Positions 1 to 64,000 of a stretch of 64,000 bases of DNA are shown here, in pieces. Numbering within the stretch: position 1 is the stretch's first letter; the number at the start of each line of letters is the position of its first letter. This stretch comes from Burkholderiaceae bacterium. GTDB lineage: Bacteria > Pseudomonadota > Gammaproteobacteria > Burkholderiales > Burkholderiaceae_C. The DNA is taken from contig JAGOPK010000004.1 in the NCBI GenBank assembly GCA_017992055.1, positions 300,165 through 364,164 of the forward strand. The letters are read 5' to 3'. Below the pieces are notes generated by a model. That model was not told where the DNA came from. It saw only the letters and a list, made by a program, of their open reading frames with translations, and searched no databases. The translations under genes were made by a program, and so were the position numbers.

Positions 1-109
1 CCAGAGCGGACCGGCACCGCGCCTATCACGGATTGCAAAACGCCCAGTCTCACGCCCGTCATTGGCCTCTGCTACCGTACGCCCCCGACTGAGAGAGAGG
101 AGACCGCCC

Positions 110-1669
110 ATGACCGCACTGCAGAAGCGCCTGAGAGCGCTGAGCCCCGCGCAGCTGGCCGGCATGCGCCGCGGCATCGAGAAGGAAAGCCTGCGCGCCC
201 GTCCCGACGGCACGCTGGCGCTGACGCCGCATCCGCTGTCGCTGGGCTCGGCGCTGACCCATCCCAGCATCACCACCGACTACAGCGAGTCGCAGTTGGA
301 GCTGATCACCGGCGTGCATGGCACGGTGGACGGCTGTCTGGACGAGCTGAGCGAAATCCACCAGGCCGTCTTCCAGGCCCTGGGCCGTGGCGACGATGCC
401 GAGCGCCTGTGGGTGGGCAGCATGCCCTGCGGCCTGCCCACCGACGAGACCATCCCGCTGGGCCGCTATGGCTCCAGCAACATCGGCCGCGCCAAGAGCG
501 TCTACCGCATGGGCCTGGGCCACCGCTACGGCCGGCGCATGCAGACCATCTCGGGCATCCACTACAACTGGTCGATGCCGGGGCTGGACAACGACCAGCA
601 CTTTGCGCTGATCCGCAACTTCCGCCGCCATGCCTTTGTGCTGCTGACGCTGTTTGGCTCCAGCCCGGCGGTGTGCGCCAGCTTCGTGGCCGGCCGCCAG
701 CACGAGCTGCTGCCGGTGCCCGGCACCGGCGGCGGCACCATGCACCTGCCGCATGCCACCTCGCTGCGCATGGGCCGGCTGGGCTACCAGAGCGATGCCC
801 AGGCCTCGCTGGCCGTCAGCTACAACTGCCTGGAACGCTATGCCGATTCGCTGCATGGCGCGCTGACCACGCCCTATGCGCTGTACGAGGCGGTGGGCGT
901 GCGCAACCCGGGCGGCGAATACAACCAGCTGGCGACCACGCTGCTGCAGATCGAAAACGAGTTCTACGGCCTGATCCGGCCCAAGCGCGTGATCCGCCCC
1001 GGCGAGCGCCCGCTGCATGCGCTGCGCGAGCGCGGCGTGCAGTACATCGAGGTGCGCTGCATGGACCTCGACCCGTTCGAGCCGCTGGGCATCAACGCGC
1101 AGACCATGCACTTCATCGATATCTTCCTGCTGCACTGCCTGCTGGCCGACAGCCCGCCCGACACGCGCGAGGAGATCGGCGCGCTGGGCCGCAACCAGCA
1201 CCGCGCCGCCGCCCGCGGCCGCGAGCCCGGCCTGCTGCTGGAACGCGACGGCGATGTGCTGCCGCTGACCGACTGGGCCCAGCAGCTGCTGGCCGAGTGC
1301 CAGCCGATTGCCGAGGCCCTGGACGCCGCCCAGGGCGGCAGCCGCCACCGCGACGCGCTGGCCAGCGCCCATGCCGGCCTGCGAGCGCCCGACAGCCTGC
1401 CGTCGGCCCGCGTGCTGGCGGCCATGCTGGCCGAGCACGAAGGCAGCCACACCGACTTTGTGCGTGCCCGCAGCCAGGCCACCCGCGCCGCGCTGCTGGC
1501 CCGGCCCTGGCCCGAGGCCAGCGCCGCGCGCTATGCCACGCTGGCCCAGGCCTCGCTGGCCGAGCAGCGCCGCATCGAGGCCGCCGACAGCCTGCCGTTC
1601 GAAACCTGGCGCCAGGCCTATCTGGACCCGGCCACGCTGCAGGTGGCACCGGTGGCCAACGCCGCCTAA
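110..1669 (+). CDS. gshA: glutamate-cysteine ligase
   Basis: Catalyses ATP-dependent joining of glutamate and cysteine, the first and limiting step of glutathione synthesis in the cytosol. The 519-residue product has the length of the E. coli-type GshA family. It shows the expected N-terminal block (GIEKESLR at residues 22-29, TTDYSESQLELIT at 55-67) and a YGSSNIGRAKSVYR segment near residue 120. The ATG at 110 is chosen because a purine-rich ribosome site (GAGAGAGAGGAG, 91-102) precedes it. A TTG at 62 would add 16 residues without such a site. The gene ends convergently with a DMT transporter. Identification is from family sequence features and is strong. Confidence 0.95.
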   Translation: MTALQKRLRALSPAQLAGMRRGIEKESLRARPDGTLALTPHPLSLGSALTHPSITTDYSESQLELITGVHGTVDGCLDELSEIHQAVFQALGRGDDAERLWVGSMPCGLPTDETIPLGRYGSSNIGRAKSVYRMGLGHRYGRRMQTISGIHYNWSMPGLDNDQHFALIRNFRRHAFVLLTLFGSSPAVCASFVAGRQHELLPVPGTGGGTMHLPHATSLRMGRLGYQSDAQASLAVSYNCLERYADSLHGALTTPYALYEAVGVRNPGGEYNQLATTLLQIENEFYGLIRPKRVIRPGERPLHALRERGVQYIEVRCMDLDPFEPLGINAQTMHFIDIFLLHCLLADSPPDTREEIGALGRNQHRAAARGREPGLLLERDGDVLPLTDWAQQLLAECQPIAEALDAAQGGSRHRDALASAHAGLRAPDSLPSARVLAAMLAEHEGSHTDFVRARSQATRAALLARPWPEASAARYATLAQASLAEQRRIEAADSLPFETWRQAYLDPATLQVAPVANAA

Positions 1670-1688
1670 AGACGGCCCGGGCGCGGCC

Positions 1689-2609
1689 TCAGCGCCGCGT
1701 CGCCAGCCAGATGCTGGGCAGGATCAGCAGCGCGCCCACGCCGTGGTACCAGCGCGGCGGCTCGCCCAGCAGGGCCCAGGCGCTGAAGGCCGCATACACC
1801 GGCCCCAGGTACAGCAGCAGGGCGGTGCGCGTGGCGCCCAGCTCGCGCTGCAAGAACGCATGGGCCTGGTAGGCCAGCATGCCAGGCAGCACCGCGGCGG
1901 CCACCACCAGGCCCAGCGCCGCCCAGCCCAGCGGCGGGCGCGGCAGAAACAGCCATTCCCACAGCGTGAACGGCGCCAGCACCACCAGGCCGCCGGCGGT
2001 GATGGCCACCAGGCGCGGCGCGGTGTCCAGCCGGCTGGGCCACCAGCGCTGCAGCACCGAATAGCCGACCCAGGAAATGGCCGCCGCCAGGATCCACAGG
2101 TCGCCCACCACCCACTGCACCTGGGCCAGCTGGGTCAGCTGACCCTGGGCGATGACAAACAGCACACCGGCCAGGGCCAGCGGCAGGCCCAGCCATTGCG
2201 CGGGGCGCAGCCGCTCGTGCAGCAGACGCGCGCCCAGCAGGGCGATGGCGATCGGCGTGGCGGCATAAATCAGCGCGATGTTCACCGCCTTGGTGGTCTG
2301 GCCGCCCAGGTAGACAAAGGCGCCGCAGATCCACATGCCCAGCGCCCCCAGCACCAGCAGCTGGCGCCACTCGGCGCGCCAGGGCGCATCGGCGGCCCAC
2401 AGGCCGGCCAGGCCACGCCCGGGCGCCGCCAGGTCGCGCCAGGCCAGCGGCAGCATCAGCGCCAGCGCCAGGCCCCAGCGGCCAAAGGCCAGCAGATGCG
2501 GCTGCACCACGCCGGCCGCGGCACGGGCGATCAGGTAGTTGGACGACCACACCAGCGGCGTGATCCAGATCAGCCAGTGGGCCAGGCGCTGGCGTTGCTC
2601 AGGGGACAT
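1689..2609 (-). CDS. DMT-family (EamA) membrane transporter
   Basis: An inner-membrane permease of the drug/metabolite transporter superfamily, about 306 residues with the usual ten hydrophobic segments arranged as two EamA halves. The N-terminal LVWSSNYLIAR motif in the first helix and a GEPPRWYHGVGALLI segment in the last helices are typical of the family. The substrate cannot be told from sequence; relatives export amino acids or other small metabolites. It is transcribed toward gshA, with only about 20 bases between the two stops, and is divergent from the small hypothetical gene at 2656. No clear ribosome site precedes the ATG at 2609. Confidence 0.85.
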   Translation of the reverse strand: MSPEQRQRLAHWLIWITPLVWSSNYLIARAAAGVVQPHLLAFGRWGLALALMLPLAWRDLAAPGRGLAGLWAADAPWRAEWRQLLVLGALGMWICGAFVYLGGQTTKAVNIALIYAATPIAIALLGARLLHERLRPAQWLGLPLALAGVLFVIAQGQLTQLAQVQWVVGDLWILAAAISWVGYSVLQRWWPSRLDTAPRLVAITAGGLVVLAPFTLWEWLFLPRPPLGWAALGLVVAAAVLPGMLAYQAHAFLQRELGATRTALLLYLGPVYAAFSAWALLGEPPRWYHGVGALLILPSIWLATRR

Positions 2610-2655
2610 CGGCGGATGCTAGCCTTGCCGGCGACCGCTGCTGATCGATACGACC

Positions 2656-3003
2656 ATGACCACCCCCGAACGCTGGACCCTGGATGCCGGCGATGCGCCC
2701 GAGGCGCTGCTGGACATTCCGCCCGATGCGCGGCGCGAGCGCCGCTTCGAGATCGCCTGCGCCTTCGGCGTGTGCTGCGGCGACACCCTGGACGGCGCCT
2801 GGCATGAGATGCAGGTGCTGGCCGATGGCGCCCAGCAGTGGCGGCGCCGCGTGGACAGCGCCAACCCGGGCAGCTTCGACGGCCTGGACTACCGCTTCAG
2901 CCGCACCGTGCCCGTGGGCCAGCCGCTGCGCGTGCTGGTGCGCACGGCGGTGCGCGGCGTGCAGCGGCGGCAGCTGCTGATCGAGGCCGACGAACAGGTC
3001 TGA
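2656..3003 (+). CDS. conserved small hypothetical protein
   Basis: A 115-residue soluble protein that I do not recognise. It has no signal peptide or membrane segment, is acidic at the N-terminus (WTLDAGDAPEALLD) and Arg-rich in the middle, and contains a cysteine pair (CAFGVCCGD). Its predicted alternation of short strands would suit a small beta-rich fold. It is a single gene divergent from the DMT transporter and followed by GC-rich hairpins. Coding potential is judged from good GC-rich third-position usage and the fit between neighbours. The function is unknown. Confidence 0.6.
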   Translation: MTTPERWTLDAGDAPEALLDIPPDARRERRFEIACAFGVCCGDTLDGAWHEMQVLADGAQQWRRRVDSANPGSFDGLDYRFSRTVPVGQPLRVLVRTAVRGVQRRQLLIEADEQV

Positions 3004-3017
3004 GCGCCCCCAGGGCC

Positions 3018-3050
3018 GGGCTGCGCCCAGCCCGCCCCCCGCGGGGGTTT
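3018..3050 (+). terminator. tandem GC hairpins after the 2656-3003 gene
   Basis: Two adjacent perfect hairpins follow the stop codon. The first is GGGCTG/CAGCCC with a four-base loop (3018-3033). The second is the palindrome CCCCCGCGGGGG (3036-3047), followed by TTT. The T-run is short, so this is a weak intrinsic terminator at best. It could serve both this gene and the convergent membrane-protein gene. Confidence 0.4.
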
Positions 3051-3090
3051 AAGGCGCCCGGCAAAGCCGGTTCACCTTAAGAGCCGGGGC

Positions 3091-3450
3091 TCAGCCCAGT
3101 GCCGGGCCGTCCGGGCGCAGCTCGCAGCCGGCATCCAGCCAGGCCTGCACAAAGCGGCGCGTCTCCGGCGTGGTCTGCGGGCTGTCCAGCAGCGCATCCA
3201 GCAGCGCCCGGCTGCGCCAGCCGAGGTGGCGGCGCACATAGTCGGCGTTGTACGCGTCCTGGGCACGCTGCCAGCCGTTCATCTCCAGGCCGACCCACAG
3301 CGCGCTGCCGGCCAGCAGGAACAGCGCCGTGTCCACGTCCATCCAGCGCAGCACCACGGCGGTGAAGGCCAGCAGCACCAGCAGCGGCGCCAGGGCCACG
3401 GCCACATTGGCCTGCAGCCGGTTGGGAGGGGCGTAGTCGGGCAGCTTCAT
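3091..3450 (-). CDS. small two-helix membrane protein, hypothetical
   Basis: A 119-residue protein starting MKLPDYAPPNRLQ. Two hydrophobic segments near residues 18-35 and 42-58 (LAPLLVLLAFTAVVL and ALFLLAGSALWVGL) form a predicted hairpin, followed by a soluble C-terminal half rich in Arg, Leu and Asp. The frame stays open upstream to 3660, but the ATG at 3450 gives a sensible N-terminus directly before the first helix. The codons upstream read as low-complexity Arg/Cys/Ala, typical of a shadow frame. I do not recognise a family. Confidence 0.6.
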   Translation of the reverse strand: MKLPDYAPPNRLQANVAVALAPLLVLLAFTAVVLRWMDVDTALFLLAGSALWVGLEMNGWQRAQDAYNADYVRRHLGWRSRALLDALLDSPQTTPETRRFVQAWLDAGCELRPDGPALG

Positions 3451-3532
3451 GATCGGGCCTGGAGGGTTGCCGCCAGTGTGGCCTGGCCGGCCCGATGCAT
3501 TGCCGCGAACAGCGCCACCGCGACCGGGCATA

Positions 3533-3844
3533 TCAGCCCGGCGCGAGGCCATGGCGCCGCGCCACCCAGTAGGTGGCGCCTTCGGCACCGTAGCGCTCGT
3601 TGTGCGGCAGCTCGCGCTGCAGCGCAAAGCGGTCGCCGGCGCGCAGGTGCAGCACCTCACCCTGGCAGCTCAGCCACATCTCGCCCTGCACGACGATGGC
3701 CCGCACGTCGAACGGGTGGGTGTGGGTCTCGAGCACGGTGCCGGGCTCCCAGTGGCGCTCCAGCACCTGGTCGAAGCCGTCGGCATGGGCCTGGGCCTCG
3801 AACTCGGCATAACTCGGCAGGTCGGGGGCTGCGGCGGGGTTCAT
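3533..3844 (-). CDS. cupin-domain protein
   Basis: A small (103-residue) single-domain cupin. The metal-binding motif is visible as HTHPFDVRAIVVQGE (the G-X5-HXH...E type) in the middle, and a second histidine lies in ELPHNERYG. Such mini-cupins bind a metal and act as small-molecule binding proteins or isomerases. Nothing here shows which. GGGAGA precedes the ATG at 3844. It lies 29 bases downstream of the AraC-type regulator on the same strand, so the two are probably cotranscribed. Confidence 0.8.
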   Translation of the reverse strand: MNPAAAPDLPSYAEFEAQAHADGFDQVLERHWEPGTVLETHTHPFDVRAIVVQGEMWLSCQGEVLHLRAGDRFALQRELPHNERYGAEGATYWVARRHGLAPG

Positions 3845-3873
3845 GGCGGTCTCCCGTGGAGCGATGGAGGCGA

Positions 3874-4875
3874 TCAGCGCTGGCGGCGCCGGGCGGCGGG
3901 CGTCTGGCCCAGGTGGCGCCGGAACAGGCGCACGAAATGCGAGGCATCGAGCAGGCCCACGCGGCGGCCGATCTCGGCCACGCCGAGGCGATCAAAGCGC
4001 GGCTGGTCCAGCAGGCGCTGGGCCGCGGCCATGCGCTCGGCCGCCAGGCGCTGGGCAAAGCCCTGGCCGCTGGCCGCCAGGTGGCGGTGCAGGCTGCGCT
4101 CGGACACGCCCAGGCCCGCGGCCAGGTCGGCGGCGCCCAGGCCGGGCTCGGCATGGCGCTGCCGGATGGCCGCGGCGGCGCGCTGCACCAGGCTGGCGCC
4201 GGCCACACCGTCCTCGTCGGCCTGCGGTGCGGGTGCGGATTCACCGCAGGCCAGGGCCAGCAGGCCGCCGAGCTGGTCGCTGAGCTGCAGCGCCGGCAGC
4301 GGCGCGGCGCAGGCCAGGGCCGGCGTCAGCTGCCAGGCAAACGCCGCCAGCGCCCGGCCCCAGCCGCTGCCGGACGCCAGGCGCTGCGCCAGCTGGCGCT
4401 CGGGCGCGGCCAGCCAGCGCTCCAGCCAGGGCCGTGGCAGCTCCAGCGAGACCACGTCGGTGTGCTGCTCGAAATGGAATTCATAGCAGCGCCGCGCATC
4501 CACCAGCACCAGGTCGCCGGGCTGCAGCAGGGCCTGGCGGCCGGCCTGGGCGCAGCGCCAGGCCGCGCTGCGGTGGCCCAGCAGGTAGAACACCTCGTCG
4601 CCGCGGCCGCGGTGGATGGCGCGGCGGGTGCGCCACACGTCCTGGCCGCTGCCGAGCACGCGGTTGACGACGATGTCACCCAGCGGCGCCGATTCGAGCC
4701 GGCTGTGGAAGCTGGCGGCCTGGCGGCTGTCGACCTCCATTTCGAGGAAGCCCTCGCAGACGGCCTCGGTCCAGTAGCCCAGGCGCTGGCCGGGCGGCGC
4801 ATCGTCGGTGGTCCAGCAGCGCGGGGTCGCGGCGGCGGGCAGCAAGCTGGCGGGGGAGGGGCCGGCGGCGGGCAT
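3874..4875 (-). CDS. AraC-family transcriptional regulator
   Basis: A 333-residue one-component regulator. Residues about 25-200 form an AraC-binding-like sensor domain (GYWTEAVCEGFLEMEVD, then FYLLGHRSAAWRC). The C-terminal 100 residues carry two helix-turn-helix motifs, LGAADLAAGLGVSERSLHRHL and VAEIGRRVGLLDASHFVRLF, the second with the family signature. The same frame is open to 5376, but that part is antisense to the hydrolase gene, so the ATG at 4875 is taken. The likely targets are its own operon (with the cupin) or the upstream alpha/beta hydrolase. The ligand is unknown. Confidence 0.85.
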   Translation of the reverse strand: MPAAGPSPASLLPAAATPRCWTTDDAPPGQRLGYWTEAVCEGFLEMEVDSRQAASFHSRLESAPLGDIVVNRVLGSGQDVWRTRRAIHRGRGDEVFYLLGHRSAAWRCAQAGRQALLQPGDLVLVDARRCYEFHFEQHTDVVSLELPRPWLERWLAAPERQLAQRLASGSGWGRALAAFAWQLTPALACAAPLPALQLSDQLGGLLALACGESAPAPQADEDGVAGASLVQRAAAAIRQRHAEPGLGAADLAAGLGVSERSLHRHLAASGQGFAQRLAAERMAAAQRLLDQPRFDRLGVAEIGRRVGLLDASHFVRLFRRHLGQTPAARRRQR

Positions 4876-4970
4876 GACCCGCGCAGTGTGGACGCAGCCG
4901 GCCCCGGCTGGCAACGGGGCTTGCCATGAGCGGCTGGACCTCCTGGGGCCCTGGGGCCCGGGCCCCGGCC

Positions 4971-5699
4971 TCAGTCGCGCCCGGCAATCTCCAGCGCCGC
5001 CGCCAGCCGCGCCGGATCGGTGAACAGCAGCTCGTGGCTGCCCGGGCATTCGACCAGCCTGAACAGGCCCAGCTTCTCGGACAGCCGCGGATGCCAGGGC
5101 AGGCTGTGCGGCAGGGCCGTGTCCTGCTGGCAGTTGAGGTAGCTCTTGCCGATCTGGCGCGCGGCCAGCGGCTGGCTCAGCCGCGCCGGCTCGGTGAAGC
5201 TGCGGTAGGGATGCGGGTTCAGCCGCGCATAGGCCGATTCGGCCAGCGCCAGGTCGGCATCGTTGATGAAGGCCTCGCGCCAGATCGCAAACGGCAGCAT
5301 CACCGCCTGGCCGTTGGCCGCGGCCAGGCCGTCGAACAGCGCCGTGTAGTGCGGCGGCACCATGTCGTTGAGGCACTCGCCCGGCGCAGGCACGAAGGCA
5401 TTGATGTAGACCAGGCGCTGCACCCGATCGGCGATCTGCTCCAGCGCCTGGCTGATGACCATGCCGCCATAGCTGTGGCCGGCCAGGCGGATGTGGCGCA
5501 GCTCGTGCTGCAGCACAAAGTCCACCAGCGACTGCGCGGCCTGGGCCAGGCCGATCTCGGCGCGCACATCGCCGGGCCGGTTGCCGGCCAGCGTGGGGCA
5601 GTGCACCGTGTGGCCACGCTGGCGCAGGGCATCGGCCGTGGCCTCCATCTCGGCGCCGGTGTGCCAGGCGCCGTGCACCAGCACATAGGTGTCGCTCAT
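4971..5699 (-). CDS. alpha/beta-fold hydrolase
   Basis: A 242-residue cytoplasmic alpha/beta hydrolase. The oxyanion segment VLVHGAWHTG lies at residues 6-15 and the nucleophile elbow is GHSYGG. A late histidine in CPGSHELLF completes the expected Ser-Asp-His triad. The size and the HGAWH start resemble the plant methylesterase/hydroxynitrile-lyase-like branch that is common in Burkholderiales. The substrate is not predictable. It sits between a Crp/Fnr regulator (upstream) and an AraC regulator (downstream), all on the minus strand. Confidence 0.85.
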   Translation of the reverse strand: MSDTYVLVHGAWHTGAEMEATADALRQRGHTVHCPTLAGNRPGDVRAEIGLAQAAQSLVDFVLQHELRHIRLAGHSYGGMVISQALEQIADRVQRLVYINAFVPAPGECLNDMVPPHYTALFDGLAAANGQAVMLPFAIWREAFINDADLALAESAYARLNPHPYRSFTEPARLSQPLAARQIGKSYLNCQQDTALPHSLPWHPRLSEKLGLFRLVECPGSHELLFTDPARLAAALEIAGRD

Positions 5700-5738
5700 C
5701 GTCGTCTCCTGAGGTTGTGGACGACGGCGATGCTGGGC

Positions 5739-6485
5739 TCAGCCGGGCGGCGTGGATGGCCGCTGGTTGCCAGGCGGCTGGCCGCTGGCGGCCATCGCCG
5801 CCAGGGCCGGCGGATCGAGCAGGCCGATGCGGCCATAGCCCCGGTGCACCCAGCCGCGCGACTCGAAATCGCGCAGCACTTCGCTGACGGTCTGCCGCGT
5901 CAGCGCCAGCATGGCGCCCAGCTGCTCCTGGTTGACGGCCAGTTCACGCCGCGCCTGGCCCGGCGCGCGCATGCCATGGCCATCGGCCAGGGCCAGCAGG
6001 CGGCGGGCGATGCGCTGCGGCGCCGGCAGCGCCGCCAGGTCCTCCAGGCCGATGAACAGCGCCCGGGTCTTCTCGGCCAGCAGCTGGCCCAGGCAGCGCC
6101 ACCAAAGCGCATCCTCGTCGAGCAGGCGCTGCACGACCTCGCGCGGCACGCGCAGCAGCAGCGTGGCACTGCGCGCCACCGCATCGTGGGTGCGCGGGCC
6201 GTCGTCGAACAGCGCGATCTCGCCAAACCACTGCGGCGGCTCCAGCAGGCCCAGCATCAGCTCGCGGCCCTGGGCATCCACCGCGCCGATCTGCATCGCG
6301 CCGCCAAGCACGGCGTACAGGCCGGCGTTGGCATCGCCGCGGTGGAACAGCGTCTGCCCGGCCTCCAGCCGCAGCGGCTGGCCACGCTCCAGCAGCGCCT
6401 GCTGCCGCGCCGGCGGCAGCGCGGCAAACCAGCGGCCCTGGCGCAGCAGGGCCGGCCAGGTGGCGGGGGCGGGGTGGGTGGGCAT
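5739..6485 (-). CDS. Crp/Fnr-family transcriptional regulator
   Basis: A 248-residue regulator. The N-terminal cyclic-nucleotide-binding beta barrel shows GQTLFHRGDANAGLYAVLGG and FGEIALFDDGPRTHDAVA. The C-terminal winged helix contains QEQLGAMLALTRQTVSEVLRDF. Fnr-type iron-sulfur cysteines are absent, so an oxygen-labile cluster is unlikely. The frame is open upstream past the toxin-antitoxin genes, but the ATG at 6485 gives the normal family length. The promoter region is shared with the divergent parD gene. Confidence 0.88.
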   Translation of the reverse strand: MPTHPAPATWPALLRQGRWFAALPPARQQALLERGQPLRLEAGQTLFHRGDANAGLYAVLGGAMQIGAVDAQGRELMLGLLEPPQWFGEIALFDDGPRTHDAVARSATLLLRVPREVVQRLLDEDALWWRCLGQLLAEKTRALFIGLEDLAALPAPQRIARRLLALADGHGMRAPGQARRELAVNQEQLGAMLALTRQTVSEVLRDFESRGWVHRGYGRIGLLDPPALAAMAASGQPPGNQRPSTPPG

Positions 6486-6545
6486 CGGGTGATGATGCCA
6501 GGGGGCGTGCGGCGGCCTGGAGGCACCGAGGTGCAGCCCCCGTGG

Positions 6546-6563
6546 TTTGCCAAAATTTGCCAA
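6546..6563 (+). promoter_or_regulatory. direct repeat, candidate ParD operator
   Basis: Two copies of TTTGCCAA separated by AA, with a ten-base period, lie 18 bases before the parD ATG in an AT-rich patch. ParD-type ribbon-helix-helix antitoxins bind short repeated sites in their own promoter, so this is the natural autoregulatory operator. The assignment is by position and repeat structure only. Confidence 0.5.
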
Positions 6564-6581
6564 TCTCACTAGGATCAAGGC

Positions 6582-6821
6582 ATGAGCACGATGAACATTT
6601 CGCTCCCGGAGTCGCTGAAATCCTTCGTCGACGAGCAGGTCCACAGCCGCGGCTTCGGAACCAGCAGCGAATACGTTCGAGAGCTGATCCGCAAGGACCA
6701 GGAGCGCCTTCAGCTGCGCGCCATGCTGCTCGCCGGCGCCAGCTCCCAACCGGCCGCTCCGGCCGATGGCGCGTACTTCGACACCCTGCGGCAGCGGATC
6801 GGTCGCAAAACTTCGGCGTGA
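6582..6821 (+). CDS. parD: type II antitoxin, ParD family
   Basis: A 79-residue antitoxin. The N-terminus MSTMNISLPESLKSFVDEQV is the ribbon-helix-helix strand and helix of ParD/CopG DNA-binding antitoxins. SSEYVRELIRKDQERL is the conserved second helix. The Ala/Pro-rich C-terminal part would bind and neutralise ParE. The stop overlaps the GTG start of the toxin gene (GTGA), so the pair is translationally coupled. It is expected to repress its own promoter, probably through the TTTGCCAA repeats just upstream. Confidence 0.88.
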   Translation: MSTMNISLPESLKSFVDEQVHSRGFGTSSEYVRELIRKDQERLQLRAMLLAGASSQPAAPADGAYFDTLRQRIGRKTSA

Positions 6822-7141
6822 GCGTCGCCAAGAAAGTCGTCCCGCGAGAGCTTGCCCACACCGATGTCGAGCTAGCCATCGACCACGACCTCGCGGCGGC
6901 CACCACCGATGTGGCCCTCGGCTTTGTCGACGAGCTTGAGAAGGCCTACGCCCACATTTCGCGCCATGCGGCGTCGGGATCGCCGCGATATGCGCACCAG
7001 CTCGGCCTGCCGGATCTGAGGTCCTGGCCCCTGGCGCGCTACCCCTACCTGGTCTTCTACATGGAGCGCGCCGACCACATCGATGTCTGGCGCGTGCTGC
7101 ACCAACAGCGTGACATTCCGAACTGGATGAACGAAGCATGA
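6818..7141 (+). CDS. parE: type II toxin, ParE/RelE family
   Basis: A 107-residue toxin starting at GTG 6818, which overlaps the parD stop by four bases. The family C-terminal signature is clear (SWPLARYPYLVFYMERAD followed by VWRVLHQQRDIPN). The ParE family poisons DNA gyrase, while RelE-fold relatives cleave mRNA. The RxxxYPYLVFY...VLHQQRDIP form fits ParE better. A longer frame from 6542 exists but overlaps the whole antitoxin and is rejected. Its last codon overlaps an upstream in-frame ATG of the next gene. Confidence 0.88.
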   Translation: MSVAKKVVPRELAHTDVELAIDHDLAAATTDVALGFVDELEKAYAHISRHAASGSPRYAHQLGLPDLRSWPLARYPYLVFYMERADHIDVWRVLHQQRDIPNWMNEA

Positions 7142-7173
7142 GTGCCAACGTCGACGCCCTCAGGCAGAGCCCG

Positions 7174-8676
7174 ATGACCCCCATGCGATCCCTGCTGGCC
7201 CTTCCCCTGGCCGCCCTGCTGTCCCTGGCCGGCGACCCGTCGTTCGCCGCCGAGCCGCCGGCCGACCTGGCCAGCCTGGTGCAGCGCCTGGGCGACGAGG
7301 ACCCCTATCTGCGCGGCGCAGCGGCGGTGGCCCTGGGCCGCATCGGCGAGGCCGCGGTGCCGGCGCTCACCCAGGCCCTGGGCAGTGACAACGCCGCCCA
7401 GCGCGCCTCGGCCGCCATTGCGCTGGGCCGGCTGGGGGCGCCGGCCGTGCAGGCGCTACCGCAGCTGATCCGCCTGCTGTCCGATGCCAGCGACACGGTG
7501 CGGCAGGTGGCCGCGGTCACACTCGGCGGACTGGGCGCGGCGGCGCAATCGGCGGCGCCGGACCTGACACGCTGCCTGAGCGACCGCGACGCGGCCGTGC
7601 GCCGCAGCGCCACCCAGGCACTGGCCCGCGTGGCGCCGGCCGACCGCGCCCTGCAGCTGCGCCATGAGGCCCTGGTCGCCACGCTGGACAGGCTGGTGCC
7701 CGGCCTGCTGGCCGAGCACCGCGTGCCGGGCCTGGCCATCGCACTGATCCGCGACCGCCGGCTGGTCTGGTCCAAGGGCTATGGCCAGCGCGCCGCGGGC
7801 TCGGACCAGGCCGTGACCCCGGACACCGTGTTCGAGGCCGCGTCGATGAGCAAGCCCATCCTCGCCCTGCTGGCCATGCAGCTGGTGGACGGCGGGCGGC
7901 TGGACCTGGACCGCCCGGTGGTGGACTACGGCCCCGAGCTGCTGGTGCCCGACCAGGCCGAGAAGCGCCGGGTGACGGCGCGCATGCTGCTGGCCCACAC
8001 CTCGGGCTATCCCAACTGGCGCCCCGGTGGCGAGGAGATCGAAGGGCCGCTGCCGCTGCTGTTTGCGCCGGGCTCGCGCTTCGGCTATTCGGGCGAGGGC
8101 AGCTTCTACCTGCAGCGGCGCATCGAGTGGATCAGCGGCCTGCCGCTGGACCGGCTGGCGCAGCAGCGATTGTTCGGGCCGCTGGGCCTGCAGCGCAGCG
8201 ACTTCGGCTGGACGCCGCAGATCGGCGCGCACCAGGCCACCGGCCATGGCCCGGACGGCCGGCCGCGGCCCCGGTCGCGCTACCTGCATCCCAACGGCGC
8301 CTACACGCTCTACACCAGCGTCGACGACTATGCGCGCCTGTTGGTGGAGGTGCTGCAGGCCGAGCGGGGCGAATCGCGGCTGCTGTCGCGGGCGGCGGCG
8401 CAGCAGATGCTGCAGCCCCAGGTGGCGGTGGGCGGCCGCGATCCCATCGAGCGGCCCGGCGACGCCCAGGGCCAGGCGGTGTTCTGGGGCCTGGGCTGGT
8501 CGATCAACCGCACGGCCCAGGGCGACATCGCCCACCACAGCGGCGCCAACCGCACCGGCTTCCGCAGCTTCTCGCAGTTTTCGCCGTCGCGCGGCAGCGG
8601 CCTGGTGATCCTGACCAATGGCGCCGATGGCGACGAGCTGTGGGCGCGGCTGGTGGCGGCCATCGGCGACCTCTGA
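7174..8676 (+). CDS. exported HEAT-repeat/beta-lactamase-fold serine hydrolase fusion
   Basis: A two-domain protein of about 500 residues. After a signal peptide (MRSLLALPLAALLSLAG...FAA) come three or four HEAT/PBS-lyase-like repeats (residues about 30-150, e.g. DPYLRGAAAVALGRIGEAAVP). A class C beta-lactamase/DD-peptidase-like domain follows. The SxxK nucleophile motif is ASMSKP (Ser 224, Lys 227), the Tyr motif is GYSGEG and the third motif is HHSGAN. The start at 7174 is preferred to 7138, which would put 12 polar residues ahead of the signal peptide; ATG 7183 is also possible. Periplasmic esterase or peptidase activity is likely; the substrate is unknown. Confidence 0.8.
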   Translation: MTPMRSLLALPLAALLSLAGDPSFAAEPPADLASLVQRLGDEDPYLRGAAAVALGRIGEAAVPALTQALGSDNAAQRASAAIALGRLGAPAVQALPQLIRLLSDASDTVRQVAAVTLGGLGAAAQSAAPDLTRCLSDRDAAVRRSATQALARVAPADRALQLRHEALVATLDRLVPGLLAEHRVPGLAIALIRDRRLVWSKGYGQRAAGSDQAVTPDTVFEAASMSKPILALLAMQLVDGGRLDLDRPVVDYGPELLVPDQAEKRRVTARMLLAHTSGYPNWRPGGEEIEGPLPLLFAPGSRFGYSGEGSFYLQRRIEWISGLPLDRLAQQRLFGPLGLQRSDFGWTPQIGAHQATGHGPDGRPRPRSRYLHPNGAYTLYTSVDDYARLLVEVLQAERGESRLLSRAAAQQMLQPQVAVGGRDPIERPGDAQGQAVFWGLGWSINRTAQGDIAHHSGANRTGFRSFSQFSPSRGSGLVILTNGADGDELWARLVAAIGDL

Positions 8677-8772
8677 TGCGGCTTCGTCGGCTGCCCGACA
8701 GTCGGCCCCGGGGTGCCGCCCGCACACTGCGCCACCCCACAACAGCCAACAACCAAGCATCGGAGACCGACC

Positions 8773-9336
8773 ATGAGCCCGCTGATCCAGGCCCTGTCCA
8801 GCTATGCCGACTACCACCGCGACCGCCGCAACATCGCCACCCACCTGGTCGGCATCCCGATGATCGTGGCCGGCGTGGCGGTGCTGCTGTCGCGGCCGCA
8901 GCTGGCCCATCTTGGGGCGGTGGCGCTGTCGCCGGCGCTGCTGCTGGCCGCGGCCTGCGGCGCCTGGTATCTGCGGCATGACCTGCGCTACGGCCTGGTG
9001 ATGGCCGTGCTGCTGGCCGCCGTGCTGGCCCTGGGCCAGGCCGCAGCCGCCTGGTCGCTGGCCGCCTGGGGCGCGCTGGGTGGCGGCCTGTTCGTGGCCG
9101 GCTGGATCATCCAGTTCATCGGCCATGCCTTCGAGGGCCGCAAGCCGGCCTTCGTCGACGACCTGATGGGCCTGGTGATCGGCCCGCTGTTCGTGGTGGC
9201 CGAGGTCGGCTTTGCGCTGGGCCTGCGCCGCGAGGTGCAGCAGGCGGTGGAAGTGCACAGCGGCCCGGTGCGTGATCACCGTGAGGGCCATGATGGCCGC
9301 TCCCCGCTGGCCGGCGCCAACGGAGGCCGCGCATGA
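8773..9336 (+). CDS. Mpo1-like (DUF962) membrane protein
   Basis: A 187-residue integral membrane protein. The start SYADYHRDRRNIATHLVGIP and the later WIIQFIGHAFEGRKPA carry the conserved histidines of the Mpo1/YGL010w family. In yeast that family is an Fe-dependent 2-hydroxy fatty acid dioxygenase of the ER; bacterial members are less studied. Four hydrophobic segments are visible. The ATG at 8773 follows CGGAGA, and the upstream extension to 8713 is not supported. The stop overlaps the start of the next gene (ATGA), implying coupling. Confidence 0.82.
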   Translation: MSPLIQALSSYADYHRDRRNIATHLVGIPMIVAGVAVLLSRPQLAHLGAVALSPALLLAAACGAWYLRHDLRYGLVMAVLLAAVLALGQAAAAWSLAAWGALGGGLFVAGWIIQFIGHAFEGRKPAFVDDLMGLVIGPLFVVAEVGFALGLRREVQQAVEVHSGPVRDHREGHDGRSPLAGANGGRA

Positions 9337-9911
9337 GCATGCCGGCCAGGCGCGGTCGCGGTCGCCGCCGCCTGCTGCTGGCGGCCGGTGGCGCGCTGGC
9401 CGTCGGGGCGGTGGGCGGTGCCGGCCTGGCGCTGGGCGGCCGCCGGCCCGCGCTGCTGCTGGGCTCGCTGGACCAGGCCGAGGCGGCGCTGGCGCGGCTG
9501 GGCACGCTGGCGGCCGAAGCCGCACCCCCCGGCGCCGACTGGAGCCACCACCGCGGCGCCACGCTGGCCCATCTGGCGCAGAGCATCGAGTATTCGATGC
9601 AAGGCTTTCCGCAGCCCAAGCCGCTGCTGTTCCAGCGCACGCTGGGCGCGGCGGCGTTTGCCGTGTTCAGCGCCCGCGGCCACATGAGCCACGATCTTTC
9701 GGCGCCGATCCCCGGTGCCACGGCGCTGGATGCGGCCCTGCCACTGGATGCCGGCCTGCAGCGGCTGCGCCAGGCGATCGGCGCCTTCCGCGGCTGGACC
9801 GGCCCGCTGCAGCCGCACTTTGCCTATGGCACGCTGGACCGTGCGGCCTACGAGCGCGCCCATGCGATGCACATCGCCGAGCACCTGGGCGCCTGGGGCT
9901 TGAGCGGCTGA
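9333..9911 (+). CDS. DUF1569 (DinB-like) protein
   Basis: A 192-residue protein with a basic N-terminus and one hydrophobic segment (residues about 13-33), which could be a Tat-like signal or an anchor. The body shows WSHHRGATLAHLAQSIEYSM and GFPQPKPLLFQRTLG, the conserved features of DUF1569, a member of the DinB/YfiT four-helix superfamily. Histidines in these motifs suggest a metal site. CGGAGG precedes the start, which overlaps the stop of the Mpo1-like gene. The function is unknown. Confidence 0.75.
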   Translation: MSMPARRGRGRRRLLLAAGGALAVGAVGGAGLALGGRRPALLLGSLDQAEAALARLGTLAAEAAPPGADWSHHRGATLAHLAQSIEYSMQGFPQPKPLLFQRTLGAAAFAVFSARGHMSHDLSAPIPGATALDAALPLDAGLQRLRQAIGAFRGWTGPLQPHFAYGTLDRAAYERAHAMHIAEHLGAWGLSG

Positions 9912-9922
9912 CCGGCGGCTGG

Positions 9923-9940
9923 AGCCGCGGCGCGGCTTTC
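9923..9940. terminator. hairpin between convergent genes
   Basis: AGCCGCG and CGCGGCT flank a single base and are followed on the plus strand by TTTC. It lies between the DUF1569 gene and the convergent ferredoxin gene. It is a possible short terminator with a weak T-run. Confidence 0.3.
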
Positions 9941-10262
9941 AGTCCAGCGCCACCCACACCCGCCCGCCCTGCACACGCACCGGATGGCAGCGCAGCGGCT
10001 CGGTCAGCGGCGCGCACTGCGGCTGGCCGTCGCGGATGTCGAAGCGGCCCTGGTGCAGCGGGCATTCGATCTCGTGGCCCAGCAGAAAGCCCTCGCACAG
10101 CCGCGCATCGCCATGGGTGCAGCGGTTGTCGGTGGCGAACACCTCGCCGTCCACGCGGTACAGGGCCAGCTCGCCGCGGCCATCGGGACGCGGCCAGGCC
10201 AGCACCTCGTCGGCACGCAGCTGGTCTTCGGCCAGGGCATCGGTCCATTGCAGGTCGCTCAT
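9939..10262 (-). CDS. Rieske [2Fe-2S] ferredoxin of ring-hydroxylating oxygenase
   Basis: A 107-residue electron carrier for the adjacent oxygenase. The Rieske ligands are visible as CTH (Cys48, His50) and CPLH (Cys67, His70). The ATG at 10262 gives the normal ferredoxin length; the frame upstream is open but meaningless. It is the third gene of the minus-strand alpha-beta-ferredoxin operon, 14 bases after the beta subunit. No NAD(P)H:ferredoxin reductase gene is next to it, so the reductase must come from elsewhere. Confidence 0.9.
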   Translation of the reverse strand: MSDLQWTDALAEDQLRADEVLAWPRPDGRGELALYRVDGEVFATDNRCTHGDARLCEGFLLGHEIECPLHQGRFDIRDGQPQCAPLTEPLRCHPVRVQGGRVWVALD

Positions 10263-10276
10263 GTTGAAGCCTGGGT

Positions 10277-10747
10277 TCAGATCGGGTAGATGATGGAGTT
10301 GGGGATCATCTCGCTGTCGTAGATGACCTCGCGGCGCACAAAGCGCAGGCCTTCGGGTGTGCGCTGCAGCAGGTCCAGGTAGCGGCCGACGTTGAACACC
10401 GTGCTCGGCTCGGACAGCTTGGTGCGGAACACCGCGTAATGGCATTCGCAGCCGATCTGCGTGCCATCGTCGTGCAGCAGCCGCGGCAGACCGAGCACAT
10501 GGCGCTGGTAGTAGGGATCGTGGAACAGCGTCTCGCGGATGCCGTAGACCCGGTCTTCCATCATCGCCCGGCTGTCGAAGGCCAGCGTGGCCAGCGGCAG
10601 GCCACGCTCGTGGTTCTCGCGCGGCACCAGGCGGTAGACGCCATGGTCGACGAAGAAGCCCGGCCAGGCCTCCCAGTCGCCGGCGTCCAGCGCCGCGGCC
10701 ACCGTGGCCTGGAACTGCACCACGTCGAACAGCGTGGCGGCGTTCAT
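10277..10747 (-). CDS. aromatic-ring-hydroxylating oxygenase, beta (small) subunit
   Basis: The 156-residue small subunit, with the NTF2-like cone fold of this family. LVPRENHERGLPLATLAFDS and YYQRHVLGLPRLL resemble the small subunits of salicylate 5-hydroxylase and AndAcd-type anthranilate dioxygenase. It has no catalytic role of its own and builds the alpha3beta3 hexamer. Its start overlaps the alpha-subunit stop (ATGA), giving 1:1 coupled synthesis. Confidence 0.88.
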   Translation of the reverse strand: MNAATLFDVVQFQATVAAALDAGDWEAWPGFFVDHGVYRLVPRENHERGLPLATLAFDSRAMMEDRVYGIRETLFHDPYYQRHVLGLPRLLHDDGTQIGCECHYAVFRTKLSEPSTVFNVGRYLDLLQRTPEGLRFVRREVIYDSEMIPNSIIYPI

Positions 10748-12033
10748 GCCGGGTCCTCCATCACCTCGCGCCAGTAGCGGTACATGCCGCGGATCAGGGT
10801 CTCGCTGACCATGTGCTCCGTGTCGCCCACGCCCTGGCCGCCCAGCTCGGCCAGGCAGTCGCCGCCGGGCGTGCTGTCGAAGGCCTGCTGCGAGAACTCG
10901 ATCACCTCGCCGTCATCGGCCGAGACAAAGCCGGCCGGGCCGAACAGATTGGCCTGGCGCAGCCGGCGCTCGCTCATCTCGGGCGTGTCGTCGTCGAAGC
11001 CGAAGTGGGTCCAGACGAAGTCGAATTCGCCCGGCCCGCGCGGCTGGATGTGGCGGGTGGAGACGCTGTTGACCTGCTGCTGCAGGATCACGCTGGGGAA
11101 GATGGTGGTCATCACCGCCGTCGGCCCGCCCCACCAGGGCTCGGGCACGATGTCCAGGAAGCGCGGGTCCTTCAGCTGCATGCCGGCCTTGAAGCTGGAC
11201 ACGGCGGTGACCCCGGCCGCCGCGGCGGGCGCTGCCGCCGGATCGCCGCGGGTGGAGATCATCGCCGCATGGCGGTGGCGCGCATCCATGCGCAGCTGCG
11301 AGCGGTTGTCGGCCCGCCACAGGCCGAAGGTGACGAACCAGGTGTGCAGCAGGCCCGGGTGGTAGGGGTCCTTGATGTTCTCCTGCATCAGCTTCCAGTT
11401 GCCCGGGATGCGCTGGCGGTTGTAGCCCAAGAGGCGCAGCCCGCGGCCGTTGAACAGCCGGTCGAACCAGCGCAGGATCTCCGGGCCCAGATAGTCTTCC
11501 AGCGGCTCGACGCCATGGTCGAAGCTGGCGAAGACCACGCCACCGCGGCTGGCCACGCGCAGCCGCGTCAGCCCATGCTCGGCGGGCTGGAAATCGGCCG
11601 GCATGCCGCCCTGCCACTGGCCGTCCTGGCGCACGCCGCGGCGCAGCGGCACGCCCTGCAGATCACCCTTCAGGCTGTAGTTCCACTGGTGGTAGGGGCA
11701 GGTGAAATCCTTGCGGTTGCCATGGCGCTCGCGGCAGAAGCGCATGCCGCGGTGGGCGCAGACGTTTTCCACCACGCTCAGGCTGCCGTCTGCGCAGCGC
11801 GCCAGGATCACCGAGCGCTCGCCGATCAGCGTGCGCTTGAAGTCGCCGGGCTGCGGCACCTCGGCCTCCAGGCCCACATAACACCAGTGGCCGCGGTAGA
11901 AGAAGCGCTGCAGCTCGCGGCGGTAGAGGTCGTCGCGGGTGTAGGCCTCGAACGGGATGCGGTGCGTGGCGGCCGCGCCGGCACCGGCGTCGGCAGGCCA
12001 GGACAGCGGGGCAGGGCAGGGGCTGGGTGTCAT
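10744..12033 (-). CDS. Rieske non-haem iron oxygenase alpha subunit (salicylate 5-hydroxylase/anthranilate dioxygenase-like)
   Basis: The catalytic 429-residue subunit. It has a Rieske centre at Cys92/His94 and Cys112/His115 (CAHRGMRFC...CPYHQW). The mononuclear iron site is DPYHPGLLHTW, with Asp222 as electron bridge and His225/His230 as ligands. The segment after it (FVTFGLWRADNRSQLRMD) and HRHAAMISTRG are characteristic of the NagG/AndAc branch acting on ortho-substituted benzoates. Salicylate to gentisate, or anthranilate to catechol, are the candidate reactions; the sequence alone does not decide. A LysR regulator is divergent, as in nag/nah loci. Confidence 0.88.
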   Translation of the reverse strand: MTPSPCPAPLSWPADAGAGAAATHRIPFEAYTRDDLYRRELQRFFYRGHWCYVGLEAEVPQPGDFKRTLIGERSVILARCADGSLSVVENVCAHRGMRFCRERHGNRKDFTCPYHQWNYSLKGDLQGVPLRRGVRQDGQWQGGMPADFQPAEHGLTRLRVASRGGVVFASFDHGVEPLEDYLGPEILRWFDRLFNGRGLRLLGYNRQRIPGNWKLMQENIKDPYHPGLLHTWFVTFGLWRADNRSQLRMDARHRHAAMISTRGDPAAAPAAAAGVTAVSSFKAGMQLKDPRFLDIVPEPWWGGPTAVMTTIFPSVILQQQVNSVSTRHIQPRGPGEFDFVWTHFGFDDDTPEMSERRLRQANLFGPAGFVSADDGEVIEFSQQAFDSTPGGDCLAELGGQGVGDTEHMVSETLIRGMYRYWREVMEDPA

Positions 12034-12081
12034 GGTCGGCCATCATGGCCAGGACCTTGATCTGCGGCAAGATGATGGGCC

Positions 12082-12096
12082 TGATACGCTGCATCA
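12082..12096. promoter_or_regulatory. LysR-type binding palindrome
   Basis: TGAT-N7-ATCA (TGATACGCTGCATCA) lies in the short divergent region between the oxygenase alpha gene and the LysR regulator, ending 6 bases before the regulator ATG. It contains an ACGCT core like that of NahR-type sites. Position and symmetry suggest the regulator binds here, but this is untested. Confidence 0.45.
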
Positions 12097-12102
12097 CTGA
12101 AA

Positions 12103-13011
12103 ATGATGGACCTGGACGGGCTGGACCTGAACCTGCTGCGCGTGCTGCACGGCCTGCAGCGCGAGCGCAGCGTGTCGCGCGTGGCCGAGCAGCTGGGCGT
12201 GGGCCAGCCGGCGGTGAGCAATGCGCTGGCGCGGCTGCGCCGCCAGCTGGGCGACGAGCTGTTCGTGCGCACGCCCCAGGGCATGCAGCCCACGCCACGC
12301 GCCGAGCGCCTGGCCCAGGGCGTGGGCCAGGCCCTGGCCCTGCTGCAATCGGCACTGGCCGAGCGCGCGCTGTTCACGCCGGCCCAGGCCACGCGGGCCT
12401 TCTGCATCGGCATGACCGACATCGGCGAGATCGTGTTCCTGCCGCCGCTGCTGGCGCGCCTGGCCGAGCTGGCGCCGCAGGCCACGCTGAGCACGGTGCG
12501 CAACACCGCGGTCAACCTGGCCCAGGCCCTGGCCGAGGGCAGCGTGGACCTGGCCATCGGCCTGCTGCCGCAGCTGCGCGCGGGCTTCCGCCAGCGGCGG
12601 CTGTTCAACCAGCGCTATGTGGTGCTGTGCCGCGACGGCCATCCGCAGGCGCGGCGCCTGGGCACGCTGGCCGGCTTTGCCGCGGCCGAGCACCTGGTGG
12701 TGGTGTCGGCCGGCACCGGCCATGGCCGGGTCGATGCCCAGCTGGCCAAGGCCGGCATCCACCGCCACGTGCGCCTGACCGTGCCGCATTTCGTGGCCGT
12801 GGGCCCGATCCTGGCCGGCAGCGATCTGGTGGCCACCGTGCCGCAGCGCCTGGCCGAGCGCCTGGCCGCGCCCTACGGCCTGCGCTGGCTGCCCCATCCG
12901 GCGCCGCTGGCCGAGATCGGCATCACGCTGTTCTGGCATGCCCGGGTGCACGACGACCCGGCCAACCGCTGGCTGCGCGGCGAGCTGGCCGGGCTGTTTG
13001 GCGGCGGCTGA
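12103..13011 (+). CDS. LysR-family regulator, NahR/NagR type
   Basis: A 302-residue regulator. The N-terminal winged helix (LDLNLLRVLHGLQRERSVSR, then GVGQPAVSNALARLRRQLGD) and the FVRTPQGMQPTPRAE hinge are the LysR signature. The LNLLRVL form is typical of the NahR/NodD branch that senses aromatic acids. The inducer-binding domain starts near residue 92 (AFCIGMTDIGEIVFLP). It is divergent from the oxygenase operon and most likely activates it in response to salicylate or a related acid. MMDL offers two adjacent ATGs. Confidence 0.9.
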   Translation: MMDLDGLDLNLLRVLHGLQRERSVSRVAEQLGVGQPAVSNALARLRRQLGDELFVRTPQGMQPTPRAERLAQGVGQALALLQSALAERALFTPAQATRAFCIGMTDIGEIVFLPPLLARLAELAPQATLSTVRNTAVNLAQALAEGSVDLAIGLLPQLRAGFRQRRLFNQRYVVLCRDGHPQARRLGTLAGFAAAEHLVVVSAGTGHGRVDAQLAKAGIHRHVRLTVPHFVAVGPILAGSDLVATVPQRLAERLAAPYGLRWLPHPAPLAEIGITLFWHARVHDDPANRWLRGELAGLFGGG

Positions 13012-13039
13012 GCAGCGGCCGCCAGCGGTCCTCAGCGGC

Positions 13040-13438
13040 TCAGGCCGGCCACAGCACCACCGCCCACACCAGCACGGCGCCGGCCAGGCTGAGCATCACC
13101 GCGGCACTGCCGATGTCCTTGGCGCGGCCGATCAGCGGATGGGCTTCCAGCGACACCGCATCGGCCACGGTTTCCAGCGCCGAGTTCAGCAGCTCGACCA
13201 CCCACACCGCCAGCACGGCCAGCGACATGGCCAGCGCGCCCCAGCGGTCGGGGGCCAGCCACCAGGCCAGGGCCAGCGCCGGCAGGCCGATCAGCAGCTC
13301 CTGGCGGAAAGCTGCCTCATGGCGCACCGCCGCGCGCAGCCCGGCCAGCGAATAGCCCAGCGCCCGCCACAGGCGCTGCAGGCCCGAGCGGCTCTTGAAC
13401 GGCGAGGCGGCGGGTTCGGTGGAGGCGGGCACGGTCAT
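13040..13438 (-). CDS. dgkA: diacylglycerol kinase
   Basis: A 132-residue inner-membrane kinase that phosphorylates diacylglycerol to phosphatidate. Three membrane helices and the family signature are present (AAFRQELLI, VELLNSALETVADAVS, HPLIGRAKDIGSAAVML). It lies downstream of, and on the same strand as, the two-component genes. This makes sense because the divergent eptA product releases diacylglycerol when it moves phosphoethanolamine from phosphatidylethanolamine to lipid A. A CTTCAG-N5-CTTCAG box 43 bases upstream of the ATG suggests direct control by the adjacent response regulator. Confidence 0.93.
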   Translation of the reverse strand: MTVPASTEPAASPFKSRSGLQRLWRALGYSLAGLRAAVRHEAAFRQELLIGLPALALAWWLAPDRWGALAMSLAVLAVWVVELLNSALETVADAVSLEAHPLIGRAKDIGSAAVMLSLAGAVLVWAVVLWPA

Positions 13439-13464
13439 CGGCGGCGGCTGGAGGCAGAGCGGCG

Positions 13465-13497
13465 ATCATGCCAGCCCGGGCTGAAGCGGGTCTGAAG
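13465..13497 (-). promoter_or_regulatory. CTTCAG-N5-CTTCAG box and -10 element upstream of dgkA
   Basis: Read on the minus strand, CTTCAG ACCCG CTTCAG (13497 to 13481) is a direct repeat with an 11-base period. That is the spacing of PmrA/PhoB-type response-regulator sites. CATGAT (13470 to 13465) follows ten bases later as a plausible -10, so the box overlaps the -35 position. It lies inside the 3' end of the histidine kinase gene. The same box occurs before eptA. Confidence 0.6.
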
Positions 13498-14932
13498 CGG
13501 TGGCCGGCCCCAGGTCCAGCTCGACGGCGAAGCCTGCCTTGCCGGTTGGCGGGCCTGGCGGCAGGTCCGGGGACAGGTCCGGCGACAAGTCCGGCGATAG
13601 GTCCGGCGATAGGTCCGGCAAGTGCAGCCCGCCGCCATGGGCGCGGGCCACGCGGTCGGCCAGCATCAGGCCCAGGCCCAGCGCCGGCCCATGGCGGCCT
13701 TCATAGTCCTGCGTGGCCAGCGCCTGGCGCAGCCCCTGCAGGCGCGACGCCGGCACGCCCGGCCCGTCGTCGCGCAGGCGCAGGCGCTGCGGCGCCGGCT
13801 GGTCCAGCCAGACGCGCTGCGCACCATGGCGCACGGCGTTGTCCAGCAGGTTCAGCAGGGCCGCGGCCAGCAGGTCGCTGTCGGCCTGCACCTGGCTGCC
13901 CGGCGCCACCTCCACCTGCAGCCGCGGCACCGGCAGCAGGGCCGCCAGGCGCTGCAGATCGACGCTCTGGCGCTGCAGCGCGCCGCCGCTGCGGAACAGG
14001 CCCAGCAGCGCCGCCACCACCGCCTGCAGCCGCGTGGTGGCGCTGCGCACGCGCAGCAGGCGCTCGTGCAGGTCGGGCGTGGCGGCGGGGTCGCCGAGCT
14101 CGGCGGCCGGGCCGGGCGGGCACTGGCGCAGCGCCACCGCCAGCTGGGCATCGATGCCGGCCAGCGGTGTGCGCAGCGCATGGGCGGCATGGGCGGCAAA
14201 GGCGCGCTCGTTGGCCAGGCGCAGCGCCAGGCGCTGGCTCAGCGCGGCCACCGCCTGGTGCACCGGCACCAGCTCGCGGCGCTCGGGCAGGCCCAGGGCC
14301 GCCTCCAGCGCCGCGGCACCGTCGGGCCCGCCGCCCATGCCCGGCTCCAGCCCGGCCAGGCGGTCCGACAGCCGCTGCAGCGGCTGCAACTCGGCGCGCG
14401 TGCGGCTGCGCAGCCACAGGTGGCCGAGCAGGCCCACGGCGGCGGCGGCCAGCACCGCGCCCAGCGCCACCTCGGCCCCGGCCTCGCGGCGCTCTTCCAG
14501 GGTCTGGGCCGCATACAGCATGTCGCCGGGCGAGCCCGGGCCCGATGCGCCCAGGGCCAGGCCGTACAGGCGCCAGCCGGCCACGCTGCTGAAGCCGGCC
14601 GACGGCGTGCCATGCCAGGCCACGGCCGGGGCGCGCTCGGAGCGGGCGCGCAGCCGGCCATCGGCACCCACCACCTGCCAGGCGAAGCGCGTGCCACCCG
14701 GGGTGGTGGCCGGGATCGCGGCGTATGGGGTGGCGCCATTGGCGGCCCGGGCCACGTCCAGCCGCCACAGCAGTTCGGCCGAGGACTGCAGCGTATCGTC
14801 CAGCAGCTCGTCGACCTCGTGCGTGGCCGCCAGCCACACCGCCGCGCCCACCGACAGGCCCCAGACCACCGACCACAGCACCAGCGCATTGGCCAGCCGG
14901 CTGCGGATCGACGGCACGCTTGGCGGCTTCAT
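13466..14932 (-). CDS. sensor histidine kinase (PmrB/QseC-like)
   Basis: A 488-residue membrane sensor. A first helix lies near residues 14-36, then a periplasmic domain of about 125 residues and a second helix (GAVLAAAAVGLLGHLWL). The HisKA motif HALRTPLAGI and the HATPase_c N and G boxes (LLNLLDNAVRHGA, LRDDGPGVP) follow. Between the G2 region and the last beta strand is a run of SPDL repeats encoded by a 12-base tandem repeat, not a normal part of this domain. The ATG at 14932 overlaps the response-regulator stop (ATGA). The partner and neighbours suggest it senses envelope stress, metal or cationic peptides. Confidence 0.88.
   Translation of the reverse strand: MKPPSVPSIRSRLANALVLWSVVWGLSVGAAVWLAATHEVDELLDDTLQSSAELLWRLDVARAANGATPYAAIPATTPGGTRFAWQVVGADGRLRARSERAPAVAWHGTPSAGFSSVAGWRLYGLALGASGPGSPGDMLYAAQTLEERREAGAEVALGAVLAAAAVGLLGHLWLRSRTRAELQPLQRLSDRLAGLEPGMGGGPDGAAALEAALGLPERRELVPVHQAVAALSQRLALRLANERAFAAHAAHALRTPLAGIDAQLAVALRQCPPGPAAELGDPAATPDLHERLLRVRSATTRLQAVVAALLGLFRSGGALQRQSVDLQRLAALLPVPRLQVEVAPGSQVQADSDLLAAALLNLLDNAVRHGAQRVWLDQPAPQRLRLRDDGPGVPASRLQGLRQALATQDYEGRHGPALGLGLMLADRVARAHGGGLHLPDLSPDLSPDLSPDLSPDLPPGPPTGKAGFAVELDLGPATASDPLQPGLA
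13562..13621. repeat. five 12-base tandem repeats in the kinase gene
   Basis: Five near-identical 12-mers (consensus yAGGTCCGGCGA) run without gaps. On the coding strand each adds SPDL-like residues near the C-terminus of the histidine kinase. In-frame units make copy number free to vary by slippage without breaking the gene. Confidence 0.85.
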
Positions 14933-15585
14933 GGCGCCGGCACCCGGTAGCCCAGGCCGCGCACGGTCTCGATCAGCTCGCGGCCCAGCTTGCGCCGCAG
15001 GGCCGACACATGCACCTCCAGCGCATTGCTGGCCAGCTCGGACTCGAAGCCCAGCACCAGCTTCTCCAGGTCGGACTTGGCCACCAGGCGGCCGGCGCGC
15101 AACACCAGGGCCTCCAGCACCGCCCATTCGCGCGCCGTCAGCTCCACCGCCTGGCCGGCCAGGCTGGCGCTGCGCGCATGCAGGTCCAGCGCCACCTCGC
15201 CGAAGCGGCGCAGCGAGGCCGCGCCACCGGCCAGCCGCCGGCCCACCACGCGCAGCCGTGCCGCCAGTTCCTCGGGCGCAAAGGGCTTGACCAGGTAGTC
15301 GTCGGCGCCGGCATCCAGGCCCTCGACACGCTGGCTGAGCTGGTCGCGCGCGGTCAGCACCAGGGCCGGCGTGGTCTCGCCGCGGGCGCGGCGCGCGCGC
15401 AGCCAGTCCAGGCCCGAGCCGTCGGGCAGCTGCCAGTCGACCAGCCAGGCGTCATAGGGTTCGTCGCGCAGCGCCTGGGTGGCCTGCAGCGTGGTGCACC
15501 AGTCGACGCGGTGGCCTTCGGCGCGCAGGAAGTCGCGCAGGCCGTCGCCGAGCAGGTCGTCGTCTTCGAGCAGCAGCAATCGCAT
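14929..15585 (-). CDS. OmpR/PhoB-family response regulator (PmrA/QseB-like)
   Basis: A 218-residue regulator. The receiver domain has the acidic pocket LLEDDD, the phospho-acceptor Asp in AWLVDWQLPDGSG, a Thr in LVLTARD and Lys in DYLVKPFAPEEL. The winged-helix output domain ends VHVSALRRKLG...VRGLGYRVPAP. It forms an operon with the histidine kinase and probably dgkA, divergent from eptA. By context it should control lipid A modification, probably through the CTTCAG-N5-CTTCAG boxes found before eptA and dgkA. Confidence 0.92.
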   Translation of the reverse strand: MRLLLLEDDDLLGDGLRDFLRAEGHRVDWCTTLQATQALRDEPYDAWLVDWQLPDGSGLDWLRARRARGETTPALVLTARDQLSQRVEGLDAGADDYLVKPFAPEELAARLRVVGRRLAGGAASLRRFGEVALDLHARSASLAGQAVELTAREWAVLEALVLRAGRLVAKSDLEKLVLGFESELASNALEVHVSALRRKLGRELIETVRGLGYRVPAP

Positions 15586-15695
15586 TGCATCAGGGCTTTG
15601 CCGGGGTGGAGAGGTGCAGGCCGGACCCTAACATCCGCGCCCTTCGATCCCGGTTCACGAATTTGTCATATTTCCCCGGCCAGGGCGGAGGCCGG

Positions 15696-15712
15696 CTTCA
15701 GGCCGGCTTCAG
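15696..15712 (+). promoter_or_regulatory. CTTCAG-N5-CTTCAG box upstream of eptA
   Basis: A perfect 11-base direct repeat (GCCGGCTTCAG twice, 15691-15712) gives CTTCAG-GCCGG-CTTCAG in the divergent region between the response-regulator gene and eptA. It has the same half-sites and spacing as the box before dgkA. PmrA-type consensus sites are also hexamers spaced by five bases. It ends only 22 bases before the chosen ATG. Confidence 0.6.
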
Positions 15713-15734
15713 CGAGGCTGGCCAAGCTCGGCCC

Positions 15735-17531
15735 ATGCTGCAACCGTCAGACTCCCCCGGCCAGGCCCTGCCGGCCCGATCCGGCCCGGCCGTGCCGCTG
15801 CCGGCCCGGGCCTGGCACGAGCGCCTGTCCAGCCGCCCCGAAGCCAGCGTCGAGCAGCTGGTGCTGGTGGCCAGCCTGTTCTGGGCCCTGGCCGCCAACG
15901 GGCCGTTTTTCGCCGCGGCGCTGCGTGGCCAGGCGCCGGGCGATGGCGCGACCTGGCGCTTTGCCCTGGCCCTGGCGCTGGCCGTGCTGGCCCTGCACGG
16001 CCTGCTGCTGGGCCTGGCCTGCAACCGCTGGACGGTGAAGCCGCTGCTGGGCCTGCTGGCCCTGGCCACCGCCGCGGCCTCGTTCTACATGGGCGCTTTC
16101 GGCATCTACCTCGACCCGACCATGCTGCGCAACCTGCTGCGCACCCATCCGGCCGAGGCGGGAGAGCTGATCACGCCGGCCCTGGCCCTGCACATGGCGG
16201 TTTATGCCGGCCTGCCGCTGGCCCTGCTGTGGCGGGTGCGCGTGGTGCAGCGGCCCTGGCGGCGCGCGGCGCTGGTGCGCCTGGGCCTGCTGCTGGGTGC
16301 GGCGGCGGTGCTGCTGGGCGCGGTGCTGGCGCAGTTCCAGCCGCTGGCCTCGCTGATGCGCAACCACCGCGAGGTGCGTTACCTGATCACGCCGGCCAAC
16401 TACCTGTGGTCGCTGGGCTCGGTGCTGGCCGCCGATGCGCGGGGCGCCGCCCGGCCACGCCAGCCCATCGGCCTGGATGCCAAGCCAGGCCCGTCCTGGG
16501 CCACGCGCAGCCGGCCCATGCTGGTGGTGCTGGTGGTCGGCGAGACCGCGCGCGCCGCCAACTGGGGGCTGAATGCCGGCGTCGCCGGCCTGGCGCCGCG
16601 CGACACCACGCCGCAGCTGGCGCGGCTGCGCGACGACGCCGGCCTGGTCAACTTCAGCCAGGTCAGCGCCTGCGGCACCAACACCGAGACCTCGCTGCCC
16701 TGCATGTTCGCGCCGGTGGGCCGGCGCGACTACGACGAGGACCGCATCCGCGGCCAGCAGTCGCTGCTGCATGTGCTGGACCGCGCCGGCGTGCAGGTGC
16801 AGTGGAGCGACAACCAGAGCGGCTGCAAGGGCGTGTGCGACGGCCTGGCCAGCGACACCGTCGCGCCCGACAAGGCGCCGGGCCTGTGCCCCGACGGCCG
16901 CTGTCTGGACGAAGGCCTGCTGCACGAGCTGGACCGGCGCATCGCCCTGGCCCAGTCCCAAGCCCAGTCGCAAGCCCAGTCCCAGCCCGGCACCCAGCTG
17001 CTGGTGCTGCACATGATCGGCAGCCACGGCCCCTCGTACTTCCGCCGCTATCCGCCGGCCTTCGCCCGCTTCCAGCCGGCCTGCCAGGAGGACGACCTGC
17101 GCCGCTGCAGCATCGAGCAGGTGCGCAATGCCTACGACAACAGCCTGCTCTACACCGACCATGTGCTGGCCGCGGCCATTGCCAAGCTGCGCGCCCGCCA
17201 GGGCCAGGTCGACAGCGCGCTGATTTATGTGTCCGACCATGGCGAATCGCTGGGCGAGCATGGGCTGTTCCTGCATGGCGTGCCGCATGCCATCGCGCCC
17301 GAGGTGCAGACCCGCGTGCCCATGGTCGCCTGGACCAGCAGCGGCCTGGACCGCGCCCGCGCCAGCCCGGCCGGCTGCAGCCAGGCGGCGCTGCAGCGGC
17401 AGGCGGCCCGGCCCATCGCCCACGACCATCTGTTCCACACCCTGATGGGCCTGCTGGACGTGCGCAGCACGCTGTACGAGCCGGCGCTGGACCTGCTGCG
17501 CGACTGCGGCGCCGGCGAGGCCCGGCCGTGA
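15735..17531 (+). CDS. eptA: phosphoethanolamine-lipid A transferase
   Basis: A 598-residue inner-membrane enzyme that transfers phosphoethanolamine from phosphatidylethanolamine to lipid A, lowering its negative charge and binding of cationic peptides. Five membrane helices occupy residues about 40-230, and the periplasmic alkaline-phosphatase-fold domain follows. Visible active-site parts are Glu270 in VVGETARA, the nucleophile Thr317 in CGTNTETSLPCM, and SDHGESLGE. A short AQSQ repeat sits in a surface loop. The ATG at 15735 is preferred over the frame opening at 15585; GTG 15792 is a real alternative because a regulator box lies very near 15735. Confidence 0.92.
   Translation: MLQPSDSPGQALPARSGPAVPLPARAWHERLSSRPEASVEQLVLVASLFWALAANGPFFAAALRGQAPGDGATWRFALALALAVLALHGLLLGLACNRWTVKPLLGLLALATAAASFYMGAFGIYLDPTMLRNLLRTHPAEAGELITPALALHMAVYAGLPLALLWRVRVVQRPWRRAALVRLGLLLGAAAVLLGAVLAQFQPLASLMRNHREVRYLITPANYLWSLGSVLAADARGAARPRQPIGLDAKPGPSWATRSRPMLVVLVVGETARAANWGLNAGVAGLAPRDTTPQLARLRDDAGLVNFSQVSACGTNTETSLPCMFAPVGRRDYDEDRIRGQQSLLHVLDRAGVQVQWSDNQSGCKGVCDGLASDTVAPDKAPGLCPDGRCLDEGLLHELDRRIALAQSQAQSQAQSQPGTQLLVLHMIGSHGPSYFRRYPPAFARFQPACQEDDLRRCSIEQVRNAYDNSLLYTDHVLAAAIAKLRARQGQVDSALIYVSDHGESLGEHGLFLHGVPHAIAPEVQTRVPMVAWTSSGLDRARASPAGCSQAALQRQAARPIAHDHLFHTLMGLLDVRSTLYEPALDLLRDCGAGEARP
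16950..16985. repeat. three 12-base tandem repeats in eptA
   Basis: GCCCAGTCCCAA and two near copies encode AQSQ repeats in a loop of the periplasmic domain, about 90 residues after the catalytic threonine. They are probably a tolerated slippage insertion. Confidence 0.7.
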
Positions 17532-18322
17532 GCGGCGCCCCTCTGCACGCGGCGCGCACGGCGGCGCCGCCGGACCCGGCGCGCACGCGCCGCTGGCTGC
17601 TGGCCACGCTGCTGCTGCTGCTGGCCTGGGAGGCCGCCGGCCTGGACCGCAGCGTGTCGCAGCAGTTCGGCAATGCCCAGGGCTTTGCCTGGCGCGACAA
17701 CTGGTGGCTGGCCAGCGTGCTGCACGAGGGCGGCCGCTGGCTGGGCCTGGGCCTGCTGACCTGGCTGGGCTGGGCCGCCTGGCGCGCCGGGGCGCGACCA
17801 GGGCCGGGCCCGTCACGGCGCGAGCGCCTGTACTGGCTGGGTGTGATGCTGGCCAGCGCGCTGCTGGTGCCGGCGCTCAAGCGTGGCAGCGCCACCAGCT
17901 GCCCCTGGGACCTGGCCGAGTTTGGCGGCCATGCGGCCTATGTGTCGCACTGGCTGTGGCGGGTGGCCGATGGCGGGCCGGGCCACTGCTTCCCGTCGGG
18001 CCATGCAGTGTCGGCCTTTGCGCTGCTGGGCTGGGCCTTCCAGTGGCGTGCCCACCGGCCGCGCCGCGCGCGGGCGCTGCTGGCCGGCGTGGCGGCGGCC
18101 GGGGTGGTGTTCGGCGCCACGCAGACGGTGCGCGGCGCGCACTTCGTCAGCCACACGCTGTGGTCGGCCTGGCTGTGCGCGGCCATCGCGGTGGCCGCCG
18201 AGACCTGGCTGCGGCGCCGGCCTCAGGCCGCGGCCGCAGCCACCGGCATGGACGGCGCCGGCAGCACCGTGCCGCTGCAGCTGCCAAAGCCCAGCCGCGC
18301 CGCGCCGGGCCGGCTGCAGTAG
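17528..18322 (+). CDS. PAP2-family membrane phosphatase
   Basis: A 264-residue membrane phosphatase starting at GTG 17528, which overlaps the eptA stop (GTGA). The three PAP2 motifs are recognisable: KRGSATSCPWD (a degenerate first motif), GHCFPSGHAVSAF and RGAHFVSHTLWSA. Five or six membrane helices surround them. Coupling to eptA suggests it acts on lipid A phosphates, undecaprenyl pyrophosphate or phosphatidic acid in the same envelope-remodelling response. Its 3' end overlaps the convergent fahA gene by 100 bases, so the Ala/Pro-rich C-terminus may be a run-on tail. Confidence 0.85.
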   Translation: MSGAPLHAARTAAPPDPARTRRWLLATLLLLLAWEAAGLDRSVSQQFGNAQGFAWRDNWWLASVLHEGGRWLGLGLLTWLGWAAWRAGARPGPGPSRRERLYWLGVMLASALLVPALKRGSATSCPWDLAEFGGHAAYVSHWLWRVADGGPGHCFPSGHAVSAFALLGWAFQWRAHRPRRARALLAGVAAAGVVFGATQTVRGAHFVSHTLWSAWLCAAIAVAAETWLRRRPQAAAAATGMDGAGSTVPLQLPKPSRAAPGRLQ

Positions 18323-19575
18323 GCGCGCAGCGTCAGCTCGTCGCCGTCGGCCAGAAAGCTGCGCGTCTCGCCGCCCGGCAGGGCCAGCGGCTGCTTGCCG
18401 CCCAGGCTCAGCTCCAGCAGCGAGCCGCCCTGGCCGGCCTCGGGCCCACTTTGCGTGCCGCTGCCCAGCAGGTCGCCCGGCTGCAGGTTGCAGCCATTGC
18501 TGGCATGGTGGGTCAGCAGCTGGGCCAGGGTCCAGTAGGCCTCGCGGAAATTGCTGCTGGACAGGCGCACGGCGGCCTCGCCACGCTCGCGCATGGCGGC
18601 GCTGCGCAGCCAGACCTCGAGCTGGATGTCCAGCGCGCCGGCCTCGCGGTTGGCCGCGCTGTCCAGATGGGGCAGCGGCGCCGGATCGCCGGCCGGCCGC
18701 GTGAACGGCACACGGTAGGGCGCCAGCGCCTCCATGGTGACGATCCACGGCGAGATGCTGCTGGCAAAGCTCTTGGACAGGAACGGGCCCAGCGGCTGGT
18801 ATTCCCAGGCCTGGATGTCGCGTGCGCTCCAGTCGTTGAGCAGCACCATGCCGAACAGGCCGTCCTCGGCCTGGGCCATGGCGATGGGCTCGCCCTGCAC
18901 ATTGCCCGGGCCGGTGAACACGCCCAGCTCCAGCTCGTAGTCCAGGCGCTGGCAGGGGCCGAACTGCGGCGGCTGGCCGGCGGGCGCCCCGGCCGGCTGG
19001 GTCTGGCCCAGCGGCCGGCGCACCGGCGTGCCCGAGACCACGATCGACGAGCCGCGGCCGTGGTAGCCGATGGGCACCCACTTGTAGTTGGGCAGCAGCG
19101 GGTTGTCGGGACGGAACATGCGGCCCACCGCGGTGGCATGGTGGATGCCGGCATAGAAGTCGGTGTAGTCGCCGATGGTGCAGGGCAGGGCCATCTCGGC
19201 CGCGGCCTGGGCCATCAGGCAGCCGGCCAGCGCCGGCTGCAGCGCGCTGCCGCTGGCCAGCGCATCGCTGAACAGCTGGCGCAGCGCCACGCGTTGCGCC
19301 TTGGGCGCAGCCATCACCGGCGCCAGCTCACCCGAGGCCAGCGCATCCAGCAGCGGCGCCAGCGTGGCCTCGGCCCTGAACACCGGCCGGGCCGCGGCCA
19401 GATCGAGGATCTGGTCGCCGATGGCGATGCCGATGCGCCAGGGCTCGGCCGAGCCGGCGCGGCGGAAGCGGCCATAGGGCAGGTTCTGGATCGCAAAGTC
19501 GGCGTCGGGCGCCTGGGCCGAGGCCACCCAGCTGCTCAGCGTGGGTACATGGGTGCGGTCGGTGACGAGGCTCAT
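18223..19575 (-). CDS. fahA: fumarylacetoacetase
   Basis: A 450-residue hydrolase that splits fumarylacetoacetate into fumarate and acetoacetate, the last step of homogentisate degradation. Family landmarks are NLPYGRFRR, DYTDFYAGIHHATAVG (metal and substrate ligands), MVLLNDWSARDIQAWEYQPLG and the end segment GFGSCSGTVLPA. It is the distal gene of a minus-strand operon with a DUF2783 protein and a FAD hydroxylase, with start/stop overlap. HmgA and MaiA, which would make its substrate, are not in the window. Confidence 0.92.
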   Translation of the reverse strand: MSLVTDRTHVPTLSSWVASAQAPDADFAIQNLPYGRFRRAGSAEPWRIGIAIGDQILDLAAARPVFRAEATLAPLLDALASGELAPVMAAPKAQRVALRQLFSDALASGSALQPALAGCLMAQAAAEMALPCTIGDYTDFYAGIHHATAVGRMFRPDNPLLPNYKWVPIGYHGRGSSIVVSGTPVRRPLGQTQPAGAPAGQPPQFGPCQRLDYELELGVFTGPGNVQGEPIAMAQAEDGLFGMVLLNDWSARDIQAWEYQPLGPFLSKSFASSISPWIVTMEALAPYRVPFTRPAGDPAPLPHLDSAANREAGALDIQLEVWLRSAAMRERGEAAVRLSSSNFREAYWTLAQLLTHHASNGCNLQPGDLLGSGTQSGPEAGQGGSLLELSLGGKQPLALPGGETRSFLADGDELTLRAYCSRPGAARLGFGSCSGTVLPAPSMPVAAAAA

Positions 19576-19823
19576 GGTGTGGTGTGGGAAGAGGGATTCA
19601 GGCCGGCGCGGGCGGCGGCGAGGGCCTGCTGCAGCAGGTCCAGGTCGCCGATGTGGTTGGCCAGCAGCAGCACCAGGCGGGCATTGAGCAGACGGCTGTG
19701 CTCGTCGTCCAGGCCCTGGTGGGCGGCGATCAGCAACTCGTAGAAATCATCGCCGGGCGTGAAGGCATGCAAGGCCGGTGCGCCGGGGCGGTGGAAGTTG
19801 GGCTGGGTGTTCAGGGAGGACAT
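19572..19823 (-). CDS. DUF2783 small protein
   Basis: An 83-residue protein (MSSLNTQPNFHRPG...), mostly helical, with FYELLIAAHQGLDDEHSRLL and NARLVLLLANHIGDLDLL. I recognise this as the DUF2783 type that travels with FAD aromatic hydroxylases in Burkholderiales; no activity is known. It may be a small subunit or stability factor for the hydroxylase. GGGAGGA precedes the ATG at 19823. It starts 10 bases after the hydroxylase stop, and its own stop overlaps the fahA start (ATGA). Confidence 0.75.
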   Translation of the reverse strand: MSSLNTQPNFHRPGAPALHAFTPGDDFYELLIAAHQGLDDEHSRLLNARLVLLLANHIGDLDLLQQALAAARAGLNPSSHTTP

Positions 19824-19833
19824 GGACACAACC

Positions 19834-21516
19834 TCAGGCTTGCGCCGTGGCACGGGCCACGGCTTGGTGCACCGCGGCCAGATGGCCCAGATGGCCCGGC
19901 TCCCACTGCGTCCAGCGGGCCGCAACATGCTGGTCGGGCCGCAGCAAATGGGCCACGCCCGGCGCGCCGGCATAGCGCCGGGCGATCAGGCCCTGGGCGT
20001 CGGCAACGCGGTCGGCGCCGACCGGCGCATCGCCATCGTCGGGCGTGACCAGCAGCAGGCGCACCGGGATGGTCGCATCGGCCAGGCGGGCGGCGGTGTC
20101 GGCGGCCTGGGCCAGCAGGGCCGCATCGGCAAACACCATCAGCACGAAGTCGCCGCCCAGCTGCGGCAGCAGCCAGCCGTCACGGCCCTGCTGGCGCAGC
20201 GGCGCGTCGGCGGCCGGCGCGCCGGGCGGCAGGCCGCCGCTCCAGGCCGTGTCGTCGGGCGTGTTCAGCGCCGAATCACCCAGGTGCGCCGGCACGCTGA
20301 GCCGGCCCGAGTTGACCAGGGCGCGCGCAAAACCATGCTCTCCGGCCAGCGTGAGCACGGCATTGCGCAGGTCGCGGCTGGCCTGGCTCTTGGGCGTGAT
20401 GAAGTCGGTGGAGCGGGTGGAATTGAGCAGGTTCTCGTCGGCCGCGGCCACACGCTCGTGGCTGTAGCTGTCCAGCAAGGCCTCGGGTGCGCGGCCCTCG
20501 ATCACCAGCCTGAGCTTCCAGGCCAGGTTGTCGGTGTCCTGGATGCCGGAGTTGGCGCCGCGTGCGCCAAACGGCGACACCTGGTGCGCCGCATCGCCGG
20601 CAAACAGCACGCGGCCATGGCGGAAGCTGGCCATGCGCCGGCACTGGAAGGTGTAGACGCTGACCCATTCCAGCTCGAACTCGTGGTCCGGGCCCAGCAT
20701 GGCCTGGATGCGTGGGATCACGCGCTCGGGCGCCTTCTCGGCCTCGGGATCGGCATCCCAGCCGAGCTGGAAGTCGATGCGCCAGACGTTGTCGGCCTCG
20801 CGGTGCAGCAGCACGCTCTGGCCGGGGTGGAAGGGCGGGTCGAACCAGAACCAGCGCTCGGCCGGGAAGTCGGCCTTCATCACCACGTCGGCGATCAGAA
20901 AGCGGTCCTGGAACACCCGGCCCTCGATGTCCAGACCCAGCTGGCGGCGGATCGGGCTGCGCGCGCCGTCGCAGACCACCAGCCAGCCGGCCTCGATTTC
21001 ATAACGCCCATCCGGCGTGTCCACCGTCAGGCGTGCGCCCGCGCCATGGGGCTGCACCTCGACGACCTTGTGCTTCCAGCGCAGGTCCAGCCCGGGCAGC
21101 TGCCGGGCGCGCTCGACCAGGAACTGCTCCAGGTGGTATTGCTGCAGGTTGACCATGCCGGGCCGGCGGTGGCCGTCCTCGGGCAGCAGGTTGAAGCGAA
21201 AGACCTCGGCCTCGCGGTGGAAGGTGCGGCCGACGTTCCAGGTCACGCCGCGCTCGACCACGGCGTCGCCGCAGCCCAGGCGGTCCAGGATCTCCAGCGT
21301 GCGCTTGGCATAGCACAGGCCGCGCGAGCCCACGCTGACGGTGTCGTCGTCGTCCAGCAGCAGCACCGGCAGGCCCTGCTGGGCCAGGTCGATGGCCGCG
21401 GCCAGGCCCACCGGGCCGGCGCCGACCACCACCACCGGGTGCTGCACGATGTCGGCACGATCGAGTTCGGGCGCACGCCGGTGGGCATAGCGCGGATAGG
21501 TGTAGGTGCTGTGCAT
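19834..21516 (-). CDS. FAD-dependent aromatic hydroxylase (MhpA/PheA-type)
   Basis: A 560-residue class A flavoprotein monooxygenase. The FAD/NAD(P)H motifs are visible: GAGPVGL (residues 32-38), the DG motif VVCDGARSPIRRQL, and the GD motif VLFAGDAAHQVSPFGARG. A C-terminal thioredoxin-like domain of about 170 residues matches the phenol/3-hydroxyphenylpropionate hydroxylase branch. It should use NAD(P)H and O2 to hydroxylate a phenolic acid. With FahA in the same operon, a product feeding a homogentisate-like pathway (for example from hydroxyphenylacetate) is a reasonable guess, not shown. ATG 21516 is chosen over the frame opening at 21588. Confidence 0.88.
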   Translation of the reverse strand: MHSTYTYPRYAHRRAPELDRADIVQHPVVVVGAGPVGLAAAIDLAQQGLPVLLLDDDDTVSVGSRGLCYAKRTLEILDRLGCGDAVVERGVTWNVGRTFHREAEVFRFNLLPEDGHRRPGMVNLQQYHLEQFLVERARQLPGLDLRWKHKVVEVQPHGAGARLTVDTPDGRYEIEAGWLVVCDGARSPIRRQLGLDIEGRVFQDRFLIADVVMKADFPAERWFWFDPPFHPGQSVLLHREADNVWRIDFQLGWDADPEAEKAPERVIPRIQAMLGPDHEFELEWVSVYTFQCRRMASFRHGRVLFAGDAAHQVSPFGARGANSGIQDTDNLAWKLRLVIEGRAPEALLDSYSHERVAAADENLLNSTRSTDFITPKSQASRDLRNAVLTLAGEHGFARALVNSGRLSVPAHLGDSALNTPDDTAWSGGLPPGAPAADAPLRQQGRDGWLLPQLGGDFVLMVFADAALLAQAADTAARLADATIPVRLLLVTPDDGDAPVGADRVADAQGLIARRYAGAPGVAHLLRPDQHVAARWTQWEPGHLGHLAAVHQAVARATAQA

Positions 21517-21529
21517 GGCGGGTGCAGGC

Positions 21530-22081
21530 TCAGGCGGCCGGCGCCGCCAGTTCCTTCTCGTGCATCCAGGCCGCATGCTTGGGCGCACGCTTGGTGCGGT
21601 CCCATTCCTCCAGCATGTCCCACTTCACCGCATCGAGCTTGGCATCCATCTCGGGCGTGTTGGTGTCGCAGGCCAGCTCCAGGCGGTGGCCGTTGGGGTC
21701 GAAGAAGTAGATGGACTTGAAGATGGTGTGGTCGGTGACGCCGATCACCTCCACGCCCTGGGCCTGCAGCCTGGCCTTGGTGGCTTCCAGCTCGGCCAGC
21801 GAATCGACCTTGAAGGCGATGTGCTGCACCCAGGCCGGCGTGGCCTCGTCGCGGCCCATCTCGGGCGAGTTGGGCAGCTCGAAAAACGCCAGGATGTTGC
21901 CGCCACCGGCCTTCAGGAAGATGTGCATGTACGGGTCGGGCGCATGCGTGCTGGGCACCTGGTCTTCGGCGATGGCGAGCACGAAGTCCATGCCCAGGTG
22001 GTCGCGGTACCACTCCACCGTCTGCTTGGCGTTCTTGCAGCGGTAGGCGACATGGTGGATGCGTTGGATGGCCATGCTCAT
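21530..22081 (-). CDS. VOC-family (glyoxalase/dioxygenase-fold) protein
   Basis: A 183-residue vicinal-oxygen-chelate protein. HHVAYRCKN, WVQHIAFKV and GHRLELACD supply the expected His-His-Glu metal ligands across the two beta-alpha-beta-beta-beta modules. Such proteins act as extradiol dioxygenases, isomerases or hydrolases of ring-cleavage products. It lies between the MBL-fold gene (upstream, 6-base gap) and the FAD hydroxylase, so it probably acts on the same aromatic intermediate. The Lys/Trp-rich C-terminal 40 residues extend beyond the core fold. Confidence 0.85.
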   Translation of the reverse strand: MSMAIQRIHHVAYRCKNAKQTVEWYRDHLGMDFVLAIAEDQVPSTHAPDPYMHIFLKAGGGNILAFFELPNSPEMGRDEATPAWVQHIAFKVDSLAELEATKARLQAQGVEVIGVTDHTIFKSIYFFDPNGHRLELACDTNTPEMDAKLDAVKWDMLEEWDRTKRAPKHAAWMHEKELAAPAA

Positions 22082-22087
22082 GCTCCT

Positions 22088-23071
22088 TCAAACACCTTCG
22101 AGGGTCTTCCACATCTGCACATCGCGCTCGGCGGTCCAGATGCGTGGATCGGGGTACTGCGTCACCTCGTCGTAGCAGCGCGTCACGTCGAACGGCATGC
22201 AGTGGTCGAAGATGACCCAGTGCTTGTACTTGGGCGCCAGCGCGGCATAGGTGCGCTTGTAGACCGCGTTCAGGTCCTCGCCGGCGGCCACGCCGGCCTC
22301 GACCTGGGCGCGCACGTCGGCGATGAAGGCGCGCGTGCCGGCCAGGCCGGCCTGCACCTGCTCGGGCGTGGTCAGCGCGGCGCCGCGGCCGGGCACCAGC
22401 TGCGCCGGCTGCAGAGCGGCCAGGTTGTCCAGGGTCTGCGGCCAGTCCTTGAAATAGGCGTCGCCGGCATAGGGCGTGGCATCGAACTCGACCAGGTCGC
22501 CCGAGAACAGGATCTTCTGCTGCGGCAGCCAGGCCACGGTGTCGCCCTTGGTGTGGCCACGGCCCAGCTGCAGCAGCTGCACCTCCAGGCTGCCCAGCCA
22601 CAGCGTCATCTTGCCGCTGAAGGTGAGGGTGGGCCAGGTCAGGCCGGCCGGCACGCTCTCGACATTGCGGAACAGCCGCGGAAAGCGGCCGATCTCGCTG
22701 GCCTTGTCCTGCTCGCCGCGCTCGACGATCAGGTCGCGAGTGTCTTCGCTGGCGATGATGTGCTGGGCGCCATAGGCCGACGCACCCAGCACGCGCACCG
22801 CGTGGTAGTGCGTCATCAGCACGTACTGGATGGGCTTGTCGGTGACCTCGCGGATGCGGCGGATCACGTCCTGCGCCATCACCGGCGTGGCCTGCGTGTC
22901 CAGCACCATCACCGCATCGTCGCCAATGATCACGCCGGTGTTGGGGTCGCCCTCGGCGGTGTAGGCATAGGCGTTGTCGCTGAGCCTGGTGAAGCTGACC
23001 TTCTTCTCCTCCAGGTCGGCCTGGCTGGCGAAGGTCTTGTTCGGGGTCTGGGTCACGGGCGCGGTCTCCAA
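22088..23071 (-). CDS. metallo-beta-lactamase-fold protein with altered metal motif
   Basis: A 327-residue MBL-fold protein, first gene of the aromatic operon. The first metal motif, normally HxHxDH, reads THYHAVRV at residues 87-94: His88 and His90 are present but Asp and the third His are replaced. His173 (GRGHTKGDT) and Asp192 (LFSGDLVEF) of the later motifs are kept. The protein could therefore bind one metal or none in the second site. The family is used in aromatic pathways as a lactonase, thioesterase or hydrolase; the role here is open. Confidence 0.82.
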   Translation of the reverse strand: METAPVTQTPNKTFASQADLEEKKVSFTRLSDNAYAYTAEGDPNTGVIIGDDAVMVLDTQATPVMAQDVIRRIREVTDKPIQYVLMTHYHAVRVLGASAYGAQHIIASEDTRDLIVERGEQDKASEIGRFPRLFRNVESVPAGLTWPTLTFSGKMTLWLGSLEVQLLQLGRGHTKGDTVAWLPQQKILFSGDLVEFDATPYAGDAYFKDWPQTLDNLAALQPAQLVPGRGAALTTPEQVQAGLAGTRAFIADVRAQVEAGVAAGEDLNAVYKRTYAALAPKYKHWVIFDHCMPFDVTRCYDEVTQYPDPRIWTAERDVQMWKTLEGV

Positions 23072-23170
23072 GGCAGGGCGGGATCGGGGTGCGGCGATTA
23101 TTCCGCGTCAATTCGCAAATGGCAAATCAATTCGACCTAAACAAACTTTCGCCAGCCGCAGAGTTCATTT

Positions 23171-23204
23171 ATGGATTGATCATGGAAATCAATCCATATA
23201 TGGA
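23171..23204. promoter_or_regulatory. operator of the Xre/RES toxin-antitoxin locus
   Basis: A perfect ten-base inverted repeat, ATGGATTGAT-N7-ATCAATCCAT (23171-23197), is followed by the overlapping palindrome TCCATATATGGA (23193-23204). The block is AT-rich in a GC-rich genome and lies 56 bases before the antitoxin ATG. ATGGA/TCCAT half-sites repeat through it. It is the obvious autoregulatory operator, and it also sits before the divergent MBL-fold gene. Confidence 0.7.
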
Positions 23205-23259
23205 CTAGACTACCCCTGCTGGCCGCGCCAAGCGCCCAGCCCCAACCCGGCGAGCAAGC

Positions 23260-23670
23260 ATGAACACCCTGGCCGACTCCCCTGCCACTGCGCCCTTGCA
23301 CAGTCCCGAGGCGGCCGCCGCCGCGCTGCGCACCTTCTTTCGCATCGCCCAGGCCTGGGCCTTGAGCAACGACGAGCAGCAGCGCCTGCTGGGCTGCCGG
23401 CGCAGCAGCTTCTTTGCCTGGAAGGCCGGCCGCATCAAGAGCGGGCTGGACGACGCCACGCTGGAGCGGCTGTCGCACTTGTTCGGCATCTATGCCGCGC
23501 TGCAGATCCTGCTGCCCATTCCCGAACGCGCCAACGCCTGGATCCGCAAGCCCAACAGCGCGCCGCTGTTCGGTGGTGGCACGGCGCTGCAGCGCATGCT
23601 GGGCGGCCAGGTGGCCGATTTGTTCGTGGTGCGCCAGTACCTGGATGCCCAGCGCGGGGGCTGGGCCTGA
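23260..23670 (+). CDS. antitoxin of the MbcA/ParS/Xre type
   Basis: A 136-residue antitoxin. RTFFRIAQAWALSNDEQQRL and LLGCRRSSFFAWKAGR form the Xre-like helix-turn-helix; LSHLFGIYAALQILLP and WIRKPNSAPLFGGGTALQRM form the C-terminal MbcA/ParS/Xre toxin-binding domain. It should bind the RES toxin and repress the operon through the palindromes just upstream. Its stop overlaps the toxin start (TGATG). Confidence 0.88.
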   Translation: MNTLADSPATAPLHSPEAAAAALRTFFRIAQAWALSNDEQQRLLGCRRSSFFAWKAGRIKSGLDDATLERLSHLFGIYAALQILLPIPERANAWIRKPNSAPLFGGGTALQRMLGGQVADLFVVRQYLDAQRGGWA

Positions 23671-24368
23671 TGGAGGCGACGCTGAGCGCTGTGCACTGGC
23701 CCGACAGCTGCCGCCTGGTGGCCAGCCGCTTTCCGCCGGTGAGCCTGTACGACGCAGTGGCCGATCCCGGCGATCTGGACGTGGTCTTCGCCATCGAGGC
23801 CCTGGGCAATCCGCGGCTGCGCGACGAGGTCGGCGAGCTGCGCCTGGTGCCGCCCGAGCAGCGCATCAGCGGCCCCGGCAGCAGCCCCATCATGGCCGCC
23901 TTCACCCACCTCAATCCCGAGGGTTCACGCTTCTCGGACGGCAGCTGGGGCGTGTACTACGCGGCGGCCGCCCTGCACACCGCGGTGGCCGAGGTCAGCC
24001 ACCACCGGGCGCGCTTTCTGGCGCGCACCCAGGAGCTGGCCATCGAGGTCGACCTGCGCTGCTACCGCGTCACCGTGCAGGCCGAGCTGCTGGACCTGCG
24101 CGGCCGCGGAGCCGAGGCTGCGGTGGCGCCGCTGCTGGACCCCCAGCACTATGGCGCCGCCCAGGCCTTTGCCGGCCGCCAGCGTGCCGACGGCCGGGCC
24201 GGCATCGTCTACGACAGCGTGCGCCAGGCCGGTGGCCAGTGCCTGGCCTTGTTCACCCCGCGCGCCACCGTGCCGCCGGCGCGCCAGGCCGAGCATGTGG
24301 CGCTGCAATGGGACGGCCAGCGCATCGCCGGCTGGTATCTGAAGTCGGAGTTCCGACCCGCCGGCTGA
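23670..24368 (+). CDS. RES-domain toxin, NAD+ phosphorylase family
   Basis: A 232-residue toxin starting one base before the end of the antitoxin gene. The three residues that name the family are visible: Arg87 in GSRFSDGSWGVYYA, Glu108 in AVAEVSHHR and Ser183 in VYDSVRQAGG. Characterised RES toxins (MbcT and relatives) destroy NAD+ in the cytosol. The frame extends upstream to 22974, but that part overlaps the antitoxin and the operator. The toxin appears complete, so the module is probably active. Confidence 0.9.
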   Translation: MEATLSAVHWPDSCRLVASRFPPVSLYDAVADPGDLDVVFAIEALGNPRLRDEVGELRLVPPEQRISGPGSSPIMAAFTHLNPEGSRFSDGSWGVYYAAAALHTAVAEVSHHRARFLARTQELAIEVDLRCYRVTVQAELLDLRGRGAEAAVAPLLDPQHYGAAQAFAGRQRADGRAGIVYDSVRQAGGQCLALFTPRATVPPARQAEHVALQWDGQRIAGWYLKSEFRPAG

Positions 24369-24388
24369 AAGCCTGGCAAGCCGGGGCC

Positions 24389-25441
24389 TCAGCTGCTGCA
24401 GCCGGCCTCGACCACCGCCGGCGCGCGCAGCGCCACCGGCTCGGGCACGCGGTAGCCGTAGCGCACGGCGGTCAGCTCGGCCAGGATGCTGACGGCGATC
24501 TCGGGCGGCGTGCGCGCGCCGTTCTTCAGGCCCACCGGGCCATGCAGCCGCGCCAGCTGGGCCTCGGTCAGGCCGAAGTGCTCGGCCAGCCGCTGCTTGC
24601 GCTTGGCCTGGTTGGCGCGCGAGCCGATGGCGCCGATGTAGAAGGCCTCGCTGACCAGGGCTTCCATCAGCGCCAGGTCGTCCAGCTTGGGGTCGTGGGT
24701 CAGCGCGATCACCGCGGTGTGGCCGTCGACCCTGAGCTCGCGCACCGTGTCGTCAGGCATGCCGCGCAGCAGCGTGGCGCCGGCCACCTCGAAGCCGGTG
24801 GCGTATTCCTCGCGCGGATCGCAGACCAGGACCTGGTAGCCCAGGGCCGTGGCCATCTGCGCCAGGTACTGGGTCATCTGGCCGGCGCCGATCAGCAGCA
24901 GGCGCCAGTGCGGGCCGTGGTGCGAGGTCAGCGTGGTCTCGCTCAGCTGCAGTTCGTCGGCCATGGCCTGGTCCGGCGTGGCCGGCTGCAGTTCGACCAC
25001 GCCGCTGGCCAGGGTCAGCACACGGCGCAGGCGCTCGCCACGGCCCAGGCGCGCCAGCATCTCGTCCAGCCGGGTGTGGGGCTGCACCGGCTCCAGCACC
25101 AGCTCGATCAGGCCGCCGCAGGGCAGGCCGAAGCGGTGCGCCGCATCGGCATCGATGCCGTAACGCACCACCTGGGGCCGGCCGCTGGCCAGCACGCCGT
25201 CGCGCGCCTTGTCGATCAGGTCGTCCTCGATGCAGCCGCCCGAGACGCTGCCGGCGATCAGGCCGTCGTCGCGCACGGCCACGGTGGAGCCCGGCGGCCG
25301 CGGCGCCGAGCCCCAGGTGCGGGTGATGGTGCCCAGCACCACGCGGTGGCCTGCGGCCTGCCACTGCGCGATCTGGCGCAGCACATTGAGATCGACGTTG
25401 TCCATGGCGGCAAAGTATTCGCTGCGCGGCGGCTCGGCCAT
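24389..25441 (-). CDS. xdhC: XdhC/CoxI-family molybdenum-enzyme maturation protein
   Basis: A 350-residue protein with an N-terminal XdhC/CoxI domain (TRTWGSAPRPPGSTVAVRDD, SGGCIEDDLI) and a C-terminal Rossmann domain (LLIGAGQMTQYLAQMATALG, then IGAIGSRANQAKRKQRL). The family binds molybdenum cofactor and helps its sulfuration and insertion into xanthine dehydrogenase-type enzymes. It is divergent from coxSLM, whose product needs this service. ATG 25441 has AGGGAT upstream; ATG 25405 is an alternative with no ribosome site. The frame opening at 26197 overlaps coxS and is rejected. Confidence 0.88.
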   Translation of the reverse strand: MAEPPRSEYFAAMDNVDLNVLRQIAQWQAAGHRVVLGTITRTWGSAPRPPGSTVAVRDDGLIAGSVSGGCIEDDLIDKARDGVLASGRPQVVRYGIDADAAHRFGLPCGGLIELVLEPVQPHTRLDEMLARLGRGERLRRVLTLASGVVELQPATPDQAMADELQLSETTLTSHHGPHWRLLLIGAGQMTQYLAQMATALGYQVLVCDPREEYATGFEVAGATLLRGMPDDTVRELRVDGHTAVIALTHDPKLDDLALMEALVSEAFYIGAIGSRANQAKRKQRLAEHFGLTEAQLARLHGPVGLKNGARTPPEIAVSILAELTAVRYGYRVPEPVALRAPAVVEAGCSS

Positions 25442-25449
25442 GCGCGGCT

Positions 25450-25518
25450 TATCCCTATGAAGACCACAGCATACGGTGTCGCGCACAGCGGCATATGAAC
25501 AGGGCTTCATAGGGGATA
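25450..25518. promoter_or_regulatory. separated inverted repeat between xdhC and coxS
   Basis: TATCCCTATGAAG (25450-25462) and CTTCATAGGGGATA (25505-25518) are reverse complements except for one extra C. They are separated by 42 bases in the divergent xdhC/coxS region. The layout suggests two operator half-sites bound by a regulator controlling both directions. The ModE-like regulator at the other end of the cluster is a candidate. This is inferred from symmetry only. Confidence 0.5.
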
Positions 25519-25606
25519 GCCGGCCGATGCGCGGCCGCCTGCCCCCGCCTAGCATGCGCCGCGTTGCCCAGATCAGGCCCACATCAGACCCACGAGGAGA
25601 CAGCCC

Positions 25607-26086
25607 ATGGCGACCCCCCTGACCCTGAGCGTGAACGGCAAGACCGTCACGGCCGACGCCGCACCCAGCACCTTGCTGGTGCAGTTCATCCGCGAGACGC
25701 TGCGCCTGACCGGCACGCACGTCGGCTGCGACACCGCGCAATGCGGGGCCTGCACCGTGCATGTCAACGGCCGTGCGGTGAAGAGCTGCAACATGCTGGC
25801 GGTGCAGGCCGCCGGCCAGCAGGTGACCACCATCGAAGGCCTGGCCGCGGCCGACGGCACGCTGCACCCGATGCAGGCCGCCTTCCGCGCCTGCCATGGC
25901 CTGCAGTGCGGCTTCTGCACGCCGGGCATGGTGATGAGCGCGGTCGACCTGGCCACCCACCACGGTTGCCACAGTGATGCCCAGGTGCGCGAGGCGCTGG
26001 AAGGCAACATCTGCCGCTGCACCGGATACCAGAACATCGTCGCCGCGGTGCAGCAGGGTGCTGCCGCGATGCAGGCCAAGCCCTGA
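25607..26086 (+). CDS. coxS: CO dehydrogenase-family small subunit, [2Fe-2S]
   Basis: A 159-residue iron-sulfur subunit of a xanthine oxidase-family hydroxylase. Two [2Fe-2S] clusters are evident: Cys41, 46, 49 and 61 (CDTAQCGAC...C), then Cys101, 104, 136 and 138 (CGFC...CRC). It passes electrons from the molybdenum site to FAD in CoxM. It is the first gene of coxSLM, 16 bases before coxL. Confidence 0.93.
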
Positions 26087-26102
26087 ACCAGGAGAGCCCA
26101 GC

Positions 26103-28466
26103 ATGAACGCACCCCAAGCCTTCATCGGCCGCAGCGTCGAGCGCCGCGAGGACGCACGCTTTCTCACCGGCCGCGGCCAATACACCGACGACATCACGCT
26201 GCCCGGCCAGACCTATGGCTACTTCCTGCGCAGCCCCTATGCCCATGCCCGCATCAAGAGCCTGAACGTGGCGCCGGCCGAGGCCGCGCCCGGCGTGCTG
26301 GGCGTGTTCACCGGCGAGCACTTCAAGGCCGTCGGCGGCCTGCCCTGCGGCTGGCTGATCAACAGCCTGGACGGCACGCCGATGAAGGAGCCCAAGCACC
26401 CGGTGCTGGCCGACGGCAAGGTGCGCTACGTCGGCGACCGCGTGGCCCTGGTGGTGGCCGAGACGCTGGACCAGGCCAAGGCCGCGGCCGAGCTGATCGA
26501 GGTCGACTACGACGAGCTGCCGCCGGTGGTGGACACCGGCGCCGCCAAGGGCGCCTCGGCCGCCGGCCAGGCGGTGCACGACGAGGCCGCCGACAATGTC
26601 TGCTACCACTGGGGCATCGGCGACCAGGCCGGCACCGACGCGGCCATCGCCGGCGCGGCCCATGTGACCACGCTGCACTTCCGCAACAACCGCCTGGTGC
26701 CCAATGCCATGGAGCCGCGGGCGGCCAATGCCAGCTACGACTTCAATGCCGACAGCTACACGCTGTACGTCAGCAACCAGAACCCGCACGTCGAGCGCCT
26801 GCTGATGTGCGCCTTCGTGCTGGGCATCCCCGAGCACAAGATGCGCGTGGTGGCGCCCGACGTCGGCGGCGGCTTCGGCAGCAAGATCTACCTCTACGGT
26901 GAGGAGACGGCCCTGGTGTTTGCCAGCAAGCAGATCCGCCGCCCGATCAAGTGGACCTGCGAGCGTGGCGAGGCCTTCTTGTCCGACGCCCATGGCCGCG
27001 ACCATGTCAGCACCGCCAAGCTGGCACTGGACAAGGACGGCCGCTTCCTGGCCCTGCGCGCCGACACCACGGCCAACATGGGCGCCTACCTGTCCACCTT
27101 TGCCAGCTGCATCCCCACCATCCTGCATGCCACGCTGCTGGCCGGCCAGTACACCACGCCCAAGATCTGGTGCGAGGTGACCGCGGTGTTCACCAACACC
27201 GCGCCGGTGGATGCCTACCGTGGCGCCGGCCGGCCCGAGGCCACCTACCTGCTGGAGCGCATCGTCGAGACCGCGGCGCACGAGATGGGCATCGACCCGG
27301 CGGAGATCCGCCGCCGCAACTTCATCACCGAGTTCCCGTATGCCACGCCGGTGGGCCTGACCTACGACACCGGCGACTACAACGCCACGCTGAGCCGCGC
27401 CATCGAGCTGGCCGACGTGGCCGGCTTCGCGGCACGCCAGGCGGCTTCCGCGGCCAAGGGCCTGAAGCGTGGCCTGGGCTACAGCGCCTACATCGAGGCC
27501 TGCGGCATCGCCCCGTCCAGCGTGGCCGGCGCACTCGGCGCACGCGCCGGCCTGTTCGAGGCCGGCGAGGTGCGCGTGCACCCCACCGGCAAGGTGACCA
27601 TCTTCACCGGCGCGCACAGCCATGGCCAGGGCCATGAAACCACCTTCGCCCAGGTGGTGGCCGACAAGCTGGGCATTGCGATGGACGACATCACCATCGA
27701 GCACGGCGACACCGGCAAGATCCTGTTCGGCATGGGCACCTACGGCAGCCGCTCGCTGGCCGTGGGTGGCACGGCCATCGTCAAGGCGGTCGACAAGATC
27801 ATCGCCAAGGGCAAGAAGATCGCCGCCCACCTGCTGGAGGCGGCCGATTCGGACGTGGTCTACGAAGGCGGGCAGTTCAAGGTGGCCGGCACCGACAAGG
27901 CCGTGCCCTTTGCCAGCGTGGCGCTGACCGCCTATGTGCCGCACAACTTCCCGCACGACAAGCTGGAGCCGGGGCTGAACGAAAACGCCTTCTACGACCC
28001 CAGCAACTTCACCTACCCGGCCGGCACCTACATCTGCGAGATCGAGATCGATCCGGCCACCGGCGCCACGCGCATCGACCGCTTCACCGCGGTGGACGAC
28101 TTCGGCAACGTCATCAACCCGATGATCGTCGAAGGCCAGGTGCATGGCGGCCTGGCCCAGGGCATCGGCCAGGCCCTGCTGGAGCATGGTGTGTACGACA
28201 ACGAGACCGGCCAGCTGCTCACCGGCAGCTACATGGACTATGCGATGCCACGCGCCGACGACCTGTGCCACTTCACGGTCGAGACGGCCAAGGGCACGCC
28301 CTGCACGCACAACCCGCTGGGCGTCAAGGGCTGTGGCGAGGCCGGTGCCATCGGCTCGCCGCCGGCCGTCATCAATGCCATCTGCCATGCGCTGGGCGTG
28401 AAGGACGTGCCCATGCCGGCCACGCCGTTCACCGTCTGGAAAGCCGCCAACGGCGTTGCCGCCTAA
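26103..28466 (+). CDS. coxL: CO dehydrogenase-family large subunit, form II
   Basis: The 787-residue molybdopterin subunit. The active-site loop is AYRGAGR at 371-377, which marks form II (BMS) enzymes rather than the VAYRCSFR loop of true form I CO dehydrogenases. The catalytic Glu is about residue 746 in [11 protein letters not shown], and GGGFGSK (residues 255-261) is a cofactor contact. Form II members often prefer other substrates, such as aldehydes or N-heterocycles, so CO oxidation should not be assumed. ATG 26103 follows AGGAG; the frame is open from 25974 but that part lies inside coxS. Confidence 0.92.
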
Positions 28467-28482
28467 CGCACCGGGAGCCCCC

Positions 28483-29268
28483 ATGCAAGCCTTTGCCTAC
28501 CAAACCCCGGCCAGCGTGGCCGATGCGGCGCGTGCCGCCACGGCCTCGGGCGCCAAGATCGTCGCCGGCGGCCAGAGCCTGCTGGCCTCGATGAAGCTGG
28601 GCCTGGCCGCGCCCGAAGCCCTGGTCGACCTGGGCGCGATTGCCGATCTCAAGGGCATCAGCGTGGCCAACGGCGTGGTCAAGATCGGCGCCATGACCCC
28701 CCATGCCGCGGTCGCCGCCAGCGCCGAGGTGCAGCAAGCCATTCCGGCCCTGGCCGACCTGGCCGGCAGGATCGGCGACCGCCAGGTGCGCAACCGCGGC
28801 ACCCTCGGCGGCAGCCTGGCCAACAGCGACCCCGCGGCCTGCTACCCGGCGGCCGTGCTGGGCCTGGGCGCCACGGTGCACACCGACCGCCGCGACATCG
28901 CCGCCGATGACTTCTTCAAGGGTCTGTACGAAACCGCGCTGGCCGAGGGCGAGCTGATCACCGCGGTGAGCTTTCCGATCCCGGCCAAGGCCGGCTGGCA
29001 GAAGTTCAAGCAACCGGCCTCGCGCTTTTCCATCGTCGGCGTGTTCGTCAGCCAGGGGCCCAAGGGCACGCGGGTGGCGGTCACCGGCGCCGGCGCCTGC
29101 GTGTTCCGCGCCAGCGCGCTGGAATCGCGCCTGGCCGGCAATTGGTCGGCCGCGGCCCTGACCGGCGCCAGCGTGCCGGCCGATGACCTGAACAGCGACC
29201 TGCATGGCTCGGCCGAGTACCGTGCCGCGCTGATCCCGGTGCTGGCGGCACGGGCGGTGGGCGGCTGA
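28483..29268 (+). CDS. coxM: CO dehydrogenase-family medium subunit, FAD-binding
   Basis: A 261-residue flavoprotein subunit. IVAGGQSLLASMKLGLA (residues about 27-43) and RNRGTLGGSLANSDPAACYP are the two FAD-binding motifs of this family; the C-terminal CODH_C domain is short. It takes electrons from CoxS and passes them to a quinone or other acceptor. GGGAG lies before ATG 28483. An intrinsic terminator follows immediately, separating coxSLM from coxDEG. Confidence 0.93.
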   Translation: MQAFAYQTPASVADAARAATASGAKIVAGGQSLLASMKLGLAAPEALVDLGAIADLKGISVANGVVKIGAMTPHAAVAASAEVQQAIPALADLAGRIGDRQVRNRGTLGGSLANSDPAACYPAAVLGLGATVHTDRRDIAADDFFKGLYETALAEGELITAVSFPIPAKAGWQKFKQPASRFSIVGVFVSQGPKGTRVAVTGAGACVFRASALESRLAGNWSAAALTGASVPADDLNSDLHGSAEYRAALIPVLAARAVGG

Positions 29269-29296
29269 CGCTGCCCGCAGCGTCCCAGCCCTGGAG

Positions 29297-29324
29297 CGCC
29301 GCAGCCACTGCGGCGTTTCTTTTT
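29297..29324 (+). terminator. intrinsic terminator between coxM and coxD
   Basis: A perfect eight-base stem CGCCGCAG/CTGCGGCG with loop CCA (29297-29315) is followed by TTTCTTTTT (29316-29324). The T-tract runs straight into GGAG, the ribosome site of coxD, whose ATG is at 29334. This is the clearest rho-independent terminator in the window, and it lies inside a same-strand cluster. Confidence 0.85.
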
Positions 29325-29333
29325 GGAGCATGC

Positions 29334-30251
29334 ATGACGGATTTGCCGACCAGCATCGACGACACCCAGGCCCGGCTGAGCGCGCGGGACTACCTGCCCG
29401 ACCGTGCCCTGGCCACGGTGCTGTTCCTGGCGCTGCGCCTGCAGCGCCCGCTGCTGCTGGAAGGCGAGCCCGGCACCGGCAAGACCGAGGTCGCGCGCAC
29501 GCTGGCGGCCATGCTCGACCGGCCGCTGATCCGCCTGCAATGCCACGAAGGCCTGGACCTGGGCAGCGCCGCCTACGAATGGAACTATGCGCGGCAGATG
29601 CTGGAGATCCGCCTGGCCGAGCGCGATGGCGCGCTCAGCCGCGAGGCGCTGTCGGCCGAGCTGTTTTCCGAGCGCTTCCTGATCCGCCGCGCCCTGCTGC
29701 AGGCCATCCACCCGTCGAACACCGTCGCGCCGGTGCTGCTGATCGACGAGCTGGACCGCGCCGACGAGCCCTTCGAGGCCTTCTTGCTGGAGGTGCTGAG
29801 CGATTTCCAGATCACCGTGCCCGAGCTGGGCACGGTGCGCGCCACCCAGCCACCCCTCGTCATCGTCACCAGCAACCGCACGCGCGAGCTGCACGATGCG
29901 GTCAAGCGCCGCTGCCTGTACCACTGGCTGGGCTTTCCCGATGCCGCGCGTGAGCTGGCCATCGTGCAGCGGCGCGCACCCGGCGCCGGCCCCGAGCTGG
30001 CGCGGCAGATCGTGGCCTTTGTGCAGAAGCTGCGCCAGATCGAGCTGTACAAGCTGCCCGGCATCGCCGAGACCCTGGACTGGACGCGTGCGCTGATGGA
30101 GCTGGATGCGCTGGTGCTGGACCCGGAGCTGATCCAGCACACGCTGGGCGTGCTGCTGAAGTACCAGGACGACATCGCCGCGGTGCAGGGCAGCGAGGCG
30201 CTGCGCCTGCTCGACGAGGCGCGGCGCATCGCCGCCACCGAGATGCGATGA
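29334..30251 (+). CDS. coxD: MoxR-family AAA+ ATPase
   Basis: A 305-residue AAA+ chaperone. Walker A is GEPGTGKT (44-51), Walker B is VLLIDELDRAD, and an IVTSNRTRELHDAVKRR sensor/arginine-finger segment follows. In Oligotropha carboxidovorans CoxD helps mature the Cu-Mo centre of CO dehydrogenase; in form II clusters its client is assumed to be the cognate enzyme. It is coupled to coxE by an ATGA overlap. Expression may depend on read-through of the terminator directly upstream. Confidence 0.92.
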   Translation: MTDLPTSIDDTQARLSARDYLPDRALATVLFLALRLQRPLLLEGEPGTGKTEVARTLAAMLDRPLIRLQCHEGLDLGSAAYEWNYARQMLEIRLAERDGALSREALSAELFSERFLIRRALLQAIHPSNTVAPVLLIDELDRADEPFEAFLLEVLSDFQITVPELGTVRATQPPLVIVTSNRTRELHDAVKRRCLYHWLGFPDAARELAIVQRRAPGAGPELARQIVAFVQKLRQIELYKLPGIAETLDWTRALMELDALVLDPELIQHTLGVLLKYQDDIAAVQGSEALRLLDEARRIAATEMR

Positions 30252-31510
30252 CCGGGCTCGCCCACGACGGTCTGCAGGCGGGCCGCGGCCACCTGGCCGA
30301 GAACGTCATGCACTTCGCCCGCGTGCTGCGCACGGCCGGCCTGCCGCTGGGCAGCGACCGCGTGCTGCTGGCCCTCGAGGCGCTGCAGGTCGCCGGCCTG
30401 GAGCGGCGCGGCGACTTCCATGCCGTGCTGCGCGCCTGCCTGCTGGACCGCATCGAGCATGCCGAGCTGTTCGACCAGGCTTTTGCGCTGTTCTGGAAAG
30501 ACCCCGACCTGCTGGGCCGCATGCGCGCGCTGCTGCTGCCCAAGGTGCAGCTGCAGCCCGGCGCGCTGCCGGCGCCCAAGCAGAACCGGCGCCTGGGCGA
30601 GGCGCTGTTTCCGCATGCGCCGGGCGCCGCGCCGCCCCAGCCCGAGCCGCCGCCGCAAGAGCAGATCGAGATCGACGCGCGCCTGACCTGGAGCCAGCGC
30701 GAGCTGCTGCGCCAGGCCGACTTCGACACCATGACGGCCGACGAATGGCGCGCCGCACGCCGCGCCATCGGCCGGCTGAAGCCGGTGTTCGAGCAGCTGC
30801 CCACGCGCCGCATGCGCCGCGCCAGCCATCCCGGCCAGCCCGACTGGCGGGCCACGCTGCGCCGCGCTGCACGCCAGGGCGGTGAGCTGGGCCAGCCGAA
30901 ATGGCAGCAGCGGCGCAGCCAGAGCGCGCCGCTGCTGCTGCTGGCCGACATCTCGGGCTCGATGAGCCGCTATTCGCGCATGCTGCTGCACCTGGCCCAC
31001 ACCCTGGCCCAGGCCCAGGGCCTGCAGCGCACGCGGGTGGAAAGCTTTGTCTTCGGCACCCGGCTGACGCGCACCACGCGGCTGCTGGCCCGGCGCGACC
31101 CCGATGTGGCCGTGGCCGAGGTGGTGCGCGCGGTGCAGGACTGGTCGGGCGGCACGCGCATCACGCAAAGCCTGGCCAGCTTCAACCGCCGCTGGGCGCG
31201 GCGCACGCTGCCGGGCCGCGCCACCGTGCTGCTGATCAGCGACGGCCTGGAGGCCGGCAGCGACGCGCTGCCGGCGCTGGACCATGAGATGGCCCGGCTG
31301 GCACGCAGCTGCCGCCGCCTGCTGTGGCTGAATCCGCTGCTGCGCTGGCCCGGCTTCGAGCCCAGCGCCGCCGGGCCGCGCACCCTGCTGCCGCATGTGG
31401 ACCGGATGCTGCCGGCCCACAACCTCGACAGCCTGGAGCAGTTGCTGGCCCTGCTGGCCCAGGCCGGCCCGACGCGTCCTGTGCAACCAGCCAGCCGCAC
31501 CAAGCGCTGA
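30248..31510 (+). CDS. coxE: VWA-domain protein CoxE
   Basis: A 420-residue partner of the MoxR ATPase. The C-terminal half is a von Willebrand A domain with the metal-ion adhesion motif DISGSMS. The N-terminal part is helical, with a Pro-rich linker (PPQPEPPPQEQ). MoxR/VWA pairs work together as chaperones that remodel or insert metal centres. The start overlaps the coxD stop. Confidence 0.9.
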   Translation: MTGLAHDGLQAGRGHLAENVMHFARVLRTAGLPLGSDRVLLALEALQVAGLERRGDFHAVLRACLLDRIEHAELFDQAFALFWKDPDLLGRMRALLLPKVQLQPGALPAPKQNRRLGEALFPHAPGAAPPQPEPPPQEQIEIDARLTWSQRELLRQADFDTMTADEWRAARRAIGRLKPVFEQLPTRRMRRASHPGQPDWRATLRRAARQGGELGQPKWQQRRSQSAPLLLLADISGSMSRYSRMLLHLAHTLAQAQGLQRTRVESFVFGTRLTRTTRLLARRDPDVAVAEVVRAVQDWSGGTRITQSLASFNRRWARRTLPGRATVLLISDGLEAGSDALPALDHEMARLARSCRRLLWLNPLLRWPGFEPSAAGPRTLLPHVDRMLPAHNLDSLEQLLALLAQAGPTRPVQPASRTKR

Positions 31511-31542
31511 CACGAATCCCTTCTTCAGATCCCAGAGACGCC

Positions 31543-32085
31543 ATGCAACTCTCCGCCCAACAACTGCTGCCCGTGTCCCAGGCCCAGGCCTGGGAGGCGC
31601 TGAACGACACCAGCCTGCTGCTGCAGGCCATTCCCGGCTGCGAAGGCCTGACGCCCACCGGCGACCACCAGTACGAGGTGCAGGTGCTGGCCGCCATCGG
31701 CCCGGTGAAGGCCAAGTTCAAGGGCAAGCTGCAACTGGAGAACCTGCAGCCACCCACCTCGTACACGCTGCGCTTCGAAGGCCAGGGCGGCGCCGCCGGC
31801 CATGGCAAGGGCACGGCCGACATCCGGCTGGAGGCCCAGGGGCCGCGCCAGACCGTGCTGCACTACAGCGCCCATGCCACGGTGGGCGGCAAGATCGCCC
31901 AGGTCGGCTCGCGCCTGGTGGACATGGCGGCGCAGAAGATGGCCGGCGACTTCTTCGAGCGCTTCAATGCCGCTCTGCAGCAGCGTTACGCCGTGAGCGC
32001 CGAGCCCGAGGCGGCGGCCGAGGCGTCGCCGCAGGGCCCGATCGCCCGCCTGCTGGCCTGGCTGAAGAAGCTGTTCGGTGGCTGA
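31543..32085 (+). CDS. coxG: SRPBCC protein CoxG
   Basis: A 180-residue protein of the START/SRPBCC fold (QAQAWEALNDTSLLLQAIPGC, then GPVKAKFKGKLQLE). The last 15 residues (IARLLAWLKKLFGG) form an amphipathic helix. In carboxydotrophs CoxG recruits CO dehydrogenase to the cytoplasmic membrane, and the amphipathic tail fits that role. It is the last gene of the cox cluster and converges on the ModE-like regulator 15 bases away. Confidence 0.9.
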   Translation: MQLSAQQLLPVSQAQAWEALNDTSLLLQAIPGCEGLTPTGDHQYEVQVLAAIGPVKAKFKGKLQLENLQPPTSYTLRFEGQGGAAGHGKGTADIRLEAQGPRQTVLHYSAHATVGGKIAQVGSRLVDMAAQKMAGDFFERFNAALQQRYAVSAEPEAAAEASPQGPIARLLAWLKKLFGG

Positions 32086-32100
32086 AGCCCGCGGTCGCGC

Positions 32101-33288
32101 TCAGCCCGCCCGGCGCGGCGTGTGGAAGCGCCACCAGGGCAGGGCGCGGGTCAGCGACAGCACTTGGCCGGCGGCCGGCGAGGGCGCATAGCCGGGCAGG
32201 GCGGCCAGGGCCTCGCGCCAGGCCGCACCGGCCAGCAGGGCGCGCAGGGCCTGCATCGGCGGCTCGTCCAGGCCGTCCTTCAGGCACACCAGGTAATAGT
32301 CCTCGTCGACCAGCGGCGCAAAGTCCAGGCCGAAGTGATGCGCGGCGGCGGCCACGCCCGGGCCCACATCGGCCACGCCGCTGGCCACCGCGGCGGCCAC
32401 CGCCAGATGGCTTTCTTCCGGCGGCCCGTCCCAGCCGCGGATGGCGTCGTCGGCCAGGCCGGCCTGCTGGCGCAGGTGCTCCATCAGCAGCCGCGTGCCG
32501 GCGCCCGGCTGGCGGTTGATGAAGCGCAGGCCTTGCCGGGCCACATCGGCCAGGCTGGCCGGCGCCGGCTTCAGGCCGCGGCGGAACATCAGGCCCTGGC
32601 TGCGCCGCATGCAGCCGATCAGCTTGTGGCGGCCCGGCTGCAGGCGCGGCTTCATCGCCGCGGCAAACTGCAGCGAGCCCTCGGGCAGGGCCGGCACATG
32701 GAAGCCGGCCACGCTGCAGCGGCCATCGGCCAGGGCCTGCAGGGCCTCCACGCTGCCGGCAAAGCGCAGGTCCAGGTGCAGGCCGCCGCCGGCGGCGGCC
32801 AGGCCGCGCAGCGCCGGCAGGGCCAGGTCGTGGCTGGCCAGCACCGTCAGCGCCGGCCGGTCGCCGTCCAGGGCCTCGGCCAGCACCCGCTCCAGTTCCA
32901 CGCGCAGCGCCTCGATGTGCGGCGCCATGCGTGCACGGGCGCGGGTCTCGGCCCACAGCAGGCGCTGGGCCAGCGGCGTCAGCTGCGCCGGCTGGCCCTG
33001 CACCCAGTTCAGCAGCGGCGCGCCCAGCAGTTCTTCCCAGCGCTTGAGCGCGCCCCAGACATGGCGGTAGCTGGCATCCAGGGCCTTGGCCGCGGCCAGG
33101 ATCGAGCCCTGGCCATGCACCGCCTGCAGCAGCTGGAACAGGCCGTTGCTGATGTCCGGCCCCTGCTGGCCGCCGGCCTCGATGCTGTACTGCAGGTGCA
33201 CGCCGCGTGCCGGCAGCAGCGTGCCGGCCCTTGCGCGCTCCCCGCGTTCCCCGCCCTCGGCGCCCCGGGTCTTCAGCGGGCCGCTCAT
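32101..33288 (-). CDS. ModE-like winged-helix regulator with periplasmic-binding-protein-like domain
   Basis: A 395-residue one-component regulator. Residues about 45-130 resemble the ModE winged helix (GSILAAAKALDASYRHVWGA, LKRWEELLGAPLL). The remainder, about 240 residues, is a type 2 PBP-like ligand-binding domain (LTVLASHDLALPALRGL, FINRQPGAGTRLLMEHL). This architecture is known from regulators of molybdate or tungstate uptake. It is coupled (ATGA) to an upstream ModA-like gene and converges on the molybdenum-enzyme cluster. The ATG at 33288 follows a long Gly/Glu/Arg-rich N-terminus whose exact start is uncertain. Confidence 0.8.
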   Translation of the reverse strand: MSGPLKTRGAEGGERGERARAGTLLPARGVHLQYSIEAGGQQGPDISNGLFQLLQAVHGQGSILAAAKALDASYRHVWGALKRWEELLGAPLLNWVQGQPAQLTPLAQRLLWAETRARARMAPHIEALRVELERVLAEALDGDRPALTVLASHDLALPALRGLAAAGGGLHLDLRFAGSVEALQALADGRCSVAGFHVPALPEGSLQFAAAMKPRLQPGRHKLIGCMRRSQGLMFRRGLKPAPASLADVARQGLRFINRQPGAGTRLLMEHLRQQAGLADDAIRGWDGPPEESHLAVAAAVASGVADVGPGVAAAAHHFGLDFAPLVDEDYYLVCLKDGLDEPPMQALRALLAGAAWREALAALPGYAPSPAAGQVLSLTRALPWWRFHTPRRAG

Positions 33289-34115
33289 CGCGGTGCAAAG
33301 CCGTGGCCGGCCAGCAGGGCCTGGCCGGTCGGCGACAACAGGTAATCGACAAAGCGCTGCGCCGGCTCGGGCGCGCCGTTCAGCAGCGTCAGGCCGTAGC
33401 TGGCGGCCACGTCCACCGACTCGGGCAGCGCCAGGCTGCGCTGGCCGGGCTGCTCGCGCAGCGCCTGGGCGGCATTGGTGCAATAGGTCAGGAACAGATC
33501 GGCCGCGCCCTGGGCCAGCAGCAGGCCGTAGACGCTGCGGTCCGGCGGTGGCGGCGGCGAGCCGGGCCCGCCGGTGAGTTGCAGCGCCCGGCCGCGCAGC
33601 GCCGCCGCGGCGCCGGCATGGCCGGCCTGCTCGATGCGGTCGAACACCTGCAGGGCATAGTCGCCAGCCGGATCGGCCCGCGGCGTGGACACGCCCAGCT
33701 TCAGCGCGGGGTCCAGCAGCGCGGCAACCGCGCCATCGGCGGCGATCTCCAGCCCGGGCCGCAGCAGCAGGCACATGCGGTTGCGCGCAAAGCGCTGCAC
33801 CGGACCGGCCAGGCCGGCCGCGGCCAGCGCCTCGGGATGGGCCATGTTGGCCGAGGCGAACACATGGCCGGGCTCGCCACCGGCCAGCCGGTGCTTCAGC
33901 AGGCCCGAGGCGCCGAAGACCAGGCTCACCGGCCCCTCGCCGGGCCGCGCCGAGAAGCTGCGCGCCACGTCGCTCAAGGCCAGGCGCAGGCTGCCGGCGG
34001 CATGCACGCGCAACGGCGGCTGGGCCTGGGTCTGTGCTTGGGACTGAGCTGAAACGGCCACCAGGGCCAGCAGCACCGCCACTCGGCGGCCGCAACGGAT
34101 CGGAAACATCGGCAT
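33285..34115 (-). CDS. ModA-like periplasmic substrate-binding protein
   Basis: A 276-residue exported protein with a signal peptide (residues 1-28, VAVLLALVAVSAQSQA). The mature part opens LRVHAAGSLRLALSDVA and contains SLVFGASGLLKHRLAGGEPGHVFASAN, typical of ModA/WtpA-type oxyanion-binding proteins. No permease or ATPase gene is adjacent, so it is an orphan that either uses a distant transporter or acts as a sensor. The coupled ModE-like regulator and the nearby Mo-hydroxylase genes argue for molybdate or tungstate. Confidence 0.78.
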   Translation of the reverse strand: MPMFPIRCGRRVAVLLALVAVSAQSQAQTQAQPPLRVHAAGSLRLALSDVARSFSARPGEGPVSLVFGASGLLKHRLAGGEPGHVFASANMAHPEALAAAGLAGPVQRFARNRMCLLLRPGLEIAADGAVAALLDPALKLGVSTPRADPAGDYALQVFDRIEQAGHAGAAAALRGRALQLTGGPGSPPPPPDRSVYGLLLAQGAADLFLTYCTNAAQALREQPGQRSLALPESVDVAASYGLTLLNGAPEPAQRFVDYLLSPTGQALLAGHGFAPR

Positions 34116-34339
34116 GGCGGCAAGGCTATGCCAAGCCGCGTGCCTGCAGCCGCCCGGCGCGGCCCGGCGTTGCGCCGCCGCCTATGCAGCCACCGACCTA
34201 TCGACAAACGGCAGCGGCCGCAGCAGCAAGTGGGCGGCCCCGGCCAGCTAGGGACTACCCGCAGCCGTCGCTTGCGGGACGGCCGCGGCCGGCCGCGCCT
34301 GACCATACTGTGGCGGTTCCAGCCTGCAGGAGTTCCGCC

Positions 34340-35911
34340 ATGTCCGACCCGCGTCAACATGCCAGCACCGTCGGCGAGCTGCTGATCGCCGCCATCGGGC
34401 GCGGCGGCGAGCGCACGGCCTTCGTCTGCGACGAGCTGAGCTGGAGCTACCGCCAGCTGGGCGAGCTGGTCAGCCAGGTGGTGCAGGTGCTCAGCGCCCG
34501 CGGCCTGCAGCGCGGCGATGCGGTGGCCACGCTGTCGGCCAACCGGCCCGAGGCCTTTCTGGTCACCGCCGCGGCCTATCTGATGGGCCTGCGCCTGACC
34601 TGGATGAACCCGACCTCGTCCGAGGACGACCATGCCTACATCCTGGAGGACTCGGGCGTGGCCACGCTGTTCGTCGATCCGCTGTCGTTTGCCGAGCGCG
34701 CCCAGGCCCTGGCCCGGCGTGTGCCCGGCGTGCAGCAGCTGATGTCCTTCGGCCCGGGCTGCGACGGCGCCGAAGACCTGTTGCTGGCGGCCACCGGCTT
34801 CAATCCGCAGCCGCTGCGCTGCCAGGCCGAGTCGGACGACCTGTGCGTGCTGGTCTACACCGGTGGCACCACCGGCCGGCCCAAGGGCGTGGCCCACAGC
34901 CACCGCGTGCATGTGCAGATGATCCTGACCGAGATGGCCGACTGGGACTGGCCGCGCGAGATCCGCTTCCTGGCGCTGACACCCATCACCCATGCCGCCG
35001 GCGCGATGATCATGCCGGTGCTGCTCAAGGGCGGCACCTATGCCATGACCCAGGGCTTCTCGGCCGACAAGTTCTGCCGCCTGGTGCAGCGGCACCGCAT
35101 CACCGCCACCTTCCTGGTGCCGACCATGGTCTATGTGCTGCTGGACCATCCGCAGCGCACCGAGCACGACCTGTCCAGCCTGCAGTTGGTGATCTACGGC
35201 GCCTCGCCGATGTCGCCGGCGCGGCTGATCGAGGGCATGCGCGTGTTCGGCCCGGTGTTCATGCAGCTCTACGGCCAGAGCGAGGCGCCCAACACCATCA
35301 GCGTGCTGCACCAGCACGAGCACGACCCCGAGCACCATCCCGAGCGCCTGGCCTCCTGCGGCACGCCCTGCGTGGGCACCCAGGTCAAACTGCTGGACGA
35401 CGATGGGCGCGAGGTGGCGCCCGGCGAGGTGGGCGAGATCTGCGTGCGCGGCCCGCTGGTGATGCACGGCTACTGGAACAAGCCCGAGGAGACGGCCAAG
35501 GCCTTCCGCCACGGCTGGCTCTACACCGGCGACCTGGCGCGGCGCGATGAGCACGGCTTTCTCTACATCGTCGACCGCAGCAAGGACATGATCATCAGCG
35601 GCGGCTTCAACGTCTATCCGCGCGAGGTCGAGGATGCGCTGGGCCTGCACCCGGCGGTGGCCGCGGCGGCGGTGGTGGGCGTGCCCGACGACAAATGGGG
35701 CGAGGCCGTGCGCGCCCTGGTGGTGCTGCGTGCCGGCCACCAGGCCACGGCCGAGGAGCTGATGGCCCTGGTGCGCGAGAAGAAGGGCGCCGTGCATGCG
35801 CCCAAGGCCATCGACTTCGTCGACAGCCTGCCGGTCACCGGCCTGGGCAAGCTGGACAAGAAGGCCATCCGCGCGCGCTACTGGCAGGGCCAGCAGCGCG
35901 GCGTGCACTGA
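34340..35911 (+). CDS. AMP-binding acyl-CoA synthetase/ligase
   Basis: A 523-residue adenylate-forming enzyme. The P-loop-like motif is YTGGTTGRPKG (173-183), the adenine segment is LYGQSEAP, the hinge motif is YTGDLARRDEHGF and the catalytic Lys is in GLGKLDKKAIR near the C-terminus. It should activate a carboxylic acid (fatty or aromatic) to its CoA thioester in the cytosol. CAGGAG lies before ATG 34340; the open frame from 34034 overlaps the ModA-like gene. It is a single gene, and its substrate is not shown by context. Confidence 0.9.
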   Translation: MSDPRQHASTVGELLIAAIGRGGERTAFVCDELSWSYRQLGELVSQVVQVLSARGLQRGDAVATLSANRPEAFLVTAAAYLMGLRLTWMNPTSSEDDHAYILEDSGVATLFVDPLSFAERAQALARRVPGVQQLMSFGPGCDGAEDLLLAATGFNPQPLRCQAESDDLCVLVYTGGTTGRPKGVAHSHRVHVQMILTEMADWDWPREIRFLALTPITHAAGAMIMPVLLKGGTYAMTQGFSADKFCRLVQRHRITATFLVPTMVYVLLDHPQRTEHDLSSLQLVIYGASPMSPARLIEGMRVFGPVFMQLYGQSEAPNTISVLHQHEHDPEHHPERLASCGTPCVGTQVKLLDDDGREVAPGEVGEICVRGPLVMHGYWNKPEETAKAFRHGWLYTGDLARRDEHGFLYIVDRSKDMIISGGFNVYPREVEDALGLHPAVAAAAVVGVPDDKWGEAVRALVVLRAGHQATAEELMALVREKKGAVHAPKAIDFVDSLPVTGLGKLDKKAIRARYWQGQQRGVH

Positions 35912-35967
35912 CCCAGCACAAAGCGCGACCGGCTGCACGGCCCGGGGCTTTGGCGGGCGGCGGCATC

Positions 35968-36576
35968 ATGCCGGCCATGACCGCCAACACCCGCACCACC
36001 GAACACCCCATCCACCCCCAGTTCACCCAGCGCTGGTCGCCACGCGCCTTCAGCGGCGAGGCGCTGGGCCTGGAGCAGCTGCTGCCGCTGTTCGAGGCCG
36101 CGCGCTGGGCGCCATCGGCGTCCAACACCCAGCCCTGGCGCTTTGTCTACGGCCTGGCCGGCACGCCGGCCTTTGCCGGCATCCTCGACGGCCTGGTGCC
36201 GTTCAACCAGGCCTGGGCCGGCCAGGCCGGCGCCCTGGTGGTGGTGATCTCGGCCACGCAGAGCGTGCCGCCCGGCCAGAGCGAGGCCAAGCCGCTGCCC
36301 TGGCATGCGCTGGACACCGGCGCGGCCTGGATGAGCCTGGCCCTGCAGGCCCAGGCCAGCGGCCTGGCCGCCCATGCCATGGGGGGCTTCGATGCCGCGA
36401 AGCTGCGCGACACGCTGGCCGTGCCGGCCACGCACGAGCTGCATGCGGTGGTGGCCATCGGCCGCCAGGGCGATGCGGCCACGCTGCCCGAGGCGCTGCG
36501 CGCGCGCGAGCTGCCCAGCCCGCGCCGGCCGCTGTCGGCCCTGGTCGCCGAAGGCCGCTTCAGCCTGGCGGACTGA
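35968..36576 (+). CDS. nitroreductase-family flavoprotein
   Basis: A 202-residue FMN-dependent oxidoreductase. FTQRWSPRAFSGEAL and FEAARWAPSASNTQPWRFV are the FMN-binding start of the family, and GGFDAAKLRDTLAVP lies in the C-terminal half. It probably reduces quinones, nitro groups or enones using NAD(P)H. ATG 35968 and ATG 35977 are equally possible starts. It lies 56 bases after the ligase on the same strand and converges on the diguanylate cyclase gene. Confidence 0.85.
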   Translation: MPAMTANTRTTEHPIHPQFTQRWSPRAFSGEALGLEQLLPLFEAARWAPSASNTQPWRFVYGLAGTPAFAGILDGLVPFNQAWAGQAGALVVVISATQSVPPGQSEAKPLPWHALDTGAAWMSLALQAQASGLAAHAMGGFDAAKLRDTLAVPATHELHAVVAIGRQGDAATLPEALRARELPSPRRPLSALVAEGRFSLAD

Positions 36577-36585
36577 TCGCTGGGC

Positions 36586-37683
36586 TCACTGCACCGTGGC
36601 CGATGGCGCCAGCTGGAACACCAGCTCGCCATGGCCACGCTGCTTGGACTCGTACATGCAGCGGTCGGCGCCGCGGATCAGCTCGTTGGCATCGGGCCAG
36701 TGCGCCGGCCCGGCCTGTGACGCGCCCAGGCTGAACTGCGGCAGGCCGTCCTCGGCGGCCATCGCCAGGCGCAGGCGCTGCGAGAACTCCTGGGCCACGG
36801 CCAGCTCGCAGTCGGGCATCAGCACGCAGAACTCGTCGCCGCCGTAGCGGCAGCACAGGTCGTAGCTGCGGCAGGCGGCCGACAGCCGCTGCGCCACGCG
36901 GCGCAGCACCTCGTCGCCGGCCAGGTGGCCGCCGCGGTCGTTGATGTCCTTGAAATGGTCCAGGTCCAGGTAGACCAGGGTCAGCGGCCGGCCGCTGCGC
37001 TGGCTGCGCGCCAGCTCGCGGTGCAGGTTCTCGATGAAGAAGCGCTGGTTGTACAGGCCGGTCAGCGGGTCGCGGCGCGACACCTCCTCCAGCTCGCGCG
37101 TGCGCTCGGCCACCTTCTCCTCCAGCGTCAGCGCATGCTCGACGGCCTTGTCCTTGGCCGATTCCAGCTCGGCCAGCAGGCTGCGGATGTAGGTGTCGAA
37201 GACGAACTCGTTGTCCAGGTACAGCAGCTTGTCCAGCGCGCGCAGCGTGGCCACCAGGTCCGGGTGCTCGCGCATGCGCTGGCTCAGCGCATCCATCAGC
37301 AGCGACTTCAGCAGGTGCATCGCCGCCAGGTAGTACTTGGGCTGCACGCCGATGCGCTTGTGCACCAGGCCGATGCGCAGGCGGTTGTTGACGTAGTCCT
37401 CGTCGTAGACGCCGCCGAACAGGTCGGCGACGTAGCGGATCATCGCCGCGCGCAGGCGCTTGAGCGTGTCCAGGTCGCCGATGATCAGCGCGATCTCGTC
37501 GACGCCGGTCTGCTTCTCGTAGAAGCTGGACACCAGGGCCTCGATGTCGCCCTCGACGAAGGCGCGGGCCTTGGCCAGCAGGCCGGCGTCGTGGGCGCTG
37601 AAGCCCAGCAGTTCCTTGCGCCGGCGGATCTCCAGCCCGTGGATCTGCATCTGTTCGAGCAGGCTCTTGTTGGTGGGATTCAT
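36586..37683 (-). CDS. globin-coupled diguanylate cyclase
   Basis: A 365-residue c-di-GMP synthase. The N-terminal 170 residues are a protoglobin-type sensor (proximal His in RIGLVHKRIGVQPKYYLAAM), so haem and O2 sensing is likely. A coiled coil (LESAKDKAVEHALTLEEKV) links to the GGDEF domain, with an intact active site RYGGDEF. An inhibitory I-site RSYD lies five residues before it. The start MNPTNKSLL at 37683 is preferred to the longer frame. It follows the chemoreceptor gene by 40 bases on the same strand, so the two probably form an operon. Confidence 0.9.
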   Translation of the reverse strand: MNPTNKSLLEQMQIHGLEIRRRKELLGFSAHDAGLLAKARAFVEGDIEALVSSFYEKQTGVDEIALIIGDLDTLKRLRAAMIRYVADLFGGVYDEDYVNNRLRIGLVHKRIGVQPKYYLAAMHLLKSLLMDALSQRMREHPDLVATLRALDKLLYLDNEFVFDTYIRSLLAELESAKDKAVEHALTLEEKVAERTRELEEVSRRDPLTGLYNQRFFIENLHRELARSQRSGRPLTLVYLDLDHFKDINDRGGHLAGDEVLRRVAQRLSAACRSYDLCCRYGGDEFCVLMPDCELAVAQEFSQRLRLAMAAEDGLPQFSLGASQAGPAHWPDANELIRGADRCMYESKQRGHGELVFQLAPSATVQ

Positions 37684-37723
37684 CGCCCGGCCCTCGACCG
37701 CCACTGCCCGGTGCGGGCGGGGA

Positions 37724-39499
37724 TCAGAAGCTGGTCCAGTCGTCATCGTCGGCCGGCGTGCTGGCCGCGCTGGCCGTGGCCGCCGGCTTGGCAGCCGGCT
37801 TGATTGCCGGCTGCGCAGGCCGGGGCGCAGGCGTGGCGCTGGCCACCGGCTTGGCCGGCGCGGGACGGGGCTTGGCCGGCACCGCGGCCACCGCAGCGGC
37901 CGGCTTGGCCACCGGCTTGGCCGGCACAGCAGCAGGCGCCGGCTTGGCCTCGCGGCCCTCCAGCGTGAAGAAGGCCACCGCCTGCGACAGCTGGCCGGCC
38001 TGCACGCGCAGGCTCTCGGCGGCGGCCGCACTTTCTTCCACCAGGGCCGCGTTCTGCTGCGTCACCTGGTCCATCTGGGCCACGGCATCGCCGACCTGGC
38101 CGATGCCGCTGGTCTGCTCGGCGCTGGCGGCGCTGATCTCCGAGATCAGGTCGTTGACACGCCGCACCTGGGTCACGATCTCGGCCATGGTCTGGCCGGC
38201 ATCGCCGACCAGGTGGGTGCCGACCTCGACCTTCTCGACGCTGGCGCCGATCAGGCTCTTGATCTCCTTGGCCGCCTCGGCGCTGCGCTGGGCCAGGTTG
38301 CGCACCTCGCCGGCCACCACCGCAAAGCCGCGGCCCTGCTCGCCGGCGCGGGCAGCCTCCACCGCGGCATTCAGCGCCAGGATGTTGGTCTGGAAGGCGA
38401 TGCCGTCGATGGTGCCGATGATGTCGGCGATCTTCTTCGAGCTGGCGCTGATGTCCTGCATGGTCTGCACCACGCGGCCCATCACCTCGCCGCCCTGGGC
38501 GGCCACACCGGCGGCGCTGCCGGCCAGCTGGGCCGCCTGCTGGGCGGTGTCGGAGTTCTGCTTGACGGTGGCCGTCAGCTGCTCCATCGAGGCCGCGGTC
38601 TGCTGCAGGTTGCTGGCCTGTTCTTCGGTGCGCTGGCTCAGGTCGATGTTGCCCTGGGCGATCTGGCTGCTGGCCGTGGCCACGCTGTCGGCATTGCCGC
38701 GCACGCTGCCGACGATGCGCAGCAGCTCGCCGTTCATGCGCTGCAGCGCGCCCAGCAGCTGCGCCGCCTCGTCGCCGCCGCTGACGGTGATGCGGCTGCG
38801 CAGGTCACCACGGGCCACGGTCTCGGCCACCGCCACCGCCTGGCGGATCGGCACGACGATGGAGCGGGTGATCAGCCAGGCCAGCAGGCCGCCGGCGGCC
38901 AGCGCCGCCAACAGCAGGCCGCCGACCATCAAGCGCGTCTGGTTGAACGAGGCCTGGGCCTCGGCATAGGCCTGGTCCGAGCCACGGACCTGGAAGTCCA
39001 TCAGCTTCTGCACCGCGGCCAGCACCTCGGCAAAGGCCTTGCGGCCGTCGCCCTGGTAGGTCGACTGGGCATCCGGCGAGCCCTCGCGCGACTGCGCCAG
39101 CACGCGCTTTTGCACCTCCACATAGGTCTTGCGCGCGGCCAGGGCCGCATCGGCCAGCTTGCGCTCCTCGTCGGTGGTGACGGTGGCCATGTACTGCTTC
39201 CAGTCCACGCCCATCGCCGCCGTGGCCTTGGCGATGCCGTCTTCCTCGGCCTTGCGCTGGGCATCGGTGGCCGACATCAGGTGATTGGCCTCGAAGCGGC
39301 GCTCGTCGACCAGCTGGCCCCGCACCTGGCCCAGCAGGCGGATCGACGGCAGCCAGTTGGTGGCGATCTCGGCGGTGTTGGCATTGACCGCGCCCAGCCG
39401 GTTGATGGCCAGCAGGCCGATGCCCAGGGTCAGCATCAGCACCGCGGCAAAGCCCAGCGCCAGGCGAGCGCCGATGCGCAACTGGTTGATTTGAATCAT
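37724..39499 (-). CDS. methyl-accepting chemotaxis protein
   Basis: A 591-residue chemoreceptor. Helix TM1 is at residues about 11-30, a periplasmic four-helix-bundle domain follows to about 190, then TM2 ([19 protein letters not shown]), a HAMP domain and the signalling domain with the hairpin tip [20 protein letters not shown]. After it comes a 90-residue Ala/Pro/Lys linker ending DDDDWTSF, a CheR/CheB-docking pentapeptide on a flexible tether. The ligand is unknown. It is probably cotranscribed with the globin-coupled cyclase. Confidence 0.93.
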
Positions 39500-39694
39500 C
39501 GGAGCGTCTCCGGCGCGTCATGGCGCGCCCATCGTCGGGTTCGGGAACCGTGGACGCTTGTTACAGCAACGTCCTGCCTCTGCATTTCGGACGGCGCGCC
39601 GGCGACTTGAGCCCGCCCGATGGCAACAAGCGCACGAACCGGCGCCGGCGGCGGGCGGCGGCGGGTGGCGGCAGAGGCCGGCCACAATCACGCC

Positions 39695-40138
39695 ATGCCA
39701 CGCCTGCAATTCACCGGCCCCGAGCCGGCGCTGTTCGAAACCGACATCCAGATCTACATCAGCCACGTCAACCAGGGCGGTCACCTGGACCATGCGCAGC
39801 TGATGACCCTGGCCTCCGAGGCGCGGCTGCGCTTCTTCCAGTGGTTGGGCTACCGCGAGTCGACGGTGGAGGGCTGCGCCATCGTCGTCGCCGACATCGG
39901 TGCGCAGTACATGTCCGAGGGCTTCCACGGCGAGGTCATGCGCGTGTCCCTGGCGCCGGCCGACTTCAACCGCTACGGCTTCGACCTGCAGTTCCGCATG
40001 GACGAGAAGACCAGCGGCCGGCCGGTGGCCCGGGGCAAGACCGGCATCGTGTTCATCGATCCGGCCACGCGGCGCCCGGCGGCCGTGCCGCCGGCCTTCA
40101 TGGCGCGGATTCAGGCACGGCAGTCGCCGGCTTCCTGA
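39695..40138 (+). CDS. hotdog-fold acyl-CoA thioesterase
   Basis: A 147-residue single hotdog domain of the 4HBT/FadM type (SHVNQGGHLDHAQLMTLASE, FFQWLGYRE, RGKTGIVFID). It is expected to hydrolyse acyl-CoA thioesters in the cytosol. ATG 39695 starts MPRLQFTG; the frame extends 25 codons upstream with no ribosome site. It converges on the wax ester synthase gene and overlaps its 3' end by 41 bases, which puts a thioesterase beside the neutral-lipid operon. Confidence 0.82.
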   Translation: MPRLQFTGPEPALFETDIQIYISHVNQGGHLDHAQLMTLASEARLRFFQWLGYRESTVEGCAIVVADIGAQYMSEGFHGEVMRVSLAPADFNRYGFDLQFRMDEKTSGRPVARGKTGIVFIDPATRRPAAVPPAFMARIQARQSPAS

Positions 40139-41657
40139 GCCGCGGCGCCTTCTTGGCTGCCGTTTTGGCCGCTGTTGCGAGCGTCTTTTTCGCCGCCGCC
40201 CGGCGCGGCTTGGGCAGCAGCGCCGCCTCCAGCTCCTCCAGCGCCTCGCTGGCGTACACGGCCAGCTTCTGCAGGCTGGGCAGCGAGCTGTGGCAGCCGG
40301 TGAAGCCGAAGCACATCGCGCCGGCATAGCTCTGGCACGTGATGTTCAGCGCCTGGCCATGGGTGACGATGGACGCCGGATAGGCCGCCACCAGCTCGGC
40401 GCCGCGGAAGTACAGCGGCTTGTCCGGCCCCGGCACGTTGGAGATGGTGATGTTGAACATCGGCCGCGTGCGCCCGCCGATGCCCGACAGCAGGGTCAGG
40501 ATGGTCGGCGCCATCAGCAGCACGGTGTACTGCAGCATGGCCTGGCGCGGCAGGCCCTGCACATGGGCCTTGGCATGCTGGACCGAGGCCTTGACGGCCT
40601 TCAGCCGCTGCTCCGGCCCGGCGATGTCGGTGCCCAGCGTGGCGACGATGAAGCTGATGGCATTGCCGGCCTCGGCGCCATCGTCGGCGGCATTGGCATC
40701 GGCAGCCGGCCGAGGCCGCACCGACACCGGGATGCCGGCGGTCAGCGGCTTGGTGGGCAGCTCGCCGCGCTCGTCCAGAAAGCGCCGCAGCGCGCCGCCG
40801 CACAGCGCCAGCACCACGTCGTTGAGCGTGCACTGTGCGGCCGTGGCCACGGCGCGCAGGCGGGCGATGTCGAACTGCTGGGTGGCAAAGCGGCGCTTCT
40901 CGCGCACGCGGCCGTTCAGCACCGACAGCGGCGCGTCGAAGGGCAGGGCCATGCCCTCGTTGCGGTCGCCGATGCGCTGCACCATCTTGCCGAAGGCCGA
41001 CAGCAGGGTGGGGATGGAGCGCGCCTGGCTGCTCAGTGCCTGGGCCGCCTGGGCCATGGCATTGGCCACCGTGGGCGCGGTGGCGCCGCGCTCGGCCCGT
41101 GCGCTGCGCGTGGCCGCGGCCTGGCCGCTGGCCCAGAACGGCGGCAGGGCCAGGCTCTTGTCGCGGTCGGCCGACATCGCGCGCTGCAGCAGGCGCATGG
41201 CGCTGACGCCGTCGATCAGCGAGTGGTGGATCTTGATGAACAGCGCAAAGCGCCCGCCGTCCAGGCCTTCGATCAGCGTGCATTCCCAGGGCGGACGGGC
41301 CAGGTCGATGGGCGTGCTCTGCAGCCGGCCGATCAGCTCGCCCAGCTCACGCTCGCCGCCGGGCCAGGGCAGGGCGGCATGGCGCACGTGGTACTCGAGG
41401 TCGATCTCGGCATCGGTGGTCTCCAGCCACTCGGGCAGCGGATGCTTGCTCAGCGCATGGCGCAGCCGCCGGTTCCATGGTGCGCTGAAGCTGCGGTGGC
41501 TGCGGAACTCGTCCATCAGGTCGCGCATGAAGCTGCGCGGCGCGCCCTCGGGCAGGCGGAACTGCAGCAGCCCGCCCACATGGTTGGGCGTGGCCCGCGA
41601 CTCGGTCAGCAGCCAGGCCGCGTCCAGCGGGTTCAGGCGCAGGCCGGCGCCGCTCAT
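40098..41657 (-). CDS. wax ester synthase/diacylglycerol acyltransferase with Lys/Ala-rich tail
   Basis: A 519-residue acyltransferase of the WS/DGAT family, which esterifies fatty alcohols or diacylglycerol with acyl-CoA at the membrane to make neutral-lipid droplets. The catalytic HHxxxDG motif is HHSLIDG (144-150); LNPLDAAWLLTES at the N-terminus and ITISNVPGPD (403-412) are family landmarks. Residues 482-519 form a basic tail (RRAAAKKTLATAAKTAAKKAP) not part of the fold. Its start overlaps the reductase stop (ATGA), and it is the last gene of a coupled three-gene operon. Confidence 0.92.
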   Translation of the reverse strand: MSGAGLRLNPLDAAWLLTESRATPNHVGGLLQFRLPEGAPRSFMRDLMDEFRSHRSFSAPWNRRLRHALSKHPLPEWLETTDAEIDLEYHVRHAALPWPGGERELGELIGRLQSTPIDLARPPWECTLIEGLDGGRFALFIKIHHSLIDGVSAMRLLQRAMSADRDKSLALPPFWASGQAAATRSARAERGATAPTVANAMAQAAQALSSQARSIPTLLSAFGKMVQRIGDRNEGMALPFDAPLSVLNGRVREKRRFATQQFDIARLRAVATAAQCTLNDVVLALCGGALRRFLDERGELPTKPLTAGIPVSVRPRPAADANAADDGAEAGNAISFIVATLGTDIAGPEQRLKAVKASVQHAKAHVQGLPRQAMLQYTVLLMAPTILTLLSGIGGRTRPMFNITISNVPGPDKPLYFRGAELVAAYPASIVTHGQALNITCQSYAGAMCFGFTGCHSSLPSLQKLAVYASEALEELEAALLPKPRRAAAKKTLATAAKTAAKKAPRLRKPATAVPESAP

Positions 41658-43861
41658 GCGGCCTCGGTGCTGCGGCTTGCCTTCTTGGCCGGGGCCTTCG
41701 CCGGGGCCTTGCGCGCCACTGCCTTCTTGGCCGGCGCGGCCTTCTTGGCGGGCACGGCCTTCTTGGCCGCCACCTTCTTGGCCGCCACCTTCTTGACCGC
41801 CGTCTTCTTCACCGCCGCGGTGCTGCCGCCCTTCCAGGTCTTGCGCGCCTTCTTCGCCAGGGCCACCACCGCGGCAATGTCCTCGTCGCTGTACATGCCC
41901 TTGACGCCGGAGATCGCGGCCAGCTTCATGCCGTGCTTCAGGCCCAGCTTGTAGATCTCCTTGACCTTCTCCCACTCGGTGTCGCGGCCGATGGTGAAGA
42001 CCTCGAAGCGGCCCTCCAGCGCCAGCACGATGGTCTCGGCCAGGCAGGCGTAGATCACGTTCGGCGGCAGGCCGATGCTCTTCATGCCGCGCACCTTGGT
42101 CGGCAGCTCGATCTCGCCCGATTCGATCACCAGCACGTCGGGCCGCTTGGCCACCTGGTCGGGCGGCAGGTCCAGCGGCCGCGCCACGTCGGTGATCACG
42201 CAGCCGGGCTTGACCTTCATGATGTCCAGGATCTTCTTGCCGGCCCCCGAGGTGCTGGTGACGATCATGTCCATGTCGCCGAGCAGGCTGTCGTAGTCGG
42301 TGCTGCACACCACGTCGGCATCGGGCGTGTCCAGCAGGATCGAGGCCTTCAGCTCCTCCAGCTTCTTCAGGTCGCGCCCGGCGATCACCACCTGCTGGAA
42401 GGCCATGGCCAGCAGCCGCGCACTGACCGAGCCGATGGAACCGGTGGCGCCGATGACCATGGTCTTGGCCTGCACCCGCTGGCCCTTGGGCGGCACCGGC
42501 ACCAGGCCCATGCGGCGCATCGCATCGTGGGCGGCCCACAGCGCGCCCGAGGCGCTGTAGCTGTTGCCGGTGGTGATGGGCAGGCGCGAGCGCCGCGCCA
42601 CCGTGACGCCGGCATCGCCCACCACCTTGGTGAAGGCGCCCAGGCCCATGATCTGCGCGCCCAGCTTCTCGGCGATCTTGGCCGCATGCAGCAGGCGGCG
42701 GTAGGTGAACTCGGGGCTGCGCGCCAGCATCTCGCGCGGCGTGCCGCCCACGCTGATCAGCCAGCCCTCGGCCTCGGCCCCGGCCGGCGAGACGATGTTC
42801 TCCATCTTGCAGTACACCATCGGCGGCAAATGGGCGGCGATGGTCTCCACCTTGTCCATCACGAACTGCGGCGTGCCCTTGGGGATGGGGAAGCCCTTGC
42901 GGATGAAGTCCTGGCTCAGCGGGTGGATCACAAACGCGAAGCGCCGGATGTTGCGGAACTGGCCGGTGGGGTGCAGCAATCGCGGCGCGATCTTCAGCTC
43001 GTCCAGGATCTCGGTGAAGTCGTCGTCCGACACCTCCTCGCTGGGCTTGCCGAGTGCGGCCAGGATCATGGCCTCCAGCGTATTGACGCCGACCACGCGG
43101 TCGAACAGCTTGGGGCTGACGTCGATCACCAGGTTGACCTTGCAGGCCTTGAAGAAGGCCAGGCGCTCGTCGTCGACGGCCGAGGTGATCAGGGTCTTGC
43201 CGGCCAGGTTGTCGGCACTGCCCACCGCCTTGATCTCGGCAAAGGTGCCGACCACCACATGCGACTTGGCCACCGCCGCGGCGATGCGCTTACCCTTGAA
43301 GCCCGACAGCGCCGACTCCAGCACCTCGGCCGGCTTGCCCGACAGCACCCAGTCGCTGCCCTTGGCAAACAGCTCCAGCTGTTCCAGCGAGCTCAGCAGG
43401 GCCGGCGCGCCGGTCTGGAACAGCGCATCGGCGAACTGCAGATTGGGCGTGTAGTCCGACAGGGCCACGGCCATGTCGTAGTTGCGCATGCCGTTCAGGA
43501 ACAGCACCAGGTTGTTGTTGAAGTAGTTGCCCAGCTCATGCTGCACCTGGCGCACCGCGCGCACCTGCAGCAGCCGGCGCAGCGTGGCGCCGGTGGTGGC
43601 CGGCACGCGCGTGACCACGTTGAGCAATCGCTTGGTTTCCTTGTTGACCACGGTGCGCAGGCCCACCTGGTAGTGGTCGCCAATCTCGCCCAGGCCGATG
43701 GCATCGGCCGTGGCCTGGTGGCGGCGCATCAGCTCCCAGGCCTTGCCGGTGTCGTCGTCGGCGCCCAGGCGCTTGACCTGGAAGCGCTGGCCGAGGAAAT
43801 CGGTCTCGAAGGAAAAGTCCTGCTTCGACGCGCCCAGCGTCACCGTCACTACCTTCTTCAT
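41654..43861 (-). CDS. acyl-ACP/CoA reductase-like protein with long N-terminal domain and PAKKA tail
   Basis: A 735-residue protein. Residues about 350-650 resemble the aldehyde-forming acyl-ACP reductases of cyanobacteria: GLGAFTKVV and TTGNSYSASGA precede a Rossmann motif VIGATGSIGS (469-478), and Cys554 in KPGCVITDV falls where the catalytic Cys is expected. The first 350 residues are an unassigned domain, making the protein about twice the usual length. Residues 679-735 are a Lys/Ala/Pro repeat tail (VAAKKAVPAKKAAPAKKA). Between an alcohol dehydrogenase and a wax ester synthase, it most likely makes fatty aldehyde. Start and stop overlap both neighbours. Confidence 0.75.
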   Translation of the reverse strand: MKKVVTVTLGASKQDFSFETDFLGQRFQVKRLGADDDTGKAWELMRRHQATADAIGLGEIGDHYQVGLRTVVNKETKRLLNVVTRVPATTGATLRRLLQVRAVRQVQHELGNYFNNNLVLFLNGMRNYDMAVALSDYTPNLQFADALFQTGAPALLSSLEQLELFAKGSDWVLSGKPAEVLESALSGFKGKRIAAAVAKSHVVVGTFAEIKAVGSADNLAGKTLITSAVDDERLAFFKACKVNLVIDVSPKLFDRVVGVNTLEAMILAALGKPSEEVSDDDFTEILDELKIAPRLLHPTGQFRNIRRFAFVIHPLSQDFIRKGFPIPKGTPQFVMDKVETIAAHLPPMVYCKMENIVSPAGAEAEGWLISVGGTPREMLARSPEFTYRRLLHAAKIAEKLGAQIMGLGAFTKVVGDAGVTVARRSRLPITTGNSYSASGALWAAHDAMRRMGLVPVPPKGQRVQAKTMVIGATGSIGSVSARLLAMAFQQVVIAGRDLKKLEELKASILLDTPDADVVCSTDYDSLLGDMDMIVTSTSGAGKKILDIMKVKPGCVITDVARPLDLPPDQVAKRPDVLVIESGEIELPTKVRGMKSIGLPPNVIYACLAETIVLALEGRFEVFTIGRDTEWEKVKEIYKLGLKHGMKLAAISGVKGMYSDEDIAAVVALAKKARKTWKGGSTAAVKKTAVKKVAAKKVAAKKAVPAKKAAPAKKAVARKAPAKAPAKKASRSTEAA

Positions 43862-45210
43862 GCCTGGGTCTCCGTGGGGTTCTTCTTGCGGGATGGGGTG
43901 GCGGCCTTGCGCGCCGGCTTCTTGGCGGCGGCCTTGGCGGCAGGCTTGGCGGCGGCCTTCGCGGCGGCCTTGGCCGGCGCTTCCACCGGCGGCAGCAGGC
44001 GGCGGATCAGCGCCTCGCACTGCTCCTGGCTCATGTAGCGGGGCACCGGATAGCCGGTATGGGCCTCGTGGCAGGCGGCGGCGGCCAGGGCCGGGATGTC
44101 CTCGGCCTTCAGCGCCGCCAGGTGGGTGGGAATGCCCAGGTCGGCGTTCAGCGCCTCGATGGCATCGAGAAAAGCCTCGGCCAGCGCATCCTCGTCGTCG
44201 CCGGGCCGGCCGACCTTGGCTCGCAGCGCCAGCTGGGCCAGGCGGGGCACGATGGCTGGCGCCGAATAGCGCAGCACATGCGGCAGCACCATGGCATTGG
44301 CCAGGCCGTGCGGCGTGTGGTATTTGCCGCCGAACTGGTGGGCGATGGCATGCACATAGCCGACGTTGGCCCGTGTGAAGGCCAGGCCGGCATAGGTGGA
44401 GGCCAGCGCCATGCTCTCGCGCGCGCCGACATTGCCGCCGTCGCGGTAGCAGGTGCGCAGGTTGGCAAAGATCATCGCCACCGCCGACAGCGCCAGACCA
44501 TCGGTGTAGGGCGTGGCCCATTGGCCGACGAAGGCCTCGACCGCATGCGTCAGCGCGTCGATGCCGGTGGCCGCGGTCACCGCCGGCGGCAGGCCGGTCA
44601 TCAGCAGCGGATCGAGTGCGGCCATGCGCGGCACCAGGCGCGGATCGACGATCACCACCTTGGTCTCGCGCTCGGGGTCGGCGATGACCGCGGCCACCGT
44701 GACCTCGGAGCCGGTGCCGGCGGTGGTGGGCACGGCATACACGGTCAGCGGAGAGCAGCGGCCCTTCAGGTAGCCGGCCAGCGAGCGCAGCGGCCGCGGA
44801 TTGGCCATGGCCATGGCAATCGCCTTGGCCGCATCCATGGACGAGCCGCCACCGACGGCCACCAGGGCGTCGCATTCGTGCTGTTTGCAAAAGGCGATGC
44901 CACGCTCGATCAGCGGGATCGGCGCATCGGGCGTGATCTGGTCGAACACCACGAACTCGGTGCCGCCGGCGGTCAGGGCCTCGCACAGCGGGTTCAGCAG
45001 GCCCAGCTTGGCCACCACCGCGTCGGTGACGATCAGCACGCGCTGGTGGCCGAAACCGGCCACGGCCTCGCCGAGCCGGCGGCTGCTGCCCGGGCCGACC
45101 AGCAGCGTGGGCTGCGGGATCGGGATGTAGCGCGTGAGCTTGCCGGCGCCTTTCATCAAGGCCCCCAGGCCGGCGGCGCGGGTCGCTTCAGGAATCAGGT
45201 CCAGGATCAC
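43858..45210 (-). CDS. iron-containing alcohol dehydrogenase with Lys/Ala-rich tail
   Basis: A 450-residue group III alcohol dehydrogenase. NAD(P) binding is by GGGSSMD (120-126), and the metal ligands Asp218, His222, His287 and His301 have exactly the family spacing. It should interconvert long-chain aldehyde and alcohol. Residues 411-450 form a basic, Ala-rich extension (KAAAKAAAKPAAKAAAKKPA) absent from ordinary members. First gene of the wax-ester operon, coupled to the reductase by ATGA. The MarR-family gene lies upstream on the same strand, with a 112-base gap that should hold the promoter. Confidence 0.92.
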   Translation of the reverse strand: MILDLIPEATRAAGLGALMKGAGKLTRYIPIPQPTLLVGPGSSRRLGEAVAGFGHQRVLIVTDAVVAKLGLLNPLCEALTAGGTEFVVFDQITPDAPIPLIERGIAFCKQHECDALVAVGGGSSMDAAKAIAMAMANPRPLRSLAGYLKGRCSPLTVYAVPTTAGTGSEVTVAAVIADPERETKVVIVDPRLVPRMAALDPLLMTGLPPAVTAATGIDALTHAVEAFVGQWATPYTDGLALSAVAMIFANLRTCYRDGGNVGARESMALASTYAGLAFTRANVGYVHAIAHQFGGKYHTPHGLANAMVLPHVLRYSAPAIVPRLAQLALRAKVGRPGDDEDALAEAFLDAIEALNADLGIPTHLAALKAEDIPALAAAACHEAHTGYPVPRYMSQEQCEALIRRLLPPVEAPAKAAAKAAAKPAAKAAAKKPARKAATPSRKKNPTETQA

Positions 45211-45322
45211 CCCAGTCTCCAGCGATGTGTCGAGGCCAGAGTGTCGCGGCTGTGACCGGACTTTGTGATGGACAGCTTCCCCTAGATGCCAGGCCGGATG
45301 GCGAGGATCGCGGCCTTGTGCA

Positions 45323-45814
45323 TCAGCCCGGGCGTCGGCAGCTGGCGGCCTTGTGCAGCAGCTCGGCGAGCATCAGGCGCTCGGCCGTGCTCAGGGCGTC
45401 CAGGGATTGACGCTCCCGGGCCAGCAGGCGCTGGGTGGCGCTGCGCACCATGTCACCACCGGCGGCGGTGACATGGATGTGCATGGCCCGGCGGTCCAGC
45501 GGACTCTGCAGGCGCTCGATGAGGCCGCGGCGCAGCAGCTTGTCCAGGCAGCTGGCAATGTAGGGCGGCGTCACCGCCAGCGCGTTGGCCAGCTCGGACG
45601 CGGTGAGCCCGGGGTTGCGCGCCACCAGCGCCAGCACCGTGAACTCGATCTGGCGCAGGTCCAGGCCGCGGCCCACCTCGGCGGCGAAGACGGCGTCGGT
45701 GACGATCTGCGCCTGGGCCAGCTGGTAGCCCACCAGGCGCAGCAGATCACCTTCTTCGAGCTGGCCGGCCGGGGTCAGTTGCGAGGCTTCGAGGGCGCTG
45801 GCGGGATCGGACAT
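45323..45814 (-). CDS. MarR-family transcriptional regulator
   Basis: A 163-residue winged-helix regulator (FTVLALVARNPGLTASELAN, ALAVTPPYIASCLDKLLRRG, then the wing ERLQSPLDRRAMHIHVT). ATG 45814 gives a typical length; 45853 would add 13 residues. It precedes the wax-ester operon on the same strand and is a candidate regulator of it, probably answering to a phenolic or lipid ligand. No clear palindrome was seen in the gap at 45211-45322. Confidence 0.88.
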   Translation of the reverse strand: MSDPASALEASQLTPAGQLEEGDLLRLVGYQLAQAQIVTDAVFAAEVGRGLDLRQIEFTVLALVARNPGLTASELANALAVTPPYIASCLDKLLRRGLIERLQSPLDRRAMHIHVTAAGGDMVRSATQRLLARERQSLDALSTAERLMLAELLHKAASCRRPG

Positions 45815-45874
45815 CGCCGCATTGTGCAATCCGCCGGCCTGGCGCCCGGCCATCCGGCCACCCGCCAGAGCGCT

Positions 45875-47584
45875 TCAGCGGCAGCTGAAGCTCTCGGCCC
45901 GCTCCACGTCGCCGGAGCCGTTGTAGCGCGCCACCTGCGGATAGGGGCACAGCGGACGGGTGCGGTCGGCGGCCCAGCTGGCGGGCAGCTCGCGGTTGAC
46001 GCCGCCGGCATTGCCGGTGCCGCGGGCCTGGGCCACGATGCGGTCGGGCGCCACGCCCTTTTCCACCCAGTCGACCAGGGCGGCCAGGGCGTCGTACTGG
46101 TCGGTGGCCACGCCACCGCTGCTGTGGTTCATGCCGGGCACGCGGAAGAAGCGGACAAAACGCGCCGCCCGACCCTGGTTCTGCTGGTCCAGTTCGGCAT
46201 ACCAGCGCTTGGTGTCGTCGATGGAAAACACGCCGTCGGACACGCCATGGACCACGATCATCTTGCCGCCCCGGTCGCGCAGCGTGTCCAGCCGCGACGG
46301 GTTGGGCGGGGTCATGAACGACATCGCGCTCTCGGTGTAGGTGGCGTTGGTGGCCGACAGCAGGGGGTAGTCGAGGTCGAAGTTGTAGTTGAAGGCAAAG
46401 CTGCGGGTATCGGCCATCACGCCGGACTGGGGCGGCACCTGGAAGATGATGCCCACGGCAACGGGATCGCGGGCCGCGCCCACCGAGGACGTGAACTTCC
46501 AGCCGGCCCAGCTGCTGCCCACCAGGCCGGGGTCATAGGGCTGGGTGGCATACAAGGCTTCGCCACGGCTGGTCAGCGGGCCGTAGTACATGGCGTCGAT
46601 GGCCGACTTCTGCGCCGCCGTCAGGCAGCTGCCGTCGCGGGCGCCGCTGCAGGTGGGCACGTCGCGGAACAGGTTGAACGCGGTGCGACAGGCCTCCACG
46701 TCCTGCACCAGCTGGTCGGCCACGCCGTCCAGCGCATCGCATTTGGCATTGATCGCCGCCGCCACCGTGTTGCGCTCGGCCTGGCTGAAGGCGGTCGACA
46801 GGTCCAGCACATCGGTGGCGATCTTGCGCAGCTGCTGCGCGGTGTAGAGCTGGGCGGCGGCGGCCTTGGGCAGGTTGAAACCGGGTGAATTGGCCAGCAC
46901 GCCATCGTACTGATCGGCAAAACGCGCTGCCGCCACCATGGCATGCCGCCCGCCGTTGGAGGTGCCGCCGATGTAGGAGCGGTCGGGACGCTTGCCATAG
47001 GCCTGCGCAATCAGCGCCTTGGCCATCGGCGTGAGCTTTTGCACTGCGCCATAGCCATAGTCGATGCGCGCCTGGGGGTCCATGCCGAACAGCGGGTTCT
47101 GCGCCGCACTGTGGCCGGCGTCGGACGAGATCACCGCAAAGCCCTTGTGCAGGGCATTGCTCAGCGGGCCGCCGCTGCCGGCCACGCCGGCGGCCGTGGC
47201 CACGCTGCCATCGGTGCCGCCATTGCCCTGGTAGTAGAAGCGGCCGTTCCATTGCAGCGGCAGGCGCATCTCGAAACCGATGGCATAGGTCTGGCCGTCC
47301 ACCGTGCTGATGCGCTCGTGCATCTTGCCGGTGACCCGGCAGTGCGCGGCAATCGGCTGCCCGCCCACCGTCAGCGTGCCAGCCGCCATCTCGGTGGCCG
47401 TGCCGATGACCGTGGCGGCATGGCTGAAGCCGGCCAGCGCGGCACAGCCACCGGCCAGCGTGGCGCCACTGGCGGCCGACAGCTGCGGCAAGGGCGCCTC
47501 GCTGCCTTCGTCGTTGCCGCCGCAGGCGGCCAGCGCCACGGTCAGACCCAGCACCAGGCTGGTCGATGTCATCGCTTGTTTCAT
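45875..47584 (-). CDS. tannase/feruloyl esterase-family lipoprotein
   Basis: A 569-residue exported esterase. MKQAMTSTSLVLGLTVALAAC is a lipoprotein signal peptide with lipobox LAAC, so the enzyme is lipid-anchored. The family nucleophile motif is GGTSNGGRHAM; the acid and histidine lie in HGVSDGVFS and GMNHSSGG. Cysteine pairs typical of tannases are present. It probably releases ferulic, gallic or similar acids from esterified plant polymers, which fits the adjacent galactan genes. ATG 47584 is chosen because GAGGA precedes it and the signal peptide starts there, rather than at 47599. Confidence 0.88.
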   Translation of the reverse strand: MKQAMTSTSLVLGLTVALAACGGNDEGSEAPLPQLSAASGATLAGGCAALAGFSHAATVIGTATEMAAGTLTVGGQPIAAHCRVTGKMHERISTVDGQTYAIGFEMRLPLQWNGRFYYQGNGGTDGSVATAAGVAGSGGPLSNALHKGFAVISSDAGHSAAQNPLFGMDPQARIDYGYGAVQKLTPMAKALIAQAYGKRPDRSYIGGTSNGGRHAMVAAARFADQYDGVLANSPGFNLPKAAAAQLYTAQQLRKIATDVLDLSTAFSQAERNTVAAAINAKCDALDGVADQLVQDVEACRTAFNLFRDVPTCSGARDGSCLTAAQKSAIDAMYYGPLTSRGEALYATQPYDPGLVGSSWAGWKFTSSVGAARDPVAVGIIFQVPPQSGVMADTRSFAFNYNFDLDYPLLSATNATYTESAMSFMTPPNPSRLDTLRDRGGKMIVVHGVSDGVFSIDDTKRWYAELDQQNQGRAARFVRFFRVPGMNHSSGGVATDQYDALAALVDWVEKGVAPDRIVAQARGTGNAGGVNRELPASWAADRTRPLCPYPQVARYNGSGDVERAESFSCR

Positions 47585-47869
47585 TGTCCTCGTCTCCATC
47601 GTTGGTTGGCCACTGTGTGCAACAAGCCTTTTGATTAAGCTTGTGAATCGCTTGGCACGGCGCGGCGCAATTAATACATGCGTGGATCGGTCGCTAAATT
47701 AGGTAATTCACTTATCTATCTGGCGATCAGTCGACAGGGTGAAGACTGACTTCCGAGGCACTTGCAAAACCGTGACGATCAAGATTATGTAAAACAAAGA
47801 GACCATCACCCGATCGCGGCCACCGTCCGGCTGCCGGACGTCGGCGGCGATGCCGGACCAGAAGATCAG

Positions 47870-47881
47870 TTAATCGATTAA
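47870..47881. promoter_or_regulatory. LacI-type operator O1, distal to GH53 gene
   Basis: A perfect palindrome TTAATCGATTAA with the central CG typical of LacI-family sites, followed by TCCAAC. It is 117 bases before the GH53 ATG and identical to the site before the GH42 gene. Confidence 0.75.
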
Positions 47882-47961
47882 TCCAACGCAATGGCTGTGC
47901 TGCGCAGCTAGGACTTTCACCGATTCGCGGCGCCACGGACCGGCGGATACTGCAACGCAAG

Positions 47962-47973
47962 TTAAACGATTAA
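47962..47973. promoter_or_regulatory. LacI-type operator O2, proximal to GH53 gene
   Basis: TTAAACGATTAA, one mismatch from a perfect palindrome, followed by CCCAAC and ending 14 bases before the GH53 ATG. A regulator here would block initiation. Pairing with O1, 92 bases away, could form a repression loop. Confidence 0.75.
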
Positions 47974-47987
47974 CCCAACCGCAGAGC

Positions 47988-49307
47988 ATGAGCTTCAACC
48001 CTCCGACCGAGCACCTCGGCGCCCGCCATGGGCGGCGGCATGGGCTGCTGGCCGGCCTGGCGTCGGTGCTGCTGCTGGCGGCGGGCCTGTCTGCGCCGGC
48101 CCGCGCGGACCAGGGCATGCAGGGCACGCAAATGGCCATGCAACCGGCCACGCGCCATGCCGCCCACTTCATGCTCGGCGCCGATGTATCGACGCTGGAA
48201 GAAGTCGAGCGCCATGGCGGCCGCTTCGCCACGCCGTCGGGCCAGCCGGCCAGCGCCTTGCAGCTGCTGCGCGCGGCCGGCTTCAACTGGGCACGGCTGC
48301 GGCTGTGGCACACGCCGGTGAATGCCGGCGATGTGTTCGAGGGCAGCCGCCGGGTGTCACGTGCCGGCGAGCCGGTGGGCGGCGGCAACAACGGCCTGGC
48401 GCTGACCCTGCGCCTGGCCCAGCGGGCCAAGGCCCAGGGCCTGAAGCTGCTGCTGGACCTGCACTACAGCGATTTCTGGACCGATCCCGGCCAGCAGGCC
48501 AAGCCGGTCGCCTGGTCCGGGCTGCAGGGCGAGGCCTTGCAGCAGGCCGTGCGCGCCTACACCGCCGAGGTGCTGCGCGCCCTGCATGCGGCCGGCGCCA
48601 GCCCGGACATGGTGCAGGTCGGCAACGAGGTCAACGGCGGCATGCTGTGGCCCGATGGCAAGACCTGGCAGCAGACGCCGGACGAGGTGATCGGCGGCAC
48701 GGCCGCCTTCCATGCGCTGCTCAAGGCCGGCATCGCCGGCGTGCGCGACACCGATGGTCTGCGCGGCGGCGCGCCGCTGCCGGTGATGCTGCACCTGGCC
48801 AAGGGGGGCGACAACGCGCTGTTCCGCCGTGTCTTCGACGGCTTCGTCGCCGACGGCGTGGCCTTCGATGCCATCGGCCTGAGCTGGTACCCGTATTTCC
48901 ACGGCCCGATTGCCGGCCTGCGCGCCAACCTGGCCGATCTGTCGGCGCGTTATGGCAAGCCGCTGGTGGTGGTGGAAACCGCCTATGCCTGGACGCCCGA
49001 CAACCCCGGCGGCCATCCGCCGGTGCTGGACCGCGAGCGCATCGCCGCCTCGGGCTACCCGGCCACGCCGCAGGGCCAGATCCAGATGCTCAGCGAGGTG
49101 GTCGAGGCCGTGGCCGCCGTGCCCCAGGGCCTGGGCGTCTTCTACTGGGAGCCTGCCTGGCTGGCCGTGGACGGCGCCGGCTGGCGCAGCGGCGACGGCA
49201 ATGGCTGGGCCAACCAGACCCTGTTCGACGAGCGCGGCCGCGCCCTGCCCAGCCTGGGCGCGATGCGCGCCGCGGCGCCCTGGGCACCTCGCGCCGCCCG
49301 CCCCTGA
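47988..49307 (+). CDS. GH53 endo-beta-1,4-galactanase
   Basis: A 439-residue exported enzyme with a signal peptide ending near residue 40 (LAGLASVLLLAAGLSAPARA). It cuts the beta-1,4-galactan side chains of pectin or arabinogalactan I. Family markers are FMLGADVSTLEEVE, LRLWHTP, LLLDLHYSDFWTDPG and the catalytic pair VGNEVNGGMLW (acid/base Glu) and VVVETAYAW (nucleophile Glu). It starts the plus-strand galactan operon with a TonB receptor 32 bases downstream, behind two LacI-type operators. Confidence 0.93.
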   Translation: MSFNPPTEHLGARHGRRHGLLAGLASVLLLAAGLSAPARADQGMQGTQMAMQPATRHAAHFMLGADVSTLEEVERHGGRFATPSGQPASALQLLRAAGFNWARLRLWHTPVNAGDVFEGSRRVSRAGEPVGGGNNGLALTLRLAQRAKAQGLKLLLDLHYSDFWTDPGQQAKPVAWSGLQGEALQQAVRAYTAEVLRALHAAGASPDMVQVGNEVNGGMLWPDGKTWQQTPDEVIGGTAAFHALLKAGIAGVRDTDGLRGGAPLPVMLHLAKGGDNALFRRVFDGFVADGVAFDAIGLSWYPYFHGPIAGLRANLADLSARYGKPLVVVETAYAWTPDNPGGHPPVLDRERIAASGYPATPQGQIQMLSEVVEAVAAVPQGLGVFYWEPAWLAVDGAGWRSGDGNGWANQTLFDERGRALPSLGAMRAAAPWAPRAARP

Positions 49308-49339
49308 AACCAACTCAGAACCTCTGCCGGAGACCGACC

Positions 49340-51937
49340 ATGCCCCACGCCCTCTTCCGCCGCCATGCCCTGGCCCTGGCCGCCGGCACCGCGCTGACCG
49401 CCCCCGCGCTGCAGGCCCAGACCCCGGCGCAGGCTCCCGCCGAGGTGGTGATCCAGGGCCAGCGCGCCAGCCTGATCAAGGCCCAGGACATCAAGCGCAG
49501 CGCCGAGCAGATCGTCGATTCCATCGTCGCCGACGACATCGGCAAGCTGCCCGACGCCAATGTGGCCGAGGCCTTGCAACGCATCAGCGGCGTGCAGATC
49601 AGCCGCAGCCGGGGCGAAGGCGACCGCGTGCAGGTGCGGGGCCTGCAGCAGACGCAAACCCTGCTGAATGGCCGCGTGATCTTCAGCGCCGGCAAGGAAC
49701 GTGGCCTGTCGTTCCAGGACATGCCCAGCGAGCTGCTGGCCGGCGCCGATGTCTACAAGACGCCCACCGCCTCGCTGATCGACGGCGGCATCGGCGGCAC
49801 CATCGACCTGCGCACGCGCCGGCCGTTCGACTTTGCCGGCCTCAAGCTGGCGGGCACGCTGAAGGCCAGCCATGCCGACCTGGTGGACAAGACCCAGCCG
49901 CAGGGCTCGGTGCTGCTGTCCAACCGCTGGAAGCTGGACGGCGGCGGCGAGTTCGGCGCGCTGCTGAGCCTGTCGACGCAGAAGCGCAGCTACCGCGCCG
50001 ATGCGCAGGAGCTGGACAACCCGGCGGCGCTGGCCGATGGCTCGGGCATCTTCGCGCCCACCGGCCAGTGGCTGGCCTACGAGTTCGGCGAACGCGAGCG
50101 CCATGGCCTGGCCGGCTCGCTGCAGTGGCGGCCCAATGCACGCACCGAGCTGGCGCTGGACCTGCACCAGACGCGGCTGAAGAGCCGCACCGACATCCAG
50201 GGCCACTATGCCTCGCCGTTCTGGGCCAACTGGAGCGCCACCGCCAACCAGGGCCAGCTGTGGAACGACGGCGCGGTGCAGACCGATGGCAAGGGCCGCT
50301 TCGTCTCCGGCACTTTCTGGGGCGCCAGCATGAGCACCTCGGCCTCGGTGGCCGACGAGAACACCGCCACCAACCAGATCGCGCTGTCGGGCAAGTGGCA
50401 GGGCGACGGCATCACCGTGCGCAGCGAGCTGTCGCACACGCGCAGCGAGTTCGAGCGCTTCTACCAGGAGGTGCGCCTGGGCACCTGGGCCGACAGCCCG
50501 GCGCAGTACCACTTCGACCTGTCGACCAGCCTGCCGTCGGCCCATTCGCCCACCGCGCAGCTGAGCGACCTGGGCCACTACTGGGCCGACAAGCTGCTGT
50601 ACTTCAAGGTGCGCAATGAGGGCCGCGAGACCGCCTGGCGTGCCGATGCCGACTGGGGCGTGGATGGCGGCCTGTTCCACCGCCTGCAGACCGGCTTGCG
50701 GCTGTCGCAGCGGCGGGCCGACAGCGCCGAGATCAACACCATCGACGACATCTGGATGTTCAATGTGGCCGACATCCGCCAGATCGGCCTGACGCGGCAG
50801 AACGATCTGCTGCAGACCGCCGGCAGCGGCAACATCCCGCGCCAGTGGCTGACGGTCAACGATCCGGCCTGGCTGCGCGACGCGGCCGCGGTGCGCGGCA
50901 GCTTCAACCTGGCGGTGCCGGCCTTCGACCCGCAGCAGACCTTCGACTTCCGCGAGCGCAGCATCGCGCTGTACGGCAGCGCCGACCTGGAAACCACGCT
51001 GGCCGGCAAGCCGCTGACCGGCAACCTGGGCCTGCGCGCGGTGAGCACACGCACCGAGCGCGCCACCCGCAGCGGCAGCACGGCCCAGCAGATCGACAGC
51101 AGCGACACCGACTGGCTGCCGGCGCTGAACCTGCGCTGGGAGCTGCAGCGCGACCTGCTGGCGCGTGTGGCCCTCAGCCGCGTGGTGACGCGGCCGCACT
51201 TCGACCAGCTGACGCCCAGCCTGAGCCTGAATGCCAACGACCGCACCGGCTACCAGGGCAACCCGGCGCTGAAGCCGCTGCATGCCAGCCAGCTGGACCT
51301 GTCGCTGGAGCGCTACCTGAGCAAGAGCGACCATGTCTATGCGGCGGCCTTCTTCAAAAAGGTGGACGGCTTCATCCAGACCACCAGCCGCCAGGTCGAC
51401 ATAGTCGGCACCAACTACACGCTGTCCACGCCCAGCAATGGCAGCGACGGCCGCATCAGCGGCCTGGAGATCGGCTACCAGGGCTTCTTCCACCAGCTGC
51501 CGGGCCTGTGGCGCGGCCTGGGCCTGCAGGCCAATGTGACGCTCGTCGACAGCTCGGCGCCCAGTCCCTTGGGCGGTGGCCGCAAGGCGCCGCTGGAAGG
51601 CCTGTCGCGCCAGAGCGCCAACCTGGTGGGCATGTACGACCTGGGCCCGCTGTCGGCGCGCCTGGCCTACAACTGGCGCAGCGACTACAGCATCGGCCCG
51701 CGCCTGCACTACCCCAGCAACGATGGCAAGACCGCGCTGACGCCGGTGACCATGCAGGGCTACGGCGTGGTCGATGCCTACCTCAGCTGGGCCTTCAGCC
51801 CGCGGCTGAAGCTGGCGCTGGAGGCCAACAACCTGACGCGCACGGTGCGCCGCAGCCAGTTCAGCGACTACGGCCTGGCGCGTGGCACCTATGTGGACGA
51901 CCGCCGCGTCGGCGTGAGCCTGCACGCCGAGCTCTGA
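49340..51937 (+). CDS. TonB-dependent outer-membrane receptor
   Basis: An 865-residue receptor with a signal peptide (residues 1-28). The plug domain contains IVDSIVADDIGKLPDANVAE and ALQRISGVQI, then a 22-strand barrel ends in VGVSLHAEL with an aromatic/hydrophobic terminal strand. It belongs to the carbohydrate-uptake branch common in plant-polymer degraders. Being cotranscribed with the galactanase, it most likely imports galacto-oligosaccharides across the outer membrane. CGGAGA precedes ATG 49340. Its 3' end overlaps the convergent hypothetical gene by 49 bases. Confidence 0.93.
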   Translation: MPHALFRRHALALAAGTALTAPALQAQTPAQAPAEVVIQGQRASLIKAQDIKRSAEQIVDSIVADDIGKLPDANVAEALQRISGVQISRSRGEGDRVQVRGLQQTQTLLNGRVIFSAGKERGLSFQDMPSELLAGADVYKTPTASLIDGGIGGTIDLRTRRPFDFAGLKLAGTLKASHADLVDKTQPQGSVLLSNRWKLDGGGEFGALLSLSTQKRSYRADAQELDNPAALADGSGIFAPTGQWLAYEFGERERHGLAGSLQWRPNARTELALDLHQTRLKSRTDIQGHYASPFWANWSATANQGQLWNDGAVQTDGKGRFVSGTFWGASMSTSASVADENTATNQIALSGKWQGDGITVRSELSHTRSEFERFYQEVRLGTWADSPAQYHFDLSTSLPSAHSPTAQLSDLGHYWADKLLYFKVRNEGRETAWRADADWGVDGGLFHRLQTGLRLSQRRADSAEINTIDDIWMFNVADIRQIGLTRQNDLLQTAGSGNIPRQWLTVNDPAWLRDAAAVRGSFNLAVPAFDPQQTFDFRERSIALYGSADLETTLAGKPLTGNLGLRAVSTRTERATRSGSTAQQIDSSDTDWLPALNLRWELQRDLLARVALSRVVTRPHFDQLTPSLSLNANDRTGYQGNPALKPLHASQLDLSLERYLSKSDHVYAAAFFKKVDGFIQTTSRQVDIVGTNYTLSTPSNGSDGRISGLEIGYQGFFHQLPGLWRGLGLQANVTLVDSSAPSPLGGGRKAPLEGLSRQSANLVGMYDLGPLSARLAYNWRSDYSIGPRLHYPSNDGKTALTPVTMQGYGVVDAYLSWAFSPRLKLALEANNLTRTVRRSQFSDYGLARGTYVDDRRVGVSLHAEL

Positions 51938-52521
51938 TCGGCGGTCGGGCCCGCGCTGGAGGCGGCCACCGCAGCGGCCAGCGCCTGCGCCTGCTCGGGC
52001 GGCAACTCGGCACGCTCCAGCCGCAGGATGCGCCGCTGGCGGGCCTCGCCGGCCGCGTCCTCGACATAGGCGATGCGCAGCCACAGGCCGTCGTGCAGCA
52101 GCGGCTCGCCGTCGCGGCGGCTGTAGCCGGGGCGGGCCTCGCCGGGCTGCCAGATGAAGTCGATGCCGGCCACCGAGATGCGCTCCCAGTCGCGCCGGCG
52201 CCCGCCATGGCCCTTGGCGTCGGCCACCCAGTCCTGCCAGCAGGCATGGTGCTGCACCAGGCCCTGCACCCACTGCACCTCGCCGGCGGCCAGGCGGCGC
52301 GCCAGGCGCTGCTGGTCCCAGGTGTTGGCGCCCCAGCCCAGGCCGATCACCACCGCGGCCATCAGCGCCAGCATGCGCGCCGGCATCGACACCCGGCCGC
52401 GGCGCCGTGCCCACAGCGCCAGCCCCAGGGCCAGCACGGCCAGCAGCGCGCCCAGGGCCAGGTCGGTGCCGAAGTCGCTCCAGCGCGGCAGCGCCAGCTG
52501 ATACAGCGGCTGCCAGTTCAT
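51889..52521 (-). CDS. hypothetical membrane protein
   Basis: A 210-residue protein, unrecognised. Two N-terminal hydrophobic helices (LALGALLAVLALGLALW and MLALMAAVVIGLGWGA) separated by a short basic loop are followed by a soluble domain of about 130 residues rich in Trp (WQDWVADAKGHGGRRRDWER). The tail overlaps the TonB receptor gene. The third of three genes joined by ATGA overlaps (with 52518-52952 and 52949-53503), it is probably part of one complex or pathway; it does not look like a sugar-catabolic gene. Confidence 0.6.
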   Translation of the reverse strand: MNWQPLYQLALPRWSDFGTDLALGALLAVLALGLALWARRRGRVSMPARMLALMAAVVIGLGWGANTWDQQRLARRLAAGEVQWVQGLVQHHACWQDWVADAKGHGGRRRDWERISVAGIDFIWQPGEARPGYSRRDGEPLLHDGLWLRIAYVEDAAGEARQRRILRLERAELPPEQAQALAAAVAASSAGPTADQSSACRLTPTRRSST

Positions 52522-52952
52522 CGCCGGCCTCCGGCGTGCCTGGCATCCTCGGCGTCTTCACCATCGGCATCGAACCCATCCAGCCGCCAGCGGCCATCGG
52601 CGCCGGCGCGCAGGTAGAAGCTGTAGGGCCGGCAGTGCAGCAGCCAGGCCTCGCCCTCGCGCTGCGGTTGGGCCTGGGCCAGACAGCGGCGCAGCCGTGC
52701 ATCCAGCAGCCGCGGCGCGGCGCGGGCCCAGCCGTCCCGATCCAGCGCCCGGCCTTCCAGCAGGAACGGCAGCCGGCTCAGCTCGGCCAGCGGCCGGCCG
52801 TCGCCGGCCTCGACCGCGGCCAATGCGGCACGCCAGCGTGGCAGAAAGGCCTCGATGGCCTCGGCCGGCGCGGCGGCCATCACCGCCTGCCAGGCCATGG
52901 CCAGCTGCAGACTCGCGAACAGCAGCAGCGCCAGGGCACGACGAGAGCTCAT
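52518..52952 (-). CDS. hypothetical exported protein
   Basis: A 144-residue protein with a signal peptide (ALALLLFASLQLAMAWQAVMA). The mature part has two cysteines (RRCLAQAQ and LLHCRPYSFYLR) that could form a disulfide, and ends with a WRLDGFDADGED segment, suggesting a small NTF2-like or beta-sheet periplasmic domain. Unrecognised. Both ends overlap neighbours by four bases. Confidence 0.6.
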   Translation of the reverse strand: MSSRRALALLLFASLQLAMAWQAVMAAAPAEAIEAFLPRWRAALAAVEAGDGRPLAELSRLPFLLEGRALDRDGWARAAPRLLDARLRRCLAQAQPQREGEAWLLHCRPYSFYLRAGADGRWRLDGFDADGEDAEDARHAGGRR

Positions 52953-53503
52953 TGCGGATCGCCCTGGCAGACCGGGCGCTGCGGCTCCACGGCGCAGATG
53001 CGCGGCCAGGTCGGCAGCTGGCGGGCCACGAAGGGATGCTGCTCGACGCCGGCGCAGGCGCGCTCGCCGGACGGGATGCTGCAGCGGCGCGGTGGGGCCT
53101 GGGGCGCGTCACCGCGGCCGTCGAAGGCCTCCACCGCCACCGCCCGGCCCTGCTGGAAATGCACGCGCATCAGCAGCGGCAGCCGGTCCTCGGACTGCAT
53201 CACCCACAGCGTGCGGCAGCCGCTGTACTGGGCCGGCAGGTCGGCATTGCGCGGATGCACCAGCACAAAGCCGCCGGGCGTGGCGGCCACGCCGGCATCG
53301 GCCGGTGGCTGCAGCTGGCGGCAGCTGGCCGCGTCCGGCGCGGCCTCGGCCTGCAGCGCGCCCACGGTCACCAGCATCAGCGCCAGGGCCAGCGAGCGCC
53401 ACCAGGCCGGCTGGCGCCACACCGGCAGCGGCAGCGCCGGCTCCAGGTCTTCGACAAAGGCTTCGCTGCGCCACAGCGGTGGCTGGTGAGATTCAACGGA
53501 CAT
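52949..53503 (-). CDS. hypothetical single-pass membrane protein with periplasmic Cys-rich domain
   Basis: A 184-residue protein, first of the three coupled hypotheticals. A cytoplasmic N-terminus of 35 residues precedes one helix (SLALALMLVTVGALQAEA). The periplasmic part has six or more cysteines (SCRQLQPP, GCRTLWVMQ, RRCSIPSGERACAG, ICAVEPQRPVC), probably in disulfides. No family recognised. It lies between the TonB receptor and galM, but on its own transcript. Confidence 0.6.
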   Translation of the reverse strand: MSVESHQPPLWRSEAFVEDLEPALPLPVWRQPAWWRSLALALMLVTVGALQAEAAPDAASCRQLQPPADAGVAATPGGFVLVHPRNADLPAQYSGCRTLWVMQSEDRLPLLMRVHFQQGRAVAVEAFDGRGDAPQAPPRRCSIPSGERACAGVEQHPFVARQLPTWPRICAVEPQRPVCQGDPQ

Positions 53504-53600
53504 GGCGGGCTCCGGGACAGGACGGCAGCACAGGGCTGCGATGGCTGCGCAGTCTGCGCGGCCGGCCCCGTCAAGTCGTCAGAGAGCCGTCAGGCTTTGG

Positions 53601-54638
53601 TCAGACCGGCCCCGGCACGAAGCGGTAGACGAAACGCTGGCGCCAGGTCGCGCCGGGTGCCAGCCAGCAATCGGGCTGGGGCCATTCCGGGTGGTGCGGG
53701 CTGTCGGGCAGGTACTGCGGCTCCAGCGCGATGCCGCCATGGTCGGGCCAGGCCGGCGTGCAGGCGGCGGTGTCGGGGCCGAGGAAATTGCCGGTGTAGA
53801 CCTGCAGCGCCGGCAGCGTGGCGCTCAGCGCCAGGCCCAGGCGGCCGTCTTCGCTCCAGAGTTCGGCCGCCGGCCGCTCGCCGCGCGCGGCCGCGGCCTC
53901 CAGCAGATAGGCATGGTCCAGCGCCTGCCCCGGGGCGCGCAGCCGGCGCAGGTCGAAGGGCGTGCCATCCACCGGCTGCGGCGCGGCACTCGGCAGGCCG
54001 GACCCGTCCACCGGCAGCACCTGGCTGGCGGCCACGCGCAGGCGCTGGCGGCGCACATCGCCGACCCGGGCACCGTGGGCGCCGCCAGCGCCATCAAGCT
54101 GGAAGTAGGCATGCTGGGTCAGGCCCACCGGGCAGGGCTGGTCGCCGCCCAGCGTGGCGCTGAAGCTCACTTCGACCGCCAGGCCGGGCAGCAAGGCATA
54201 GCCGACCTGCACGTCCAGCGCACCCGGATAACCCTGGTCGCCATCGGCCGAATGCAGGCCCAGCAGCAGGTGGCTGTCGCCGCGCTCCAGCAAGCTCCAG
54301 TCGCGCTGGTGGAAGCCTCCCGGCCCGCCATGCAGCTGGTGGTTGGCGCCCGCGGCACAGGCCAGCGGCCAGGCCTGGCCATCGCGGCGCAGCATGCGGC
54401 CGGCAATGCGGTTGGCATAACGCCCCACCACGGCGCCGACATAGGCGCGGTTGGCACGCTGGCTGGCCAGGTCGTCAAAGCCCAGCAGCACCTCGCGCCG
54501 GGAACCGTCCGGCAGCGGCACGCGGCAGCCGACCCAGGCGGCGCCATGGGCCAGCAGGCGGATCTGCAGGCCGTCGGGGCCGGTCAGCGTCCAGGCCTGG
54601 TCGGGGCCGGCATCGGCACAGCGGGGATCGGGATTCAA
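53601..54638 (-). CDS. galM: aldose 1-epimerase (galactose mutarotase)
   Basis: A 345-residue cytosolic enzyme that interconverts alpha- and beta-galactose, needed because beta-galactosidases release the beta anomer and galactokinase uses the alpha. Family signs are VGRYANRIAG, GANHQLHGGPGGFHQRDW (catalytic His), VGLTQHAYFQLDG and a C-terminal Glu in GGIALEPQYLPDSP. Last gene of the GH35-ABC transporter operon, 4 bases after the second permease gene. Confidence 0.92.
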   Translation of the reverse strand: MNPDPRCADAGPDQAWTLTGPDGLQIRLLAHGAAWVGCRVPLPDGSRREVLLGFDDLASQRANRAYVGAVVGRYANRIAGRMLRRDGQAWPLACAAGANHQLHGGPGGFHQRDWSLLERGDSHLLLGLHSADGDQGYPGALDVQVGYALLPGLAVEVSFSATLGGDQPCPVGLTQHAYFQLDGAGGAHGARVGDVRRQRLRVAASQVLPVDGSGLPSAAPQPVDGTPFDLRRLRAPGQALDHAYLLEAAAARGERPAAELWSEDGRLGLALSATLPALQVYTGNFLGPDTAACTPAWPDHGGIALEPQYLPDSPHHPEWPQPDCWLAPGATWRQRFVYRFVPGPV

Positions 54639-54642
54639 GGCC

Positions 54643-55533
54643 TCATCCTTTCACGCCGCCGGCGCTGAGGCCGGACACCAGCCAGCGCTGCATCAGCATG
54701 AACATCAGCGTCAGCGGCAGGCCGGCGAGTATCGCGGTGGCCGCGAAGTCGCCCCACAGATAGCGCTGGTTGAACAGGAACAGCCGCGAGCCCACGGCCA
54801 GCGTCAGCTGCTGCTCGTCGTGCAGCAGCACCGAAGCCACCGGGTATTCGATCATCGCGCCCAGGAAGGCCAGCACGAAGACCACCGCCAGCACCGGCCT
54901 GGCCAGCGGCAGCAGCACCAGCACAAAGGCCTGGAAGCGCGTGGCGCCGTCCACCGCAGCGGCCTCCTCCAGGTCGGGCGGCACGCTGTCGAAATAGCCC
55001 TTGATCAGCCAGATGTGCTGGGCCACGGCGCCGGTGTAGGCCAGGGCCAGGCTCCAGTGGCTGTTCAGGCCCAGCCAGGGCACCCACTCGCCGATGCGGT
55101 CGAACAGCGCATACAGCGCCACCAGGGCCAGCACCGACGGAAACATCTGCAGCAGCAGCATGCCGGTCAGCGTGGCCTGGCGGCCGGCGAACTTCAGCCG
55201 CGAGAAGGCATAGGCCGAGCTGACCGACAGCAGCAGGCCGGCCATGGCCGACAGCAGGGCCACCTTCAGCGAATTGGCGATCCACTGCAGCACCGGAAAC
55301 GGCGGCGGCACCAACCGGCCCTGGGCGTCGAACACCGTCAGGCCCAGGGCCAGGCGCCAGTGCTCCCAGCTGATCTCGCGCGGGATCAGGCTGCCGCCGG
55401 CAAAGTTGCCGGGGCGCAGCGAGATCGACACGATCATCAGCAAGGGCAGCAGCGACAGCGTGATGAAGACCAGCAGAAAGGCATGCAGGGCCCAGAGGCG
55501 CCAGCGCTGGCTGCGTTTGACAACCATGGCCAT
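54643..55533 (-). CDS. ABC sugar permease, MalG type
   Basis: A 296-residue inner-membrane permease with six helices. The EAA loop that docks the ATPase is DLEEAAAVDGATRFQAFVLV. The length equals that of E. coli MalG (296 residues). It partners the MalF-like permease just upstream. Substrate inferred from the operon: galacto-oligosaccharides from GH53 action. Confidence 0.92.
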   Translation of the reverse strand: MAMVVKRSQRWRLWALHAFLLVFITLSLLPLLMIVSISLRPGNFAGGSLIPREISWEHWRLALGLTVFDAQGRLVPPPFPVLQWIANSLKVALLSAMAGLLLSVSSAYAFSRLKFAGRQATLTGMLLLQMFPSVLALVALYALFDRIGEWVPWLGLNSHWSLALAYTGAVAQHIWLIKGYFDSVPPDLEEAAAVDGATRFQAFVLVLLPLARPVLAVVFVLAFLGAMIEYPVASVLLHDEQQLTLAVGSRLFLFNQRYLWGDFAATAILAGLPLTLMFMLMQRWLVSGLSAGGVKG

Positions 55534-55544
55534 GGTGGCCTCCG

Positions 55545-57068
55545 TCAGCGCGCCGCCGGCCGGGGCCGGAACAGGCGCAGGTTGAGCACCGCCAGCGCGG
55601 CGACGATCAGGAACACCAGGGTCGAGATGGCGCAGGCCAGCGCATAGTTCTGGCCGCCGTCGTTGAAGGCGATGCGGTAGGTGTAGCTGGCCAGCAGGTC
55701 GGTGGCGCCCACCGGCACCTCGGCATCCAGCCGGTCGGGCGCGCCCTCGGTGAGCAGGGCGATCAGCGTCAGGTTGTTGAAGTTGGCGGCAAACGAGGCC
55801 ACCAGCAGCGGCGCCATCGGCCGCGCGATCAGCGGCAGCGTGATGCGAAACAGATTGGTCAGCGGCCCGGCGCCGGCCAGGGCCGAGGCCTCGTACAGCT
55901 CGTCGGGAATGGCCTTGAGCAGTCCCATCACCAGGATCATCATGTACGGATAGCCCAGCCAGGTGTTCACCGCCAGCACCATGCCGCGGGCCAGCGTGGC
56001 ATCGCTGAACCAGCCGGGGCGGATGCCGAACAGCGCATCCAGCACCAGGTTGATCTCGCCCAGGTTCTCGTTGAACAGGCCGCGGAACACCGGGATGGAG
56101 ATGAAGGCCGGCACCGCATAGGGCAGGAACAGCGCCAGCCGGTACAGGTGGCGGCCGCGCAGCGCCGGCCAGTTGACGGCCACCGCCAGCGTGAGGCCCA
56201 GGCCGAAGGTCAGCAGCGTGTTCAGCGCGGCGAAGCTGACGGTCCAGCCGAACACCGACGCAAACGGCTGCAGAAAGCGCGCATCGCCGAAGATGCGGCG
56301 GTAGTTGTCCAGGCCCACCGTGGTGCGAAAGCCCGGCTCCAGCGCCTGGCCGCCGGCATCGCGCCAGGCGCCGCTGCCGTGATCGGCGCGCACCAGGCCG
56401 CCGGTCCTCAGGTCGCGCAGCGTGGCCTCGTCCAGGCGCTGGTAGCGCGGCGCCTGGTCGGCCAGGCGCTGCAGGCTGGACAGGCGGTAGTCCAGGCCGT
56501 CGGCGCCACGCAGCACCAGGGGCTGCAGCTGCGGCAGCAGGGCCACCAGCTCGCGGGTCGTCAGCGCCGGCGTGGTCGGCTGCGCATCGTCGGCCTGCAG
56601 CGGCAGTGGTCCGGCCTCTGCTGCATCGCCCGGCTGGAACGGCCCGGCCTGCCAGCGCTGTCCTTCGTCATCGACCAGGGCGAAGCGCAGGCGGCCATCG
56701 GCCTGGCGGTGCAGGCTGTAGTCCATGCCGCGGCCCTGGCTGTCGCTGCGCGACAGCAGCACCTCGGTGGCCCGCTCGAAGCCCAGCAGATGCGCCGAGC
56801 TGTAGTTGCTCAGGCTGATGGCCAGCGTGAAGCCCATCGGCAGCACGATGAACAGTGCCACCGCCAGCGCGCCCGGCAGCACATAGCGCCAGGCATAGAG
56901 CCGGCGCGACAGCATCAGCGCCACCAGCAGCGCCGCCAGGCCCAGGGCGGCGGCGGCCCAGCCGGGCGCGCGGGCCTGGTGCATCAGCACGCTGAGCGCC
57001 AGCGCACCCAGCACGGCCAGCGCGCCGATGGCGCGCACGGCCCACAACCACGGTGTGGCGGCATTCAT
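55545..57068 (-). CDS. ABC sugar permease, MalF type with large periplasmic loop
   Basis: A 507-residue permease, close to E. coli MalF (514) and longer than the usual 290-300 of sugar permeases. The extra length is a periplasmic P2-like domain between early helices (about residues 75-260). The EAA loop is ELYEASALAGAGPLTNLFRI. The start MNAATPWLW at 57068 overlaps the binding-protein stop (ATGA). The P2 loop in MalF touches the binding protein, so a MalE-like partner is expected and is encoded next door. Confidence 0.92.
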   Translation of the reverse strand: MNAATPWLWAVRAIGALAVLGALALSVLMHQARAPGWAAAALGLAALLVALMLSRRLYAWRYVLPGALAVALFIVLPMGFTLAISLSNYSSAHLLGFERATEVLLSRSDSQGRGMDYSLHRQADGRLRFALVDDEGQRWQAGPFQPGDAAEAGPLPLQADDAQPTTPALTTRELVALLPQLQPLVLRGADGLDYRLSSLQRLADQAPRYQRLDEATLRDLRTGGLVRADHGSGAWRDAGGQALEPGFRTTVGLDNYRRIFGDARFLQPFASVFGWTVSFAALNTLLTFGLGLTLAVAVNWPALRGRHLYRLALFLPYAVPAFISIPVFRGLFNENLGEINLVLDALFGIRPGWFSDATLARGMVLAVNTWLGYPYMMILVMGLLKAIPDELYEASALAGAGPLTNLFRITLPLIARPMAPLLVASFAANFNNLTLIALLTEGAPDRLDAEVPVGATDLLASYTYRIAFNDGGQNYALACAISTLVFLIVAALAVLNLRLFRPRPAAR

Positions 57069-58257
57069 GAAGACGCCCCCAGCACCCGGCGCCGCGCCCG
57101 CTCCAGGCCCTGCTCCACCGTCTCGCGGCCTTGGGTGATGGTCTGCACCGCGGCATTCATCGCGGTCCAGAAGCGCGCCATCTCGGGGAGGTTGGGCATG
57201 GGCTCGCCCAGCATCGCCGCGGCACGCGTGCCGGCGACCAGCGCATCGCCACGCTGCAGTTCGTCCAGCAGGGCCAGGTCGGCCGGCACGCCCAGCGGCA
57301 CATGCCGGTGCATGGCGCGCAGGCCCTCGGGCTGCAGCAGGTATTGCTCGACGAAGCTGGTGGCCAGCACCGGCTGGCGGCTGGACGAGGACAGCATCGC
57401 GCCCAGCACGCCCACCATCGGCCGACCGGGCCGGCCGCCCAGCATGGGCAGCGGCGCGGCGGCCACGCGAAGACCGCTTTTCTTCAGGTTGTTCCAGCCC
57501 CAGGGGCCGTTGAGGGTCATGGCCACGCGGCCTTCGTTGATGGCCGCTTCGCTTTCGGCATAGGTGGCCGTGCGCGGCACCAGGCCTTCGCCCACCAGGC
57601 GCTGCAGCAGGGCCATGCCCTGGCGTGTGCCGGCATGGGCCACGCCGGTGTCGCCGGCGTCGAAGCTGCCATCGGCCCGGCGCGCAAAGGCATAACCACC
57701 GCCGGCCGACATCAGGCCATAGGTGTAATAGAACTCGTTGTAGGGCCACATGATGGCCCGCCGGCCCTGGGCGCGCAGCCGGCGGTCGATGTCGAACACC
57801 TGCTCCCAGCTGCGTGGCGGCTCGGGCACCAGGTCGAGGTTGACGATCAGCGCCACCGACTCGATGGCCATCGGCCAGCCCCAGGTGCGGCCGCCGATCT
57901 GCCAGGCCTGCCAGGCCAGCGGCGCGATGGCCTGGCGCAGGCGGCGCGACGGCGCCACCGGCCGGATCAGGCCGCTGGCGGCCCAGCTGCCGGCGCGGTC
58001 GTGCGGCCAGATCCAGATGTCCGGGCCCTTGCCGGCGGCCGCGGCCTGCTCGAACTTGGACACGCCGTTCTCGGGATGCTCGACGCGCAGCGGCACGCCG
58101 GTGTCGGCGCTGAAGCGCTCGCCGATGCGGGCGATGCCCTCGTAGCCCTTGTCGCCATTGATCCACACCAGCAGGCCGGGGCTGGGGCTGGCCGCACGCA
58201 GCGCCGGGGCGGCCAGGCCCAGGCCGGCGCCCAGCAGATGGCGGCGGGTGCTGCCGC

Positions 58258-58261
<4 letters not shown>
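57065..58261 (-). CDS. MalE-like periplasmic sugar-binding protein
   Basis: A 398-residue binding protein with an N-terminal twin-Arg-like signal ([20 protein letters not shown]). The mature sequence parallels E. coli MalE closely: [58 protein letters not shown] and [18 protein letters not shown]. Despite the MalE likeness, its operon (GH35, galM) and regulon (GH53, GH42) argue for galacto-oligosaccharides. The start overlaps the ATPase gene stop. Confidence 0.9.
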
Positions 58262-59411
<1,150 letters not shown>

Positions 59412-59415
<4 letters not shown>

Positions 59416-61931
59416 GACAGCTCCAGGCGATCCACCGCCTCGATGTGCAGCGTGGCCGAGCGCAGCCAGGCGCCGCCATGGGCCGCCGCGGCCCGTGCCT
59501 GATCCCGCGCTGCGGCTTCCAGAAACACCGGCAGCTCGGCATCGATGGGCAGGGCGGCCACGGTGAAGCGGGGCCAGCCGCCGTCGCCCGCGCGCCAGCG
59601 GTCGAGGGCCAGGGTCCAGGCCGTGCCGTCGAAGAAGCGGTCGTCGACGACGCGGCCGTCGACCTCGAAGCGCAGCACATCGCCCACCAGGTCCAGCGTC
59701 AGCCAGGCGCGGCTGCCGGGCGGCACGGCCTGCAGCGCGGCCTGCAGTTCAGGCGGCAGATCGAGCTGCCAGCGGGCAGCCTGGGCCCAGGCCGGCTCGT
59801 CGGGCACGCAGGGCACGGGGCCGTCGCGCCAGGACAGATGCGGCCCCCAGGCGATGGCCGGCGGGTCGGCCGGCGCCTGCAGCCGCCGGGCCGGCAGCGC
59901 CCACGGGCCTTGGGGCTGTGCAGCGACGCACCAGGCCCGGCTGCCTGGCAGCTGGGGCCAGGGCAGCGGCGCCTGGCCCGCCAGATCCTCGGCCGGCCAG
60001 ACCTGCAGCCAGCCGGCCTCGTGTGCGGGCCGGTGCAGATGCACAGAAGCATCGGCCTGCGGCACGGCCGGGTGGCTGGACAGCAGCAGACGCGGGCGGC
60101 CATGCAGGTCCATGCGCTGGGCGGCCGTGGCCAGGGCCTCGGGCAACACCAGCAGCTGGTGGCTGCAGCCGGCCTCGTCCAGCAGCTGCAGCCGCCGCGG
60201 CGCGGCCGATGGCGCCAGCTTCAGCCAGCGGCATGGGCCCAGGCGCTGCCAGCGGCTGCCATCGGGCAGCCCGGCATCGTCCAGGCCCAGCGGCAGCACA
60301 CGGCCATCGAGACTCAGCGAGCGCAGGCCGGTCTCGTCGAACAGCAGCTCCTGCGGCAGGTCGTCGAGCGCCATCAGCACCCAGGTCTGGCCGCCGTCGA
60401 CATCGCTCCAGCGGCTGAGTGGCTGCAGCGTGGCCTGGGCCAGGCGCGCCACACCCAGGCGCTGGCCCAGCGGCCAGATGAAGGCCCGGCCCGGCGCCAG
60501 CGCAAACGGGCCGCCGGCCGGCATGGCCTGTTCGGCGCCGCCTTCCAGACCCAGCCGCCACTGCAGCTGCGGCAGCGTCGGCAGCGGGTGGTGGCGGCGG
60601 TGGTGGTTGACGAAGACAAAGCCGACGGCCGCATCGCCGCGGCCGGCCGCGCGCAGCGCCAACCGCGGCAGCCGGCTGTCGGCCGGATCGAAGGGCCCTT
60701 CGTCGGGCAGCACCGCCGGCAGCGGCGCCAGTGCGTCGCCAAAGGCCTGCATGAAGCCGTGCAGCAGGCGCAGCCGCGCCCAGCTGGGCCGCAGCTGGCC
60801 ATAGCTGCCCAGCGGCGCATGGAAGTCATAACCCCATTGCGGCACGTCGTTGGGATAGCCGCTGGCCTGGGTCTCGTTCAGCGGCCCGGTCTCGCAGGCC
60901 GGGTTGATGCCGCCGTGGTACATGTAATAGCCGTACAGGTTGGCGCCCGAGCCCAGCTGCACCAGGGTGGTGGCGTAGACGTCGTCGGCCGTCACCACCG
61001 GGCGACGGTGGTAGCTCTGGTGCATGCCGCCGCCGGCCTCGGCCAGGCAGAACGGATAGTGCTCGGTGTCGATCAGGCCGGCGGCCGGCGTGCCGTCCAC
61101 ATTGCCCATCTCGCCGATCACGCGCCGGGTGTTGAACAGGAACACGCCCGACGGCGGCAGCGGCCCACGCGCACCCTGCCAGAAGCCATCGGCATAGGCC
61201 CCCGACACCGGCAGCACCTCGCGCGCCGGGATGTCCAGCGTGGGCCAGCCGGTGACGGTGTACAGCGGCACGGTCAGGCCCACCTCCAGCGCGATGCGCT
61301 TCAGCTCGGCAATGTGCTCGGCGCCGCGGCCGGGGCCGGTCTCGCCGTATTCGTTTTCCAGCTGCAGGCCGATCACCGGGCCGGCATCGCACCACAGCAG
61401 GCCACGCACCTGCTCGGCCACCTGGGCATACAAGGCCTGCACGCGGGCCAGGTAACCGGCATCGTTGCAGCGCAGCGGGCCGCTGGCCGGCAGCCAGTCG
61501 GGAAAGCCGCCCAGCCGCACCTCGCCATGGCACCAGGGGCCGGGGCGCAGATAGACCAGCAGGCCCGCATCGGCAGCCAGCTGCACGAAGCGGCGCAGCG
61601 CACGCTGGCCATCCCAGCGCCACTGGCCGGGCCGCGGCTCGTGGTGGTTCCAGAACACATAGCTGGCGACGATGTCCACGCCGCCGGCACGCAGCTTGGC
61701 CAGCTCGGCCGCCCACTCGCCCTCGGGACAGCGGCTGTAGTGGAACTCGCCCATCACCGGCATCCAGGGCCGGCCGTCCAGGCTGAGGTGGCGGCTGTTG
61801 ACGCCCAGGCTGCGGCTGGGATGCGGATACAGCCCCAGGTTCAGAAAGCCCTCATGGGCCTCGGGCACGGCGGCGGGCACACGCAGCAGGGGCGGCGCCG
61901 GCAGGGGATGGGCGGGATGGGAGGCAGACAT
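59412..61931 (-). CDS. GH35 beta-galactosidase
   Basis: An 839-residue glycosidase, first gene of the minus-strand galactan operon. No signal peptide is seen, so it acts in the cytosol on imported oligosaccharides. The TIM barrel opens LDGRPWMPVMGEFHYSRCP; VASYVFWNHHEPRPGQW and YLRPGPWCHGEVRLGGFPDWL are family signatures. The acid/base is Glu194 in LENEYG, and the nucleophile is probably Glu298 in CLAEAGGG. C-terminal beta domains extend from about residue 430. A LacI-type site lies 50 bases before the ATG at 61931. Confidence 0.92.
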
Positions 61932-61980
61932 CGTGGCAACGGACCGCAGGCTAGCGCAGCAGATGGCCGCACTTTGTAAG

Positions 61981-61992
61981 TTAATCGTTTAA
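61981..61992. promoter_or_regulatory. LacI-type operator O3, before the GH35 operon
   Basis: TTAATCGTTTAA, which on the minus strand reads TTAAACGATTAA, identical to O2 in the same orientation relative to its gene. It is 50 bases upstream of the GH35 ATG. Confidence 0.72.
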
Positions 61993-62105
61993 TCTTACTC
62001 AGTAGATCAGCCGCGGACCGGGGCGGGCAATCAGGGTTAGCCCGGAATTCACAGGGGAATCCAGCCTCCATGGTGGCCGCGGCGCGGCTGCAGGCGGCGG
62101 TCGTC

Positions 62106-62135
62106 TTGACAGGCCAGCAAGCCGCTTGCTCCAAT
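62106..62135 (+). promoter_or_regulatory. promoter of the GH42 gene
   Basis: TTGACA (62106-62111), a perfect -35, is followed by an 18-base spacer and TCCAAT (62130-62135) as a -10. Transcription would start at about 62142, inside the operator O4, leaving a leader of only about 18 bases before the ATG. Confidence 0.6.
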
Positions 62136-62140
62136 AAAGA

Positions 62141-62152
62141 TTAATCGATTAA
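62141..62152. promoter_or_regulatory. LacI-type operator O4, before the GH42 gene
   Basis: A perfect palindrome TTAATCGATTAA followed by CTCAACA and the ATG at 62160. It covers the predicted transcription start, a classic repression position, and is identical to O1. Confidence 0.78.
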
Positions 62153-62159
62153 CTCAACA

Positions 62160-64000
62160 ATGACCACCCATCCCCTGCCCCCGATGCGCCTGGGCGTGTG
62201 CTACTACCCCGAGCAATGGCCACGCGAGCGCTGGCGCGACGACGCCCGGCAGATGCGCGAGATGGGCCTGTCGGTGGTGCGCGTCGCCGAATTTGCCTGG
62301 GCGCTGCTGCAGCCCGGGCCGCAGCGCTTTGACTGGGCCTGGCTGGACGAGGCCGTCGAGGTGCTGGCGGCGCAAGGCCTGCAGATCGTGCTGGGCACGC
62401 CCACCGCCGCACCGCCGCAGTGGCTGGTGCAGGCCCATCCGGAGGTGCTGGCCGTCGATGCCCGCGGCCAGCCGCGGGCCGCCGGCTCGCGCCGCCATGT
62501 GGACCTCAGCAGTCCGGCCTATGTGCAGGCCTCGCTGGACATCGTCGAGGCCATGGCGCGGCGCTATGGCCGGCATCCGGCGCTGATGGCCTGGCAGATC
62601 GACAACGAGTTCGGCTGCCACGACAGCCTGGCCTCGTATTCGCCGGCGGCGCTGGCCGGCTTTCGCGCCTGGCTGCGGCAGCGCTACGGCAGCATCGAGG
62701 CGCTGAACCAGGCCTGGGGCACGGTGTTCTGGAGCGCGGTGCTGCAGGACTTCGACGAGGTGGGCTTTCCGGTCGGCCAGCCCGCCGGCCCGCTGCCGGC
62801 CCAGGCGCTGGACTGGCAGCGCTTCTGCGATGCCCAGGTGGCGCGCTTCCTGGGCCAGCAGCGCGCCGCGCTGGCCGAAGCATCGCCGGGCCGGCCGGTG
62901 CTGCACAACTTCATGGGCCTGTTCACCGATCTGGATGCCCATGGCCTGGGCCGCCAGCTGGACATCGCCGCCTGGGACAGCTATCCGCTGGGCCACACCG
63001 AGATCGCGCCGGGACTCAGCGATGAACAGCGCCTGCGCTGGGCCAGCACCGGCACGCCCGACATCACCGCCTTCCACCACGACCTGTACCGCGGCGTGGC
63101 CCAGGCCGGCGGCCCCGGCCCTGATGCGCGGCTGTGGGTCATGGAGCAGCAGGCCGGCCCGGTGAACTGGGCGCCCTGGAACGCCCTGCCCGCGCCGGGC
63201 ATGGTGCGCGCCTGGACCTGGGAGGCCTTTGCCCATGGCGCCGAGCTGGTGGCCTATTTCCGCTGGCGCCAGCTGCCCCATGGCCAGGAGCAGATGCATT
63301 CGGGCCTGCACACGCCCGATGGCCTGCGCGACCGCGGCGGCGACGAGGCGGCCCAGGTGGCCGCCGAGCTGGCCGCCCTGCCCGCCCGCCTGGCCAGCCT
63401 GGGCCTGGACGCGCAGGCGCTGCAACCGCGCCCGGCCCGCGTGGCCCTGGTGCTGGACTACCCGTCGCTGTGGATGGCCCAGATCCAGCCCCAGGGCGCC
63501 GACATGCCGGGTCTGGGCCTGGCCCTGCGCTACCACGCGGCGCTGCGCTCGCTGGGCCTGGATGTGGACATCCTGCCGCCTGATGCCCCGCTGCAGGGCC
63601 ATGCGCTGGTGGTGGCGCCGATGCTGCTGCATGCGCCCGAGACCTTTGTGGCCCAGGCCGCCGGTCTGCCCGGCCAGGTGGTGCTGGGGCCACGTGCGGC
63701 CAGCAAGACCGCCGAGCTGGCCATGCCAGTGCCGCTGCCGCCGGGCGCGCTGGCCGCCCAGTTGCCGATGCGCGTGCGCGGCGTCGAGTCGCTGCGCCCC
63801 GGGCGGCAGCTGCCGCTGCAGGGCGGCGGCCACGGTTGCCAGTGGCGCGACCTGATCGAAGCCCTGCCCGCGTCGGATCTGCAGGTGCAGGACCACTATG
63901 CCGACGGCTGGCCGGCGCGGGTGCAATGCGGGCGCTGGCAGGCCCATGCCGGCGTGGTCGACGAGGCCACGCTGCAGCGCTGGCTGGCCGAGGCCGCCGC
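62160..64000 (+). CDS. GH42 beta-galactosidase (partial, continues beyond the window)
   Basis: 613 codons are visible with no stop; a complete family member would be about 650-690 residues. The barrel opens MRLGVCYYPEQWPRERW; the acid/base is Glu150 in QIDNEFG and the nucleophile is Glu329 in WVMEQQAGPVNW. The trimerisation domain starts near residue 400. There is no signal peptide, so it is cytosolic, and it should trim beta-1,4-galacto-oligosaccharides imported by the neighbouring ABC system. ATG 62160 lies only seven bases after operator O4, leaving no room for a normal ribosome site; ATG 62184 is the alternative. Confidence 0.92.
   Translation, partial: MTTHPLPPMRLGVCYYPEQWPRERWRDDARQMREMGLSVVRVAEFAWALLQPGPQRFDWAWLDEAVEVLAAQGLQIVLGTPTAAPPQWLVQAHPEVLAVDARGQPRAAGSRRHVDLSSPAYVQASLDIVEAMARRYGRHPALMAWQIDNEFGCHDSLASYSPAALAGFRAWLRQRYGSIEALNQAWGTVFWSAVLQDFDEVGFPVGQPAGPLPAQALDWQRFCDAQVARFLGQQRAALAEASPGRPVLHNFMGLFTDLDAHGLGRQLDIAAWDSYPLGHTEIAPGLSDEQRLRWASTGTPDITAFHHDLYRGVAQAGGPGPDARLWVMEQQAGPVNWAPWNALPAPGMVRAWTWEAFAHGAELVAYFRWRQLPHGQEQMHSGLHTPDGLRDRGGDEAAQVAAELAALPARLASLGLDAQALQPRPARVALVLDYPSLWMAQIQPQGADMPGLGLALRYHAALRSLGLDVDILPPDAPLQGHALVVAPMLLHAPETFVAQAAGLPGQVVLGPRAASKTAELAMPVPLPPGALAAQLPMRVRGVESLRPGRQLPLQGGGHGCQWRDLIEALPASDLQVQDHYADGWPARVQCGRWQAHAGVVDEATLQRWLAEAA

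Follow-up and report, generated by a model that had tools for sequence, protein, structure and literature searches.

The three enzymes of a compact wax-ester operon each end in a histone H1-like Lys/Ala/Pro tail, and it is suggested, with a probability of roughly 0.55, that these enzymes and a phasin with the same kind of tail share an electrostatic tether that anchors a wax-ester inclusion, most likely to the nucleoid. Within the window, the 64,000-nt stretch of DNA that was analysed, the genes for an Fe-dependent alcohol dehydrogenase (Fe-ADH), a reductase and a wax ester synthase/diacylglycerol acyltransferase (WS/DGAT) follow one another in that order on the minus strand and overlap at each junction (Table 1). 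Gene content, conserved active-site residues, the tails, their conservation and the co-occurrences described below were directly established. The coordinates, strand and gene identities given in a preliminary description of this DNA were borne out by an ORF check and by Pfam and NCBIfam searches, and the tails begin at about residues 408 (Fe-ADH), 678 (reductase) and 481 (WS/DGAT). A promoter scan returned no promoter-like site, and terminator-like sites were fewer than in shuffled sequences.

Table 1. Genes, junctions and sequence features of the operon (positions in the window)
Feature	Position	Strand	Details
Fe-dependent alcohol dehydrogenase, proposed fatty-aldehyde reductase	43858..45210	-	450 aa, GTG start; PF00465 and PF25137 above cut-off (Pfam)
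H1-like Lys/Ala/Pro tail of Fe-ADH	43861..43989	-	residues 408-450
Stop/start overlap, Fe-ADH to reductase	43858..43861	-	4 bases
Acyl-ACP-reductase-like (AAR/PigE) enzyme, proposed aldehyde-forming acyl reductase	41654..43861	-	735 aa
Cys606 codon of reductase	42044..42046	-	under the Cys of the AAR/PigE C-x-AE stretch
H1-like tail of reductase	41657..41830	-	residues 678-735; three perfect PAKKA copies; 12-18-base tandem units within the tail
Stop/start overlap, reductase to WS/DGAT	41654..41657	-	4 bases
WS/DGAT (wax ester synthase/diacylglycerol acyltransferase)	40098..41657	-	519 aa; TIGR02946
HHxxxDG motif of WS/DGAT	41208..41228	-	HHSLIDG, residues 144-150; in the stretch aligned with 7nxg
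H1-like tail of WS/DGAT	40101..40217	-	residues 481-519

The Fe-ADH aligns with 3owo (Alcohol dehydrogenase 2) through its DALTHA, YVHAxAHQ and PHG stretches, which we take to be metal-ligand sites, and the His/Asp stretches are conserved. The WS/DGAT scores 452.5 bits against the NCBIfam model TIGR02946 (cut-off 309.95) and its HHxxxDG is presumably the active-site motif. The reductase matches the AAR/PigE families of Pfam and NCBIfam weakly, over approximately residues 345-675, and its score against TIGR04058 (long-chain acyl-ACP reductase), 64.4 bits, is below the cut-off of 449.7. Foldseek places it with the AAR structure 6jzq (E 1.1e-17, TMt 0.72), and Cys606, invariant in the 29 aligned sequences, aligns with the Cys in the CFAE stretch of AAR, a residue assumed from the title of 6jzz to be C294. 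Residues 1 to roughly 340, the N-terminal half, are extra relative to AAR, and a plasmid search gave partial matches only, in 16 records, to the AAR/PigE-like part. The earlier label of an acyl reductase-like protein needs amending: the enzyme is AAR-like but divergent, and it carries an added N-terminal half.

The tails are 39-58 residues long, and aromatic or large hydrophobic residues are nearly absent from them. When the reductase alone was folded with AlphaFold2, residues 680-735 had pLDDT values below 50. In a census of 1,259,153 bp (21% of the genome), with genes from a simple caller, seven of the 1036 genes of at least 100 aa passed an H1-like tail criterion, namely the three operon genes, the phasin, H-NS and two others; a second criterion was passed by 12 of the 943 genes of at least 150 aa, the operon's three among them. 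Lys makes up 2.2% of residues in this sample. The idea that such tails are a general habit of the genome was rejected, since they are too rare among the sampled genes.

Comparison of orthologous operons, the check that the preliminary description had proposed, gave no pattern in which two of the three enzymes are tailless. Across 80 of 240 reductase loci, counted raw and ignoring kinship, 73 of the 76 complete reductases carried a basic tail, as did 69 of the 73 complete ADHs, and both enzymes were tailed in 65 of the 69 loci where both are complete. The best in-locus WS/DGAT homologue was tailed in 11 of 13 complete cases, and all three enzymes were tailed in nine of the ten loci in which all are complete (9/9 where a close WS/DGAT adjoins, the tenth locus having a distant, 33% identical WS/DGAT). 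A criterion common to all genes was passed by 65/73 ADHs, 70/76 reductases and 9/13 WS/DGATs, and by 6 of the 444 remaining genes of the loci, two of these six being an HTH gene adjoining the ADH. Median net charge was +17 for reductase tails, +7 for ADH tails and +10 for WS/DGAT tails. The pooled Lys share of K+R was 0.81 in reductase tails and 0.66 in ADH tails, compared with 0.42 for all called genes of the loci, and the excess Lys of these two tails is therefore not due to genome composition, a cause with which they are inconsistent; the tails of WS/DGAT are less Lys-rich, at the background share of 0.42.

The tail is neither confined to the operon nor universal. It was found on 28 of 30 best-scoring WS/DGATs (30 reductase genomes, one each), and of 20 genomes read that have no reductase, 11 have a tailed WS/DGAT and nine have none, which indicates that the tail is a trait of the order's neutral-lipid proteins that extends beyond the operon. 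This genome has two other WS/DGATs: C28 is tailless, and the other ends in a longer and weaker Ala-rich basic stretch, which passes the charge criterion. Beside gamma-proteobacterial reductases, four of five ADHs are tailless (L081, L084, L085 and L086) and the fifth (L077) has a short tail. Taken with the tailless C28, these four ADHs indicate that the reactions are possible without a tail.

With regard to origin, the preliminary description had held that the tails were added independently or spread between the genes. Recent DNA copying was rejected, the longest stretches shared between the three tails being 10-13 bases that lie inside synonymous-codon shuffles; it has left no trace, and copying of an older date is possible. 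On a quick, midpoint-rooted reductase tree, the three tailless sequences are the most basal orthologues; at least two changes are needed, though a single origin of the reductase tail is conceivable. A distant group of reductase paralogues also has short basic ends.

The wax-ester reading of the operon is supported by the presence of WS/DGAT in 50 of 50 reductase genomes checked, a set that mixes orders and MAGs, against 42 of 300 sampled genomes of the order, which are an unmatched control. In 55 of 80 loci there is no WS/DGAT within the examined stretch, which is sometimes short, and the gene is then elsewhere in the genome. The identified recurring neighbours in the loci are phasin, patatin, abhydrolase, TetR, GMC oxidoreductase and WS/DGAT. 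The phasin of this genome (C30) matches PF05597 at 154 bits (cut-off 28.8) and is tailed, as are 16 of 16 PF05597 phasins within the loci and, elsewhere, 56 of the 58 that are complete. In the 300-genome sample, PF05597 is present in 42/42 genomes with WS/DGAT and in 6/258 others. Given that the phasin tracks WS/DGAT in the order, it most likely coats a wax-ester/TAG inclusion, and the earlier lipid-inclusion reading is strengthened. It could be argued that the tailed phasin belongs to PHA granules, for which PF05597 is named, and that the operon supplies or decorates these granules; two PHA synthase matches occur in this genome, and a PHA synthase is present in 48 of 48 phasin genomes of the sample. 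However, this is very unlikely: of the 203 sampled genomes with a PHA synthase, PF05597 is found in all 42 that have WS/DGAT and in just 6 of the 161 that lack it, and the phasin lies less than 10 kb from a WS/DGAT in 25 of 42 genomes. Despite the family name, the data for PF05597 phasins of this order point to neutral-lipid inclusions instead of PHA granules.

The nature of the partner bound by the tails admits other explanations. The tails may anchor the enzymes electrostatically to anionic phospholipids, at the inclusion surface or the inner membrane, and not bind DNA; their composition alone would suit any polyanion, and the substrates of WS/DGAT are membrane or droplet lipids. Membrane-inserting basic helices typically bear the aromatic or large hydrophobic residues that these tails almost lack, and H-NS is among the other tailed proteins of the genome sample. 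Mycobacterial HBHA depends on its Lys-rich C-terminus to bind lipid and to form inclusions (PMC6176652), a precedent for such an anchor, whereas PAKKA is the motif through which MLDS was shown to bind DNA (PMC5504291); on balance a phospholipid anchor is unlikely, if still worth serious thought. Less probable again is a condensate metabolon with no nucleoid tether, in which the tails bind or phase-separate with another polyanion such as polyphosphate or RNA. The tails are of low complexity and, in the reductase model, predicted to be unstructured, and AlgP with its KPAA tail is located on polyphosphate granules (PMC9239181), but none of the identified recurring neighbours suggests polyphosphate. 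That the tails are neutral slippage expansions at the 3' ends of genes in a GC-rich genome is hardly credible. Tandem units of 12-18 bases occur in the reductase and ADH tails, and the tails of orthologous ADHs and reductases are anywhere from 13 to 145 residues long. Against this, 142 of the 149 complete orthologues of ADH and reductase, drawn from Burkholderiales, Rhodocyclales, some gamma-proteobacteria and Acidobacteriota, retain the basic charge although the sequence drifts, the pooled Lys share is far above background, such ends are rare in the other locus genes, and two other Fe-ADHs found elsewhere in this genome have no tail.

For the preferred reading, a shared tether to the nucleoid, we infer a model that comprises the reactions, their coupling, DNA as the ligand, co-localisation and inheritance. 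The operon would be translationally coupled. The AAR-like reductase would accept acyl-ACP or acyl-CoA as its activated fatty acid and, by way of an acyl-Cys606 intermediate, yield the aldehyde; the Fe-ADH would reduce aldehyde to alcohol, and the WS/DGAT would join alcohol and acyl-CoA into wax ester. The tails, probably disordered by composition and, for the reductase, by the structural model, would be non-catalytic and act as a low-specificity electrostatic address; by analogy with MLDS and PhaF, they may keep the enzymes and phasin-coated inclusions on a common polyanion, most probably nucleoid DNA. Such tethering could allow local handover of the poorly soluble aldehyde and alcohol, and inclusions might be distributed and inherited with the chromosome. 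A wider proposal is offered tentatively: that beta-proteobacteria and some relatives have a pathway-wide electrostatic address, in which the three enzymes, further WS/DGATs and the PF05597 phasin bear interchangeable H1-like tails, wax-ester synthesis is assembled on nucleoid-tethered inclusions, and the chromosome is both metabolon scaffold and product partitioner. If true, one tether on unrelated pathway enzymes would amount to a bacterial targeting code, simple and transferable, for an organelle-like metabolon. In addition, AAR and Fe-ADH form a candidate route to fatty alcohol in wax-ester synthesis.

Comparison with known systems separates what is shared from what is new. Cyanobacterial AAR (6jzq) and PigE (4ppm) share sequence, fold and the C-x-AE Cys with the reductase's C-terminal half; they differ in that the enzyme described here has an N-terminal half of some 340 residues, an H1-like tail and a score far under the TIGR04058 cut-off. 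Wax-ester pathways using the reductases Acr1, FarA, AcrB or FcrA likewise reduce an acyl group to alcohol ahead of WS/DGAT, and the aldehyde reductase of the Acr1 route is there called unknown (PMC11948995); the present operon pairs an AAR-like reductase with a dedicated Fe-ADH, which could supply the aldehyde-reductase step. PhaF and AlgP of Pseudomonas have H1-like C-terminal tails of KPAA/AAKP type, and a nucleoid link has been proposed for PhaF in the cited passage (PMC9239181). Their tail is thought to join storage granule and nucleoid, and the tailed PF05597 phasin resembles them in this, but in PhaF/AlgP the tail is on one structural granule protein, whereas here it is on three catalytic enzymes, and the phasin goes with WS/DGAT, not with PHA synthase alone. 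C-terminal Lys/Ala/Pro tails with AAKKP/PAKKA-like motifs, a mark of H1-like tethers, are present on all three enzymes; a granule-binding domain does not precede the tail in any of them, the PF05597 domain being found in the C30 phasin only. Among Actinobacteria, MLDS, TadA and HBHA are neutral-lipid inclusion proteins with a PAKKA-type C-terminus like the tails here. In the passages cited, the PAKKA region of Rhodococcus MLDS binds DNA and loses binding on Lys to Glu exchange (PMC5504291), and DNA binding through such a C-terminus is shown for MLDS and HbhA (PMC5504291, PMC10665949, PMC6176652); these are structural proteins, and pathway enzymes are not described there as tagged, as they are here. 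The principle of neutral-lipid tethering, which the preliminary description had put forward as a counterpart of PHA granule segregation, is therefore not new, MLDS being already known in Actinobacteria. For tagging of the whole pathway, a search of open-licence PMC listings gave no account of a tagged wax-ester pathway, the nearest being a remark on one phasin gene that shares a scaffold with WS/DGAT and was interpreted as PHA metabolism (PMC10351704). In summary, H1-like granule tethering through a single protein is already known, and what sets the present case apart is a tag on the whole pathway.

The genes for an Fe-type alcohol dehydrogenase (ADH), an AAR-like acyl reductase and a wax ester synthase/diacylglycerol acyltransferase (WS/DGAT) follow one another on the minus strand, joined by 4-base overlaps, the ADH gene starting at a GTG preceded by a purine-rich stretch. 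With reactions assigned from family knowledge, the operon would convert an acyl thioester to aldehyde, alcohol and finally wax ester. The reductase matches PigE (4ppm; residues 350-646, E 2.8e-25) and cyanobacterial AAR (6jzq; residues 345-651, E 6.5e-14), its Cys606 is aligned with a Cys in both, and C294S appears in the title of one AAR structure entry. AAR is also the top Foldseek match (E 1.1e-17) of its AlphaFold2 model, built from 29 sequences (mean pLDDT 77.8, below 50 at residues 680-735); residues 1-340 match no Pfam or NCBIfam family at E 0.001.

Each enzyme ends in a histone H1-like Lys/Ala/Pro tail: PVEAPAKAAAKAAAKPAAKAAAKKPARKAATPSRKKNPTETQA in the ADH, GGSTAAVKKTAVKKVAAKKVAAKKAVPAKKAAPAKKAVARKAPAKAPAKKASRSTEAA in the reductase and LPKPRRAAAKKTLATAAKTAAKKAPRLRKPATAVPESAP in the WS/DGAT. 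Within 1.26 Mb of this genome, where genes other than these three were called with a simple codon-usage caller, the tail criterion is passed by 7 of the 1036 genes that encode 100 aa or more, namely the three operon enzymes, a reductase paralogue on contig C10 (57% identical), a phasin of family PF05597 on contig C30 (with a patatin gene behind it), an H-NS and one borderline case. Neither of the two other Fe-ADHs found in this genome has the tail, and of its two other WS/DGATs one is tailless, while the C-terminal 99 residues of the other are weakly basic.

Positions of the operon genes and of features observed beside them or in related loci
Feature	Position	Strand	Remarks
Fe-ADH	43858-45210	-	PF00465/PF25137 over cut-off
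AAR-like reductase	41654-43861	-	PigE/AAR matches in residues 345-651
WS/DGAT	40098-41657	-	TIGR02946 over cut-off
Thioesterase-like gene	39620-40138	+	PF13279; convergent with WS/DGAT gene, 3' ends overlapping by 41 bases within its tail region
Chemotaxis-receptor-like protein (by eye)	37724-39499	-	Long Pro/Ala/Lys-rich stretch ahead of C-terminal WTSF; below tail criteria
Second reductase copy, contig C10	L007:8555-10714		Ends in short basic stretch; neither ADH nor WS/DGAT within 20 kb examined
Reductase paralogue, Acidobacteria	L079:1736-3853		Related to C10 copy
WS/DGAT, contig C2 of this genome	L119:8959-10689		99-residue basic Ala-rich end of differing make-up; abhydrolase gene next
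Second neutral-lipid cluster, contig C28 of this genome	L120:7868-10023		PF09650 PHA_gran_rgn protein ending KGKRPAKK, acyl-CoA-binding protein, tailless WS/DGAT
Variovorax genes resembling C28 cluster (by eye)	L014, about 8259-11124		Also grouped
HTH regulators	L029:3867-4607; L031:3888-4625; L036:3797-4459		Directly 5' of ADH gene; HTH_31 in the two scanned of three; basic Lys/Ala tail in both Comamonas loci (L029, L031)
GMC-type oxidoreductase gene	e.g. L058:384-1988		Near operon in 12/80 loci, Rhodocyclales-type; possibly, at a guess, a long-chain alcohol oxidase

A reductase search of named genomes gave 240 relatives, the best 80 of which were analysed as loci; by record title, the source of all taxon names here and in many cases that of a MAG, these are chiefly Burkholderiales and Rhodocyclales, with a few from gamma-proteobacteria, two from Acidobacteriota and one from Desulfobacterales. 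Among these best 80, and for proteins with complete C-termini, the tail is present on 73/76 reductases, 69/73 ADHs and 11/13 best in-locus WS/DGATs, on both ADH and reductase in 65/69 loci and on all three enzymes in 9/10, counts that come from related species and are not independent. The three tailless reductases are gamma-proteobacterial (two) and Desulfobacterales (one) and branch off at the base of the orthologue group in a quick tree; the four tailless ADHs (50-53% identical) all adjoin gamma-proteobacterial reductases, a fifth ADH so placed (locus L077) having a 13-residue tail, and the two tailless WS/DGATs are distant (31 and 33% identical) and from Acidobacteriota. A second criterion, one rule for every gene of the same loci, is passed by 65/73 ADHs, 70/76 reductases, 9/13 WS/DGATs and 6/444 other genes, the latter again as delimited by the simple caller.

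Given that 55 of the 80 loci lack a WS/DGAT in the stretch examined, it was sought genome-wide and found in all 50 reductase genomes tested out of the 80, against 42/300 sampled genomes of the order, two sets unmatched in lineage; the full reductase occurs in just three genomes of the order sample, this one included, all with a WS/DGAT. For 30 of these 50 reductase genomes the best WS/DGAT was read, and it is tailed in 28. Among reductase-less WS/DGAT genomes of the order, taken as a control (20 of 39 read), 11 have a tailed and 9 a tailless WS/DGAT; tailed WS/DGATs therefore extend beyond genomes having this reductase.

PF05597, named for PHA granules, is found in 48/300 genomes of the order sample (46 over cut-off), among them all 42 with a WS/DGAT (Fisher 3e-45, inflated by relatedness); the remaining six comprise an 84%-complete MAG, two genomes whose matches are sub-threshold and three further genomes. 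Among the genomes listed, both states are present within eight families (f1, f3, f4, f6, f8, f10, f11, f49), and a WS/DGAT without the phasin is absent from all twelve tabulated families. PHA synthase is present in 203 of the 300, including all 48 with PF05597, and the phasin in 6/161 genomes with PHA synthase and no WS/DGAT. Phasin and WS/DGAT lie within 10 kb in 25/42 genomes, and 56/58 complete phasins read are tailed. Given this co-occurrence, proximity and the tails, PF05597 in this order appears to behave as a neutral-lipid inclusion protein. One paper (PMC10351704) mentions a phasin gene that shares a scaffold with a WS/DGAT and interprets it as PHA metabolism. Outside the order sample the link is imperfect, since PF05597 is present in 44/50 reductase genomes (43 over cut-off) and was not found in the other six, all with a WS/DGAT; in this genome the phasin is on a different contig from any WS/DGAT or PHA synthase.

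In relatives the phasin may lie within the locus, and all 16 such phasins are tailed. The Rhodocyclales locus L059 runs ADH, reductase, tailed PF05597 phasin, patatin, TetR, TPR-like protein and an opposite-strand WS/DGAT of a second kind; members of these gene clusters recur in up to 13 other Rhodocyclales-type loci, and 9/10 of the second-kind WS/DGATs pass the common tail criterion. In both Comamonas loci genes for an abhydrolase and for a phasin and an HTH protein, these two tailed, precede the three-gene operon; the HTH gene of L036 is without such a tail. The Variovorax locus L014 has a phasin gene and genes of the patatin and TetR clusters ahead of the ADH-reductase pair, and a tailless WS/DGAT after it.

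Because the tail is retained while its sequence drifts, it follows that it is probably functional, and its likeness to known tails suggests that it may bind DNA. The PAKKA tail of Rhodococcus MLDS is described as binding DNA without sequence preference and bringing it to droplets, with DNA binding abolished by Lys-to-Glu exchange (PMC5504291); KPAA-type tails of AlgP and PhaF are reported to bear on the placement of polyP and PHA granules (PMC9239181), and HbhA to bind DNA via its AKKA-bearing C-terminus (PMC10665949). Anchoring of the tails to a lipid surface must be taken seriously as an alternative, because lipid binding by HBHA is reported also to require its Lys-rich C-terminus (PMC6176652). 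If the tails do tether to DNA, enzymes and phasin-coated wax-ester inclusions would be held together on the nucleoid. No account of a pathway with a tether on all its catalytic enzymes was found among the open-licence papers searched. Single proteins that tether storage granules, neutral-lipid droplets among them, are already known; here, in contrast, a tether-like tail is present on every catalytic enzyme of the pathway.
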